From: Gemmatimonadota bacterium
GTDB lineage: Bacteria; Gemmatimonadota; Gemmatimonadetes; Gemmatimonadales; Gemmatimonadaceae
Direction of reading: 5' to 3'
DNA length: 50,337 nucleotides
Assembly (NCBI GenBank): GCA_016871915.1
Contig: VHBP01000011.1
Span: 1-50,337, forward strand
Shown: piece after piece, positions 1 to 50,337 of the stretch
How positions within the stretch are numbered: position 1 is the stretch's first letter
Layout: each line of letters opens with the position of its first letter
Position numbers and translations under genes: made by a program
The notes under the pieces: generated by a model
What the model saw: only the letters and a program-made list of their open reading frames with translations
What the model was told of the DNA's origin: nothing
The model's database searches: none

Positions 1-833
1 ACCTCACGCCGCACCGGGTCGAAGCAGTTCACCACGACCGTATCCGGCGTGTCATCGATGATGACGTCCACCCCGGTCGCAAGCTCGAAGGCGCGGATGT
101 TCCGTCCCTCGCGCCCGATGATGCGCCCCTTCATGTCGTCCTTCGGGAGCGAGACTGCGGAAGCGGTGATCTCCGCCGTGTGCTCGGCGGCGATCCGCTG
201 GACGGCGAGCGCGACGATCTTCTTCGCCTCGCGATCGGCGTTCCGCTTGGCGGAGTCGCGGATCTCGCGGATCCGATTCGCGGCGTCGGCGTGGGCCTCC
301 TCCTCCATCCGACGGATCAGCTCTGCCTTGGCCTCGGTGGCCGAGAGCCCGGCGAGCTGCTCCAGCCGGCGACGCTCCTCGCCGAGCATCCCGTCGAGCT
401 CGACCTGACGCTCCTCGAGCTGCTTCTCCCGACGACCGAGTTCGCTCGCCCGGCGGCCGAGGTCACGGTCCTTCTGGTCGACGATGTCGACCTTCTTGTC
501 GATCTGCTGTTCGCGCTCCACGACGCGGCGCTCCTCGCGCTCGATCTCCTCGCGGCGCTTGCGGGCCTCCTGCTCCCAGGCCTCGCGGACCTTCATCACC
601 TCTTCCTTCCCGGCGAGGACCGCCTGCTTGCGAGCGGCATCGGCCTCTCGCTCGGCGTCACTCCGGATCTTCTTGGCGAGCTGCTCCGCCGATTCCCCGG
701 CGGCCTGCTGGGCCGCTTCTGCGGCGGCACGACCGACGCGCTGGCCCGAACGACGTCCGAAAACGAATGCGATCGGAAGGGCGGCCACGAGGGCACCGCC
801 GATCGCGATCGCGATGGGCAACGTGAGGATCAT
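1..833 (-). CDS. rny: Ribonuclease Y, N-terminal part (cut by window start)
   Basis: Membrane-anchored endoribonuclease that starts mRNA decay. The visible 277 codons begin ATG at 831-833 and show an N-terminal membrane helix (about residues 2-24, starting [16 protein letters not shown]), a long charged coiled coil (about 30-215), and then the KH domain with the signature [15 protein letters not shown]. The HD catalytic domain lies beyond the window edge. No Shine-Dalgarno is seen; a TAGAGT hexamer lies 6 nt before the ATG and may be the -10 of a leaderless promoter. It follows zapA after a structured gap of 282 nt, an order I recall from several phyla. Family identity is firm from the KH motif and coiled coil. 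Confidence 0.93.
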
Positions 834-839
834 TTTGAC

Positions 840-845
840 ACTCTA
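840..845 (-). promoter_or_regulatory. Candidate -10 element of rny (TAGAGT)
   Basis: TAGAGT sits 6 nt upstream of the rny ATG on the minus strand. It matches TANNNT and has the same spacing as the TAGCTT elements before other unit-leading genes in this window. No good -35 is visible. If functional, rny is transcribed without a leader. Confidence 0.35.
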
Positions 846-905
846 TCAGCAAGGCGGCCGGCCAGCGCCGCAGATCAGGAAGGAAGGCGCCGGCAGCTCG
901 CTGAT

Positions 906-1039
906 CTCTGAACCAGTCTGTGAAGTCGCCGACCGGTCGGGCGCCGACGAAGGGCGCGGGACGGGAGGGGTAACTCACAGCAGCACAAAGATCTACGGGC
1001 ATTCGCGCCCAGTGCTCACATCCCCAAGGTACCCCAGAG
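906..1039 (-). ncRNA. Structured RNA candidate, possibly 6S RNA (ssrS)
   Basis: The gap between zapA and rny has no reading frame that I can support. On the minus strand it can form nested pairings: CTCTG (1035-1039) with CAGAG (906-910), GGGGTA (1030-1035) with TACCCC (967-972), AGCAC with GTGCT (1012-1016 and 982-986), and a GGGC/GCCC tip (1007-1010 and 997-1000). Position 1035 is shared by two of these, so they are not all simultaneous. 6S RNA is commonly encoded just downstream of zapA, which is the main reason for the call. I could not confirm the conserved 6S central bubble, and the fold is shorter than the usual 150-190 nt. Confidence 0.33.
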
Positions 1040-1087
1040 GATGGAAAATGGCAAACGACGTTCGGACATCGACTGTCAGGGATGGCT

Positions 1088-1106
1088 GACGGCTTCGTGA
1101 GCCGTC
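1088..1106 (-). terminator. Hairpin downstream of zapA
   Basis: A 7-bp stem GACGGCT/AGCCGTC with a 5-nt loop lies just after the zapA stop codon. There is no T-run after it, so intrinsic termination is uncertain. It may instead separate zapA mRNA from the downstream structured RNA. Confidence 0.35.
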
Positions 1107-1115
1107 TCGCGCACG

Positions 1116-1415
1116 CTACTCGAGCGATTCCCCGCGCTTCCCCGGCGGGAGCCAGCGCCGGAGCTCACCCGAGAGGGTCTTCATCTTCTCGGCCACCGCC
1201 CGCTGCGCCTCCCGTTCCCGGAAGAGCTCGTCGGTGATCGCCATGGCGGCCAGGATCGCCGCCTTCCCTGGGTCGGTGATCGTCGGGCTCTCGAGGACCT
1301 TTCGGATCGCCGCATCCACATGCGCGGCCACCGCCTCGGTCTGCTCCGGCGGGACGGTCGATCGGATCGTGTACTCCTCGCCGACGATCTTGACCCTCGT
1401 CGAATGCATGGTCAT
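1116..1415 (-). CDS. zapA: Cell division protein ZapA
   Basis: Small cytosolic FtsZ-associated protein that bundles FtsZ protofilaments at the division ring. The 99-aa product has the usual ZapA layout: an N-terminal beta-hairpin head (VKIVGEEYTIRSTVPPE, residues 8-24), then a long helical region (about 27-90) for coiled-coil dimerisation. The length matches the family. The ATG overlaps the upstream stop codon by 4 nt (ATGA), and a purine-rich GGGGGAGAG lies just before it. The preceding gene is a coiled-coil protein, a plausible partner. It is the last protein gene of the pheS-pheT run before the RNA-like gap. Confidence 0.85.
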   Translation of the reverse strand: MTMHSTRVKIVGEEYTIRSTVPPEQTEAVAAHVDAAIRKVLESPTITDPGKAAILAAMAITDELFREREAQRAVAEKMKTLSGELRRWLPPGKRGESLE

Positions 1416-1717
1416 GACTCTCCCCCGAGCAGATGTTGCTGGCGCAGGAACCGTACGCGTTCGAGCATCGCCTTCGTCCGCTCGGTCGCCACATCGAGCC
1501 GAGCCCGCAGGCGCGCATTCTCCGCCTCCAGTGCCGCGACCCGTTCCTCAGCGCTCGTGTCGCCCGCAGGCGCGGCGCCTAATGCCTTGAGCCGCGCCTC
1601 AGCCTGCTGCGCGCGCTTCCGAAAGGTCCCGATCTCCTCGCCCAGGTTGCGGACGAGGTGCTCGAGCTCGCGGAAGGCCGCGGCGACCGGTACGTCAGGC
1701 GACACGGGGTCGGACAT
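1412..1717 (-). CDS. Small coiled-coil protein (possible ZapB-like division factor)
   Basis: This 101-aa soluble protein is almost wholly helical. Heptad-like regions span about 12-48 and 56-95, joined by a short linker rich in Ala, Gly and Pro. It has no signal peptide or membrane segment. It overlaps the 3' end of pheT by 23 nt and its own stop overlaps the zapA start, so all three are probably translationally coupled. Position directly before zapA suggests a role with ZapA at the divisome, as for ZapB, but that is inference from context; the sequence itself has no diagnostic motif. Confidence 0.7.
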   Translation of the reverse strand: MSDPVSPDVPVAAAFRELEHLVRNLGEEIGTFRKRAQQAEARLKALGAAPAGDTSAEERVAALEAENARLRARLDVATERTKAMLERVRFLRQQHLLGGES

Positions 1718-4130
1718 CGAGTCGGGTCTCCACCGCTGAGAGGAGCTGCTGCCGGCGACCCTCGATCTCCTTTTCCTTCAGGGTCCGCTCCGGATGCCGG
1801 AAGGTGAGGCGCCAGGCGAGCGAGCGGAACCCCTCGGCCACCCCCGTCCCGCGGAACTCGTCGAACAACACACACCGCTCGAGGAGGGCCCCACCCGCCT
1901 CACGCAGCACCGTCTCGACCGCCGCCGCCTCGACCGCCTCGGGGACGAGGAGCGCGAGATCGAACTCCGCGGCCGGCGTGGTAGGGAGGGTGCGGAAGCG
2001 TACCGGAGCCCGCCGCCCTTGCGACGTCACCGTGCCGTGCGCGTGCGACTTGGGCGGCGCGACGGGCGCACTCGGCATCGCCCCGAGTACGAGCTCGATT
2101 CCGAACGCGGGCTTCGCCCACACCGGCGCATCGAGGGCGAGCTGCCGGATCTCGCCGACCACCTGATCATCGACGACGATCTCCCAGAGCGCACCCGTCG
2201 CTTCACCGGCTGCCCGGAGCGTGACTACCGCCCCGGGATGCGCGACTGCCGCCATCCGCTCGCCGAGCGCCTTCGCATCCCACGCGTCGTACGCCGGCGG
2301 CTGTGGCTCGGAGAAGTGCACGGGGCGACGCGCGCCCATCAGGAGCGCCGCGACGCGGTGCTCTTCGTGCGGGAGCGCCGCGCTCGACGGCCGGAAGACC
2401 GCACCGACCTCGAAGAGCCGCACATCCCCCTGCATCCGCGTGAGGTTGTACTCCGCACGACGCGCGAGCGACTCGAGGAGCGAACGGCGCAGATGCGGCT
2501 CATCCTCGGCGAGCGGGTTCCGCACGCGCACATGCGAGGCGTCCTCACCACGCACGAAGGGAAGCGGACGCACCTCATGCACCCCTTCGGCCACGAGCGC
2601 ATCACGCAGCTGGCGATACGCGACCCAGAGCGGATGATCGGGGACGGTACCCGGCCGTGCGCCTTGCAGCGCATCAGGCAAGCGATCGAAGCCGCGCAGG
2701 CGCGCGACCTCCTCGATGCAGTCGACCTCACGATGGATATCGTGGCGCCACGAGGGCGGTGTGACGGCGAGCGCGCCGTTCGCGCCGGCAGCGACTGCGC
2801 ATCCGACGCTGGTCAGAAGCGCCGCGATCTCCGACGCCGGCACCGCATCCCCAAGTACCGCCGCGACGCGCGCCGGACGCACCGCCACCGCAGGCCGCGC
2901 CGACGGGGCCTCACCGAGATGCACCAGCCCCGTGACCTTCCCACCACCCACCTGCGCGAGCAACGCCGCACCGATGTGCAGCATCTCCTCCTGCGCTCCA
3001 CCATCGATCCCGCGCTCGAACCGATAGCTCGCGTCAGTGGAGAGCCCCACCGCGCGCCGCGTCGTGCGCACCAGCGCCGGCGCGAACTCCGCGACCTCGA
3101 GCACCACGCGCGTGGTGGATTCGGTGACCTCGCTCCCCTGCCCACCCATCACACCGGCGAGCGCCGTCGGCGCCGAACCATCGGCGATCACGAGCATGGT
3201 CGGCGCGAGTGTTCGCGACGCGCCATCGAGCGTGACCAGGGTCTCCCCCGTACGAGCGCGCCGCACCTCGAGCGTCGCACCACGGAGCCGCGCCGCGTCG
3301 AAGGCATGTACCGGCTGCCCGAAGCCATGGAGCAGGTAGTTCGTGGCATCCACGATGTTGTTGATCGAGCGTCCACCGACCGACTCCACCGCCGCCCGCA
3401 ACCAGTCCGGGCTCGGCCCCACCGTCACGCCCTCGATCACCGCCGCCGCGTACTGCGGGCAATCAGCGCAGTCAGCGATGCGCACGGTGATCCCACCCGC
3501 CGCGCCCTCGGCTCCACCGCGTACCACGGACGTGGTGAGCGCAGGCAACGCGGTGATCTCCTCCGGCATCTGAAGCACGATGCCGGTGAGCGCTGCGACC
3601 TCGCGCGCCACCCCGCGATGCGAGAGCAGATCGGGGCGGTTCGGCAGCACATCTACGACGATCCGCACATCCCCCGTCGGGACGACGTCGAGGAACGGCG
3701 TCCCCGGAGCCGCAGATGTCTCGAGCGTCAGGATCCCATCATGGTCCGCGCCGAGTCCGAGTTCACGCGCGGAGCAGAGCATCCCGTTCGAGGTGAAGCC
3801 ACGGATCTTTCGCTTCTCGATCACGAGCCCACCGGGCATCGTCGTCCCCGTGCGCGCGAAGGGGTACTTGGCCCCCACCGTCACATTCGGCGCGCCACAG
3901 ACCACCTCGAGGAGCGTCCCGCTCCCATCATCGACCTTGTTGTAAGAGAGCTTCGTCTCGGGGATCTTCTCGCTCTCGATCACCTGCCCCACGACGAAGG
4001 GGACGAGGTCGGTACGCAGCGACTCGAGCCCCTCCACCGTCGCCACATGCGCGGTGAGGAGATCGCGGATCGCCTCCGGTGAGCGACCGTGCGGGACGAA
4101 ACGAGCGAGCCAGGCATGCGAGACGTTCAT
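1695..4130 (-). CDS. pheT: Phenylalanine-tRNA ligase beta subunit
   Basis: Large subunit of the (alpha-beta)2 enzyme that charges tRNA-Phe. At 811 aa it is full length. Order of domains: N-terminal segment, EMAP/OB tRNA-binding domain (about 40-150, with the NGMLCS element), B3/B4 editing domain (about 215-400, with NNIVDATNY), B5 domain, catalytic-like core, and a C-terminal FDX-ACB anticodon-binding domain (about 715-811, ending in the family pattern LAWRLTFRHPERTL). The ATG overlaps the pheS stop as ATGA. On the opposite strand a 762-codon open frame exists, but it is a codon-bias shadow. Confidence 0.97.
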   Translation of the reverse strand: MNVSHAWLARFVPHGRSPEAIRDLLTAHVATVEGLESLRTDLVPFVVGQVIESEKIPETKLSYNKVDDGSGTLLEVVCGAPNVTVGAKYPFARTGTTMPGGLVIEKRKIRGFTSNGMLCSARELGLGADHDGILTLETSAAPGTPFLDVVPTGDVRIVVDVLPNRPDLLSHRGVAREVAALTGIVLQMPEEITALPALTTSVVRGGAEGAAGGITVRIADCADCPQYAAAVIEGVTVGPSPDWLRAAVESVGGRSINNIVDATNYLLHGFGQPVHAFDAARLRGATLEVRRARTGETLVTLDGASRTLAPTMLVIADGSAPTALAGVMGGQGSEVTESTTRVVLEVAEFAPALVRTTRRAVGLSTDASYRFERGIDGGAQEEMLHIGAALLAQVGGGKVTGLVHLGEAPSARPAVAVRPARVAAVLGDAVPASEIAALLTSVGCAVAAGANGALAVTPPSWRHDIHREVDCIEEVARLRGFDRLPDALQGARPGTVPDHPLWVAYRQLRDALVAEGVHEVRPLPFVRGEDASHVRVRNPLAEDEPHLRRSLLESLARRAEYNLTRMQGDVRLFEVGAVFRPSSAALPHEEHRVAALLMGARRPVHFSEPQPPAYDAWDAKALGERMAAVAHPGAVVTLRAAGEATGALWEIVVDDQVVGEIRQLALDAPVWAKPAFGIELVLGAMPSAPVAPPKSHAHGTVTSQGRRAPVRFRTLPTTPAAEFDLALLVPEAVEAAAVETVLREAGGALLERCVLFDEFRGTGVAEGFRSLAWRLTFRHPERTLKEKEIEGRRQQLLSAVETRLDVRPRVA

Positions 4131-5161
4131 GAGACGAACTGATCGAGGACGCGGACGTCCGAGTCATAGAGGATCCGGATGTCGGGGATCCCGTGGCGCG
4201 AGAGCGCCGTGCGCGCCGGTCCCATTCCGAAGGCCCATCCGGTGTACTTCTCGCTATCGAGCCCCGCTGCCTCGAGCACCGCGGGATGCACCATCCCGGC
4301 GCCGAGGATCTCGATCCACCCCGACTGCTTGCAGACCCCACACCCCGCGCCACGGCAGACCCCGCAGCGCACATCCATCTCCGCACTCGGCTCCGTGAAG
4401 GGGAAGAAGCTCGGGCGGAAGCGCGTGGTGGTCTCCGCGCCGAAGAAACGGCGCGCGAAGTGCGAGAGCGTCGCCTTGAGGTCGGCGAAGGTGACCCCTT
4501 CGTCGACGACGAGTCCCTCGATCTGCGCGAACATCGGCGCGTGCGAGGGATCGAAGAAGTCGCGGCGATAGACGTTGCCGGGGGCGAGGATCCGCACCGG
4601 CGGCGGATACCGCTGCAGGGTACGCACCTGCACCGGGGAGGTGTGCGTGCGCAGCACCTGATCGGCGCCGAGGTAGAGCGTGTCGTGCATGTCCATCGCG
4701 GGGTGATCCGCGGGGAAGTTCAGCGCGCCGAAGTTGTACCAGGCGTTCTCCGCCTCGGGCCCGAGCGCGATGGTGAAGCCAAGCTCGCGGAAGATCTCCA
4801 CCACCTCGTCGATCACCTGCGAGACGGGATGCACCGCCCCGCGCCAGTGCGCGCGCCCCGGCATCGAGCGATCGAGCGGGCCGAAGGCGCCCTGTGCTGC
4901 GGCCTCGAGCTCCACCTGCCGCGCATCGAGCGCGGCCTCGATGGTCGCCTTCACCTCGTTGACGCGCTGCCCCGCCTCGCGCTTCGCTTCCTTGGGAAGC
5001 GCCGCGAGGCCGGTCATCAGGTCGGTGATGCGCCCCGCCTGCCGCCCGACGAGGGCGGTGCGCACCGCGGTCCACTCATCGAGCGTCGCGGCTGCCGCGA
5101 TCTGCGCCGGCGCATCCGCGGCCAACTGCTCGACCGCCGCAAGGAATTCGGAGAGGGTCAC
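4127..5161 (-). CDS. pheS: Phenylalanine-tRNA ligase alpha subunit
   Basis: Catalytic subunit of PheRS: it activates Phe with ATP and aminoacylates tRNA-Phe with PheT. The start is GTG at 5159-5161, giving 344 aa, typical of the family. An upstream in-frame GTG at 5228-5230 would add 23 residues read through a strong terminator hairpin, so it was rejected. The N-terminal coiled-coil tRNA-binding arm (about 5-85) is followed by the class II core with motif 2 (FRPSFFPFTEPSAEMDV) and motif 3 (GMGPARTALSRHG). CGVC/CGVC-like cysteines around 285-300 resemble the metal-binding insertion of some bacterial PheS. A TATCTT hexamer at 5195-5200 may be its own -10. Confidence 0.95.
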   Translation of the reverse strand: MTLSEFLAAVEQLAADAPAQIAAAATLDEWTAVRTALVGRQAGRITDLMTGLAALPKEAKREAGQRVNEVKATIEAALDARQVELEAAAQGAFGPLDRSMPGRAHWRGAVHPVSQVIDEVVEIFRELGFTIALGPEAENAWYNFGALNFPADHPAMDMHDTLYLGADQVLRTHTSPVQVRTLQRYPPPVRILAPGNVYRRDFFDPSHAPMFAQIEGLVVDEGVTFADLKATLSHFARRFFGAETTTRFRPSFFPFTEPSAEMDVRCGVCRGAGCGVCKQSGWIEILGAGMVHPAVLEAAGLDSEKYTGWAFGMGPARTALSRHGIPDIRILYDSDVRVLDQFVS

Positions 5162-5209
5162 GAGAGGGAGGGACGAGGGAAGGGGACCGAGGGAAAGATA
5201 GGAACGAAA

Positions 5210-5247
5210 CGAGGGCGGGGGGCGGACCACGCCATCCCCCGCCCTCG
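5210..5247 (-). terminator. Intrinsic terminator or attenuator between rplT and pheS
   Basis: On the minus strand CGAGGGCGGGGG (5236-5247) pairs perfectly over 12 bp with CCCCCGCCCTCG (5210-5221), around a 14-nt loop, and is followed at once by TTTCGTTCCTATCTTT. It begins 20 nt after the rplT stop codon. It ends the infC-rpmI-rplT transcript or limits read-through into pheST. Confidence 0.8.
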
Positions 5248-5266
5248 GCTCATCCCGGTGGACGGC

Positions 5267-5629
5267 TTACTTCTTCGCGAGCGCCGCCTGCGCCTGCTCG
5301 GCGATCTGCGCGAACGCCGCCGCATCCTTCACCGCGAGATCGGCGAGGATCTTGCGGTCCACCTCGATCCCCGCGAGCTGCACGCCCGAGATGAAGGTGC
5401 TGTAGCTCATCCCATTGAGGCGCGCGGCCGCGTTGATGCGCATGATCCAGAGCTTCCGGAAATCCCGCTTCTTGGCCTTGCGATCCCGATACGCGTAGAC
5501 CCACCCGCGCTCGACGGTCTCCTTCGCGGCCTTCCAGAGCTTGCTCCGCCCCCCGAAGGCGCCCTTGGCCGCCTTGAGGATCTGCTTCTTGCGCTTTAAG
5601 CGCACGACATTGGATTTGACGCGTGGCAT
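5267..5629 (-). CDS. rplT: Large ribosomal subunit protein bL20
   Basis: Early 23S rRNA-binding protein needed for 50S assembly; in several bacteria it also represses its own operon. The 120-aa product opens with the typical [19 protein letters not shown] tail and carries the helical core with the [13 protein letters not shown] stretch. A good Shine-Dalgarno (AAGGAG, 8 nt spacing) precedes the ATG. It is third in infC-rpmI-rplT, with 12 nt to rpmI, and is followed by a strong terminator. Confidence 0.98.
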
Positions 5630-5641
5630 GGTTCGGTCTCC

Positions 5642-5839
5642 TTAGGCCTGCAGCAGGCGCTTGAGGTTCTTCGCCTCGCCGTTCGTCGCGACCGTGGTCG
5701 GACGACGGAGATTGCGCTTCCGCTTGGCGGTCTTCTTGGTCAGGATGTGGCTCTTGTAGGCCTTGAGACGGCGCACCTTGCCCTTCCCCGTCACGGAGAA
5801 GCGCTTCTTGGCGCCCTTGTGGGTCTTCATCTTCGGCAT
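5642..5839 (-). CDS. rpmI: Large ribosomal subunit protein bL35
   Basis: Small basic ribosomal protein of the 50S subunit. The 65-aa product starts [21 protein letters not shown], the diagnostic N-terminus, and ends at the usual length. AGGA lies about 7 nt before the ATG. It sits 9 nt after infC and 12 nt before rplT, the conserved bacterial order. Confidence 0.98.
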
Positions 5840-5848
5840 CGTGTGGTC

Positions 5849-6370
5849 CTATTTCGGCGTGAGGATCATCGTGAGGGCCTTCCCCTCGAGCTTCGCCGCG
5901 GTCTCGATCTTGGCCACATCCGCCATCGCCTGGGACACACGGTCGACGACCGCCATGCCCAGCTCCGGATGCGCGATCTGCCGACCGCGGAACATCAACG
6001 TCACCTTCACCTTGTTGCCGTCCGCGATGAACGCCCGGGCATGATTGACCTTCGTGTCGAAGTCATGCTTCTCGATCCCCGGACGGAACTTCACTTCCTT
6101 CAACAAGATCACGTGCTGCTTCTTCTTGGCCTGCCGCGCCTGCTTGGCCATCTCGAACTTGTACTTCCCGTAGTCCATGATCCGGACCACCGGGGGCCGT
6201 GCCATCGGCGCGACCTCGACGAGGTCCAACCCGGCCTCGACCGCCATGTTCAACGCCACATCCACCTCGAGCACGCCGAGCTGCGCGCCGTCGGCACCGA
6301 TCACACGGACCGGTGAGATGCGGATCTGACGATTGATGCGGGGGCCCCGCTTGGCGGTGGTGTCCTGGAT
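5849..6370 (-). CDS. infC: Translation initiation factor IF-3, with non-canonical ATC start
   Basis: IF-3 binds the 30S subunit and rejects wrong start codons and initiator tRNAs. With ATC at 6368-6370 as start, the protein is 173 aa and has the full N-domain (TAKRGPRINRQIRISPVRVIG), linker helix and C-domain (MFRGRQIAHPELGM). The only canonical start in frame, GTG at 6302-6304, would remove the conserved RINRQIRI segment; upstream of ATC no ATG, GTG or TTG occurs before a TGA stop. GGAG lies 7 nt before the ATC. Rare AUU/AUA/AUC starts in infC are known to allow IF-3 to repress its own translation. Confidence 0.93.
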   Translation of the reverse strand: MQDTTAKRGPRINRQIRISPVRVIGADGAQLGVLEVDVALNMAVEAGLDLVEVAPMARPPVVRIMDYGKYKFEMAKQARQAKKKQHVILLKEVKFRPGIEKHDFDTKVNHARAFIADGNKVKVTLMFRGRQIAHPELGMAVVDRVSQAMADVAKIETAAKLEGKALTMILTPK

Positions 6371-6566
6371 ACGACGACTCCGGTGGCTGAAACGACGAGA
6401 CGCGAACCCCGCTGGTCGGAGTCCGCGTCACAGACCGACGCCGCGCCCGCCAAAAGGCGGTCGGGTCGGGAGCTTCGGGACTCCTGCAGCGCGACGCCTC
6501 ACAAGGAAGCGAAGGCCAGAGGGTGGGGCGAGCGGACGCTCACCCACTTGATCTGAATTGCCCGTA

Positions 6567-6595
6567 AGCCTAGCCCCGATGGGGGCTTAGGTCAA
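6567..6595 (-). promoter_or_regulatory. Sigma-70-type promoter of infC-rpmI-rplT
   Basis: On the minus strand TTGACC (6590-6595) and TAGGCT (6567-6572) are separated by exactly 17 nt. The -35 overlaps the stop codon of the upstream hydrolase gene. It predicts a leader of about 190 nt before infC, long enough to hold a ribosomal-protein-type control element; the only clear element in it is a CCGCC/GGCGG hairpin at 6447-6460. Confidence 0.6.
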
Positions 6596-7500
6596 GGCGC
6601 GCGGAGCACGATCCCCTTCTCCCCGCGGGTCAGGACCCCCCAGGGGGTCGTCGCGTCGTGCTCGAAGACCAGGAGCCACCCCCCGGTCTCCGCCTCCGCC
6701 CAGAGGGCCCGCTTCGACTCCAGCGTCACCAGCGGCTCCACATCGTAGCCCATGATCCAGGGGAGCGGAACATGCGCCGCCGTCGGGCAGAGGTCGCCCA
6801 GGAAGACCGCGGTCTCCCCCGCGCTCGTGAGGACGATCGACTGGTGATGGGGGGTGTGCCCGGGAGTCGGCCGCATCCGGACCCCCGGCAGGAGCTCCGA
6901 CCTGCCATCCACCAACTCGAGCTGCCCGCTCCGCTGGAGCGGCACCCAGTTCCGCGTGAAGTAGCTCGCCGCCGTCCGCTCGTTGGTGTGGGTCGCGTAC
7001 GCGAACTCCCCCGCATGCACGAGGTAGCGCGCGTTCGGGAAGGTCGGCTCCGCATCGGCCGCATCTGGGGTCGGGGCCCCCGTCGCCGCCGGCTCGGCGC
7101 GCTGCGTGTTCCCCCCCGCATGGTCGAAGTGCAGATGGGTATTGATCACGACCTTCACATCAGCCGGCGCGAACCCCGCTGCCACCAACGCCGCCTCGAG
7201 CATCGTCCGATGCCCCGGCACACTCGCCTCGATCCCATAGATGTCGAGGAACTTCGCATCCTCCTTGTCCCCCACCCCGGTGTCGATCAGCACGAGCCCA
7301 TCGGGATGCTCGACGAGCAGACAGCGCATCCCGAGCGGGATCCGATTCCGTTCGTCCGCAGGGATGCGGCGCTCCCAGAGCGGCTTGGGGACGACGCCGA
7401 ACATCGCGCCGCCGTCGAGGCGTTGGCCGCCGGCTTGGAGGGCATGGATCCGCCAGGCACCGAGCTGGCGGGTTTCGTGGAGGGGAGTAGGAGCAGGCAT
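6592..7500 (-). CDS. Metallo-beta-lactamase-fold hydrolase
   Basis: Soluble 302-aa member of the MBL superfamily, nearest in feel to the lactonase/YtnP-like group. Metal ligands are visible: HLHFDH (122-127), a later His in the TPGHTPHHQS stretch (about 213-222), Asp in FLGDL (about 234) and a final His in FEHDATTP (about 280). No signal peptide is present. An insertion rich in Ala, Pro and Asp (about 132-150) follows the HxHxDH motif. Substrate cannot be told from sequence; N-acyl homoserine lactones, other lactones or organophosphate-like esters are possible. Its neighbours give no pathway hint. Confidence 0.8.
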   Translation of the reverse strand: MPAPTPLHETRQLGAWRIHALQAGGQRLDGGAMFGVVPKPLWERRIPADERNRIPLGMRCLLVEHPDGLVLIDTGVGDKEDAKFLDIYGIEASVPGHRTMLEAALVAAGFAPADVKVVINTHLHFDHAGGNTQRAEPAATGAPTPDAADAEPTFPNARYLVHAGEFAYATHTNERTAASYFTRNWVPLQRSGQLELVDGRSELLPGVRMRPTPGHTPHHQSIVLTSAGETAVFLGDLCPTAAHVPLPWIMGYDVEPLVTLESKRALWAEAETGGWLLVFEHDATTPWGVLTRGEKGIVLRAP

Positions 7501-7542
7501 CAGATCTCAGGAATCAGGTATCAGGGGTCGGGGAACAGGAAT
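7501..7542. repeat. Degenerate heptanucleotide tandem repeat
   Basis: Six consecutive 7-nt units start with CAG or CGG: CAGATCT, CAGGAAT, CAGGTAT, CAGGGGT, CGGGGAA, CAGGAAT. The array lies directly upstream of the hydrolase start codon, in the gap before the exonuclease gene. A similar array occurs at 37904-37931 between two tRNA genes. Reverse-oriented ACCTG units follow at about 7554-7587, so parts could pair. Confidence 0.6.
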
Positions 7543-7591
7543 TTGGTGAGTGGTACCTGAGCTCTGGCACCTCACACCTGGCACCTTGCCG

Positions 7592-8233
7592 TCAGGCGCC
7601 GTCCGCACCATCCGAAGCGACCGGGATCGCCCGGGCCCGCTTACTCCGCGACGTCCCGCGGCTGAGCCAGCGATCGAGCTCGTCCCAGGTGTGGATCCCT
7701 TGCCGCGAGAGATCCTCCATCAGATGCAGCAGCACATGCGCGGTCGCCTCCGCATCACCCGCCGCGCGGTGACGATCAGCGATTCGCACACCGTAATGAT
7801 GACACACCGCATCGAGGTTCCGCCGCGGAAGGTGCCCGAGCACGCGCCTCGCCAGGCGCACCGTGCAAAGGGAGCCACTGAGCATCTCATCGAGCGGGGT
7901 CGGCGCGACCCGTGCGAACTCGGCGCCGAGGAAGCCGAGGTCGAAGCGCGCGTTATGGGCGACGAAGATCCGGCCGGCCAGGTGGGCAGCGAGCTCCCCC
8001 GCGATCTCGGCGAAGGTCGGGGCCTCGCGGACCATGGCATCGCTGATACCGGTGAGGCGCGCCACGTAGGGGGGGATCGACCGCTCGGGGTTCACCAACG
8101 AGTCGTAGAGGAGCTCGATCCGCCCCTGCTCCACCTGCACCACCGCGACCTCGGTCACGCGGTCCCCAGTGCCGGGTCGGCCACCGGTGGTCTCGACGTC
8201 GACGACGACGAAGGGGAGGGTGTGGAGCTCCAT
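7592..8233 (-). CDS. DnaQ-like DEDDh 3'-5' exonuclease
   Basis: Exonuclease of the DnaQ/PolC-epsilon type, 213 aa. All five DEDDh residues are visible: D12 and E14 in DVETTG, D98 in HNARFD, H155 and D160 in HRAAGDAEA. It may act as the proofreading subunit of DNA polymerase III or as a stand-alone exonuclease; the short basic tail after 190 has no obvious clamp-binding motif. It is divergent from rex, about 100 bp apart. A TAGCTT element lies 8 nt before the ATG and no Shine-Dalgarno is visible. Confidence 0.9.
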   Translation of the reverse strand: MELHTLPFVVVDVETTGGRPGTGDRVTEVAVVQVEQGRIELLYDSLVNPERSIPPYVARLTGISDAMVREAPTFAEIAGELAAHLAGRIFVAHNARFDLGFLGAEFARVAPTPLDEMLSGSLCTVRLARRVLGHLPRRNLDAVCHHYGVRIADRHRAAGDAEATAHVLLHLMEDLSRQGIHTWDELDRWLSRGTSRSKRARAIPVASDGADGA

Positions 8234-8241
8234 GTCGGGAC

Positions 8242-8247
8242 AAGCTA
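8242..8247 (-). promoter_or_regulatory. Candidate -10 (TAGCTT) of the exonuclease gene
   Basis: TAGCTT is 8 nt upstream of the exonuclease ATG on the minus strand. The same hexamer has similar spacing before obg, the tRNA nucleotidyltransferase and the flippase gene. A leaderless transcript is implied; no convincing -35 is seen. Confidence 0.45.
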
Positions 8248-8275
8248 GTGACGACCTCTCGAGCGCGGTCTCCTA

Positions 8276-8303
8276 TTGACCCGGTGCCCTGGGGGAGTAC
8301 CTT
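8276..8303 (+). promoter_or_regulatory. Promoter of rex
   Basis: TTGACC (8276-8281) and TACCTT (8298-8303) are 16 nt apart. The -10 overlaps the left edge of the Rex operator, so bound Rex would block RNA polymerase. The predicted transcript begins near 8310, upstream of the GTG start at 8334. Confidence 0.6.
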
Positions 8304-8320
8304 GTGAAGGATTTCACAAG
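8301..8320. promoter_or_regulatory. Rex operator (perfect palindrome)
   Basis: CTTGTGAAGGATTTCACAAG is a perfect 8-4-8 inverted repeat and contains the published Rex consensus TTGTGAANNNNTTCACAA with no mismatch. It overlaps the -10 and transcription start of rex, which implies NADH-responsive autorepression. Confidence 0.93.
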
Positions 8321-8333
8321 CACCCCTCCCCCG

Positions 8334-8963
8334 GTGAAACACATCGCTGAACCCACGGTCCGACGCCTCTCGGGATACCTCCGCTTCCTGGAGGCCTTCG
8401 ACGTCGAAGGACATGAGACCATTTCCAGCGGCGAGCTCGCTCGTGCCGGAGGCACCACCTCCGCCCAGGTGCGCAAGGACCTTTCTTTCTTCGGCTCCTT
8501 CGGCAAGCGGGGCTTGGGGTATGCCGTGAAGGACCTGATCGCCTCGCTCCGCGAGATCCTCGGCCTCGACACCCGCTGGCCGGTGGTCATCGTCGGCGCG
8601 GGGAAGATCGGCGCAGCGCTCGCCCAGTACCGCGGCTTCGGCACCCATGGGTTCGATGTCGTCGGGATCTATGACACCGACCCATCACGCGTCGGTACGC
8701 GACTGAACGGGGTGACGGTGCGCGCTGATCGTGACCTCGAAGGCGACATCGCCACGCTCACGCCACGGATCGCGGTGCTCTGCGTCCCCGGCGAGGCGGC
8801 GCAGGCGGCGCTCGACCGTGTGGTCGGCGCTGGGATCCGCGCGGTGCTCAACTTCGCCCCCACCTCGCTCGTCGCTCCCGAGGGCGTGACGGTGCGCGCC
8901 GTGAACATGGCGACCGAGCTCGAGGTGCTCGCCTACGCCCTCACGAACGAATCGCGAGACTAG
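8334..8963 (+). CDS. rex: Redox-sensing transcriptional repressor Rex
   Basis: Rex senses the NADH/NAD+ ratio and represses fermentative and respiratory genes when NAD+ dominates. Its N-terminal winged helix (about 1-80) contains the recognition region TTSAQVRKDLSFFG and the conserved GKRGLGY; a Rossmann domain follows with GAGKIGAAL and a C-terminal domain-swapped helix. An in-frame GTG at 8304 lies inside the operator and at the transcription start, so the GTG at 8334 (209 aa) is preferred. No Shine-Dalgarno is clear. Its stop codon overlaps the rsmA stop on the other strand (CTAG), leaving no room for a terminator. Confidence 0.95.
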   Translation: MKHIAEPTVRRLSGYLRFLEAFDVEGHETISSGELARAGGTTSAQVRKDLSFFGSFGKRGLGYAVKDLIASLREILGLDTRWPVVIVGAGKIGAALAQYRGFGTHGFDVVGIYDTDPSRVGTRLNGVTVRADRDLEGDIATLTPRIAVLCVPGEAAQAALDRVVGAGIRAVLNFAPTSLVAPEGVTVRAVNMATELEVLAYALTNESRD

Positions 8964-9784
8964 GGCAGCGGGGCGGCACCGCGGCCGACCACCGCGCGAG
9001 CCGCGCGCAGCAAGGCGGCGAAATCGGAGGGACTCAGTGTCTCTGGGCGCGCCTCAGGATCCAGCTCCGCACGGTCGACCACCGCCCCCGCCCGCTCGGC
9101 GTCGAGCGACCAGAGGGTGCGGACCACGCGCTTCAGTTGCTTGCGTCGGAGCCCGAACGCTCCCTGCACCATCAGGCGGTACGGCGCCTCCTCATCGACC
9201 TCGATCACCGGATCCGTCCGCGGCGTCACGCGGATCACCGCCGACTCCACCTTCGGCGGCGGAGTGAAGGCACCCGCGGGCACGCGGAAGAGCAACTCGA
9301 CCTGCGCGACTGCCTGGAGATTCACCGAGAGCGCGCCGTACGCCTCATCATTGGGCGCGGCCGCGGCCCGCTGCGCGACCTCGAGCTGCACGAGGTAGAC
9401 CGCGCGCGCCGGCCGCGGGCGCGTGAGCGCATGGAAGAGGATCGGCGTCGTGATGTTGTACGGCACATTCCCCGCGAGGAGGAAGGGCCCATTGGCGAGC
9501 GCGCTGAGATCCTGCTCGAGCACGTCGCCCTCGACCACCGTCAGCCGCGGGTCGTCCGCCCAACGTGACCGTAAGATCGGGACGAGGTCGCGATCGACCT
9601 CGATGGCGATCACGCGCCCTGCGCGGCTCAGTAGGGCCTCGGTGAGCGCCCCCCGCCCTGGCCCGATCTCGATCACGGTATCGGCTCGCGTGCTCGCGAG
9701 TCCATCCGCGATGCGCGACAGGATCCGCGGATCGGTGAGGAAGTGCTGGCCGAAGCGCTTCTTGGCGCGCGGGAGCGCGGTCAC
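8960..9784 (-). CDS. rsmA: 16S rRNA dimethyladenosine transferase RsmA
   Basis: Dimethylates the two adjacent adenosines near the 3' end of 16S rRNA (A1518 and A1519 in E. coli numbering) with SAM. The 274-aa protein shows RFGQHFL near the N-terminus, the SAM loop IEIGPGRGALTEALL, the acidic EVDRDL after strand 2, and the catalytic NVPYNITTPIL. The all-helical C-terminal domain is complete. GTG start overlaps the phosphatase stop (GTGA). It is the last gene of the long rpsU operon. Confidence 0.96.
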   Translation of the reverse strand: MTALPRAKKRFGQHFLTDPRILSRIADGLASTRADTVIEIGPGRGALTEALLSRAGRVIAIEVDRDLVPILRSRWADDPRLTVVEGDVLEQDLSALANGPFLLAGNVPYNITTPILFHALTRPRPARAVYLVQLEVAQRAAAAPNDEAYGALSVNLQAVAQVELLFRVPAGAFTPPPKVESAVIRVTPRTDPVIEVDEEAPYRLMVQGAFGLRRKQLKRVVRTLWSLDAERAGAVVDRAELDPEARPETLSPSDFAALLRAARAVVGRGAAPLP

Positions 9785-11382
9785 GCGCTACGAAGCACGA
9801 CGACCGCCTGATCGTCATGCGGCGGGACCCGCCCCATATGCCCCTCGACGGCGGAGAAGACGCCATCGATGATCCGCGACGGGACCTCGCGGCGCCGCGC
9901 GGCGAGGACGCGCAGCACCGCCGCCTCGCCGAGCACATGGCCGGCCTGATCGCGCGCATCGCTCACCCCATCGGTGAAGAGGGCAAGGAGATCCGCGCTC
10001 CGATCCCATGGGCGCGACCGGACATGCAGCGTCTCACTCCCCAACCCCAATGGGGGATCGGTCGCTTCGAGCCGATGCGCCGTCCCCGTCGCATCGATCA
10101 CGAAGGCATGCGGATGTCCAGTGTTGGTCCACTGGAGCATGCCCTGCGCATGATCGACCACCGCATAGCAGAGACTCAGGAACATCTCCGTCTCCCGCAG
10201 CTCGTCGGCGACGGTCGCGAGGAGCGCCTCGACCGTGCGGGCGGGATCGCTCGTCGTCCGCGCATGGATCGCCGATGCGCTCATCACCAGCGCCATGATG
10301 AGCGCGGCCCGATAGCCATGACCGGAGACATCCCCGATGAGGATCCCGGTGCGCCCCGCATCGAGCCGGAAGAGATGATAGAAGTCCCCACCCACGCCCT
10401 CCGCCGCCTCCACGCGCGCGGCACAGAGCGCCTCGGGGGCGACGACCTGCCCGGCAGGCAAGAGCTTGAGCTGCAGATCGTGCGCGAGACGCATCTCCGA
10501 TTCGAGTCGCTCGCGCTCCACCGACGCGCGCACCAGTCGCGCGTTCTGGATCGCGGTCCCGATCTGCGACCCGACTGCCGCGACGAGCTTCTCGTCCCCC
10601 GCGGTGAACGCCGTCCCGCCGCGCCGGCCGGAGAGCGAGACCACGCCGAGGGTGACCCCTCCACCGGGCGCGGTCCAATTGATCGGCACTGAGAGCATCG
10701 CCCCATCACGGAAGGCCTCTTCATACTCGCTCTCGAGCACCCCCGCATCGACCAAGAGGGCGTTCCGCGTGCGGTAGACCCGCGCCGGCACGCTCACCGG
10801 ATGATCGGTCGGGATCACCGAGGCCTCCACCGCGGGCGAGAGTCGGAGTGCCGCGACCGGCCGCAACACCCCAGACGCCAGATCATGCGTATGGATCGCA
10901 CCGTACTCCGCACCGACCGTCTCCGCGACCTCGAGCAGGATCGTGCGCGCCATCTGCTCGAGCGTCACGGTGCGCCCCAGGATGTCGCTGATCGAGTAGA
11001 GGAGATTGATCTCCTCGTAGCGCTCGGCGAGCTCATCGGTGGCGCGCTGCGCCTCCCACTGGCTCTGCAGGATCGGCGCGAGCATCTCGGCGAGCATCGG
11101 GACCCACCGGACGACATCCGCATCGCCTCCGGGCACCGCCCCAACCCCGAGCCATGCCGGTGTGTGCCCGGGGATGCGCGTGATCCACTGCGGCCCGAGC
11201 GCGGTGGCACGCTCACGCGGCGTGGCCTCGTCCGTCAGCACCGCGACGTCAGGAGGCGTCACCTCGCCACCGGCCGCCGCGACGACATCGAGCGCGCCCG
11301 TCCGCGGGGACTCCATCCACACCACGGCACTCCCCCCCTGCGCGACGGCGAACGCCTCGAGGACGCGCGAGAGATGGCTCAC
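9781..11382 (-). CDS. RsbU-type PP2C phosphatase with GAF domain
   Basis: Serine phosphatase of the SpoIIE/RsbU class, which reactivates an anti-anti-sigma factor by dephosphorylation. Of 533 aa, about 1-100 form an unassigned N-terminal domain, about 105-130 a helical linker, 130-290 a GAF domain, 295-325 a signalling helix, and 330-531 the PP2C core with metal motifs GVGGDFYHLF, LIGDVSGHGYRAALIMA, FTDGVSDARD and HDDQAVVVL. No transmembrane helix is seen, so the signal is probably cytosolic and sensed through the GAF domain. Directly upstream lie its expected partners, an anti-sigma kinase and a STAS protein. Confidence 0.92.
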   Translation of the reverse strand: MSHLSRVLEAFAVAQGGSAVVWMESPRTGALDVVAAAGGEVTPPDVAVLTDEATPRERATALGPQWITRIPGHTPAWLGVGAVPGGDADVVRWVPMLAEMLAPILQSQWEAQRATDELAERYEEINLLYSISDILGRTVTLEQMARTILLEVAETVGAEYGAIHTHDLASGVLRPVAALRLSPAVEASVIPTDHPVSVPARVYRTRNALLVDAGVLESEYEEAFRDGAMLSVPINWTAPGGGVTLGVVSLSGRRGGTAFTAGDEKLVAAVGSQIGTAIQNARLVRASVERERLESEMRLAHDLQLKLLPAGQVVAPEALCAARVEAAEGVGGDFYHLFRLDAGRTGILIGDVSGHGYRAALIMALVMSASAIHARTTSDPARTVEALLATVADELRETEMFLSLCYAVVDHAQGMLQWTNTGHPHAFVIDATGTAHRLEATDPPLGLGSETLHVRSRPWDRSADLLALFTDGVSDARDQAGHVLGEAAVLRVLAARRREVPSRIIDGVFSAVEGHMGRVPPHDDQAVVVLRSA

Positions 11383-11389
11383 GACGCGC

Positions 11390-11809
11390 TCAGCGACGCC
11401 GCAGGGTGAGCCGCACCACGTGCGACGATCCCTCGACCTGCACCACCTCGTCCATCAGCGTCCGCATGAGGAAGAGCCCGCGCCCATCCTCCCGTGCGAG
11501 GTTCTCTGGCGTCGTCGGATCCTCGGCACAGGCATCGAGATCGAACCCCTCGCCCTCATCCTCCACCTCGACCACGAGGCGCACCTCCGAGACCTCGGCG
11601 CGGATGCGCACCTCCTTCGCTACGTCCTCCCCATTCCCACGGAGCATGGCGTTCGCGATCGCCTCGGTGAGCGCGACGGGGACGTTGAGGCTCAACAGCC
11701 GGGCGTCGAAGCGACACTCACGGCACCGATGGACGACCTGCGCGACGATTCCCTCGATCTGCCCGAGGTCGCTCGGGATGCGGAAGTCGAGCGCTGAGGT
11801 GGACACCAT
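11390..11809 (-). CDS. RsbW-like anti-sigma factor / serine kinase
   Basis: HATPase_c-fold protein, 139 aa, that would bind a sigma factor or phosphorylate the neighbouring STAS protein. Visible motifs are the N-box ALTEAIANAMLRGN (about 46-59) and the G1 box VEDEGEGFDL, with a short GRGLFLM lid region. The cysteine pair CRECR (about 29-33) is unusual for RsbW and might be redox-sensitive. The ATG abuts the upstream stop codon and 7 nt separate its stop from the phosphatase. No sigma factor gene is present in the window, so its target is unknown. Confidence 0.9.
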   Translation of the reverse strand: MVSTSALDFRIPSDLGQIEGIVAQVVHRCRECRFDARLLSLNVPVALTEAIANAMLRGNGEDVAKEVRIRAEVSEVRLVVEVEDEGEGFDLDACAEDPTTPENLAREDGRGLFLMRTLMDEVVQVEGSSHVVRLTLRRR

Positions 11810-12142
11810 CTAGAAGCTGGCCAGCGCCTGGTCGCGGGAATCGGCGATCTGAAAGAGCGAGTCGAGCTTGGTGAGCTCGAAGAGCGTGCGCAGGTCGGCG
11901 TTGAGGTTGGCGAGGCGGAGATCGCCGCCGAGCTCGCGCAACCGCTTCGCGAGCGAGACGAGCACCCCGAGGCCGGAGCTGTCGATGTAGCCGGTGTTGG
12001 CGAAGTCGACGACCACCTTGCGGGTCCCCGCCTCGATGTCGTCGAGGACGCGCTGCTTGAGCGCCTGACGATTGCCGACGATCAGCTGGCCATGGAGCGC
12101 GATGACGAGGACGTCACCGTGGAGATTGGCATCGAGGGTCAT
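11810..12142 (-). CDS. STAS-domain anti-anti-sigma factor (RsbV-like)
   Basis: Single STAS domain of 110 aa. The phosphorylation site motif DSSGLGVLVSL (about 54-64) is intact, so the RsbW-like kinase could phosphorylate it and the GAF-PP2C protein could reverse this. When unphosphorylated it should sequester the kinase and free a sigma factor. It begins 2 nt after coaD and abuts the kinase gene, making a compact V-W-U module. Confidence 0.93.
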   Translation of the reverse strand: MTLDANLHGDVLVIALHGQLIVGNRQALKQRVLDDIEAGTRKVVVDFANTGYIDSSGLGVLVSLAKRLRELGGDLRLANLNADLRTLFELTKLDSLFQIADSRDQALASF

Positions 12143-12144
12143 GA

Positions 12145-12669
12145 TCAGCGAGCGACAGAGGGGGAAGTGGACGCGCCGGTGGGCGAGCCCCCGGCGAACT
12201 TCGCGCGGAGCGCCTGGGCGACGGCGGGATGCACGAGCTGGTCGATCTCCCCGCCGAAGCGCGCGACCTCGCGCACCAGCGAGGAGCTCACATAGCTCAC
12301 CTCGAGCGAGGGGACCATGAACATCGTCTCCAGTTGCGGGGCGAGATGTCGATTCATCAGCGCCATCTGGTATTCGTACTCGAAGTCAGCGACGGCACGG
12401 AGTCCGCGCAGGACGACCTGCGCCCCCGCCTCACGCGCGAAGTTCACCACCAGCCCGCTGAACGACCGGACCTCGACCCGCGGATCCTCGTCGAGCGCCG
12501 CCCGGATGAGCGTCATCCGCTCCTCCACGGTGAACAGGGGCTGCTTCGCGATGTTCACCGCGACCCCGACGACCAAGCGGTCGACGAAGCCGAGGGAGCG
12601 CCGGATCAGGTCGGCGTGCCCATTGGTGATGGGATCGAAGCTGCCGGCATAGAGCGCGACCTTGGGCAT
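12145..12669 (-). CDS. coaD: Phosphopantetheine adenylyltransferase
   Basis: Penultimate enzyme of coenzyme A synthesis: 4'-phosphopantetheine plus ATP gives dephospho-CoA. The 174-aa product begins MPKVALYAGSFDPITNGH, which holds the nucleotidyltransferase T/HxGH-type motif, and later has YVSSSLVRE. The C-terminus has a Ser/Thr-rich extension (about 160-174). The frame stays open far upstream, but the ATG at 12667-12669 is 1 nt from the rsmD stop and gives the normal length. Confidence 0.96.
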   Translation of the reverse strand: MPKVALYAGSFDPITNGHADLIRRSLGFVDRLVVGVAVNIAKQPLFTVEERMTLIRAALDEDPRVEVRSFSGLVVNFAREAGAQVVLRGLRAVADFEYEYQMALMNRHLAPQLETMFMVPSLEVSYVSSSLVREVARFGGEIDQLVHPAVAQALRAKFAGGSPTGASTSPSVAR

Positions 12670-12670
12670 C

Positions 12671-13246
12671 TCAGGGACCGGTGCGGTAGATGGTGAGGGC
12701 GGTGTCGCCGTACAGACGACGATCGGACGAGGCCGGCGCCACCGCGTCGGGGAGGGTGAGCTCCGCCTCGTGTTCGATGCCAAAGATCGCTGCGAATGGG
12801 GCGCGGAGCCAGCGTTCGGCGAGCGCGGTGGCCGTCCCGTAGTGGTAGGGTGGGTCGGCAAAAGCCACATCCCAGCGGGGCGCCGGCGCCCCGGCGGCGT
12901 CGGACGCGACCGGCCCCGCCTCCGATTCAAGGAACCGTCCCGCCTCGCTCCGATGCACGGTGGCTCTCGCCTCGGCCCCCAGCGTCGCGAGGTTGGCACG
13001 CAGCGTCGTGAGCACCTTCGGATCCTTCTCGACGAAGTCGGCGTGCTTGGCCCCACGCGAGAGCGCCTCGAGCCCCAACGCCCCCGAGCCCGCGCAGAGA
13101 TCGAGGACTCGCGCGCCGTCGAGCGCGGGGGCGACGATGCTCATCCACGCCTCGCGCACCCGGTCCGAAGTCGGCCGCACCGCCCCACGCGGGACCGCGA
13201 TGCGCCGCCCACGCCACGCCCCCGCGACGATCCGTAGCTCACCCAT
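12671..13246 (-). CDS. rsmD: 16S rRNA (guanine966-N2)-methyltransferase RsmD
   Basis: SAM-dependent methylation of G966 in 16S rRNA. The 191-aa protein starts with MGELRIVAGAWRGRRI, has the SAM loop VLDLCAGSGALGLEALSRG and the catalytic FADPPY motif. It overlaps the recJ stop by 8 nt and precedes coaD by 1 nt; the rsmD-coaD pair is a very common bacterial arrangement. Confidence 0.96.
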   Translation of the reverse strand: MGELRIVAGAWRGRRIAVPRGAVRPTSDRVREAWMSIVAPALDGARVLDLCAGSGALGLEALSRGAKHADFVEKDPKVLTTLRANLATLGAEARATVHRSEAGRFLESEAGPVASDAAGAPAPRWDVAFADPPYHYGTATALAERWLRAPFAAIFGIEHEAELTLPDAVAPASSDRRLYGDTALTIYRTGP

Positions 13247-14978
13247 GCCGGAGGTCCTGGATCACCGCCTGCAGCGTGCGACGACCCTGATACTCGTTGG
13301 CCTCGAGCTTATAGGCGATGTCGACCGTCGCGCCGACGGCGAGCCCCTTGGCGCGCGACCCGTCCCAACAGATCCCCTCGAGCGATCCGCCAGGTGTCTC
13401 GAGCCCGAGCTTCATCCCCTCGGTCCCGATCCGTCGCGGCCCCTGCGCCACTTTCACCCCGCGCGAGACGAAGATCGGTCCGGGATTCCCCACCCCGAAC
13501 GGTTCCAGATGCCGAAGCCCCCGCTCGAGGGTCTCATCGATCGCATCGATCGGGAGCTCGAGATCGGTTCGGAGGGTCGGCACGAGATCCTCCGCTGTGA
13601 GTCGCGACCGCACCTGCTCGTTGAAGCGCTCGCTGAACGCCGGGACGCGTGCCGCGTCGATGGTGATCCCCGCCGCCGCCCGATGCCCGCCGAAGCGCAC
13701 CAGGAGATCGGCGCAGTCGTGCAACACGCCGTGGAGATCGAGGGCGGAGATCGAGCGCCCAGAGCCCTTCCCCACCCCATCGTGCACAGCGACCATCATC
13801 ACCGGACGCGAGGTGGCCTCCACCAATCGCGAGGCGACGATCCCGATCACCCCGGGATGCCACCCCTCCCGCGCGAGGACGATCCCCCACGTCGCATCGA
13901 GATCCAGCTGCTCCACCCGGCGCATGGCCTCGTCGAGCATCTGCCGATTCATCTCCTGCCGCTCGGCGTTGAGCTGCTCGCATTCGCGCGCGATCACATT
14001 CGCCGTGGCCTCATCTTCAGCCAGCAGCAGCTCCACACCACGGATCGCCTGCCCGAGTCGGCCGAGTGCGTTGAGACGCGGGGCAAGTGTGAACCCCACG
14101 CGCCCTGCCGTGAGCGGCTTCCCATCGAGGCGTGCCGCACGCAGCAGCGAGCTGATGCCGGGATGCGAACTCGCCGCCAACTGCTTCAACCCGAGTCGAG
14201 CAAAGACGCGATTCTCCCCGCGCAATGGCGCCACATCCGCGATCGTCGCCAGCGCGACGAGATCGAGCAGATCGTCCACCGCCGCAGGATCGCCACCACA
14301 GCGCGCGACCACGGCCCGCGCGAGCTTGTACGCCACCCCCACCGCGGCGAGATCCTTATCCGCCGACGGGCAATCCGTTCGCTTGGGGTTCACCACCGCG
14401 AACGCCTCGGGGAGCGCGCCACCGGGAAGATGATGGTCCGTGATGATCAGATCGATCCCAGCCGCGCGCAGCGCCGCCGCCGACTCGACTGCCGAGGTGC
14501 CGCAGTCACAGGTGAGCACGACCTTCGCGCCGATGCGCTGCGCCGCGGCGACACCGGCCGGCCCGAGATCGTAGCCATCGGCAATCCGGTCGGGGATGAA
14601 CGGGGTGACCACGCTACCGAGCCCGCGCAGGACCTTGGTCATCACCGTCGTGGAGCAGATGCCGTCCACGTCGTAGTCGCCATGCACGAGGATCGGTTCG
14701 CCACGTTCCACCGCGCGCGCGAGGCGGTCCGCGGCGCGCGGGAGATCGATCATCGCCTCAGGGGATTCCACCTGCGCGAGCGTCGGTCGCAGAAAGCGCT
14801 GCGCCACGTCGACGGAGTGGATCCCACGCGCGGCGAGGAGCTGACAGATGGCGAGGGGGACCGCCTGTTTCCCAGGCTGGTCCCCCGATGGGGTGAGCGC
14901 TCGAGCGAGCGCCTCGGCGACCGTCGCCGGTGCCGCCGCCGGTGGAAGCCAGCGGGAGGCCGGCCGACTCCGACTCAC
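13239..14978 (-). CDS. recJ: Single-stranded-DNA-specific exonuclease RecJ
   Basis: 5'-3' ssDNA exonuclease used in recombination and mismatch repair. The DHH domain has HGDYDVDGI and ITDHHLPGG, followed by the VALATIADVAPLRGENR stretch; the DHHA1 domain has VRFGGHRAAAG, and an OB-like C-terminal domain follows. I start at GTG 14976-14978 (579 aa) because it overlaps the upstream stop as GTGA; another GTG nine codons earlier is possible. It lies between the zinc-ribbon gene and rsmD, without gaps. Confidence 0.95.
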   Translation of the reverse strand: MSRSRPASRWLPPAAAPATVAEALARALTPSGDQPGKQAVPLAICQLLAARGIHSVDVAQRFLRPTLAQVESPEAMIDLPRAADRLARAVERGEPILVHGDYDVDGICSTTVMTKVLRGLGSVVTPFIPDRIADGYDLGPAGVAAAQRIGAKVVLTCDCGTSAVESAAALRAAGIDLIITDHHLPGGALPEAFAVVNPKRTDCPSADKDLAAVGVAYKLARAVVARCGGDPAAVDDLLDLVALATIADVAPLRGENRVFARLGLKQLAASSHPGISSLLRAARLDGKPLTAGRVGFTLAPRLNALGRLGQAIRGVELLLAEDEATANVIARECEQLNAERQEMNRQMLDEAMRRVEQLDLDATWGIVLAREGWHPGVIGIVASRLVEATSRPVMMVAVHDGVGKGSGRSISALDLHGVLHDCADLLVRFGGHRAAAGITIDAARVPAFSERFNEQVRSRLTAEDLVPTLRTDLELPIDAIDETLERGLRHLEPFGVGNPGPIFVSRGVKVAQGPRRIGTEGMKLGLETPGGSLEGICWDGSRAKGLAVGATVDIAYKLEANEYQGRRTLQAVIQDLRHG

Positions 14979-15676
14979 ACCGCGTGATACATCAGGACGC
15001 CGCACGCCTCGCAGAGCTCGATCGCCGTCCCCGACATCATCGCATGCCGACGCTGCATCGGGATCGCGGTGTCGCAGGATCCGCAGGCGAGGGCGTTGAG
15101 CGCGACCACGACATGGACGCGCTTGGCGTTGCGGATGCGGTCGTAGCGGCTCCGCAGCGCGGCGGGCACCGGCTTCGCCGTCTCCTCACGCGCGGCTCGA
15201 GCGACCGCGAGCTCACCATCGATCGAGGCCCTCTCCGTCGCCACCTCGCCACGCGTCGTCGCCTGCTCCCCCTCGCACGCCTCGAGGTCGGCCTGCGAGG
15301 CCGCGAGCCCCGCGCGGAGCTCCTCCACCCGTCGCGTGATGACATGGAGGTCGCTCTCCTCCCCGGCCACGATCCGCTTGGCCTGGTCCATCTGAGCCGC
15401 GGCGGCCGTCGCCTGTCGCATCGTCTTCACCGCATCGAGCTGCGCCTGATTCCGCGCGATCAGTTCGCGATGCTCCGCGATCTTGTCGCGCAGGAAGGCC
15501 TGCTTCTTCTCCTCCACCTGCAACGCCGTCGACTGTCGCTCCATCGTGTCGACGATCCGCTGCCGTCGAGCATCGAGCTCCCGGATGCGGGGCTCGAGCG
15601 CGGCAAGGCGCTGCTCCAGCGCATGGATGGCGAGGTCGTCGTCTTGGAGGGCGAGCAGAGCGCGAAGATCGGACAT
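14975..15676 (-). CDS. Coiled-coil C4 zinc-ribbon protein (CdsZ-like)
   Basis: A 233-aa soluble protein: an antiparallel coiled coil (about 5-170) and a C-terminal zinc ribbon with CGSC and CEAC pairs (about 197-227). This architecture matches the zf-RING_7/DUF164 family of nucleic-acid-associated proteins often found next to nif3 or rnhA. Function is not established from sequence. A CT-rich 42-nt gap separates it from dnaG. Its stop overlaps recJ. Confidence 0.85.
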   Translation of the reverse strand: MSDLRALLALQDDDLAIHALEQRLAALEPRIRELDARRQRIVDTMERQSTALQVEEKKQAFLRDKIAEHRELIARNQAQLDAVKTMRQATAAAAQMDQAKRIVAGEESDLHVITRRVEELRAGLAASQADLEACEGEQATTRGEVATERASIDGELAVARAAREETAKPVPAALRSRYDRIRNAKRVHVVVALNALACGSCDTAIPMQRRHAMMSGTAIELCEACGVLMYHAV

Positions 15677-15718
15677 GAAAGGGTCGGAGAGGAGAGAGGA
15701 GGTGAGAGAAAGATGGGG

Positions 15719-17644
15719 TCAGCGCGACCGACGGACCATCCCCCAATGTTGCACACCGAGCGAACGCTTCTCGTCGGCGAGTCGCTTGATCTGCAGCGTG
15801 AGAGCGTCCTTCTCAGCGGCGTCGGCCAGCGGGAGGAGGGATTCCAGCGCCCGGAGCCGTGCGTCTACCGATCGCCCCCGAAGTTGGCGGAGGGCATCAG
15901 CCACGCTCGCCCGGGCGTCGACGACCGCTTGGGGATCGGCTCGGAGCTCCTCGTAGACCCGGATCGCGAGGGGATCGAGGTGCTCGGCGATCGCCTCTGC
16001 CGAGAGCGCCTCGCCCACCAGCAGGAGGGCTCGGTAGATCATGCCATACACGGGATCCCGAAGGGCGAGCGGCGCCGATTCCCCGAACCCGTCGGACTCG
16101 TCGCCACCGAAGTCGACGCTGCCCGGCCGCTCCGATTCCTCGAGCTTCCCGAGCTCCTCGATGACATGGTCGCGCCACATCGGCTGCGTGAGAACCACAC
16201 GGAGCAACACCTGCTCCGCATTCCCCTGTTCCACTCCCGAGCGATACGGCCCGGTCGGCACCGCGTCGCGGGTCGGCGCGGCCCCGGGCTCGCCCGCACG
16301 CGCATCGGCCGACCGCGCATCCCCGCGCGATGGACGGTTGACCGCCGCACGTGGCCCACTCCCGCGCCGGACCGCATGCAACTCCGCCACCAGCGCCTCG
16401 CGTGCCACGCCCGCCGCCTCCGCCGCCCGCGCGAGGTAGAGGTCGCGCGTCACCGGATCGCTTGCCGCCCGAATCGTCGGGAGGAGCCGGTCGAGCGCCT
16501 GCCGCTTGTGCTGCAGATCCGCGAACCACCCCGCGCGCTCGAGCAGCTGGACCTTCCGATCGAAGACATCCATGGCGTCGTCGAGCAGTCGCGACACCGC
16601 CGCCCCGCCCGTGCTTCGCGCGAAGGTGTCGGGATCCTCCCCCTCGGGGAGCGTGACCACGCGGACGACGAATCCCTTGGCCAGCAGGAGATCCGCCGCG
16701 CGGAACGTCGCCTTCTGCCCCGGCCCATCGGAGTCGTAGCAGAGCACCACCTGGCGCGTGAACCGCCCGAGGAGCTCCGCCTGCGATTCGGTGAGCGCCG
16801 TCCCCATCGGGGCGACGACCCCCTCCACCCCGACCGAGACGAGACGTAACGCGTCGAAGTAGCCCTCGACGATCACCGCGCGATCGTCCTTGCGGATCGC
16901 GTTGCGCGCCGCACCGAGGTTGTAGAGGAGCTTCCCTTTGTTGAAGACCTCGGACTCGGCCGAGTTGAGATACTTCGGCTCCCCCGGCCCGAGGAGACGA
17001 CCCCCGAAGCCGACGGTGTGCCCCGACGGATCGAGGATCGGGAAGAGCAGGCGGTCACGGAAGCGCGGCTTGAGTTGGTCACTCCCGTCGATGGGGAGAT
17101 AGAGCCCTGCGGCGGTGAGCCGCGCATCGTCGTAGCCGAGGCCGTGCAGATAGGTGCGCAGCGCCTCGCCATCCCGCGGGGCGAACCCAAGCCCGAATCG
17201 CGTCGCCAACTCTCGCGAGACATCCCGAGAGGTGAGATACTCACGTGCCGCACTCGCCTGCGGCGCGTCCCACAGGGTCTTCTGGAAGAACTCGGAGGTC
17301 GCCGCCTGCAGCTCCCAGAGCGGCTCGCGCGGATCGGGGCCCTCGCGCCGACGCTGCACCTCCTGCACCTCGATCCCCGCCCTCGCTCCCGCGAGCTTCA
17401 CCGCCTCCACGAAGCTCATCCCCAGACGCTTCTGCAGGAAGGTGAAGACCGAGCCCTTCTCTCCGCAGACGAAGCAGGTGTAGCCGCGGCCTGGGACCAC
17501 GGAGAAGTTCGGCCCCTTCCCCTGATGGAACGGGCAGGGCCCACGCCAGACGGAGCCCGTCTTCTTGAGCTTCACATGCTCGCCGATGATGGCGACGATG
17601 TCGGCCTGTTGGCTGACCTGTTCGACCACCTCGTCGGGGATCAC
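15719..17644 (-). CDS. dnaG: DNA primase DnaG
   Basis: Makes RNA primers at the replication fork. The 641-aa protein starts MIPDEVVEQVSQQADIV and has the N-terminal zinc-binding domain (CPFH near 38 and CFVC near 60), the RNA-polymerase core with the toprim motifs VIVEGYFDAL and CYDSDGPGQKA, and a C-terminal helicase-interacting region after an Arg/Ala-rich linker (about 420-465). GTG at 17642-17644 overlaps the mutS2 stop (GTGA), which decides the start over an upstream in-frame one. Confidence 0.96.
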   Translation of the reverse strand: MIPDEVVEQVSQQADIVAIIGEHVKLKKTGSVWRGPCPFHQGKGPNFSVVPGRGYTCFVCGEKGSVFTFLQKRLGMSFVEAVKLAGARAGIEVQEVQRRREGPDPREPLWELQAATSEFFQKTLWDAPQASAAREYLTSRDVSRELATRFGLGFAPRDGEALRTYLHGLGYDDARLTAAGLYLPIDGSDQLKPRFRDRLLFPILDPSGHTVGFGGRLLGPGEPKYLNSAESEVFNKGKLLYNLGAARNAIRKDDRAVIVEGYFDALRLVSVGVEGVVAPMGTALTESQAELLGRFTRQVVLCYDSDGPGQKATFRAADLLLAKGFVVRVVTLPEGEDPDTFARSTGGAAVSRLLDDAMDVFDRKVQLLERAGWFADLQHKRQALDRLLPTIRAASDPVTRDLYLARAAEAAGVAREALVAELHAVRRGSGPRAAVNRPSRGDARSADARAGEPGAAPTRDAVPTGPYRSGVEQGNAEQVLLRVVLTQPMWRDHVIEELGKLEESERPGSVDFGGDESDGFGESAPLALRDPVYGMIYRALLLVGEALSAEAIAEHLDPLAIRVYEELRADPQAVVDARASVADALRQLRGRSVDARLRALESLLPLADAAEKDALTLQIKRLADEKRSLGVQHWGMVRRSR

Positions 17645-20115
17645 GCGAACTCCGCGATCGTGACGCCGGCCCCACCTTCGTTCCACGCGCCCAGCCGGAA
17701 CTGCTTCACCCGTCGGTCTCCCTTCAGGACCTGCGCGACGCGCTCACGTAGCGCGCCGGTGCCCTTGCCATGGATGATACGCACCTGGCCGAGATCCGCA
17801 CGGATCGCCCCGTCCAGCGCCTGGAGGACGAGGTCATCCACCTCGTGGACCCGTACCCCCCGCACATCCACCTCGGGCTTCGCCTCGACGTCTGGCAGAT
17901 CCAGCGCCGCCACCTCGACCCGCTCGCTCCGCAGCTGCTTGGCCGAGAGGCGCCGGAGCGCCGCGAAGGGCACCGTCATCTTGAGCGGCCCGACCGCCAC
18001 CACCGCATCCTCCCCACGGCGTTCGAGCAGCTGCCCGACCTTCCCGCCCAACGACTCGACGGCGACCGCATCGCCGATCGCGAGCGTGACGCCACGCGCG
18101 TCGGCGACCTCGAGGCCCTCTGCGGCCGCCCGTTCGAGTGCCGCCACCTGCTGCGCGACCCGCTCCTCAGCGTCGAGCGCCTCCAGCGCCGACTGTTCCG
18201 CCGCGGCGCGCCCCTCGAGGGTCCGCCGCGCCTCCACCGCCACCTGATCGATCGCGGCGGCCCCAGCGGCTCGCAACGACGCGATCGTCTGCTCGACTTC
18301 CTTGCGTGCGTCGAGCAGATGCCGACGGGCCTCGCGACGTGACTCCCGCTCCACCTCACGCTCCCGCCCCTGCACCGTCCGCTCGCGCTCGCCGATCCGC
18401 GCCGCGCGCTGTTGGAGGTCGACTGACTGCGCCTGCACCTCGCGCTCCTGCGCGGCGAGGCGCTCGCCCCGCGCCTCGAGATCGGTCAGCAGGGCGGCGA
18501 GATCGCGCTCCATCGTCGGCACGCGCGCCTCGGCGCGCGCCAGGATCGCCTCCGGCATCTGCAGCCGCCGTGCGATCGCCAACCCATACGAGCGCCCCGG
18601 GATCCCCTTGATCAATCGATAGGTCGGCGCGAGCCGCACGGCGTCGAACTGCAGCGAGGCGTTCACCACGCCGGGTACCTCGCCGGCCAACTCCTTCAGC
18701 GCCCCGAGGTGCGTCGTCGCGATCGTCGTGACCCCACGGGTCGTGAGCGCCTCGAGGATCGCCCCGCCGAGCGCGGCCCCCTCGAGCGGATCGGTCCCGG
18801 ACCCCAGCTCGTCGATCAGCACCAAGGCATCGGGCGATGCGGAGTGGATGATCTCGGTGAGGTGTTTGAGGTGCGCACTGAAGGTCGAGAGCGAGGCCGC
18901 GAGACTCTGTTCGTCGCCGATGTCGGCGAAGACGTCATCAAAGACCGGGAGCACCGACTCCGGCCCCACCGGCGCGGGGACCCCGCACTGCATCATGAGG
19001 GCGCAGAGCGCGAGCGCCTTGAGCAACACCGTCTTGCCCCCGGTGTTTGGCCCGGAGACGAGCAACGTGCGTTCCTCAGGCGCCATCGCGAGATCGAACG
19101 GCACCACCGCGACACCCTGCGCGAGCAGCAACGGATGCCGCCCTTCGCGCACATGGAAGCCATCGCGCGCCGCCGCCAGCGTCGCATCCGCGCATCCGGT
19201 GGCCACCGCGTACCGCGCGCGGCCATAGAGCGAGTCTAGCGCGATCAGCGCCTCGAGTGCCGCGATGAGGGCATCGCGATCCGGTCGCAGCGTCTCGGTC
19301 AGTTCGAGGAAGATCCGCTCGCACTCGGCGATCTCCTCCGATTCGAGTTCGCGGATCCGGTTCCCCGCTTCCACCGCGGCCGGTGGCTCCATGAAGAGGG
19401 TCTGCCCCGATTGCGAGCTGTCGTGCACGATCCCGCCGAGGGCCACGCGCCCTTCGCGGCGCACCGGGATCACGTACCGCCCGTTGCGGATCGTGACCGA
19501 GGCGTCGTCCACGCGGAGATGCGACTCGAGCTTCGCCATGATCCGCTCGAGGAGCCGCACGAGTTCCCCTTCCGCCCCACGACGCTCCCGACGGACGCGC
19601 CGCAGCGCTGGCGAGGCGTCGTCCTTGAGCGTGCCCTCCTCGGTGAGCACGCGCTCGAGTTGCTGCTCGAGGGTGGGTCGCGCGATCAGTGTCCCGACAT
19701 AGGGGGCGAGCGCGGCGCGCGCCATCGCGGGGCGCACCTCATCGGTGAGGGTGGCGAGCGTACGTCGCGATGAGGCGAGGAGCGTCACCGCCCCACGAAG
19801 CTCCGGTCCCGACCACGAGGTCCCCGCGATCCGCAGCCGCCGGAGCGGCTCGCTCAGCTCGGGGATCGCCTCCGGACGCCACCCATCGGCCTCTGCGATG
19901 AGCGCCCGCATCGCGACCACCCGCGCATGCTCGGCACGAAGGGCCTGCAGCGCCTCATCGCGCTCCGGTCGCGTCCCCCCGACGCGCGTCGGGCGCAGCG
20001 CGCGGATGCGTGCGGCGCCCGCGGAGCTGGAGGCGTATCCGGCGATGTGGTCGAGGAGACGGGCGAACTCGAGGACCTCGAGGGCGTGGCCCTGCACCTG
20101 CGCCTGCCCGGTCAC
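17641..20115 (-). CDS. mutS2: Endonuclease MutS2
   Basis: MutS-family ATPase with a C-terminal Smr nuclease domain, linked to suppression of homologous recombination and to rescue of collided ribosomes. With GTG at 20113-20115 it is 824 aa. MutS core/lever lies at about 1-310, the ATPase has Walker A GPNTGGKTVLL and Walker B LVLIDELGSGTDP, a long coiled coil spans about 510-640, and the Smr domain closes the protein with DVRGVRVHEVDD and HGKGTGALRE. The start codon overlaps the yqeY stop as GTGA; the open frame further upstream lies inside yqeY and is ignored. Confidence 0.96.
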   Translation of the reverse strand: MTGQAQVQGHALEVLEFARLLDHIAGYASSSAGAARIRALRPTRVGGTRPERDEALQALRAEHARVVAMRALIAEADGWRPEAIPELSEPLRRLRIAGTSWSGPELRGAVTLLASSRRTLATLTDEVRPAMARAALAPYVGTLIARPTLEQQLERVLTEEGTLKDDASPALRRVRRERRGAEGELVRLLERIMAKLESHLRVDDASVTIRNGRYVIPVRREGRVALGGIVHDSSQSGQTLFMEPPAAVEAGNRIRELESEEIAECERIFLELTETLRPDRDALIAALEALIALDSLYGRARYAVATGCADATLAAARDGFHVREGRHPLLLAQGVAVVPFDLAMAPEERTLLVSGPNTGGKTVLLKALALCALMMQCGVPAPVGPESVLPVFDDVFADIGDEQSLAASLSTFSAHLKHLTEIIHSASPDALVLIDELGSGTDPLEGAALGGAILEALTTRGVTTIATTHLGALKELAGEVPGVVNASLQFDAVRLAPTYRLIKGIPGRSYGLAIARRLQMPEAILARAEARVPTMERDLAALLTDLEARGERLAAQEREVQAQSVDLQQRAARIGERERTVQGREREVERESRREARRHLLDARKEVEQTIASLRAAGAAAIDQVAVEARRTLEGRAAAEQSALEALDAEERVAQQVAALERAAAEGLEVADARGVTLAIGDAVAVESLGGKVGQLLERRGEDAVVAVGPLKMTVPFAALRRLSAKQLRSERVEVAALDLPDVEAKPEVDVRGVRVHEVDDLVLQALDGAIRADLGQVRIIHGKGTGALRERVAQVLKGDRRVKQFRLGAWNEGGAGVTIAEFA

Positions 20116-20558
20116 GGTCCCGACCCGAGCTCCTCGCGCACGATGCGATTGATCACCGTACCATCGGCACGGCCTTTGAACTGGGGCATCACCTTCCCCA
20201 TCACGGCTCCGATCGCCGACACGCCGGCGTCGACCACCGCGCGGACGGCGGCACGGATCTCTTCTTCTGAGGGGGCGGCGGGGAGCCACTGCTCCAGCGC
20301 CGATGCCTCACGGCGCTCTGTGGCGGCCAATTCTTCGCGGCCGGCCTGCACATACATCTCGATCGATTCTCGGCGCCGTTTGATCGCGCGGCGCAGGACC
20401 TCCACGACATCGTCGTCGGTGAGGTCCCGCCCCAACTCGATCGCTCGGTTCTTGATCTCCGACAGCACGGTGCTGAGCAACAGGACGCGATCTTTGTCCT
20501 GCGCCTTCCGGGCGTCCAGCAACTCGCCCTGCACCAGTGCCATCAGTGCGGCCGCCAT
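20112..20558 (-). CDS. yqeY: GatB/YqeY-domain protein
   Basis: A 148-aa helical protein of the YqeY family, related to the tail domain of amidotransferase subunit GatB and thought to bind tRNA. The C-terminus has GKVMPQFKGRADG, the family signature. The ATG at 20556-20558 lies 1 nt from the rpsU stop. rpsU-yqeY is a widely conserved pair. Confidence 0.93.
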   Translation of the reverse strand: MAAALMALVQGELLDARKAQDKDRVLLLSTVLSEIKNRAIELGRDLTDDDVVEVLRRAIKRRRESIEMYVQAGREELAATERREASALEQWLPAAPSEEEIRAAVRAVVDAGVSAIGAVMGKVMPQFKGRADGTVINRIVREELGSGP

Positions 20559-20559
20559 A

Positions 20560-20748
20560 TCAGTACGAGCGGGTCCGCTTCGTCTTCCGCTGCGCGGCGT
20601 TGAGCTTCCGCTTGCGCTTCTCGCTCGGCTTCTCGTAATGCCGATGCTTCCGCAGGTCCGCGAGGATCCCGGCCTTCTCGCACTTCTTCTTGAAGCGCCT
20701 GAGCGCACGCTCGAAGTTCTCGTCCTCGTGGATGATGATCTCCGACAA
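20560..20748 (-). CDS. rpsU: Small ribosomal subunit protein bS21
   Basis: Small basic 30S protein, 62 aa from TTG at 20746-20748: MSEIIIHEDENFERALRRF, matching bS21 N-termini. A strong purine run, AAGGGGGGAAG, lies 5-15 nt before this TTG; an earlier in-frame TTG at 20778 would place the ribosome-binding site inside the coding region, so it is rejected. It heads the 12-gene run down to rsmA. Confidence 0.95.
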   Translation of the reverse strand: MSEIIIHEDENFERALRRFKKKCEKAGILADLRKHRHYEKPSEKRKRKLNAAQRKTKRTRSY

Positions 20749-20811
20749 ACTGACTTCCCCCCTTGAATGGCGGGTCAACGCCGGCTGGGGTCCGAGTGAT
20801 GTGAGCCTCTT

Positions 20812-20840
20812 AAGTTACGACGAGACAAACATTTGGGCAA
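20812..20840 (-). promoter_or_regulatory. Sigma-70-type promoter of the rpsU operon
   Basis: TTGCCC (20835-20840) and TAACTT (20812-20817) are 17 nt apart on the minus strand. The leader to the TTG start is about 58 nt and contains the purine-rich ribosome-binding site. It is the only clear promoter for the run from rpsU to rsmA. Confidence 0.6.
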
Positions 20841-20855
20841 GTCGGCCCGCTCCGG

Positions 20856-21197
20856 TCACCCGGGGGGCCAGGCGAGGTCCCGCCCCCCGAGGAGGTGGAG
20901 GTGGAGATGCCCCACCGTCTGCCCCCCGTCCGCCCCGGTGTTGATCACCGTCCGGTACCCCGTCGCGGCCACCCCCTCCGCCCGGGCCACCTGCTGGGCC
21001 ATCCGGGCCATCGCCCCCACCACCCCGGCGGCATCACCCACCGTCTCGAGCGAGGCGGTGTGTGCCTTGGGGATGACGGGGGTGCGGGTCGGGGCCTGCG
21101 GGGCGATGTCGCGGAAGGCCAGACACTGGTCGTCCTCGGCCACCACCTGGGCCGGGATCTCGCGCCGGACGATCCGGCAGAACAGGCAATCGGTCAT
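20856..21197 (-). CDS. HIT-family nucleotide hydrolase/transferase
   Basis: Histidine-triad protein, 113 aa, of the HinT/PKCI-like branch. CLFCRIV near the N-terminus gives a possible zinc-binding cysteine pair, and the catalytic triad HLHLHLLGG is complete. Start ATG at 21195-21197 has GAGGG upstream; a TTG five codons earlier is possible but overlaps the rsmE stop. It is the last gene of dnaJ-GT-prmA-rsmE-HIT. Confidence 0.92.
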   Translation of the reverse strand: MTDCLFCRIVRREIPAQVVAEDDQCLAFRDIAPQAPTRTPVIPKAHTASLETVGDAAGVVGAMARMAQQVARAEGVAATGYRTVINTGADGGQTVGHLHLHLLGGRDLAWPPG

Positions 21198-21208
21198 GGT
21201 GCCCTCGT

Positions 21209-21958
21209 TCAAATGGATGTCGCGTCCGCTGATCGGTCAGCGCGGGTCCCCAGCGCCGCGCGCACCGTCGCCACCGCCGCGATCGCCGCGGTCTCGAAGC
21301 GAAGGATCGATCGACCCAGCGCCACCCGCTGGAATCCAGCGGCCTCGAACGCCGCGATCTCATCGGCCTCGAGTCCTCCCTCTGGCCCGACCGCCAGTAC
21401 CACCGGCTCGCGCAACGACCCGAGGAGCTGATCGAACGCGATGCCCTCGCCATCCATCAGCAAGCGCGTCCCGGCCGGCGCCGCGGCGAGCGCATTGGCC
21501 AACGTCGCCTCCGGAAAGACCGTCGGGGACCACGCGCCACGGCTCTGCTCGAGCGCGCCCTCGATCCGATGCGCGACCTTCTGATGAAAGGTCGGCCCCT
21601 CCCCCCGCGGCGTCACATGACGCGAACGACGGAACACGACCGGCCGCCAACTCGAGACCTCGAGCTCCGTCACCTTTTCCGCGAGAAGCAGCATACGATC
21701 CTTGTCGGCGACCGGGAGCAGGAGATGCACCGCCGGCGCCGCCTCGACGACCGCGACCGACTCCACCTGCACCGAGGCGTGCCGCTTCGCGAGCGTCACC
21801 AACATCCCCTCGCCCCGGCGCCCCGCCCCATCGACGAGCCCCACGCGCGCGCCGACGTCGAGCCGCCGCACGCGCATGTGATGTGCGGCCTCTTCACCCA
21901 GGGTCACCGTCTCGCCGATGGCGAACGGCTGATCGAGCACGAAGGTGGGGAGACTCAT
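21209..21958 (-). CDS. rsmE: 16S rRNA (uracil1498-N3)-methyltransferase RsmE
   Basis: SPOUT-class methyltransferase for U1498 of 16S rRNA. The 249-aa product has the N-terminal PUA-like domain (EEAAHHMRVRRLDVG) and the trefoil-knot SAM site with LAVGPEGGLEADE and LGRSILRFETA near the C-terminus. ATG overlaps the prmA stop (ATGA). prmA-rsmE is a common pair. Confidence 0.95.
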   Translation of the reverse strand: MSLPTFVLDQPFAIGETVTLGEEAAHHMRVRRLDVGARVGLVDGAGRRGEGMLVTLAKRHASVQVESVAVVEAAPAVHLLLPVADKDRMLLLAEKVTELEVSSWRPVVFRRSRHVTPRGEGPTFHQKVAHRIEGALEQSRGAWSPTVFPEATLANALAAAPAGTRLLMDGEGIAFDQLLGSLREPVVLAVGPEGGLEADEIAAFEAAGFQRVALGRSILRFETAAIAAVATVRAALGTRADRSADATSI

Positions 21959-22803
21959 CGCCGCACCCGCACCGACCACCACTGCTCCTCGGCGTCTTCC
22001 GCGTCGATGACCCAACCGGCCGTCTCGAGTGCCGCCACCATCATCTCGCGCTCCTCGCGCAGGATCCCACTCAGGATCATCACACCACCGGATGCGAGGG
22101 AATCTCCCATCAGCGGCAGCAGTTCGAGTAGGACCGAGGAGATGATGTTGGCGAGGATCACCTGCACCGGCGCGACGAGCGGGAGGAGGAGCTGCGCATC
22201 ACCCTCGAGGACCGCGACGCGATCCAAGACGCCATTGGTCGTCACGTTGAGTTCCGCATTGCCGATCGAATCGGCGTCGTTCTCGATCGCGAAGACGCGC
22301 GCCGCACGGAGCTTCGCGGCGGCGATCGCGAGCACCGCACTCCCCGCCCCGAGGTCAGCGACCGAGGCGCCGGCGAGTGGGATGGCCTGCAGCAATCGGA
22401 CGACCCCGCGCGTGGTCGGATGCTCTCCGGTGCCGAACGCCATCGCGGGCTCGATCACGATCGTCGTCGCGGGATCACGTCCCTCCGCCAACCAAGGTGG
22501 GGTGACCGTCAGCCCACCGAGATGATGCGCGGTGATCCGATCGCGCCACTTGGTCGACCAATCGATCAGCTCGAGCGGGGAGAGCTCCACGATCGATGCC
22601 GGATCCACCGCGCGAAGTGCCGCGAGGAATCGCTCGACGTCAGCGGTCGGCGGGAGATGCGTGATGAGGTGAGCGCCATCTTCGTGCACCCCCTCAGCGC
22701 CAGCCGCGAACATTGTCGCGATCAGCGTCTCCGTCTGCGAAGTGCTCGATGGGGTGCACGCCGCGCGGGTCCACCGCGCATCCGTCGGATCTGCGTTGGT
22801 CAT
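21955..22803 (-). CDS. prmA: Ribosomal protein L11 methyltransferase PrmA
   Basis: Trimethylates lysines of ribosomal protein L11. The 282-aa protein has an N-terminal substrate-binding domain, then PAMAFGTGEHPTTRG, the SAM loop VADLGAGSAVLAIAA, and the catalytic-region ILANIISSVL. The usual G-C-G-S-G loop is GAGSA here, within family variation. ATG overlaps the upstream glycosyltransferase stop. The first 25 residues are longer and more polar than is typical, and a later start cannot be excluded. Confidence 0.93.
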   Translation of the reverse strand: MTNADPTDARWTRAACTPSSTSQTETLIATMFAAGAEGVHEDGAHLITHLPPTADVERFLAALRAVDPASIVELSPLELIDWSTKWRDRITAHHLGGLTVTPPWLAEGRDPATTIVIEPAMAFGTGEHPTTRGVVRLLQAIPLAGASVADLGAGSAVLAIAAAKLRAARVFAIENDADSIGNAELNVTTNGVLDRVAVLEGDAQLLLPLVAPVQVILANIISSVLLELLPLMGDSLASGGVMILSGILREEREMMVAALETAGWVIDAEDAEEQWWSVRVRR

Positions 22804-23972
22804 GCGACGCCCTCATGGCGTGTGGTAGCTGGGGTCGGCCGCTCCGTCCACGCGCGCGCGATCACCTCGGCGATCCTCGCACGAAAGACCGGGATCGCGA
22901 AACGCTCCGCCTGCTGCCGACAGGCCGCCTCGCTCGGCGGCGGAGCCGCGAGGAAGCGACGGACCGCCGTGACGATCGACGCCGGCGTCTGCGCGTCGAA
23001 GAAGGCACCGGTCTCGCCCTCGATCACCGTCTCGAGCGCGCCACCTGCTCCAAAGGCGATCACCGGCGTGCCGCAGGCCTGTGCTTCGAGTGGGGCGATG
23101 CCGAAGTCCTCGAGTGCCGCGAAGACGAAGGCCTGCGCGCCGCTCAAGATACGCGGGAGCTCCCTGTATGGCGCATGGCCGACGAAGCGGATGTTCGTCG
23201 CGCCCCGCGCCGCCGCGTGGCAGCGCGCGCGATCAGGGCCATCACCGACGACCGTCAGCTCGAGATCAGGCATCTGTCGGAAGGCATCGATGAGGAGCGG
23301 GACCTTCTTGTATGGCGCTAAGCGGGAGACGGAGATGAACCCCTTCCGCTCACCAGACATCGGGCGAAAGGTCTCGGTGTCCACCGGCGGCGGCACGACC
23401 ACGCTCGATCGACCGTAGTAGCGGGCGACACGATCTCCCACGAAACGGGAGTTCGTGAGATAGAGATCGGTACGATCACTCGTTCGCCGGTCCCATCCTC
23501 GCAGTCGCGCCAAGCCGACCCGCGCAGCGGCTCGCCTCAGCGGACCGAAACCCGAGTCGGCGAGATAGGCCTCCTGCAGATCCCACGCGTAGCGCACCGG
23601 GGTGTGGCAGTAGGTGATGTGGAGCTGGTCTGGGCGACGCGTCGGCGCCCCCTTCGCCACGCAGTGGCTCGACGAGATCACGAGATCGTACTTGCGGAGG
23701 TCGAACGACTCCACCGCCTCAGGGAAGATCGGGAGGTAGGAGCGAAACGACTCGCGACCACCGGTCCAGCGCTGGAGGAACGACGTGCGCACCGGACGAC
23801 CACGGTAGCGCTCCGGTGCCTCACCGGGCATCGCACAGACCAGCGCGAAGAGATCGGCCTCCGGAAAGACCGCGAGCAATTCGTCGACCACCCGCTCCGA
23901 GCCCGCGTGACCGATCAGCCACTCATGCACGATCGCGACGCGTCGCCCCGCGGGGAGTGGCGATCCACTCAT
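22800..23972 (-). CDS. GT4-family glycosyltransferase
   Basis: Soluble GT-B glycosyltransferase of 390 aa. The N-terminal acceptor domain starts [17 protein letters not shown], and the C-terminal donor domain carries [22 protein letters not shown] and the GT4 signature [19 protein letters not shown]. It resembles WbaZ-like mannosyl- or rhamnosyltransferases; the sugar cannot be assigned. It is wedged between dnaJ and prmA with 4-nt overlaps on both sides, away from the polysaccharide locus. Confidence 0.88.
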
Positions 23973-25102
23973 CCCGCGATCGCCTCCTTCATCTTCGCCC
24001 AGAATCCCTTCTCGCGCTTCTCCGGCGGCTTCTCCTGCATCTCGCCGAGCTGCTCCACCAGCGCGCGCTCCTCACGTGAGAGCGAACTCGGCGTCCAGAC
24101 CTGGACGCGCACATGCAGATCCCCCGTGCCACTCGCGTTCACCCGAGGCAATCCCTTCCCGCGCATCGTGAACACCTGTCCGCTCTGGGTCCCCGCGGGG
24201 ATCCCCAGCGAGAGCGTCCCGGTGATCCCTGGCACCTCGACCTCTGCCCCGAGCGCGACCTGCGGATAGCTCACGAGTACCTCGCAGTAGAGGTCCTCGC
24301 CGTCCCGCTCGAACCGCTCATCCTCGACCACGTCGAAGACGACGATCACATCCCCACGTGGCCCCCCACGCGTCCCCGCATTCCCCACGCCGCGGAGCTG
24401 CATGTACTGCCCCGTCGCGACGCCGGCGGGCACCTTGATGTCGAGTGTGTGATCGGTGCGCATGCGCCCCTCCCCGCGACATTCCGTGCACGGCGATGTG
24501 ATCGTCGTCCCCTCACCGCGACAGGTCGGACAGGGAGCGACGCTCACGAACTGACCGAAGAAGCTCTGCTGCGCGCGCCGCACCTCACCCTGCCCCGCAC
24601 AGGTCGTGCAGCGCTGCGGCTTCGTGCCGGGCTCGGCCCCCTCCCCGTCGCAGCGCGCGCACGGGTCGAGGAGCTTGAGCTTGACCGTCTTCGTGACCCC
24701 GGTCGCGACCTCCAGCATCGCGAGCTGCAGATCGAGCTTGACGTCGGCGCCAGCGCGTGGCCCGTTCGACTGGCGCCCACCACCGCCGCCGCCGCCGAAG
24801 AGATCGCCGAGCCCGAAGTCGCGCATGAAGATGTTGAGCGCTTCGGAGAGGTCGACGTGCTGATACCCCCCACCGCCGCCACCGCGGAGCCCCGCCTCGC
24901 CGTATCGGTCGTAGGCCGCACGCTTCTGCGGGTCCCGAAGCACGTCGTACGCCTCGGTGACCTCCTTGAACTTCTCCTCCGCCTCCTTCGATCCCCCGTT
25001 GCGATCGGGGTGATATTGCATCGCGAGCCTGCGGTAGGCCTTCTTGATGTCGTCGTCACTCGCCGTCTTGTCGACGCCGAGGGTAGCGTAGAGGTCAGCC
25101 AT
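23969..25102 (-). CDS. dnaJ: Chaperone DnaJ
   Basis: Type I Hsp40 that delivers clients to DnaK. The 377-aa protein has the J domain with HPDR (about 31-34), a Gly-rich G/F region (about 70-120), four CxxCxGxG zinc repeats ([32 protein letters not shown]), and two C-terminal beta domains. ATG at 25100-25102 has no clear Shine-Dalgarno; TATCTT at 25164-25169 is a possible -10. hrcA lies nearby but with a YdcF gene between; grpE and dnaK are not in the window, and no CIRCE element was seen. Confidence 0.96.
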
Positions 25103-25207
25103 GTCAGAGCGAGAAAAGCCAGGGTGGCACCACAGCCCTGCCAACTCGGCGGGCCACGGAGGGAAGATACCTACCGAAGGGGCAATTCGGGTGCCACGCG
25201 CATCGCC

Positions 25208-25240
25208 GGCCGAGCCGACGGCTCAGTCATCGGCTCGGCC
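25208..25240 (-). terminator. Inverted repeat over the ydcF-like stop codon
   Basis: GGCCGAGCCGA and TCGGCTCGGCC form a perfect 11-bp stem around an 11-nt loop that holds the stop codon of the YdcF-like gene. No T-run follows on the minus strand. It may end the hrcA-ydcF transcript before dnaJ or protect its 3' end. Confidence 0.45.
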
Positions 25241-25957
25241 GTCCAAGCCTATGGCGGACCGAACCCGATAGTACCCCCGCCCGATGAACTCTCGGAGCAT
25301 GCGATCGGTGTCCTCAAACGCCTCCGCATCCGGCAGGAAATCCATGGGCGTGCGGGCGCGGAGGGCCTGCCCGAAATCCACCGGAAAGGGGGTCACCGTG
25401 AAGCCCTGCCCTGTGAAGAGCCGCTCCGACCGTGACATGTGAAAAGCCGAAGTCACGAGGAGGATACGCCGCCCGACGCCGAGCGAGTCGACGAGGGCGC
25501 GCACCGCTCGCGCTTCCTCCGCCGTATTCGCCGCAACGCGCGTGAGTGCGATGCGTGACGAGGGGATGCCGATGGCCCTGGCTTCCTCCGCAAGGAACTC
25601 CCCCTCTGGGCGCATCTCGCGCATCCATGGCACCTGACCGCGCGTGAAGATGAGAAGCGGCGCCCGCTCAGCGCGCAGCAACTCGATCCCTCCCATGAAG
25701 CGATCGACGCCATCGCTCCATTCGGAGGTTCGCCCGGTTGCGGTGGGCGAGGTAGTGGTCATCCCGCCGAGGACGACGATGGCATCAGCGACCGGCACCT
25801 CAGCCGCGACCTGTCGCGACATGCCCTGCTCAGACCAGCTGACGAACCGCTGTGACACCACCTGCAAGCTCGACGCATAGAGAAGCGCCACACCGACGAA
25901 CACCGGCCACCGACGCCGCGTGAACGTTCCCCAGAGCACCAACCCCATCACCACCAC
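25223..25957 (-). CDS. YdcF/ElyC-type DUF218 membrane protein
   Basis: Inner-membrane protein with a DUF218 domain. From GTG at 25955-25957 it is 244 aa: one hydrophobic segment (about 1-35), then the domain with IVVLGGMT (about 60), AEEARAVRALVDSLG and LLVTSAFHMSRSERLF (about 165-182), ending with EFIGRGYYRVRSAIG. ElyC-like proteins act in lipid-carrier or envelope homeostasis, but the reaction is not defined. Upstream in frame lies an unread stretch reading IYLHKLLPLLVSPL, which looks like the missing first membrane helix; only a CTG at 26000-26002 could start it. The annotated N-terminus may thus be too short. Confidence 0.8.
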   Translation of the reverse strand: MVVMGLVLWGTFTRRRWPVFVGVALLYASSLQVVSQRFVSWSEQGMSRQVAAEVPVADAIVVLGGMTTTSPTATGRTSEWSDGVDRFMGGIELLRAERAPLLIFTRGQVPWMREMRPEGEFLAEEARAIGIPSSRIALTRVAANTAEEARAVRALVDSLGVGRRILLVTSAFHMSRSERLFTGQGFTVTPFPVDFGQALRARTPMDFLPDAEAFEDTDRMLREFIGRGYYRVRSAIGLDGRADD

Positions 25958-26010
25958 GAGTGGTGAGACGAGGAGCGGCAGGAGCTTGTGGAGGTAGATC
26001 AGAGGGCGGC

Positions 26011-27066
26011 CTACGCCAGCAGATCGGTCACGAGCGACGACGTGTGCGTCACCAAGGCGATCACCTTCTCATAGGGCATCCGCGTGGGACCGATCACCCC
26101 GATCACCCCCGTCAGACTCCCCGCCTTGTACTCGGCGGTGACCAGCGTGAGGCCGCCGAGGAGCGCGGTCCCATGCTCCCCACCGATCGTGATCGAGACC
26201 CCGGGCTGCTCGGCGCGAGACCGTAACACCGTCGCCAGCTGCGAGCGCGTCTCGGTCAGGGTGAGGAGACGCTTCATCGACTCCCCCGTCGCGAACTCCG
26301 GCTGATCCGCGAGCACCGAAGGCTGACCGAGCACCACCGTCTCCTCATCGGTCACGGTGCCGACATCGAAGAGCTGCTCCCCTTCCTGCACGAAGATGTT
26401 CAGCAACTCCCCCGCTCCGGCGAGGCCCGTCGCATGCGGCGCCGCATCGCGAAGGCGCGCGCCGAGTGTCCCGCGGATCTCCGCGAGCGAGAGGCCAGCC
26501 AAGCGCTCATTGAGCACGCGCTGCACCTCCGCGATCGCCTCGTCGGCGATCTCACCGCGCATCTCGACGAAGATCGTGCGCATCGTCCCACGGCGGAGCG
26601 TCAGGACGAGGATCAACTTCTCGGTGGTCAGCCGGACCAGCTCGAGCCGCTGGAGTACCGTCTGGTCGAGGCGAGGACCGAGGGCCAGCCCAAGCTCCTG
26701 CGTCAGCACCCCGAGCGATTGCGCCGCTCGGCGGAGGATCGTCTCGATCGCCGAACTCTCGGTGCCGATCCCCTCCGCCAGGCGATCCATCTCCGCACTC
26801 GGGAGTGGCTCGAGTCGCATCAAGGAATCGACGTAGGTCCGGTAGGCCTTATCGGTCGGGATGCGACCGGCGGAGGTGTGGGGGTGGAAGAGGAACCCCT
26901 TCTCCTCGAGGTCGGCCATGGTGTTGCGGATCGTGGCCGGGGAGACCCCCAGTCCGAATCGACGGGAGATCGTCCGGGACCCGGCGGGTTCCGCCGTCTC
27001 CACGTAGGAGCGGACCACACACTCGAGCACCCGACGCTCGCGTTCCGACAGCTCATGCAACGCCAT
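26011..27066 (-). CDS. hrcA: Heat-inducible transcription repressor HrcA
   Basis: Repressor of class I heat-shock genes, acting at CIRCE operators with GroEL as folding partner. The 351-aa protein has the N-terminal winged helix (SERERRVLECVVRSYVE, with SPATIRNTMADLEEKGF as recognition region), an HTSAGRIPTDKAYRTYV dimerisation stretch, a GAF-like middle domain and a C-terminal segment with GVIGPTRMPYEKVI. The TAATCT -10 lies 7 nt before the ATG, so the mRNA is probably leaderless. No CIRCE sequence (TTAGCACTC-N9-GAGTGCTAA) is seen here. Confidence 0.95.
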   Translation of the reverse strand: MALHELSERERRVLECVVRSYVETAEPAGSRTISRRFGLGVSPATIRNTMADLEEKGFLFHPHTSAGRIPTDKAYRTYVDSLMRLEPLPSAEMDRLAEGIGTESSAIETILRRAAQSLGVLTQELGLALGPRLDQTVLQRLELVRLTTEKLILVLTLRRGTMRTIFVEMRGEIADEAIAEVQRVLNERLAGLSLAEIRGTLGARLRDAAPHATGLAGAGELLNIFVQEGEQLFDVGTVTDEETVVLGQPSVLADQPEFATGESMKRLLTLTETRSQLATVLRSRAEQPGVSITIGGEHGTALLGGLTLVTAEYKAGSLTGVIGVIGPTRMPYEKVIALVTHTSSLVTDLLA

Positions 27067-27073
27067 AAGTCGC

Positions 27074-27103
27074 AGATTACGAATGACTTCGAACCGAAGT
27101 CAA
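27074..27103 (-). promoter_or_regulatory. Promoter of hrcA
   Basis: TTGACT (27098-27103) and TAATCT (27074-27079) are 18 nt apart on the minus strand, 7 nt upstream of the hrcA ATG. The -10 contains the hemW stop codon, so hrcA can be expressed apart from hemW. Confidence 0.6.
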
Positions 27104-28213
27104 GGCGGCGGCGAGTGCATCGATGCGGAGCCATCCGTCAGGGGTCAGCACAAGTCGATCCCCCTCCTGCCGGCCCCACCCGGCGTCGATCCAGGGGCCG
27201 ATGATGGTCGCGTCCTCAGGTCGGAGGACCAGGCCGTCGCTCGTGCGAAGGCCGAGGTAGACCGCTTCGGCCAGCCGCTCGTCTGGGCCGATGGTCTCCT
27301 CCCCCGCGAGGGGATCGATCCCCTGCTCGACTTGAGTGGACCATTCGGCGTAAGCCGACGTGTTCCACCGCCGGACCCGCCCGTCAAAGCCATGGGCGGA
27401 AGGACCGAGTCCGAGATATGGGGCTCCCGACCAATAGGCGGCGTTGTGGATGGCCCGGTGCCCCGGGCGGGCGTAGCTCGAGACCTCGTAGTGTTCGAAG
27501 CCCGCGGCCACGAGACGTTCGTGGGCGAGGAGGAACTCCGCCGCATAGCGCTCTTCCGTCGCCTCCTCGACCGCCCCACGCGCGGTCCAGCGGCCGAGCG
27601 GGGTCCGAGGCTCGACCGTCAGCCCGTATACCGAAAGGTGGGTCGGCTCCAGCGCGACCGCCCGATCCAGGTCCGCGGCCAGTCGGCTCGCCCCGACCTG
27701 ATCCGGGATGGCGAAGATCAGGTCCAGCGAGACCTCGTCGATCCCCCCCTCGCGGATGGTCTGGACCGCGACCGCTGCCTCCTCCGAGGTATGGCCACGG
27801 TGCATCCAAGAAAGCACCCCGGGGTCGAAGGATTGGACCCCAAGTGACACCCGGTTCACCCCTGCCGCCTGCCAGGATCGCACCGCATGGACGGAGATAT
27901 CCTCCGGATTGGCCTCGACAGTGACCTCACGGACTTTTGTGGAAAACTTATCCACGCCGGAGAATTCGCGGATTCCGTGGAGAAGTGAGGCGATCCCCGC
28001 TCCGCCCAGTTTCGACGGGGTACCGCCCCCAAAATAGATGGTTCGTAGTTCTGTGGAAAACTCTACTCCGCGAGCTGCAAGCTCCAGGAGAACGTTTTCC
28101 ACATAGCGATCGACGGGGACCGTCTTCCGAACCGCGATCGCGAAATCGCAGTACGAGCACCGGCGCCCGCAAAACGGGACGTGGAGGTAGATATGGGGGT
28201 AAGAAACAGCCAT
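27077..28213 (-). CDS. hemW: HemW, heme chaperone / radical SAM protein
   Basis: Radical-SAM protein related to HemN, thought to insert heme into respiratory enzymes. The 378-aa protein begins with the cluster motif HVPFCGRRCSYCDF (CxxxCxxC), lacks the extra cysteine of true HemN, and has GGGTPS, ANPEDI, RVSLGVQSFDPGVL and the HNAAYW motif linked to heme binding. Its 5' third carries four of the DnaA boxes of the candidate origin, encoded in VENVLLE, VEFSTEL and VDKFSTKV. The region before its ATG is very AT-rich. Confidence 0.93.
   Translation of the reverse strand: MAVSYPHIYLHVPFCGRRCSYCDFAIAVRKTVPVDRYVENVLLELAARGVEFSTELRTIYFGGGTPSKLGGAGIASLLHGIREFSGVDKFSTKVREVTVEANPEDISVHAVRSWQAAGVNRVSLGVQSFDPGVLSWMHRGHTSEEAAVAVQTIREGGIDEVSLDLIFAIPDQVGASRLAADLDRAVALEPTHLSVYGLTVEPRTPLGRWTARGAVEEATEERYAAEFLLAHERLVAAGFEHYEVSSYARPGHRAIHNAAYWSGAPYLGLGPSAHGFDGRVRRWNTSAYAEWSTQVEQGIDPLAGEETIGPDERLAEAVYLGLRTSDGLVLRPEDATIIGPWIDAGWGRQEGDRLVLTPDGWLRIDALAAALTSVRSHS
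27085..27101. promoter_or_regulatory. Palindrome in the hrcA promoter spacer
   Basis: GACTTCGAACCGAAGTC is a perfect 7-3-7 inverted repeat that spans the spacer and touches the -35 of the hrcA promoter. It also lies in the last codons of hemW. It is not CIRCE. It could be an operator for an unknown regulator, or a short hairpin in hemW mRNA. Confidence 0.5.
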
Positions 28214-28459
28214 GAGAATGACTTAAAGTATTTTGTCAAACTGTTTATTTTAAGAGCTTTAAGCTTTTAGCCTCAAGCTTTTTATCATCTGCCAAGTTCT
28301 TGCATCAGCGACCGCCATGATTCCACTTTCAGCGATGCCACTCCACCCTCGTCCGCCTCCGCCAAGCCGAGATCTTCCCCTACCCCACACCAGTCGTCGG
28401 GCAAACAGGACTCGGTACCAATTGTGGATAAACCATACAATCCCAACAGGTCTTCCACA
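27938..28459. other. Candidate chromosomal replication origin (oriC)
   Basis: A cluster of DnaA boxes lies on both sides of an AT-rich stretch. Exact matches to TTWTNCACA: 27938-27946 (reverse), 28052-28060 (reverse), 28095-28103 (forward) and the perfect TTATCCACA at 28423-28431 (reverse). One-mismatch copies: 27948-27956 (TTATCCACG) and 28451-28459 (TCTTCCACA). The pair at 27938-27956 reads GTGGATAAGTTTTCCACA on the minus strand, an arrangement I know from many origins. Between them 28214-28284 is mostly A and T in an otherwise GC-rich region, suited to a duplex-unwinding element. The box in dprA forces a TTA codon, rare here. dnaA itself is not in the window. Confidence 0.72.
28214..28284. 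repeat. AT-rich stretch with phased AGCTTT repeats (possible unwinding element)
   Basis: This hemW-dprA gap contains long runs of A and T. AGCTTT occurs at 28255, 28262 and 28276, i.e. spaced by 7 and 14 nt. On the minus strand TTGAGG-N18-TAAAAT could also serve as a hemW promoter. No gene is seen in it. Confidence 0.6.
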
Positions 28460-29100
28460 TCGGTGAGGACCTGAGCCCCATCCCGAATGAGAAGGTTCAC
28501 CCCGGCGGCGGTGGGGTCCTCGATACGCCCAGGTACCCCCGCCACCACCCGCCCCAGCTCCAGCGCCTGGGTCGCCGTATTGACCGCCCCGGACTTGAAA
28601 CCTGCCTCAACCACCAGGGTCACTCGGCACAGGGCAGCGATGATCCTGTTCCGGCGCGGGAAGTACCCTTGGACCGCCCGGGTCCCCGGTTCGACCTCCG
28701 AGACCACGAGGGCCCGCCGCCCCATCTCAGCCAACAGGGTCCGGTGCGCTACCGGATAGGGCACGTCGACCCCCGTTCCCTGCACCCCGATGGTCCGTCC
28801 CCCGGCCTCCAGCGCCGCCTGATGGGCCGCGACATCCACCCCTCGAGCCATCCCGCTCACCACCACCAACCCCGCCCGGGCACAGGCACGAGCCAGCTGG
28901 CTGGCCATCCGAACGCCATACGGGGTGGGCTCTCGGGTCCCGACGATGGCCACCAGGCGGTCGGGAGCGTCCGCCAATAGGCCAACATCACCCTCGCAGC
29001 ATAATCCCGCCGGTGGGTTCGAAAGATCGCGTAACGAGCCAGGGAGACCCTCCGCGCCGATCCACTTCGGCTGGCCGGAGAGGGCCTCGGCCGGGGGCAT
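28285..29100 (-). CDS. dprA: DNA-processing protein DprA (short form)
   Basis: DprA loads RecA on incoming single-stranded DNA during natural transformation. The Rossmann-like core is complete: VAIVGTREPTPYGVRMA, VVSGMARGVDVAAHQAAL, GTGVDVPYP and FPRRNRII. At 271 aa it is short: it has no N-terminal SAM domain, and after about residue 205 the tail lacks a recognisable winged-helix DML1 domain. ATG at 29098-29100 overlaps the obg stop by 1 nt (TGATG). The 3' part holds two DnaA boxes and unusually AT-rich codons. Confidence 0.9.
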   Translation of the reverse strand: MPPAEALSGQPKWIGAEGLPGSLRDLSNPPAGLCCEGDVGLLADAPDRLVAIVGTREPTPYGVRMASQLARACARAGLVVVSGMARGVDVAAHQAALEAGGRTIGVQGTGVDVPYPVAHRTLLAEMGRRALVVSEVEPGTRAVQGYFPRRNRIIAALCRVTLVVEAGFKSGAVNTATQALELGRVVAGVPGRIEDPTAAGVNLLIRDGAQVLTDVEDLLGLYGLSTIGTESCLPDDWCGVGEDLGLAEADEGGVASLKVESWRSLMQELGR

Positions 29101-30095
29101 CACGCCGCGCCCGACTTCCGGAGCTCGAGGAGCTTGCTCCACCACGCCGCCTTGAGCTCATCGAGCCCGAGCCGGCCGGGGGCCGAGATCGCCCACATCC
29201 CGAAAGCGTGCGGCGCCTCGATGGCGGGAACGTAGAGCTCCCCCATCAGATCGCACTTGGAGAAGACCACACAGTGCGGCTTGGCCGCCAGCTCAGGGGA
29301 GTACTGCTCCACCTCGCGCCGGAGCTGATCGTACTCCGCCTGCCAGTCCATGGCGTCGATCGGGATCAGGAAGGACAGGATGCGGGTGCGCTCGATATGC
29401 CGTAGGAACTGGAGCCCGAGCCCCTTCCCCTCATGGGCCCCCTCGATGATCCCTGGGATGTCCGCCACCACGAAGGTGCGCGAATCACTGAGCTGCACGA
29501 CCCCGAGGTTCGGCTTGAGCGTGGTGAAGGGGTAGTCGGCGATCTTGGGGCGCGCGGCAGAGATGACCGAGAGGAGGGTCGACTTCCCCGCATTCGGTTG
29601 CCCCACGAGCCCCACGTCGGCGATGAGTTTGAGTTCGAGCTCGAGGGTCCGCACCTCACCCTCCTCGCCCGGCTGCCACTCGCGGGGCGCCTGATGGGTC
29701 GCGGTGACGAAGAAGGCATTCCCCTTCCCCCCTCGACCGCCCTTGGCGACGACCATCTCATCGCCGTGCTCGAGGATCTCTCCGACCCGCTCCCCGGTCT
29801 CCTTATCGCGGATCACCGTCCCGGGGGGCACCGGGAGGACCACGTCCTCCCCCGACCGCCCCGTCTTGTTCGATCCCATCCCATGTTCGCCGCGTTCCGC
29901 CTCCCAGGAGTCGCGGTAGGTGAAGTCGAGGAGGGTCGAGAGGTTGGCATCGCCGAGGATGCGGACATCCCCGCCCTTACCGCCATCGCCGCCATCGGGG
30001 CCACCCATCGGCGCGAACTTCTCCCGCCGGAACGAGGTGCATCCGGAGCCGCCGGTACCGGCGGTCACGCGAACCGTCACGAGATCGATGAACAC
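29100..30095 (-). CDS. obg: GTPase Obg/CgtA
   Basis: Essential P-loop GTPase in late 50S assembly and stress control. The 331-aa protein has the Gly-rich Obg fold (MFIDLVTVRVTAGTGGSGC, then GGDGGKGGDV), and the G domain with GQPNAGKST, switch region TTLKPNLG, DIPGIIEGAHEG and SKCDLMGE in place of NKxD. The serine in SKCD is a conservative variant of the usual Asn and deserves note. No OCT domain follows. The common upstream rplU-rpmA pair is absent. TAGCTT lies 6 nt before the ATG. Confidence 0.95.
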   Translation of the reverse strand: MFIDLVTVRVTAGTGGSGCTSFRREKFAPMGGPDGGDGGKGGDVRILGDANLSTLLDFTYRDSWEAERGEHGMGSNKTGRSGEDVVLPVPPGTVIRDKETGERVGEILEHGDEMVVAKGGRGGKGNAFFVTATHQAPREWQPGEEGEVRTLELELKLIADVGLVGQPNAGKSTLLSVISAARPKIADYPFTTLKPNLGVVQLSDSRTFVVADIPGIIEGAHEGKGLGLQFLRHIERTRILSFLIPIDAMDWQAEYDQLRREVEQYSPELAAKPHCVVFSKCDLMGELYVPAIEAPHAFGMWAISAPGRLGLDELKAAWWSKLLELRKSGAA

Positions 30096-30101
30096 GAGGG
30101 G

Positions 30102-30107
30102 AAGCTA
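30102..30107 (-). promoter_or_regulatory. Candidate -10 (TAGCTT) of obg-dprA
   Basis: TAGCTT is 6 nt before the obg ATG on the minus strand, with no Shine-Dalgarno between and no clear -35. A leaderless start for obg-dprA is implied. Confidence 0.45.
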
Positions 30108-30136
30108 GTCGAAGCGGGCCCTGCGTGCGGATCGAA

Positions 30137-31153
30137 TCAGCGCGCGTGTGACCCGGATGACGCCACACGCACCGGGCGAATCTCCCCCACCACCTCGCCG
30201 CGCGTGTTTCGGATCGGCCGGTGCGCGAACTCCGCGAGCCGAGCCGGCAACTCAGCCGGGAGGATGTCGAGCTGCTGAAGTGCGGCGAGTACCGCCGCCT
30301 GCTGCGCCCGGAGCGCCCCATCCTCCACCTTGAGCGCGAGCCCGAGCCCGCGACTCGGCACCGCCACCGAGTGCACCCCTTCGGCCCCGACCTTCGCGAT
30401 CACCGCGCCCTTCGTCTCCTCGAGGAGGACGGTATCGAAGCGCTCGGTCCCTCCGAGCAGATGCGGATGCGCACGCACGGCGGCGGCGATACGCGATGCG
30501 ATCTCGTCACCACTCTGGATCGCCGTCGCGAAGCGCGCGTAGGCCCGCGCCATCCGCTCCAGCGAGAGCGCCATCACCGTCACCCCACAGCCATCGATCC
30601 CCACCGGCATGTCATCGAGTGGGACCCCGGTCCACGCCGAGACCTCACCGAGGCAGGCGCGCTGCACCGGATGATCGACGTGTTCGTAGCCACGCATCGC
30701 CCATCCGGAGGTCTTGGCGCGGGCGAGCATCGACGCATGTTTGCCGGAGCAATTGTTGTGGAGGCGCGTCAGGGGATTCCCCGACTCGCGCCAGAGCCTC
30801 GTCCCACGCGTCGAGAGCGGCTCGTGCGGACCACAGGCGAGATCCCCCTGCTCGAGGCCCAACGACGCAAGCATCCGCTCGACCACCACGAGGTGCTCTG
30901 GCTCGCCTCCATGGGATGCGCAGCTGAGCGCGAGCTCCTCTGGCCCCCACCCGACGCTGTCGAAGCCCCCGCTCGCTAGGAATGGCATCACCTGGAAGAA
31001 CTTGGCGCAGGAGCGCCACATCGATACCAGCTGTGGGTCGCGCGCGCCGGCGATCGGGGCGCCGTCGCGGACGATGACCGCCGCGTGGACGCGGTGCTGC
31101 GATTCGACGACCTCGCCGCGGGTGACTTCGATATCGAGATGCAGGGGGATCAT
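30137..31153 (-). CDS. Class 3 (Rhizobium etli type) L-asparaginase
   Basis: Serine-dependent asparaginase unrelated to the E. coli enzymes: L-Asn to L-Asp plus ammonia. At 338 aa it carries the residues I recall for the R. etli enzyme ReAV at the same numbering: S48 and K51 (SCAK), S80, C135 and K138 (NNCSGKH), D187 and C189 (IDGCG). No signal peptide, so cytosolic. TAGCAT lies 7 nt before the ATG. Neighbouring genes (a glycosyltransferase upstream, obg downstream) do not suggest a pathway. Confidence 0.9.
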   Translation of the reverse strand: MIPLHLDIEVTRGEVVESQHRVHAAVIVRDGAPIAGARDPQLVSMWRSCAKFFQVMPFLASGGFDSVGWGPEELALSCASHGGEPEHLVVVERMLASLGLEQGDLACGPHEPLSTRGTRLWRESGNPLTRLHNNCSGKHASMLARAKTSGWAMRGYEHVDHPVQRACLGEVSAWTGVPLDDMPVGIDGCGVTVMALSLERMARAYARFATAIQSGDEIASRIAAAVRAHPHLLGGTERFDTVLLEETKGAVIAKVGAEGVHSVAVPSRGLGLALKVEDGALRAQQAAVLAALQQLDILPAELPARLAEFAHRPIRNTRGEVVGEIRPVRVASSGSHAR

Positions 31154-31160
31154 GTCACGA

Positions 31161-31166
31161 ATGCTA
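31161..31166 (-). promoter_or_regulatory. Candidate -10 (TAGCAT) of the asparaginase gene
   Basis: TAGCAT, in the context CACTAGCATT, is 7 nt before the asparaginase ATG on the minus strand. It differs by one base from the TAGCTT hexamer seen before other genes. Confidence 0.4.
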
Positions 31167-31198
31167 GTGGGACCTTCGCTGGTTGGGCACCGCCACGG

Positions 31199-32320
31199 TC
31201 ACCACGCCGGCGCATCCGCACACAGCACCGCAGCGAGCACATCGCCGGCGCGTTCCCAGGTGAACTCTGCCGCACGAGACCTGCCCGCAGCGACGCGATC
31301 CGCGCGCCATGTCGCGTCCACGCGCAACCGCGCGACCGCCGCCGCCATCGCCGCATCATCGTCCATGGATACCAGGACCGCCGCCCCACCGACGACCTCG
31401 GGGATCGGCGCCCGATCGACCGCGACGACCGGCGTCCCCGCGGCCATCGCCTCCAGCGCGACCATCCCGAACCCCTCCTGCCGCGACGGGAAGAGAAAGG
31501 CCTCCGCGAAACCATATACCGTCGCGAGGCGCGCATCAGGAAGCGTCTCCACCTCCACCATGCGATCCCACACGCCGAGGTCGCGCGCGAGGTGCTGCAG
31601 ACTGACGAGATGCGGGAAGCGCTCGCCGACCATCACGAGCTGCAGCGCCGCATCCACCGGCGCGAGTCGCGCGAAGGCACGAATCGCCATCTCGAGATTC
31701 TTGTGCGGCTTCTTGTTCGCAACGGTGAGCAGGTACGGCCCGGTGATCCCAAGCTTCTGGAGTACCTCTCGGCGCTCAATCGCTGCGAAGAAAGCCGACG
31801 CGACACCGTTCGGGATCACCTGGACCTTGTGCGCTACCTCGGGGAACCGCGCGGCGATCGCCTCCCGTGAGGTCTCGCTGACGGTGACCACCACGCGACT
31901 CGCCGCCAGCATCCGTCGCATCCATGGCGCCGCGACCATCGCGCGCAGACGCTCTCTGGGCGTGGCACCCTCCAGCTGGATGAGATCGTGTAGCGTCGTG
32001 ACGGGCGCTGTACCGGCCACCGCGCCCCGCTGCCACGCTCCATCCCAATTGGGGAACCAGGTGCGATGCGGGCGCCCCACCTGAGCGGCGAGGCGCGCCC
32101 ACGCGAAGGGGATTCGAGGATCGTAGCGCCCGCATGCGCAGTCGATGACCCGCGTGGGTACCGTCATCGTCGCTCGCACCGGCGCCAAGTCGGCCGTCGG
32201 ACCCACAAGGACGATCTCGTCGAACCGTCCCGTGCGGGAGAGCGCGCCGAGCATCTCGCGCAGATGCCGTCCAAGCCCTGAGCCGAACGGCACTCGTGCA
32301 TCGACCAGGAGCGTCGTCAC
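31199..32320 (-). CDS. GT4-family glycosyltransferase
   Basis: A 373-aa GT-B glycosyltransferase. It starts MTTLLVDARVPFGSGLGRHL, which fits the glycine-rich acceptor-domain loop, and has LLTVANKKPHKNLEMAI and the GT4 donor signature RQEGFGMVALEAMAAGTPVVA. The GTG at 32318-32320 overlaps the nucleotidyltransferase stop (GTGA) and decides the start. Its sugar and acceptor are unknown. Together with the dnaJ-linked glycosyltransferase it could serve the capsule or LPS pathway at a distance. Confidence 0.87.
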   Translation of the reverse strand: MTTLLVDARVPFGSGLGRHLREMLGALSRTGRFDEIVLVGPTADLAPVRATMTVPTRVIDCACGRYDPRIPFAWARLAAQVGRPHRTWFPNWDGAWQRGAVAGTAPVTTLHDLIQLEGATPRERLRAMVAAPWMRRMLAASRVVVTVSETSREAIAARFPEVAHKVQVIPNGVASAFFAAIERREVLQKLGITGPYLLTVANKKPHKNLEMAIRAFARLAPVDAALQLVMVGERFPHLVSLQHLARDLGVWDRMVEVETLPDARLATVYGFAEAFLFPSRQEGFGMVALEAMAAGTPVVAVDRAPIPEVVGGAAVLVSMDDDAAMAAAVARLRVDATWRADRVAAGRSRAAEFTWERAGDVLAAVLCADAPAW

Positions 32321-33618
32321 TGGCGATCCGACGCCGCCGCGAGGAGCGACTCCCGCGTATTGCGCGAAGGGTCCTCCAACACCAGCTCGAGTAGTCGCTT
32401 GAGTGTCGCCCCGACCTCGGGGCCGTTCCGAATCCCGACCCCACGCAGGTCGTCGCCGTCGATCGCGAGATCGCCCAGCGTGATGGGATCGCGCCACGTG
32501 ATACGCATGGCACGCCGGTAGAGCCGGATCCCAGTCTGCCGCGCCGCATGCAGCACCGCAGCATCAGCGTCAGCTGCCGCGAGCTCAGCAGCGGCGCGCG
32601 CCCAGAGGACACGAGCCACCAGCGGTACCTGGAGCCGACCGACCGTCGCGACGAAGCGGCGGAGGGTCACCTCCGCCGAGAACTGCTCCGTCACCACTGC
32701 CATCGATGGCAACGCCGCGACGGCGGCGGCCACCGACCGAGTCAGCGCAACCTCCTCATTGCTGAACCTGAGCCCCTTCAGCGTCCGCTCCAGCGCCGCG
32801 GGTGCCGCCTGCCCAGGTTCCGCGAAGAGCGCGGCCAACCGAAGCGCCCGCCGAGCCGGTCGCCGAACTCGCGCGGGTCGCGCCAGGCGATCGATCGTGC
32901 GGAAGCGAAGAGCTGGTGCATCGGCGAGCGCCGGGATCAGCGCCGCGAAGACCCCCGCCTCGCGATAGCGTTCCAGACTCCCAGAGGGCCGCTCGACCTG
33001 CTCCATGATCTTGTCGAGCTCCTGCTTCACGCGCTCCATCGAGAGGCGCGTGAGGAACGGCGCGCTCGCGCAGATCGCCGCCCACGTCTCGGCGTCGATC
33101 GCGAACGCGAAGCGGCCGGCGAAGCGGATCGCCCGCAACGCCCGCAACCGATCCTCCTCCATCCGAGCCGCCGCGATGCCCACACAGCGCACCACCCCGC
33201 GCGCGAGATCGCCCCGCCCATCAAACGGATCGCGGATCGCGAGCGTCTCCGCCTGGACCGCGATGGCGTTGATCGTGAAATCCCGCCGCGCCAGATCCTC
33301 ATCGAGTGACGCCCCGAAGCGCACGACTGCGTGGCGCCCATCGGTCTCCACATCATGCCGGAAGGTCGTCACCTCGTGCAGCACGCCCTCACGATCCAGC
33401 ACCCCGACCGTCCCGAACTGGATCCCCACGGGGATCGTCCGCCGAAAGAGCCGCTGCACCTCCTCCGGACGCGCCGAGGTCGCGATGTCCCAATCCAAGG
33501 TCTCGATCCCCAAGAGCGCATCCCGCACGGCCCCCCCGACGCACCACGCCTCGAACCCCGCTCCCTGCAGGGCGCGGCAGATCTCGCGGACGGCGACCGG
33601 TGGTTCGAGACGTGACAT
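32317..33618 (-). CDS. tRNA nucleotidyltransferase / poly(A) polymerase family
   Basis: Class II nucleotidyltransferase, 433 aa. Seen are GGAVRDALLG, the catalytic DWDIAT, RRDFTINAIA, and EDRLRALRAIRFAGRF, followed by helical tRNA-binding regions to the end. It either adds CCA to tRNA 3' ends or polyadenylates RNA; the two activities cannot be separated by eye. Both tRNA genes of this window lack encoded CCA, so a CCA-adding enzyme is needed in the cell. TAGCTT lies 6 nt before the ATG. Confidence 0.9.
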   Translation of the reverse strand: MSRLEPPVAVREICRALQGAGFEAWCVGGAVRDALLGIETLDWDIATSARPEEVQRLFRRTIPVGIQFGTVGVLDREGVLHEVTTFRHDVETDGRHAVVRFGASLDEDLARRDFTINAIAVQAETLAIRDPFDGRGDLARGVVRCVGIAAARMEEDRLRALRAIRFAGRFAFAIDAETWAAICASAPFLTRLSMERVKQELDKIMEQVERPSGSLERYREAGVFAALIPALADAPALRFRTIDRLARPARVRRPARRALRLAALFAEPGQAAPAALERTLKGLRFSNEEVALTRSVAAAVAALPSMAVVTEQFSAEVTLRRFVATVGRLQVPLVARVLWARAAAELAAADADAAVLHAARQTGIRLYRRAMRITWRDPITLGDLAIDGDDLRGVGIRNGPEVGATLKRLLELVLEDPSRNTRESLLAAASDRQ

Positions 33619-33624
33619 GAGAGA

Positions 33625-33630
33625 AAGCTA
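33625..33630 (-). promoter_or_regulatory. Candidate -10 (TAGCTT) of the nucleotidyltransferase unit
   Basis: TAGCTT is 6 nt before the ATG at 33616-33618 on the minus strand. The gap to the divergent heptose-kinase-like gene is only 77 nt and holds both promoters. Confidence 0.45.
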
Positions 33631-33695
33631 GGCGATCCCGCGCGGCGGAGGCGACCATCGCCATGGGGTCGTCCACGTACCATCTTACACGCATC

Positions 33696-34682
33696 ATGAC
33701 GACGTCCTCCCTGACCCGACCGCGGCTCGAGACCCTGCTCGCCGCACCGGCCGCCCAGCGCCGCCGCATCGCCATCGTCGGCGATGCGATGCTCGACGTC
33801 TACCTCCGTGGTGATGTCGATCGCATCTCGCCCGAGGCTCCCGTCCCCGTCGTGCGGGTCCGCGACCGGACAGAGGCCCTCGGCGGGGCCGCCAACGTCG
33901 CACAGAACGTCGCGGCGGTCGGCGCGCAGCTCGAACTGATCGCCGCCATCGGCGATGACCGCTCCGGCGAACGGGTACGCGCCATGCTCGCCACCCTCGG
34001 CGCCGATCCGCGCGGGCTCGTCACGATCGATCGCCCGACCACGACCAAGACGCGGGTGGTCGCGCGGGGCCAGCAGGTCGTGCGCGTCGATGAGGAGGTG
34101 GATGCCGACCTTCGTGGGCCTGAGGTCGATGCGCTCCTGGTCGCCGTCGACCGCGCCGTCGCGGATGCCGATGCCCTCATCCTCGAGGACTACAACAAAG
34201 GGGTCCTCACGGAGCCGGTGATCCATCGGGCGATCGCCGCGGCGCAGGCCAAACGCATCCCCGTCATCGTCGACCCGAAATACCGAAACTTCTTCGCCTA
34301 CCGCGGGGCAACGATCTTCAAGCCGAACCGCCGTGAGCTCGAGGCCGCCCTCGGCGCCGCCGTGGATCTGGAACACCCCGAGGCGTTGCCCGCCGTGCTC
34401 CACCGATTGGGGGCCGAGCGTCTCCTCCTGACCCTGAGCGAGCGTGGCATGGCCCTCATCGATCCCGACGGGACCATCCACCGCATCCCGACGTCCGCGC
34501 GCGAGGTCTTCGACGTGGTCGGCGCGGGCGACACCGTGACCGCCTACCTGGCCGCGATGCTTGCCGTCGGAGCCGCTCCGGTCGAAGCGGCCATCATCGC
34601 GAACGATGCCGCTGGCATCCAAGTGGGCAAGGCAGGCGCCGCGACGGTCACCCCCAAGGAGATTCTCGCGCAGCGGGACTGA
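33696..34682 (+). CDS. HldE-like D-heptose-7-phosphate kinase (PfkB family)
   Basis: Ribokinase-fold sugar kinase, 328 aa from ATG at 33696. It opens with VGDAMLDVYLRGDVDRISPE, typical of the kinase half of HldE, has GGAANVA, DPKYRNFFAYRGATIFKPN and the anion hole GAGDTVTAYLAA. The cytidylyltransferase half is missing, so it is a stand-alone kinase (HldA/RfaE1 style) in ADP-heptose synthesis for LPS core. An in-frame ATG 33 nt upstream is less likely, as CATCTT at 33681-33686 resembles a -10. Confidence 0.88.
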   Translation: MTTSSLTRPRLETLLAAPAAQRRRIAIVGDAMLDVYLRGDVDRISPEAPVPVVRVRDRTEALGGAANVAQNVAAVGAQLELIAAIGDDRSGERVRAMLATLGADPRGLVTIDRPTTTKTRVVARGQQVVRVDEEVDADLRGPEVDALLVAVDRAVADADALILEDYNKGVLTEPVIHRAIAAAQAKRIPVIVDPKYRNFFAYRGATIFKPNRRELEAALGAAVDLEHPEALPAVLHRLGAERLLLTLSERGMALIDPDGTIHRIPTSAREVFDVVGAGDTVTAYLAAMLAVGAAPVEAAIIANDAAGIQVGKAGAATVTPKEILAQRD

Positions 34683-34741
34683 TGGGCATCCACCCGCATC
34701 AGGCGAGCAGTCGATCGACATCACCCTCCACCGTCCACCCG

Positions 34742-35314
34742 ATGAAGCACTCCACCATCCTTTCGTTACTCGCCCTCGTCGCGCTCTCGACCTCGACCGA
34801 GGCGCAGCTCGGTGGCGCGGCAGGATTCCGTACGGCCTCCAACGGGGGCTCCGAGCGCAACGGGACCCGGAACGGCGTCGAGCTTCGGGGCTTCTACGAC
34901 CGCGCCGTCTCATCCCGCTGGGGGCTCCGCGCCGAGCTCGGCTACAATCAGATGGCGTACCAGCGCCAGGATCCCACGGAGCGGTACCGCGTCAACGAGA
35001 ACGGCTTCGAAGTGGGGCTCCAGGCGCGCGTCCCATTCGCGCTGGCCGGAGCGAGCCTCTATGCGCTTGGGGGACCGGTCGCTTCGTTCCGATCGGCCTG
35101 TGGCGTGGACAGCTTCGATGACCCGAATGGCCGAGTCCCCTGCGGTGAGGGAGCGACCTCGCAGGTCGGTTGGGGGGCTGGGCTCGGCGTCCGAGGACAG
35201 ATGCCCGACGCCTCGCTGCGCTGGGTCGCGGAGGCTCGCGTGCTCGGCGGGGTGACCTCAGGGGTCGGTGGCACCGTGCTCGCCCTCAGCGTCGGGATCC
35301 AAAGGAGTCGTTGA
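34742..35314 (+). CDS. Outer-membrane beta-barrel-like protein
   Basis: A 190-aa exported protein. ATG at 34742 gives a classic signal peptide, MKHSTILSLLALVALSTSTEA, cut before QLGG. The mature part alternates polar and hydrophobic residues in beta-strand fashion (e.g. GLRAELGYNQMAYQ, GFEVGLQARVPF, GWGAGLGVRGQM) and ends in LALSVGIQRSR rather than a classic C-terminal Phe. Two cysteines (about 118 and 130) may form a loop disulfide. It resembles small porin-like outer-membrane proteins; no specific function. It starts 60 nt after the kinase gene. Confidence 0.75.
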   Translation: MKHSTILSLLALVALSTSTEAQLGGAAGFRTASNGGSERNGTRNGVELRGFYDRAVSSRWGLRAELGYNQMAYQRQDPTERYRVNENGFEVGLQARVPFALAGASLYALGGPVASFRSACGVDSFDDPNGRVPCGEGATSQVGWGAGLGVRGQMPDASLRWVAEARVLGGVTSGVGGTVLALSVGIQRSR

Positions 35315-35365
35315 GGGAGGGCGACGACCGACGTCTCGAGGCGAAACATCGTACCAGCAAAAGGA

Positions 35366-35397
35366 GAGCGGGGGTCCGGCGAACCGGACCCCCGCTC
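35366..35397. terminator. Bidirectional terminator
   Basis: GAGCGGGGGTCCGG pairs perfectly over 14 bp with CCGGACCCCCGCTC around a CGAA tetraloop. TTTC follows on the plus strand and CTCCTTTTG on the minus strand. It lies between two convergent genes and can end both transcripts. Confidence 0.88.
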
Positions 35398-35420
35398 TTT
35401 CATGCAAGATCTTGCCGCGC

Positions 35421-35981
35421 TCAGCGAGAGGCCGAGGCGATCGCGAAGCGGACGGCGAGGAGCGACGGGGACGGGGCCCCCGTGCCGGCATCGATCGCCG
35501 CGTTGAACGCCTCGATCGCCGCCACGAGATTCGCGCGGCTCGGGTTCGTACCCAGCGCGGCGAGCGCGTTGGCCAACGCTGTGGCAGGACCAGCCGCCAT
35601 CCCCTCAGCGGTGAGGAGATTCGCGAGGGCTGGCGCCGCCGCTCCTCCACCGCTGCTGAGGACCGCCGCGATCGCACGGGCCGTCGCCGGGGCGATGGTC
35701 ACAGTGCCCCCCGCCGGATTGGAGATCGAGAGGCCACCCGCCCCCGGATTGCCGAAGGTGCTGGCGACCCCGCTGATCCCCGCCGAACCCGCCGAGGTGA
35801 TCGGGCCGGTCGGCGGTCCGACCGGCACGCCGATCGGGGCGACCGAGCCACCGGCACCGCCGCCACCGCCACCCGGGCCAGTGAAGTCAGAGCCGCCACC
35901 ACTCTGGGCCTCGGCGATCGAGACCGTCAGGGACGCGAGCATCGCGACCAGGACGACCTGCTGCGTGAGAGAACGAATCAT
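35421..35981 (-). CDS. Secreted Gly/Ala-rich protein of unknown function
   Basis: A 186-aa exported protein from ATG at 35979-35981, with GGAG upstream. A signal peptide of about 25 residues ends at IAEAQ. The next stretch is a low-complexity Gly-rich linker, then a Gly/Pro/Ser segment and a helical Ala-rich C-terminal half (about 95-186). No family was recognised. It lies 45 nt after ompA on the same strand and shares its terminator, so it is probably co-transcribed and may sit in the periplasm or outer membrane. Confidence 0.6.
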   Translation of the reverse strand: MIRSLTQQVVLVAMLASLTVSIAEAQSGGGSDFTGPGGGGGGAGGSVAPIGVPVGPPTGPITSAGSAGISGVASTFGNPGAGGLSISNPAGGTVTIAPATARAIAAVLSSGGGAAAPALANLLTAEGMAAGPATALANALAALGTNPSRANLVAAIEAFNAAIDAGTGAPSPSLLAVRFAIASASR

Positions 35982-36026
35982 GGGATACAAGCTCCGAAAT
36001 CGAGAGTGAGTTGAGTCGTTCAAGGC

Positions 36027-37628
36027 TTACTGCACCGGGGTCAGCTCGACGCGACGGTTCGTCGCGCGGCCAGCCGGGGTGTTGTTAGGAGCGATCGGCT
36101 TGGAGCTGCCGTAGCCCTTCGCCGTGATCCGGTCCGCCGCGACCCCCTGCGAGATCAGGTAGGCACGAACCGCGTTCGCACGCGCCAGCGAGATCCGCTG
36201 GTTGACCGGCTCGGAGCCCGTGCGATCGGTGTGACCGCCGACCTCCACCTTCACCGACGGGTTGTCGGCCAGGGTCTTGGCGACCTCGTCCAGCGCCGGG
36301 CGCGAGGCCGGGAGGAGGGTCGAGGCCCCCGAGGCGAAGGTCACGCCCTTGAGGACGAGACTCTTCGCACCCGAGAAGATCGCCGGGCACCCCTTCACAT
36401 CGACCGCCGTCCCACGCGCCGTGTTCGCGCAGCTGTCCGACGCGTCAGGCACACCATCACCATCGGCGTCAGGCGGCGGGAGCGGGCAGCCACGGGCATC
36501 GACCTTGGTCCCAGCCGGGGTGTTCGGGCAGACGTCCGAAGCATTCGGCACGCCGTCCTTGTCGTCATCCGGCGGCGGGAGCGGGCAGCCACGGCTGTCG
36601 ACCGCCGTCCCACGGGGGGTGTTCGGGCAGGTATCGACCGCGTTCGGCACGCCGTCGTTGTCATCATCCGGCGGCGGGAGCGGGCAACCACGGCTGTCGA
36701 CCGGGGTCCCCGGCGCAGTGTTCGGGCAGGCGTCGACCGCGTTCGGCACACCGTCCGAGTCATCATCAGGGGGCGGGAGGAGACGGACCGTCCCCGGCTC
36801 ACCCGGCGCGGCGGCGACCGCCTTACGGCCCGAGTAGCTGAAGCCGATGCCGAGGGTCATCCGCACCCCGCTCGACTTCCCCTGCGCGTCCTTCGCGCGA
36901 CCGAGGAGGTCCACGATCGCCGGGGAGATGGTGACCGGGAGGTTCGGCAGCGGGGCGAAGGAGAGCCCGAGGTTCAGGTCCTGGCCGGTGTAGTCGGCGA
37001 TCAGGGAGGTGAAGCCGCTGGCCTTGATCGCCGCCGAGGCGAAGACCCCGACGCTCCCCTGCTGGTCGGAGCCGGAGGCCGGCGCGAAACGCTTGGTCCC
37101 GATGCCGCCGTTCCAGGTCACACTGTTGAAGTAGGGGCCGGTGCCGATCTGCTGCACCTTGGTGGCCGCGACGTAGAGCGAGGGATCGACGGTCGCATCC
37201 CCCGTCAGGCTCACCCCTTCCATGCCGGCCGCCACACCGATCCCGTTAGAGAGCGTCCGATGCACCTTCGCCGCGCCGTACATGCGGTCGAAGAAGCCGG
37301 AACGGACGGTCGAGGCGGAGACAGCGACGAACTCAAACCCGATCTTGCTCGGGTCCCCGAGGCCGGCGCCGACCGAGACGGAGCCGTCGTTCCCGCCCCC
37401 GAAACGCGTCGAGTTCTGGTACCCGACCCCGGCGAAGAAATCACCGGACTTGGGACCGAACCCGATCGGCGAAGCGGCGGTCACACCCGGCTGGGCGCGC
37501 CCCGTCTCCGCACCGATGGCGGCTGGGATGGGAAGCTTGTAGACCTCGCGACCCTGAGCGACGAGCGCACCCGGGAGGGCAAGCGCTGCGATCAGCGAGG
37601 CAAAGGACTGACGAGAACGAAGGGACAT
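36027..37628 (-). CDS. OmpA-family protein with thrombospondin type 3-like repeats
   Basis: Envelope protein of 533 aa linking outer membrane and peptidoglycan. Order: signal peptide (1-24, ending LVAQG), a beta-rich region likely to form a barrel (about 30-250), four tandem 33-residue repeats of the form DDDxDGVPNAxDxCPNTxxGTxVDxRGCP (about 285-420) that are calcium-binding-like, and the C-terminal OmpA domain (about 425-533) with GHTDRTGSE, NQRISLARANAVRAYL and NRRVELTP. GGAG lies 8 nt before the ATG. A 486-codon frame on the other strand is a shadow. Confidence 0.93.
   Translation of the reverse strand: MSLRSRQSFASLIAALALPGALVAQGREVYKLPIPAAIGAETGRAQPGVTAASPIGFGPKSGDFFAGVGYQNSTRFGGGNDGSVSVGAGLGDPSKIGFEFVAVSASTVRSGFFDRMYGAAKVHRTLSNGIGVAAGMEGVSLTGDATVDPSLYVAATKVQQIGTGPYFNSVTWNGGIGTKRFAPASGSDQQGSVGVFASAAIKASGFTSLIADYTGQDLNLGLSFAPLPNLPVTISPAIVDLLGRAKDAQGKSSGVRMTLGIGFSYSGRKAVAAAPGEPGTVRLLPPPDDDSDGVPNAVDACPNTAPGTPVDSRGCPLPPPDDDNDGVPNAVDTCPNTPRGTAVDSRGCPLPPPDDDKDGVPNASDVCPNTPAGTKVDARGCPLPPPDADGDGVPDASDSCANTARGTAVDVKGCPAIFSGAKSLVLKGVTFASGASTLLPASRPALDEVAKTLADNPSVKVEVGGHTDRTGSEPVNQRISLARANAVRAYLISQGVAADRITAKGYGSSKPIAPNNTPAGRATNRRVELTPVQ
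36385..36780 (-). repeat. Four 99-bp tandem coding repeats
   Basis: Four near-identical units of about 99 bp encode the type 3-like repeats of the OmpA-family protein. They are in frame and part of the gene. Copy number could vary by slippage. Confidence 0.85.
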
Positions 37629-37732
37629 CGGGGAATCTCCGCGCGAGGGATCGTGGGGCCCGAACGTGAAACGGAACAAATCCACGGGTGACCCTGAGGG
37701 GCACACGCCGTGCCACCCAGTAGGACCCTTTC

Positions 37733-37761
37733 AATGTCCGCTTCGTCACGCGGACTGTCAA
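37733..37761 (-). promoter_or_regulatory. Possible promoter of ompA-like gene
   Basis: A perfect TTGACA (37756-37761) is 17 nt from GACATT (37733-37738) on the minus strand. The -10 is weak. It would give a leader of about 100 nt. It overlaps the start of the tRNA control region on the other strand. Confidence 0.4.
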
Positions 37762-37782
37762 GAGCGCTGACCAATCGTCACA

Positions 37783-37810
37783 TTGTCCGTAACGCCGACG
37801 GCATGATACT
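37783..37810 (+). promoter_or_regulatory. Promoter of the CAT tRNA
   Basis: TTGTCC (37783-37788) and GATACT (37805-37810) are 16 nt apart, about 11 nt upstream of the tRNA 5' end. This fits a short pre-tRNA leader. Confidence 0.5.
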
Positions 37811-37821
37811 TTCACCGCCAA

Positions 37822-37894
37822 GGGCTCATAGCTCAGCGGTTAGAGCAGCGGACTCATAATCCGACGCGCGCAGGTTCGAATCCTGCTGGGCCCA
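37822..37894 (+). tRNA. tRNA with CAT anticodon (Met or Ile2)
   Basis: A 73-nt cloverleaf without encoded CCA: acceptor GGGCTCA/TGGGCCC with discriminator A, D arm AGCTCAGCGGTTAGAGC, anticodon loop CTCATAA (anticodon CAT), T arm GCAGG-TTCGAAT-CCTGC. The short D loop resembles tRNA-Ile2, in which C34 is changed to lysidine, more than elongator tRNA-Met, but I cannot decide. Position 27-43 is a G-A mismatch. Confidence 0.93.
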
Positions 37895-37903
37895 TTGGAA
37901 CGG

Positions 37904-37934
37904 CAGGTGACAGGTGACAGGGGTCAGGGGTCAG
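37904..37934. repeat. Heptanucleotide tandem repeat between tRNA genes
   Basis: CAGGTGA, CAGGTGA, CAGGGGT, CAGGGGT and CAG follow in phase. The unit CAGGGGT also occurs in the array at 7501-7542. No gene lies between the two tRNAs. Confidence 0.6.
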
Positions 37935-37981
37935 AGCCCTTCCACCACCCTCCCGCGGCGCCTATGTTTCCCCCTTCCTCA

Positions 37982-38055
37982 GGGCGCGTAGCTCAGCTGG
38001 TTAGAGCGCTGCTTTCACACAGCAGAGGTCGGGGGTTCGAGTCCCTCCGCGCCCA
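37982..38055 (+). tRNA. tRNA-Val (CAC)
   Basis: A 74-nt cloverleaf: acceptor GGGCGCG/CGCGCCC with discriminator A, D arm AGCTCAGCTGGTTAGAGC, anticodon arm CTGCT-TTCACAC-AGCAG (anticodon CAC, reads GTG), T arm GGGGG-TTCGAGT-CCCTC with one G-C to G-C variation. CCA is not encoded. Confidence 0.96.
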
Positions 38056-38062
38056 TCCGATC

Positions 38063-38096
38063 GAGGGGCCTCGACATCACGGTGTCGAGGCCCCTC
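38063..38096. terminator. Terminator after tRNA-Val, shared with the wza-like gene
   Basis: GAGGGGCCTCGACA pairs perfectly over 14 bp with TGTCGAGGCCCCTC around a 6-nt loop. It lies 7 nt after tRNA-Val and 9 nt beyond the stop of the convergent exporter gene. The T-run is weak on both sides. Confidence 0.75.
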
Positions 38097-38105
38097 TGCT
38101 TTGGC

Positions 38106-38759
38106 TCAGCGCGTCACGGTCACCAGCAGGGCGACAGCGGAGATGAGCGCCCCGACCACCGTCCCGGAGTTGCGATCCCACCATCCCCGGCGACCCACGA
38201 AGATCTGATCGCCCGAGCGGATCCCAAGGGAGGCGAACGACGCCTCCAGCGCGGCCCCATCAACGAGCGTCGCACCATCGCGAACCACACGGATCCGGCG
38301 CAGATCGCCATCGGGCGATGCCCCCTGGGCCACCCCGATCGCCCCCGCAAGGGTGACATGCGGATCCAGCATATGCATCCCCGCGAGATTCACATGCCCG
38401 AGCACCGTCACCCGACGCAGCGGGACCAGCTGTACTGACGGGAGGCGGAGCTCCCGCGCATACGCCGCGAGCAGGGAATCCCTGACCTGCGGCCACGGGG
38501 CCCCGGTGACGGCCCGGGCCCCCAGCAAGGGCAGGACGGCTACCCCCCGATCGTCCACGAGAAACTGTCCGGTCAGGTCTTTCTCCCCAACGATCTGCAC
38601 ACTGATGAGGTCACCGGGTAGCACGACGATCCCACCCCGACCGTTGCCCTGTGCCCGGAGTGGATGCGCTCCCGCCCCGAAGGCAAAGAGCAGACATAGC
38701 ATGAGACGCACCAATCGGCACTGTGGTAGAAGTCGCATTCCGTCCAAGTGTAGCACCAT
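38106..38759 (-). CDS. Wza-like polysaccharide export protein
   Basis: Periplasmic/outer-membrane exporter component, 217 aa. A Shine-Dalgarno GGAGGAGGG directly precedes ATG at 38757-38759; a signal-like hydrophobic segment (about 16-36, ending HPLRAQG) follows. The Poly_export domain starts at VLPGDLISVQIVGEKDLTGQF and one SLBB-type domain at RRVTVLGHVNLAGMHML. The C-terminal end is a hydrophobic helix (GALISAVALLVTV). It lacks a lipobox cysteine and the additional SLBB repeats of E. coli Wza, so it is a small member. Confidence 0.85.
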   Translation of the reverse strand: MVLHLDGMRLLPQCRLVRLMLCLLFAFGAGAHPLRAQGNGRGGIVVLPGDLISVQIVGEKDLTGQFLVDDRGVAVLPLLGARAVTGAPWPQVRDSLLAAYARELRLPSVQLVPLRRVTVLGHVNLAGMHMLDPHVTLAGAIGVAQGASPDGDLRRIRVVRDGATLVDGAALEASFASLGIRSGDQIFVGRRGWWDRNSGTVVGALISAVALLVTVTR

Positions 38760-38830
38760 ACCCTCCTCCAAAGCGAACTCGTTCGGTGCCCATCGATGCA
38801 CCGCCCACCGTTATCACGGAATCGTGTGCA

Positions 38831-38859
38831 TTGTGGTTGACACACCAGACCGATACCTT
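38831..38859 (+). promoter_or_regulatory. Possible promoter of the phosphoglycosyltransferase gene
   Basis: TTGTGG (38831-38836) and TACCTT (38854-38859) are 17 nt apart. The -10 equals that of rex. The leader to the ATG is about 28 nt. Confidence 0.4.
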
Positions 38860-38894
38860 CCCAGCGGAGTTTTCTCTCTAATCCTCGATCGCTC

Positions 38895-39944
38895 ATGGCG
38901 CCAATCGTTCCGAACGCGACACAGGGGACCATCTTCCTCACGAATCAGTCGCGGGACCTCCCGGCCGTCGGTCGAGCGGTGGTGGTTGGGCGCGCGTCGG
39001 ATGTCCCCCGGGCACTAGAGCACCCCGCCGTCGGGTTCGCGCAGCGTCTCTCCGTCGCCGGGATCGTCACCGTCGACGAGGACGAGTCGGACCACTCCGC
39101 CCGTGGCGCTGAGCTCGATGAGCTCCTGTCGTCGGCGCGCGCCGACACCGTGCTCGTCGCCGGCCCCCTCGGCCGCGACACGATGCGCATCGTGACGGAC
39201 ATCGCACTCCTCAATGGGTGCCGCGTCGTTGCCGTGATGCCGAGCGAGACCGTCTCGGGCCATGACCCCCGGATCGTCTGGGAGGGGGATCGGCCGCTGG
39301 TGCAATTACTCGGGGCGCGGCATACCTCGTTGCAGTACGCGATCAAGCGTGGAGTCGATCTGTTGGGCGCGGCGCTCGGTCTGGTCCTCCTGGCCCCGCT
39401 CTTCGCCCTGATCGGACTTGCGCTGAAAGCCGATTCCCCCGGACCGGTCCTGTTCCGCCATCGCCGCGTAGGCCGCGGAGGCCAGTCCTTCGAATGCTTG
39501 AAGTTCCGGTCCATGACCGCGGATGCCGAAGAGCGCCTTCGCGAGGACGCCGCGCTGTTGGCGACCTACCATGAGAACAACTTCCGGGTGCCCGACGCTG
39601 CGGACCCTCGCGTGACGCGCCTCGGGCGCCTGCTCCGCCGCACCTCACTGGATGAACTCCCGCAGCTGTGGAATGTGCTCCGTGGGGAGATGAGCCTGAT
39701 CGGTCCGCGCCCCGTCGTCACCGACGAACTCGGGCACTTCGCCGGATCGGAGCGCCTGTTGCTCTCGGTCCGGCCGGGGATGACCGGGATGTGGGCGGTG
39801 ATGGGGCGTCATGAGGTGGCGTATCCCGCTCGCGCCGAGATCGAACTGCGCTACGTGCGGACCTGGTCGCTTCGTGGGGATCTCGCGATCGCGACCAAGA
39901 CGATCGGCGCGGTGATGCACTACGGGTCCGACCTGCCGACCTGA
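38895..39944 (+). CDS. Undecaprenyl-phosphate sugar phosphotransferase (polyprenyl PHPT-type)
   Basis: Starts repeat-unit assembly by moving a sugar-1-phosphate to undecaprenyl phosphate. The 349-aa protein has an N-terminal Rossmann-like domain (about 25-125, [10 protein letters not shown]), one re-entrant membrane helix (about 152-175, [20 protein letters not shown]) and the catalytic domain with [44 protein letters not shown]. The four-helix bundle usual in WcaJ/WbaP is absent, so the N-terminal domain is cytosolic. The substrate is likely Gal, GalNAc or Glc phosphate. Confidence 0.92.
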
Positions 39945-39946
39945 GG

Positions 39947-40825
39947 TCAGCGCGCCGTCGCGCCCCGCAGGATCGCCCGGGCTCTGGCCAGATCCCCGCG
40001 GCTCAGATAGCGGACGAGGTGGACCAGTCGCGTGGGATAGAACCACGCCATGAACCGGAACCGCTCATCCCATCGGTAGTGCGCGCGGACCATCCGGCGT
40101 CTATTGCGATCGCGCAGCAGGATCTTGATCGGTGTGGGGTCCCCCTCCGGATACGACACCTTGTGCACCATCCGCGCCTGCGGCACGTGAAGCAGGCGCC
40201 ACCCGGCGCGCCGTGCACGAAGACTCCACTCGACATCCTCGCCGTACATGAAGAAGTCGGCGCGGAAGCCCCCCAAGGCCTCGAGCGCCGCGCGTCGGAA
40301 GAGGATCCCGCACCCACAGAGGGAATCGACGGCGCGCGGAGGACCAGCACTCCCCGCGCTGGCCAGCTCCCCATAGCCGTCATGTCGGGCCAAGCCGCGG
40401 GCTACGCGAAAGGACCCGCCGGCCCACCAGACCAGATCAGCTGGCGTCTCGTGGACGATGGTGGGCGCAACCGCGGCAGCGCTCGGATCCGCCTCAAGCG
40501 CCCGGACCAACGTCGCTAGCAGATCCGGGGCGACCTCGGTGTCGTCATTGAGCACGAAGACGTATTCCGCTCCATCGGCCATGGCCTGCTCGATCCCGAC
40601 ATTATTGCCCCCAGCGTACCCGAGGTTGGCCCCCGTCTGCCGGATGGTCACGGGCAGGCCGCTCGATTGGAGCCGCTCGATCGTCGCATCGGTCGACGCG
40701 TTGTCGACCACGAGCACCGAGAGCGAGACCGACCGACTCACGAGGAGCGAGGTGACGCACGGGACCACGTGCGCGGCGGAGTTCCATGTCAGGACGATCG
40801 CGGTGATGCGAGGGGAGCCGGGCAC
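39947..40825 (-). CDS. GT2-family glycosyltransferase (rhamnosyltransferase-like)
   Basis: GT-A fold enzyme of 292 aa. It begins MPGSPRITAIVLTWNSA, then VVDNASTDATIE, GANLGYAGGNN, the DxD-like LNDDTEV and the MYGEDVEWSLRARRAG motif of WbbL/RfbN-like enzymes. I start at GTG 40823-40825, which has TAGCGT 5 nt upstream. An ATG at 40892-40894 is in frame but overlaps the ATG of the divergent flippase gene, so is less likely. It is the only minus-strand gene between plus-strand members of the locus. Confidence 0.9.
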   Translation of the reverse strand: MPGSPRITAIVLTWNSAAHVVPCVTSLLVSRSVSLSVLVVDNASTDATIERLQSSGLPVTIRQTGANLGYAGGNNVGIEQAMADGAEYVFVLNDDTEVAPDLLATLVRALEADPSAAAVAPTIVHETPADLVWWAGGSFRVARGLARHDGYGELASAGSAGPPRAVDSLCGCGILFRRAALEALGGFRADFFMYGEDVEWSLRARRAGWRLLHVPQARMVHKVSYPEGDPTPIKILLRDRNRRRMVRAHYRWDERFRFMAWFYPTRLVHLVRYLSRGDLARARAILRGATAR

Positions 40826-40830
40826 GCCGA

Positions 40831-40836
40831 ACGCTA
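40831..40836 (-). promoter_or_regulatory. Candidate -10 (TAGCGT) of the GT2 gene
   Basis: TAGCGT is 5 nt upstream of the GTG start on the minus strand, in the 67-nt divergent gap with the flippase gene. It differs by one base from TAGCTT. Confidence 0.35.
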
Positions 40837-40876
40837 TCGGAGGACGGCACCCTGTCGCCAGTCGTCCGCCTCTCGG

Positions 40877-40882
40877 TAGCTT
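40877..40882 (+). promoter_or_regulatory. Candidate -10 (TAGCTT) of the flippase operon
   Basis: TAGCTT, in the context CGGTAGCTTCC, is 10 nt before the flippase ATG. No Shine-Dalgarno is seen between. It would drive the flippase-GT2-polymerase-lipoprotein run. Confidence 0.45.
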
Positions 40883-40892
40883 CCTCTCGTCC

Positions 40893-42125
40893 ATGCCCGC
40901 CGACCGCCACCTCACCCGTCATGTGGCGGTGTTCTCGACCGCCCACGCCCTCGGGATCATCGCGCCGCTCCTCACCACGCCCTATCTGGCGCGCATCCTC
41001 GGGCCAGAGGGATGGGCGCCCGTCCTCCTCGCCCAGGGGATCGCTGCTCTGGGCGCGCTCCTGCTGGAATTCGGATTCGATCTCTCTGGCACGCGCGATC
41101 TGGCGATGACCAGTGATCAGGAGGCGCGTGCGCGGCTGATCGGCGATATCCATGCGGCACGGCTGCTCCTCATCCCCGTGGCGGCGATCATCATCCTGGC
41201 CATCGCCCGTCTCGTTCCTCTGATCGGGGCGCACCCCACGCTCGTCCTCTGGACCTTCGCTGCCGCGGTCACACGGGGCTGTTCCCCCGTGTGGATCTTC
41301 CAGGGGGCGGGGATCCCAGAAGGCGCCGTCCTCATCGATGCCGCGGGCAAGCTCGGTGGGGCCCTCGCGGTCTTCGCCCTCGTCCAAGAGTCGAGCGACG
41401 GTTGGCGCGTGCTCGCGCTCCAGAGCGCCGGTGCCGCGATCCCCCTGATCCTGCTCGGCTGGCGCGCACACCGACGGTTCGCCCCCGCCCCGCTCACGAT
41501 CGTCGGGGCACGGCGGGCCCTGGCACGGGGTTGGACCGTCTTCTCCTTCCGTGGCGCTAGTGCCGTGTACATGCAGATGAACATCCTGATCGTCGGCGCG
41601 CTCGGCTCGCCCACCGCCGTCACCATGTTCGGCGGCGCTGAACGGGTGATCCGAGCGGGGATCAACCTCTTCACCCCCATCACACAGGCCCTCTTCCCTC
41701 GTGTGGCTCGCGCGGTCCCCAGCGGGGCGGAGGCCAGTCGCCGGGTGCTGATCGAAGTGACCTGGATGCTCGGAGGGATCGGCCTCGCCATCACGCTCAT
41801 CACCGTGCTGGCCGCCGGTCCGATCATCCATCTGCTCCTCGGCCCCGGATACGAGGCGGCGATCCCGCTCCTGCGCGGGCTCTCGCTCCTCCCGACCCTC
41901 ATCGCCATCGGGACGGTCCTTGGCATCCACTGGGCGATCCCCCACGGGCATGAGCGCTTCTTCCTTCGCAGCGTCCTCATCGCGGGGGCCATCAGTCTGA
42001 CCTGCGCGGGGCTCCTGATCCCCCGCGTGGGGGCGTGGGGGATGGTCATCGGGGCGACGGCGGCGGAACTCTGGGTGGCCGGCACCTTGCTGCACCGATT
42101 CCGTCATCATGGCGGTGGGCGATGA
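40893..42125 (+). CDS. Wzx-type oligosaccharide flippase
   Basis: Inner-membrane flippase that moves undecaprenyl-linked repeat units to the periplasm. From ATG at 40893 it is 410 aa with about 12 membrane helices. The N-terminus (VAVFSTAHALGIIAPLLTTPYLARILGPEGW) and the central FSFRGASAVYMQMNILIVGALGSP segment fit the RfbX/MATE-like flippase family. An open frame runs 145 codons upstream but lies antisense to the GT2 gene. The stop overlaps the next start as ATGA. Confidence 0.9.
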   Translation: MPADRHLTRHVAVFSTAHALGIIAPLLTTPYLARILGPEGWAPVLLAQGIAALGALLLEFGFDLSGTRDLAMTSDQEARARLIGDIHAARLLLIPVAAIIILAIARLVPLIGAHPTLVLWTFAAAVTRGCSPVWIFQGAGIPEGAVLIDAAGKLGGALAVFALVQESSDGWRVLALQSAGAAIPLILLGWRAHRRFAPAPLTIVGARRALARGWTVFSFRGASAVYMQMNILIVGALGSPTAVTMFGGAERVIRAGINLFTPITQALFPRVARAVPSGAEASRRVLIEVTWMLGGIGLAITLITVLAAGPIIHLLLGPGYEAAIPLLRGLSLLPTLIAIGTVLGIHWAIPHGHERFFLRSVLIAGAISLTCAGLLIPRVGAWGMVIGATAAELWVAGTLLHRFRHHGGGR

Positions 42126-43084
42126 CGTCACGCATCGATATCGTCTGCGCCGCGTATCAAGCCGAGGCGTTCATCGACGAGACCCTCCGTTCGGCGATCG
42201 CCCAGACCCACACCGACTGGCGGCTCTGGGTGCGCGATGATGCCTCAACGGATGCGACGGCACAGCGCGTCGCTGAGTGGGCGGCGCGAGATCCCCGTAT
42301 CCGACTGGTGCATCAGGGTGCGCCGAATCTGGGGGTCGTCGCCGGTTTCGCCTGGTTGCTCGCGCAACTGCCCGACGACACCCAGTGGGTCGCGTGCTTG
42401 GATGCCGATGATGTGTGGGACCGGGAGCGACTGGTCACGACCCTGGCCGCCGCTGAGTCGACCAGCAGAGCGACCGGTGGAGGACGAGCCCTGCTCGTCC
42501 ATAGCGACAGCCGGCTGATCGATGCCACGGGGCGAGAGCTCGCCCCCTCCTATTGGTCGCGCGCCGGTCTCTCGCCGACCCCGACGCCCTTGTCTCGCCT
42601 TGCGGTGCAGAACGTGGCCACGAGCTCAACCCTCTTGATGAACCGCGCCCTGTTGGATCTCCTGCGACCGATGCCGACGACCGGTCTCTTCTCACCGGAT
42701 TGGTGGTTCACCATGGTGGCGGCGACCTTCGGTGAGATCATCGCGATCCCTACCCCCTTGGTGGGATACCGGCAGCATGCCTCCAATGATGTCGGGGCGA
42801 CGCGAGGGCGGATACGAGATCTGTCCGATCTCGTCGGTCGCATCGAGCGATGGCAGACGTCCGGCGAGCGGCTCCGACACGACCTGCGACGGATGGCATT
42901 GCAGGCGGCGACCTTCCAGTCGCGGTACGATCACGACCTTTCGACTGACGACCGGCAGCTCTTGCAGGCGCTCGCAGGACTGCCTGCCCTGCCCTTCTGG
43001 CCGCGCAAGGCGTCCCTCCTGCGCCACCGCCTTCGGGCGGAATTTGGCGTGATTCGCAACCTCGGACTCCTCCTGCGCGCATGA
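42122..43084 (+). CDS. GT2-family glycosyltransferase
   Basis: GT-A fold enzyme of 320 aa, probably adding a sugar to the lipid-linked repeat. It begins MTSRIDIVCAAYQAEAFIDETLRS, has VRDDASTDATA, GAPNLGVVAGFAW and the DxD region CLDADDVWDRERL (about 100-112). The C-terminal part is helical with FSPDWWFTM, an acceptor-site-like motif. ATGA overlaps link it to the flippase and polymerase genes on both sides. Confidence 0.9.
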   Translation: MTSRIDIVCAAYQAEAFIDETLRSAIAQTHTDWRLWVRDDASTDATAQRVAEWAARDPRIRLVHQGAPNLGVVAGFAWLLAQLPDDTQWVACLDADDVWDRERLVTTLAAAESTSRATGGGRALLVHSDSRLIDATGRELAPSYWSRAGLSPTPTPLSRLAVQNVATSSTLLMNRALLDLLRPMPTTGLFSPDWWFTMVAATFGEIIAIPTPLVGYRQHASNDVGATRGRIRDLSDLVGRIERWQTSGERLRHDLRRMALQAATFQSRYDHDLSTDDRQLLQALAGLPALPFWPRKASLLRHRLRAEFGVIRNLGLLLRA

Positions 43085-44307
43085 GGGATCTCGCCCTCCT
43101 CCTGTGGGTCGCCCTGCTCGGGGCGGATCGCATCGACCTGCTTGGCGGGGAGGGGCCGATCGTCCTGACGCCCTTCTACCTCCTGACGCCGATCGTGCTG
43201 TGGAGCGAGGGGCTGCGTCGACGCCGCATCGGCCACACCTTCCTGCCCGCACTCCCCTCGCGCGGGGCGGCCTTCGCGGCGGGCGTGCTCGCCCTGCTCG
43301 CCGTCGCGGCCCTCTCCGTCCTCGTGAGCCGCGATGTCACGACATCCGTCGGGCGTCTCGTCCTCCTGACCGCCATCTCGTGCGGGACCGGTCTCGTTCT
43401 CTGGAGCGTATGGGATGATCCACGGTGGTCCGACCGTTTGGCGCGCGGGGGCCGCTGGGGGCTGGCGCTCGGCGCCGTGTGGGGTCTCCTCGAGGTGATG
43501 CAGTTCGTGGGCTGGGTACCTGCCGACTGGTTCCTCGGCCCGATTCGCCTGCGTCTCGATCCCTACACCTATGCAGGGATCCTCCCCCGCATCTCCGGGG
43601 TGACGTTCGATCCGAATCGCGCGGGACTCGTGATCCTGCTCCATTGGGCGTTGGTGGAGCGGGTGCGACCGAGGCGTGCGGGATGGGGCGTCCTCACGGT
43701 GGTGCTACTGATCGGCACCCTCTCACGGAGTGCACTCCTCGCCGCTCTGGCGTACCTCGCCATCCGTCACCTGGGCGGCGTGTCCCGGGTCATCCGGCGT
43801 CCTCCTGCGCCACGACTTGGGATCTCCCTCGTCGTGGCCCTCGCCTCACTCGCGCTCTTGCTCGCGCCGACGCCGCGGGAGCGGCTAGGGCGGTTCCTCG
43901 CGCCGGTCGCGCAGCGCCTGAGCGCGGCGGAGGGGTCCGCGCAGTCGCACACCGCGCTGATGCGCCAGGGGATCACCGAAGCGACGCGGGATGTCCCCCG
44001 CACCCTCGTCGGGGTGGGATATGGGACCTCCTTTCTCCTGCTACGTGATCGATTCGGCGGTGATCGCTACGGTAATTTCCACTCCCTGTACGTGACGTTG
44101 TGGGTCGAGAGTGGATTCATCGCGCTCGCCCTGATCATACTGCTGCTCATGCGCCCCCTTGGCCTCCCGGGTGAGTGGCGCGCGCTCTTGCTCGGTGCCA
44201 TTCTGTTCAATGTGTTCTATCAGTCCATCGCCGAACCGGCCTTCTGGGCGATGATCGCTCTGGCCTGGTCTGCGCCTCCTGCCTTGTCCTTGATGCGGTC
44301 CCGATGA
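43081..44307 (+). CDS. O-antigen polymerase/ligase family protein (Wzy candidate)
   Basis: Integral membrane protein of 408 aa with 10 or more predicted helices and a long periplasmic loop (about 262-335) of the O-antigen ligase (PF04932-like) family. The loop has HTALMRQGITEATRDVPRTLVGVGYG and the FHSLYVTLWVESG stretch, typical of polymerases and ligases. Its setting with Wzx, Wzz and GT2 genes favours Wzy polymerase. Overlaps both neighbours by 4 nt. Confidence 0.85.
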   Translation: MRDLALLLWVALLGADRIDLLGGEGPIVLTPFYLLTPIVLWSEGLRRRRIGHTFLPALPSRGAAFAAGVLALLAVAALSVLVSRDVTTSVGRLVLLTAISCGTGLVLWSVWDDPRWSDRLARGGRWGLALGAVWGLLEVMQFVGWVPADWFLGPIRLRLDPYTYAGILPRISGVTFDPNRAGLVILLHWALVERVRPRRAGWGVLTVVLLIGTLSRSALLAALAYLAIRHLGGVSRVIRRPPAPRLGISLVVALASLALLLAPTPRERLGRFLAPVAQRLSAAEGSAQSHTALMRQGITEATRDVPRTLVGVGYGTSFLLLRDRFGGDRYGNFHSLYVTLWVESGFIALALIILLLMRPLGLPGEWRALLLGAILFNVFYQSIAEPAFWAMIALAWSAPPALSLMRSR

Positions 44308-45227
44308 TCCGGTCCCTCTCCCTGCTGTGCGCCCTTCTCGTGGCTATCGGCTGTGATGGTGTGCTTTCCGCCCCCCTGCCCACGGGACGGATCCGGGTGG
44401 AGGCACGCGACCGTCGCGGTGCCCCGTTACCGGGAATCACGGCGCAGTTGTACGTGGGCTATCGCCCAATGGGATACCTGAAGACCGATGGCCGCGGTGT
44501 CGTGCGGTATGACAACGTGCCTGAGGGGCTGTATGGCGTCTACATGCGACTCCCCGATGCGTATGTCGGGTGGGACGAGGTCGCGGGCCTCCCGCGCCGC
44601 GATCTGGTCGATGGCATCACCGTAGGGGCCGGGACTGATACGACCCTCCGGTTCGAGTTCTTGCGGCGCGGCACGGGGACGACCATCGCCTGGACGGTGG
44701 ACGAGGATGCACGCCCGATCCCTAGTCGCACCGTGGTCCTCTACCGAGGGTCCGGTGTCGTCGCCGAGGCGATCTCCGACTCGGCGGGCCGCGTGGCCTT
44801 CACCGACGTCCCGATGGGCATCTACGGCGTGGCGACCACAGCGCCTCCGGAGTTTGGTGCTCCTGCTCGAGCCTATGTGTATCGCGACAACCTGGTGATG
44901 GATGGTGGCCATTGGGAGGTCGTCCGGCTCGAGCTACCGCGGTGCAGCGGTGCACTCACGCCTCGCGTACTCGACGTCGCCAACGCGCCCGTCGCGGGCG
45001 CCAGCGTGACGCTGTACCGTGGCCCCCAGTTCTTCCGAACGGCGACCACCGATACGCGTGGCGAGGTGGCCTGGACCCGAATCGACTGTGGGGAGTACGG
45101 CGTCTTCGTGGTCCCGCCGGCGGGGTATCAATCGCCCTACGCCCGAGACACCGCTTTCGTCGATGGCATCCGCGTCACCGACCTCTCCTCGCGGACCGTC
45201 ACCCTCCGCGCCTTCAGAGTGCCGTGA
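44304..45227 (+). CDS. Lipoprotein with three transthyretin-like repeats
   Basis: A 307-aa predicted lipoprotein: MIRSLSLLCALLVAIGC with lipid-modified Cys17. Three repeats of about 100 residues follow. Each has a strand, a turn with TDGRG, SDSAG or TDTRG, and a closing YGVYM, YGVAT or YGVFV strand, as in carboxypeptidase-regulatory/SpaA-type beta-sandwiches. No catalytic residue is visible. It is the last gene of the flippase operon and overlaps the 3' end of glf by 14 nt, convergently. It may anchor or bind the polysaccharide at the surface. No named family was recognised. Confidence 0.75.
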   Translation: MIRSLSLLCALLVAIGCDGVLSAPLPTGRIRVEARDRRGAPLPGITAQLYVGYRPMGYLKTDGRGVVRYDNVPEGLYGVYMRLPDAYVGWDEVAGLPRRDLVDGITVGAGTDTTLRFEFLRRGTGTTIAWTVDEDARPIPSRTVVLYRGSGVVAEAISDSAGRVAFTDVPMGIYGVATTAPPEFGAPARAYVYRDNLVMDGGHWEVVRLELPRCSGALTPRVLDVANAPVAGASVTLYRGPQFFRTATTDTRGEVAWTRIDCGEYGVFVVPPAGYQSPYARDTAFVDGIRVTDLSSRTVTLRAFRVP

Positions 45228-46320
45228 CGTCCTCGCCGAGGAGACGGCGGCTCAACATCAGCGCGCGACCGATCGCCTGATCCATGTCGTAGTAGCGGTA
45301 TTCACCCAGTCGACCGCAGATCATCAGGCTCCCGTCAGCCTCCACCCGTCGACGATACGCCTCGTACAGTCGTCGATTGGCCTCATCAGGGAACGGATAC
45401 TCGAATCCTTCCGGAGCATCTGGTGTGAACGGCGTCTCCTGCGTCAGCACCGTCCCGCGGATCGTCCGCGCCGCATCAGGCGGCATCATCCGCTTCCACT
45501 CGAGCGTGCGGATCTGCGGCCCCGAGTGCGGATCAGGATGATTCACCTGCCCAGCGGGCAAGAGGAATCCCGACACATCGGCATGAAAGTGGTGCGTGCG
45601 ACGTTGACCACGATACATGAGGCGACCGAGGTCGAATCCGTAATACTCATCGATGGGCCCGGTGAAGATGAGACATCGCCGAGCGTGCCATCGCCGCCGC
45701 TGCTGGAGGAAATCGATGCCGAGCTCCACCGAGATGCCGTCGAGCATCGCCGCCATCCATGCGGTATAGCCCTGGCGTGGGATCCCCTGAAACGCATGCC
45801 GCATCAGTCGCGGATCGTCATCTTCACGGACGTCGAAGCGCTTCGCGAGCTCCGCACTCAGCGTGTGTGCGGGGACGCCCCACTGCTTCTCGGTGTACCC
45901 CTGCACGAATTTCCGGTAGACCGGCTCGGGCATCATCGCCAGCGAGGCCTCCTCGAAGTTCGTCGGCGTCCCGACGAAGGCGGGGGTCCACGTGTCGCCC
46001 ACGGTCCGTCGGATGTATGAGGCGGCGATCGGCCACTGCTCGGCCATCCCATCGACTTCGGAGCGCAGCTCCGCCACATACGGGTAGAACTCGGCGAACC
46101 GCTTGACGAACGCCCAAAGCGCGTCCGAGTTGGTCCGGAAATAATGCGGACCATAAGTGTGGATGCGGATCCCCGACGGGTGGAGATGATCGTGGACATT
46201 CCCCCCGAGATGCTCACGCCGCTCGACGACCACCACGTCCCGTCCCGCATCCCGGAGCGACCGGGCGATCACCGCTCCGGTCAGCCCGGAGCCGACGACG
46301 ACGTAGTCGGCCGTGGGCAC
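45214..46320 (-). CDS. glf: UDP-galactopyranose mutase
   Basis: Flavoenzyme converting UDP-galactopyranose to UDP-galactofuranose. The 368-aa protein has the FAD loop YVVVGSGLTGAVIAR and ERREHLGGN, HTYGPHYFRTN, the GYTEKQWG signature, and the C-terminal AIGRALMLSR. GTG at 46318-46320 lies 4 nt from the wzz stop, and the frame upstream is antisense-like sequence. Its presence predicts galactofuranose in the polysaccharide. Confidence 0.94.
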   Translation of the reverse strand: MPTADYVVVGSGLTGAVIARSLRDAGRDVVVVERREHLGGNVHDHLHPSGIRIHTYGPHYFRTNSDALWAFVKRFAEFYPYVAELRSEVDGMAEQWPIAASYIRRTVGDTWTPAFVGTPTNFEEASLAMMPEPVYRKFVQGYTEKQWGVPAHTLSAELAKRFDVREDDDPRLMRHAFQGIPRQGYTAWMAAMLDGISVELGIDFLQQRRRWHARRCLIFTGPIDEYYGFDLGRLMYRGQRRTHHFHADVSGFLLPAGQVNHPDPHSGPQIRTLEWKRMMPPDAARTIRGTVLTQETPFTPDAPEGFEYPFPDEANRRLYEAYRRRVEADGSLMICGRLGEYRYYDMDQAIGRALMLSRRLLGEDVTAL

Positions 46321-46324
46321 CGCG

Positions 46325-47839
46325 TCAGACGGGGCGCGTGGACCGCTGTGCGGCCGCGACCGCCGTCCCGACTGAAAGCCCGAGGACCAGGGCGAGCACG
46401 AGGTGGACCCAGACCTTCGGGAACTGGGGATCATCCGGGTGGGCGATGATCGGCGTATCGACGATGCGGACCTGATCGAGCCGGAGGGCTTCGCGCAGCT
46501 CGGTCTGGCGGAGCTGTTTCTGGAGGAGGAGGTACCCCTCATTGAGCACCTGCCGATCACGCAACAGGCGGATGTAGGTCATCTCCTCCCGCGGGAGCTG
46601 GGCCAACTCCCCATCGATCGTATCGATGGCCGCCGTGAGGGACCGACTCCGGACGGCGATCGCCTCGAGATACTGCGTCCCCAAGCGCTGCAGCGAGCGC
46701 TCGATCTCGGCGATGCGCGACGCGAGCTGCCGAAGCTCCCGACTCTCGTCAGCGAGCAACAACTGGCGTTCGGATCGGGTGTTCTCCAAGGTGAGCAACG
46801 ACTCGAGCAGATCCTGGATCGCGCGGTTCGAGAGTAGCGAGGGATAGGTCGCCAACTGCCGGTAGGCCTCGGGGGAGCGCGTCTGACCCGCGCGCTCCTC
46901 CGTCAATGCCAGCATCCCAGCGACGGCCCGCCGTTCGACCTCCGCGGCATCAAGCTCGGCGCGGAGGGCCGCGTAGCGTTTGACCTGGGCAGCGGCCTGC
47001 TCCTCAGGGACCACCAGCCCACTCCGCTCCTGGTTGCGGCGAAGTGCCTCCTCCGCTGCAGCCAACGCGACACGCTGCGCCTCGACCTGCCGACGAAGCT
47101 CCGCCGCGGTCGACCCAAGGTCCCCCCGCTCCGTCCGCGCGACAAAGCTGAGATACTCGGCGAGCATCCGGTCGACGACCTGCGCCGCGAGCCGTCGATC
47201 GGAGTCGTCAAAGGAGATGGCGATGAGCCGCGACCCGATCTCCTGCCGCCGAACGTCCAAGCGATCGACCAAGGCCTCCCGCACCTCGTAGCGGGGTGTG
47301 AATCGGAGTTCGAGCGGTGACGGGGCTTCCCCTGGCTCGAATCGAGGATCGAATCGCAACCAGATGCCGCCGACACGGAGGGTGTCACCAGCGACCAGCG
47401 TCGCAGCAGATGGCGCGAGCTCGGAGGGCGCCTCGAGGCGGAGATCGACCGCCCACGTGCCCCCATCGGTCGGGGTGAAGGTGAGCTTGCCATCCAGGTC
47501 ATCCTCTGGGGCACGCACCGCGATCGTCGCGACATCCGCCCGCTCCCCGGCCGGGCGACGGACCGTGAGCGCGAGCGTGTCGATCACCGCATCGAGCACC
47601 CGACGGCTGGTGAGGACCCCGATCTCCGACTCGACCTCATCCCGACTCAGGCCGAGCATCCCTGCGCCCGGGATCGCGCTGAGCGCATCAGAGAGGCCGG
47701 AGCTCGACGGATCGTCCTGCACCCGGACGAGGGCGGTGCTCCGGTAGCGGGGGGTGACCAGCACGGTCCAGGTCATCACCGCAAGGAAGCACCCGAGGCC
47801 TGCGGCCCAAGGGAGCCGATGCCAGCGCAGGAAAGTCAT
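46325..47839 (-). CDS. Wzz/GumC-like polysaccharide co-polymerase
   Basis: Inner-membrane protein of 504 aa that sets chain length. A membrane helix near the N-terminus (about 11-30) is followed by a periplasmic Wzz domain, a beta-rich insertion (about 90-190), a long coiled coil (about 225-445) and a second helix (about 476-496, VHLVLALVLGLSVGTAVAAA). The protein ends there: no BY-kinase domain is fused, and no kinase gene is in the window. ATGA overlap with the Wzi-like gene. Confidence 0.88.
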   Translation of the reverse strand: MTFLRWHRLPWAAGLGCFLAVMTWTVLVTPRYRSTALVRVQDDPSSSGLSDALSAIPGAGMLGLSRDEVESEIGVLTSRRVLDAVIDTLALTVRRPAGERADVATIAVRAPEDDLDGKLTFTPTDGGTWAVDLRLEAPSELAPSAATLVAGDTLRVGGIWLRFDPRFEPGEAPSPLELRFTPRYEVREALVDRLDVRRQEIGSRLIAISFDDSDRRLAAQVVDRMLAEYLSFVARTERGDLGSTAAELRRQVEAQRVALAAAEEALRRNQERSGLVVPEEQAAAQVKRYAALRAELDAAEVERRAVAGMLALTEERAGQTRSPEAYRQLATYPSLLSNRAIQDLLESLLTLENTRSERQLLLADESRELRQLASRIAEIERSLQRLGTQYLEAIAVRSRSLTAAIDTIDGELAQLPREEMTYIRLLRDRQVLNEGYLLLQKQLRQTELREALRLDQVRIVDTPIIAHPDDPQFPKVWVHLVLALVLGLSVGTAVAAAQRSTRPV

Positions 47840-49461
47840 GGGCGGAAGAAGAAGCGCTGGGTGGAGGGCGTCAAGGTCAGGCCGAGGCTCCAGGTGCGAT
47901 AATCGATCCCCTCGTAGTACCCACGAATCGGGTCACGCAGAAGCGCTTGGTTCAGATAGGCGAGGCGGACACCTCGCGATAGCTCGATCTCGGTCGCCAT
48001 CCCAAGGAGGGGCAAGGCAGCCCGGATGCTCCCCATCAGGGTGATATCGGGAAGCTTCCCCTTGCCGCCCGGGACCACATCGGTGAAGAGGGGGCCATTC
48101 AGCCACCGCACCCGAGCGAATGACACGCCTAAACGGCGCTCGCGTCCGTGCCAGTCGGCCGCAAGGTGCTGGCTCGATCCGCCCGGTCCGATGAAGGGTC
48201 CCAGCATCTGACCCTGATGGGTCCATCCCTGCGGGAGCGCAGGACTCGTGTAGGAGAGACCCACTGGCCGCACACGCAGCGACGGGCTCGGCTCCGTGTA
48301 GGTGAACTCGGATTGCAGGTGGAGCATCGACCCGCGCCAGGAGGGCCGCGCGACCTGGAATCCCACCGTGTATCCCTGCGAATGGCCCGGGAACTCGATG
48401 AAGTCCCGGAGCGACGCCGGGAACTCGTACCGTGCCCACTCAGCGTAGGCCTCGACGCCAGACTCGGGGACGGTCCATCGCAGGAAGAGATCGGTGATCT
48501 GGTCGCGCGCGCCATGCCGCACGATGTCATCAGGGGCTGAGACAGGACGACCGATATCTTGGAAGGCACCGAGGAGATCCTCGAATCCGGCGGTGCCTGG
48601 CGCCATCGCCGCCCGGGCGATCCCGAGGGTGGGGAGAACGGCGAGTCGCCCTGCCGGGCGCCAGACCATGGCCACCGCCGAGAGCGTGCGTGCATCGTTC
48701 GATTGGTCGGCATCGAAGAACGCACTCTCGCGGAGCGTGCCCAGCAGGTATTGGGCCTCGAGCGATCCCGCGCGTGTGCGCCACGGCTGCGGCATCTCGA
48801 CGAAGCCGTGAGAGAATCCAGGCGCGTTCGAGGAGAGGAGCAACGCATTGAACGCCCCAGGTCCCCACCAACGGTTCTCATTTGATATCCCGATGCGCGC
48901 GTGCCGGGAGAGATCGATCGCCAATCGGCTCTGCCCCCACGCGAGCGAGGTGCGCGGGTGATCGCCGAACCGCAGTGGCCAGTCCGCTGACTCGGGGCGC
49001 GGCAGGTAAGGATGCGCCCAGATCGACCGACGCTCCGGTCGGGTCTGATCCCAGGGGATGACGAAAACCGGGCGATTCGCCTCATGGGCCACCTGCGGAG
49101 CCAAGGTCATCGACACGGGCCCGACGCTGATCGCGATCCCAGCGGTCACCAGGGCGTTTGCCCCGCGCCCAGGTCGCAACGCCCCATCATTGCCGCCCCA
49201 CGGAAGCGAGGAGTTCCACCGCGTGACGAGCGAGGGCGTGAGGAACCTGATCGCTGGGCTGAGCGAGTCCTGCAGCCCGCGATGCACCGTTGGTGCACGC
49301 AAGAGTGCGCCGTCGAGCGGGAGCTGACCCGTGAGCACACGCAGCCGATCGACACGGTCGATCGCGTCACCGGGGATGCTGATTGGGGTCGAAACGCGCG
49401 ACGGCTGCGCGACGGCGAGCGCCGGACAGAGGACCGCGAGGCACAGCACGCGTTGCAGCAC
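47836..49461 (-). CDS. Wzi-like capsule assembly outer-membrane protein
   Basis: Predicted 541-aa outer-membrane barrel that anchors capsule at the cell surface. Signal peptide about 1-18 (LCPALAVAQ). The body is a series of amphipathic strands; NENRWWGPGAFNALLLSSNAPGF (about 196-218) is the pattern I recognise from Wzi proteins, and the end is STQRFFFRP, an aromatic-rich C-terminus. GTG start at 49459-49461. First gene of wzi-wzz-glf, divergent from a second Wzi-like gene. Confidence 0.82.
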   Translation of the reverse strand: MLQRVLCLAVLCPALAVAQPSRVSTPISIPGDAIDRVDRLRVLTGQLPLDGALLRAPTVHRGLQDSLSPAIRFLTPSLVTRWNSSLPWGGNDGALRPGRGANALVTAGIAISVGPVSMTLAPQVAHEANRPVFVIPWDQTRPERRSIWAHPYLPRPESADWPLRFGDHPRTSLAWGQSRLAIDLSRHARIGISNENRWWGPGAFNALLLSSNAPGFSHGFVEMPQPWRTRAGSLEAQYLLGTLRESAFFDADQSNDARTLSAVAMVWRPAGRLAVLPTLGIARAAMAPGTAGFEDLLGAFQDIGRPVSAPDDIVRHGARDQITDLFLRWTVPESGVEAYAEWARYEFPASLRDFIEFPGHSQGYTVGFQVARPSWRGSMLHLQSEFTYTEPSPSLRVRPVGLSYTSPALPQGWTHQGQMLGPFIGPGGSSQHLAADWHGRERRLGVSFARVRWLNGPLFTDVVPGGKGKLPDITLMGSIRAALPLLGMATEIELSRGVRLAYLNQALLRDPIRGYYEGIDYRTWSLGLTLTPSTQRFFFRP

Positions 49462-49537
49462 GCTGAAAGCTCACGGGAAGGAGGCGCTGCGGCAAGACGA
49501 GCGTCGCCGCGCTGTGGTCGCTCCGGGGTTGGTACGG

Positions 49538-49543
49538 TATCTT
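49538..49543 (+). promoter_or_regulatory. Candidate -10 (TATCTT) of the second Wzi-like gene
   Basis: TATCTT, preceded by GG, lies 6 nt before the ATG at 49550. No Shine-Dalgarno fits between. It belongs with the TAGCTT-type elements. Confidence 0.4.
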
Positions 49544-49549
49544 CATTGG

Positions 49550-50337
49550 ATGTCTCGCCCCGCTCGACCTGCGCCGCTGGCTCGGCGAGGCTGTCAATGG
49601 CGTCTCCGGCTCGTGCGAGCGCTGGCGGTCGCTCTCCTCGCATCGGCGAGCCAGTCGCCGCTGGAAGCCCAGCTCGATCTCGGCGGCGTGCCGATCGTCG
49701 GTGGCGACGAGCATTGGTATCGCAGGACCCGTGCCCTCCTCGATTCCTCTGGCGCGGATCCGTGGCGCACGAGGGTCACGGTCCCGCTCCCGACGCGAGG
49801 CCCGCAGGTGCGCCTGCTGCGCCCCGAACTTCGCGTGCTCTACAACTCGCTTCGGCCGAGCGATGGGGACGATGGGGTCATCTGGGCAGGGCGCGGTGTG
49901 ACGGGCGCGGCACAGGCAGGATGCGAAGCGCGTTGGGGCATCGTGCGGATGCAGGTCGCGCCGATCGTCTTCCGGGCGCAGAATCGCTCGTTTCCTTTGA
50001 TCGATAACGGGCGGACGGATCTCACGCGATTCGGTGACGCCCGATTCCTAGGGAGTATCGACCTCCCGCAGCGTTTTGGTGATGCCCCGTACGGTCGACT
50101 CGATCCCGGCGACAGCTTCCTCGCCCTCGAGTGGATGGGGGCCACGATCGGGATCTCGTCCGCTCGGCAGCTCTGGGGACCGGCACGCGAATTCCCGCTC
50201 GTCCTCGGGACACGCGCAGGCGGCTTCCCTCACCTGTTCGCTGGGACGACGCAGCCGATCTCCGTCGGCATCGGCACGGTGGAGGGACGGCTCATCGCCG
50301 CGCGACTTGAGCAGACGCGGTGGTCGCCGGTCCAGAC
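49550..50337 (+). CDS. Second Wzi-like outer-membrane protein, 5' part (cut by window end)
   Basis: The frame is open from ATG at 49550 to the window end: 262 codons. An Arg-rich n-region and hydrophobic core form a signal peptide ending about SPLEAQ (residue 41), followed by QLDLGGVPIVGGDEHWYRR. The mature part has beta-strand character and ISSARQLWGPAREFPLVLG and GGFPHLFAGT, the same WGP-containing pattern as the divergent Wzi-like protein. It is thus probably a second capsule-anchoring barrel. Its C-terminal half is not visible. Confidence 0.75.
   Translation, partial: MSRPARPAPLARRGCQWRLRLVRALAVALLASASQSPLEAQLDLGGVPIVGGDEHWYRRTRALLDSSGADPWRTRVTVPLPTRGPQVRLLRPELRVLYNSLRPSDGDDGVIWAGRGVTGAAQAGCEARWGIVRMQVAPIVFRAQNRSFPLIDNGRTDLTRFGDARFLGSIDLPQRFGDAPYGRLDPGDSFLALEWMGATIGISSARQLWGPAREFPLVLGTRAGGFPHLFAGTTQPISVGIGTVEGRLIAARLEQTRWSPVQ

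Follow-up and report, generated by a model that had tools for sequence, protein, structure and literature searches.

A repeat lipoprotein paired with one Wzy subfamily in predicted Wzx/Wzy polysaccharide loci of Gemmatimonadota

A lipoprotein with prealbumin-like repeats is encoded in every genome of the phylum Gemmatimonadota in which we found the Wzy subfamily represented in the window, i.e., the whole 50,337-nucleotide stretch that was analysed (positions 1 to 50,337 of contig VHBP01000011.1, assembly GCA_016871915.1). The window's own member of this family is confirmed, from its sequence, as a predicted lipoprotein with three CarboxypepD_reg/prealbumin-like repeats (Table 1). We tentatively propose, as a possibility a little short of an even chance, that this lipoprotein may be a dedicated periplasmic partner of one Wzy subfamily, which would hold the growing polymer or hand it on in a Wzx/Wzy capsule or exopolysaccharide system.

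The lipoprotein gene begins with an ATG codon, and the ATGA at 44304-44307 is common to its start and the end of the Wzy_C gene. Both the frame and the ATGA junction are kept in two congeners, at 88% and 43% identity of the lipoprotein, so the frame is not a chance one. The sequence-only reading had described the product as a lipoprotein with three transthyretin-like repeats, translationally coupled to wzy. The description of the protein is borne out by the lipobox, by the Pfam and unit-profile matches and by the structure model, while of the coupling the ATGA overlap is seen and translational coupling itself is what we infer from it. The N-terminus, ending in ALLVAIG before Cys17, reads as a type II signal sequence. 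CarboxypepD_reg (PF13620) matches the protein with 51.6 bits against a cut-off of 32.3, and SdrD_B, SpaA and Ig_DR_A0283-like are also above their Pfam cut-offs. A profile iterated from the protein's own three units finds exactly three of them, with 78-93 bits. The AlphaFold2 model, made with a 3-row alignment, consists of three beta domains (mean pLDDT 82.3, pTM 0.57). The best solved matches of this model in a structure search are CnaB/SdrD-B-type domains (8bdw_A, Z 13.2, rmsd 1.7 over 89 residues), and the matches also include a transthyretin-like domain from carboxypeptidase D (5aq0_B, Z 11.4, rmsd 1.9 over 81 residues). Judged by the model, the window repeats qualify as having a transthyretin-like beta-sandwich fold, in which Cys214 and Cys262 of repeat 3 probably form a disulfide. 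A sequence search of the PDB and a search of plasmid records returned no match, and signals in the promoter and terminator scan were at or below chance level.

Table 1. Predicted features of the repeat lipoprotein gene and of the surrounding polysaccharide locus in the window
Feature	Position	Strand	Basis and remarks
Short Wza/OPX-type export protein, 231 aa	38106..38801	-	Poly_export above cut-off, SLBB below; no other Pfam match
Initiating phosphoglycosyl transferase (Bac_transf)	38895..39944	+	Pfam
Family 2 glycosyltransferase	39947..40825	-	Pfam
Wzx flippase	40893..42125	+	Pfam; start inferred, frame open further upstream
Family 2 glycosyltransferase	42122..43084	+	Pfam; ATGA overlaps at both ends
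Wzy_C polymerase candidate, 408 aa	43081..44307	+	Pfam; sole PF04932 match found in the genome
Repeat lipoprotein gene	44304..45227	+	307 aa; uninterrupted frame; three units; 26 homologues in the family
Type II signal sequence with lipobox	44304..44354	+	Cys17 codon at 44352-44354; Cys invariant in 26/26 aligned homologues
Repeat 1 (residues 27-117), membrane-proximal	44382..44654	+	Unit profile, unit tree; position-orthologous in most homologues
Repeat 2 (residues 124-209)	44673..44930	+	Unit profile, unit tree
Repeat 3 (residues 214-301)	44943..45206	+	Unit profile, unit tree; Cys214/Cys262; repeats multiply from here in relatives
UDP-galactopyranose mutase	45214..46320	-	Pfam; convergent, 14-base end overlap with lipoprotein gene
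Wzz/GNVR polysaccharide co-polymerase	46325..47839	-	Pfam; no kinase domain found
Wzi-family outer-membrane barrel, first of pair	47836..49461	-	Pfam, local Wzi profile
Second Wzi-family gene, start only, cut by window end	49613..50335	+	Local Wzi profile, 7.8e-45

The initiating phosphoglycosyl transferase (PGT), Wzx, Wzy_C, Wzz/GNVR and OPX proteins are all above Pfam cut-off in one locus, which qualifies by its predicted proteins as a Wzx/Wzy-dependent polysaccharide locus; NCBIfam gave matches far below cut-offs only for the locus proteins. The genes from wzx through the glycosyltransferase gene and wzy to the lipoprotein gene form a run of overlapping genes in which the lipoprotein gene is the last. 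The window Wzy is the only PF04932 match in its genome, which is 98.75% complete, and PF14296 has no match there, a weak test given that this profile was above cut-off in none of 14 control genomes. Wzy is therefore probably the polymerase of this genome, as far as these profile matches indicate; its structure model (pLDDT 37) was unusable. The UDP-galactopyranose mutase gene suggests galactofuranose in the polymer, and a homologue of this mutase is also found in G313 (L056). The Wzi-family genes at 47836-50335 are a divergent pair, and at least two Wzi-type genes are present in 18 of 20 control loci without window-type wzy. Beside the locus, at 36027-37706, lies a gene for an OmpA-family protein in which thrombospondin type 3 repeats are matched four times.

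Within the window's own genome and 60 relatives (61 in total), the three genomes with a strong lipoprotein match are also the three with a wzy match (G000, G004 and G015), and eight more of these genomes contain weak partial lipoprotein matches only (E 8e-6 to 3e-4). For the phylum, 395 genomes drawn evenly from a larger group were scanned for the lipoprotein, wzy and Wzi, with scores taken for the top 3 to 7 candidates in each genome. The first lipoprotein profile matched 28 of the 395 genomes at E <= 1e-8, from which G250 was removed, as was G085, where a PGT is nearby and the contig ends, and loci were mapped from 27 genomes beyond the window's own (L015, L016 and L051-L075) with a home-made gene caller that was trained on the GC-rich window. 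With a wider profile, 61 of the 395 genomes match at E <= 1e-8 and 26 stand apart at E <= 1e-35; past these 26 and G085 (1.9e-28), the matches drop to 3e-19 and weaker. Generic repeat lipoproteins of G170, G357, G129, G361 and G372 (5e-11) were rejected as members of the family; the flanks retrieved around them contained no match to the capsule proteins of the window. Beyond the phylum, the search consisted of one contig scan with two short peptide patterns, and a Flavobacteriales match (L022) was set aside, as it shows 28% identity over part of the query and the window-trained gene caller gave five frames.

The co-occurrence with wzy that had been offered as a check on the sequence-only reading is observed throughout. 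A wzy profile built from 19 loci (the window and lipoprotein-bearing ones), which makes the count partly circular, finds window-type wzy at a limit of 1e-20 in 25 of the 395 genomes, with the best match of each at 3.1e-110 or lower and none other at or below 1e-20. All 25 of these genomes carry the lipoprotein as a strong match, so the gene is not absent from orthologous loci, and no wzy was found without it. The 26th lipoprotein genome, G239, in which no wzy was found, carries the gene on a 9.1-kb contig, one end of which lies next to wzx. Other capsule genes are present in all 26 lipoprotein loci, and the pairing of wzy and lipoprotein spans 14 genera in three families. The Wzi profile matches 97 of the 395 genomes, among which the lipoprotein is found in 24 of the 24 that are wzy-positive and in 1 of the 73 that are wzy-negative; only G343 has the lipoprotein and no Wzi match, and there the contig stops at the lipoprotein gene. 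PF04932, for its part, is found in 205 of 289 genomes. Since Wzi and PF04932 are far more widely distributed, the lipoprotein tracks one Wzy subfamily and locus type rather than Wzy_C proteins or capsule loci as a whole. Nineteen of the top 20 Wzi matches come from lipoprotein-bearing genomes, which indicates that the whole locus type travels together. The co-occurrence is thus confounded, as the locus resembles a linked cassette and the genomes are related, and the Fisher values of 1e-38, 7e-22 and 3e-18 are descriptive only because they ignore relatedness. Partial correlations of pairwise distances across 12 loci are 0.06 for lipoprotein and wzy, 0.34 for lipoprotein and wzz and 0.35 for lipoprotein and wzi. 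With the lipoprotein-wzy value the lowest of the three, Wzy is not singled out as the partner by this measure.

Of the 25 loci with both the lipoprotein gene and wzy, 18 have them adjacent and on one strand: as separate genes with wzy first in 13, with the lipoprotein gene first in four and as a single frame in one (G267). The 4-base overlap is found in six loci, those of the window, G004, G015, G207, G313 and G326; for G174, the called overlap is 142 and its start is uncertain. In the remaining seven loci, the two genes are on opposite strands; the distance between them is 1.6-1.7 kb in five loci and 4.3 kb in one, and in one locus they overlap tail to tail.

Conservation of the membrane anchor, another check attached to the sequence-only reading, is complete: the lipobox Cys and one Gly are the columns invariant in all 26 homologues, and the Cys is preceded by Gly or Ala in the N-termini displayed. 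The number of repeats varies, with one repeat in three homologues, two in five, three in eight, four in six and five in three, and at least four in a further homologue that is cut by a contig end. In a tree of the units, the labels of first repeats change 2 times and those of second repeats 3 times, vs. 20-22 times in shuffles. Twenty-four of the 26 first repeats group together; the single repeats found in G285 and G264 fall outside this group, and the later repeats intermix. From these sequence comparisons, repeats 1 and 2 appear largely to keep their identity by position, and the distal repeats appear to multiply by duplication. In G326 (L057:9149-10660), units 3-5 are 81-87% identical, i.e., a recent tandem duplication, and its congener G090 has three units. 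Repeat 1 carries the signature LYtGxRpmgygxTD, and, of the 18 homologues that have at least three repeats, 17 contain in repeat 3 a Cys pair 47-49 residues apart.

Fold and tandem layout are the same as those of the CnaB/SdrD-B/CarboxypepD_reg domains of Gram-positive adhesins and pilins (TIE protein 6fwv, CnaB2 8bdw and, for carboxypeptidase D, 5aq0). Unlike CnaB/SdrD-B adhesins, the window protein is anchored by a lipobox, is encoded in a capsule locus and has a Cys pair in repeat 3. CnaB domains are defined by a Lys-Asn/Asp isopeptide pair in each domain. The window lipoprotein contains 1 Lys in total, which leaves at least two of the three repeats unable to form the CnaB Lys-Asn isopeptide bond; five homologues have no Lys and others have up to 14.

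In two genomes, lipobox and repeats are joined in frame to a Wzy_C protein. In G267 (L060:5380-7872), a frame of 830 codons encodes Wzy, a lipobox segment and four repeats. Its linker of ~30 residues has a poor coding signal, an ATGA after a purine-rich stretch is present in other frames, and the join is possibly an indel artefact of a draft genome. G017 is a cleaner case, in which the frame of a different Wzy_C protein continues into a lipobox and CarboxypepD_reg/Big_1 repeats (L134:1327-4146, 939 aa), with a coding signal that is positive and steady through the junction. Separate CarboxypepD_reg/Big_1 lipoproteins of 636-640 aa are encoded in Wzi loci without window-type wzy in G031 (L131:14803-16713) and G032 (L133:13535-15457). 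They share a CDPC(V/S)G lipobox, are 39.8% identical to each other and are 33-35% identical to the G017 protein over its repeat part. Their nearest multi-span neighbor is Wzx, with Wzy_C two genes further on in G031 and one gene further on in G032. These three proteins indicate that a second, different repeat lipoprotein accompanies at least some other Wzx/Wzy loci. When the unit profile was run on 20 Wzi loci without window-type wzy, only the G017 protein was matched; as the profile missed the G031 and G032 lipoproteins, the lack of a unit match does not equal the lack of a related domain. Lipobox proteins neighbor multi-span proteins in four of 18 control loci, i.e., those of G031 and G032, L129 (GDSL-lipase-type) and L127 (136 aa, no family). 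Read from the gene sequences, the in-frame joins make us lean towards a periplasmic role beside the polymerase over a surface tether.

That the lipoprotein may be a polymerase-side partner is suggested by its predicted export and lipidation, a mostly conserved base, variable distal repeats and the tie to a polymerase. We propose that the lipoprotein would be exported and lipidated and would stay at the membrane, its repeats lying in the periplasm, that the membrane-proximal repeat would dock on the polymerase or co-polymerase, and that the variable distal repeats would keep hold of the sugar chain as it grows and hand it on toward the short OPX protein and the Wzi-type barrel. The number of repeats would then match different polymers or the reach required. 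A common docking repeat may not extend to G285 and G264, whose single repeats group apart from the other first repeats.

Parts of this proposal resemble known systems. A transthyretin-fold lipoprotein, TssJ/Lip, is a precedent in that it belongs to the core of the type VI secretion system, a machine that spans the cell envelope (PMC3225178). TssJ/Lip is encoded with type VI secretion genes, whereas the window-type lipoprotein has one to five domains and capsule genes beside it in all its loci. GfcB-GfcC-GfcD of the E. coli group 4 capsule likewise includes a lipoprotein from overlapping capsule-locus genes, and GfcB is described as working with GfcC and an outer-membrane barrel and is compared in fold with LolA (PMC8592465). 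Unlike the gfcB gene, the window-type lipoprotein gene is usually nearest a polymerase gene, and its product has a prealbumin-like fold. The short OPX protein and Wzi-type barrels of the window locus are like composite OPX/beta-barrel export by EpsY/EpsX and Wzp, and the OPX protein resembles the class 3 OPX proteins that, according to the portions consulted, work with a beta-barrel (PMC9601211; PMC9603273). No repeat lipoprotein is mentioned in those portions, the main texts of both papers are without Gemmatimonadota, and transthyretin is absent from the first (PMC9601211; PMC9603273).

Alternatively, the lipoprotein may tether the capsule at the outer membrane, where its adhesin-like repeats would hold finished polymer from the surface or the inner leaflet, and it would co-occur with Wzy because both proteins must fit the same polymer. 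Surface adhesins and pilins have this fold, the repeat number is variable as in adhesins, the locus has two Wzi-type barrels, and the distance correlations lean to wzi and wzz over wzy. Because LolA is encoded in the window's genome, sorting to the outer membrane is possible. However, Wzi loci are common without the lipoprotein, which is found in only 25 of the 97 Wzi genomes, and in-frame joins to Wzy are ill-suited to an outer-membrane protein unless it is cleaved. Asp at position +2 is the inner-membrane retention signal of lipoproteins in enterobacteria. The +2 residue is Asp in eight of the 26 homologues, including that of the window, Glu in ten, Ala in four, Ser in three and Gly in one, so that it is mixed as a sign of localisation: by the enterobacterial rule, Asp speaks against a tether where it is present, and its presence in only eight homologues speaks against the partner reading. 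On balance, we consider a tether unlikely, although a serious alternative.

We regard as improbable a reading, drawn by analogy with PglL-type enzymes that glycosylate a neighboring acceptor, in which the lipoprotein is a protein acceptor that would receive the polymer through Wzy_C or some of its activity, which would yield a covalent, lipoprotein-anchored capsule. The Wzy_C family includes protein O-oligosaccharyltransferases that are often encoded beside an acceptor gene, with 21 of 31 PglL candidates adjoining pilin-like genes, and WaaL has the trio R215, R288 and H338 (PMC3643930). The window pair is like PglL and its acceptor in that a Wzy_C-family gene lies beside a candidate partner gene, and the Wzy family keeps Arg216, Arg279 and His334, which look like the WaaL residues and may be their equivalents. 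A Ser/Thr lies at +6, counted with the lipid Cys as +1, in 21 of the 26 homologues, and 25 have one at either +6 or +7. On the other hand, unlike PglL, Wzy gave no Pfam hit to PglL_A at E <= 0.1, is encoded in a polysaccharide locus and, as the sole PF04932 protein of the genome, is probably needed as the polymerase; Ser/Thr are common residues and the +6 motif could serve sorting or packing. That Wzy_C would polymerise and also couple the chain to the lipoprotein near its anchor, at Ser/Thr +6, giving a proteoglycan-like, lipoprotein-linked capsule in which the repeats set the stand-off of the glycan from the membrane, we regard as very improbable.

As improbable as the acceptor reading is a generic repeat lipoprotein carried by the cassette without a role in polysaccharide handling: CarboxypepD_reg-type repeat proteins, some of them with lipobox-like N-termini, do occur elsewhere in the phylum without matches to the window's capsule proteins in the flanks retrieved (for example G170, G357, G129 and G361), but the window-type lipoprotein is kept wherever its wzy is found, across genera and families, with anchor and repeats conserved, and in the nearest pair it is more conserved (88% identity) than Wzy (79%).

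The view that no such part is standard in Wzx/Wzy pathways, put forward in the sequence-only reading, agrees with the literature searched: among the matches listed, which comprise titles and abstract openings with few subscription journals covered, no prealbumin-repeat lipoprotein is described as paired with Wzy, and no work on such capsule loci in Gemmatimonadota was found. To the best of our knowledge, little has been learned about how a polymer, as it grows, gets away from Wzy and into the export channel. A lipoprotein that is tied to one Wzy subfamily, with repeat lipoproteins of its kind joined in frame to polymerases in one tentative case and in one cleaner case from a second family, would provide a handle on this hand-over. 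As predicted from these sequences, the pairing points to an undescribed extra part of the Wzx/Wzy sugar-export pathway, and it adds a part to the capsule loci of Gemmatimonadota, a little-studied phylum.
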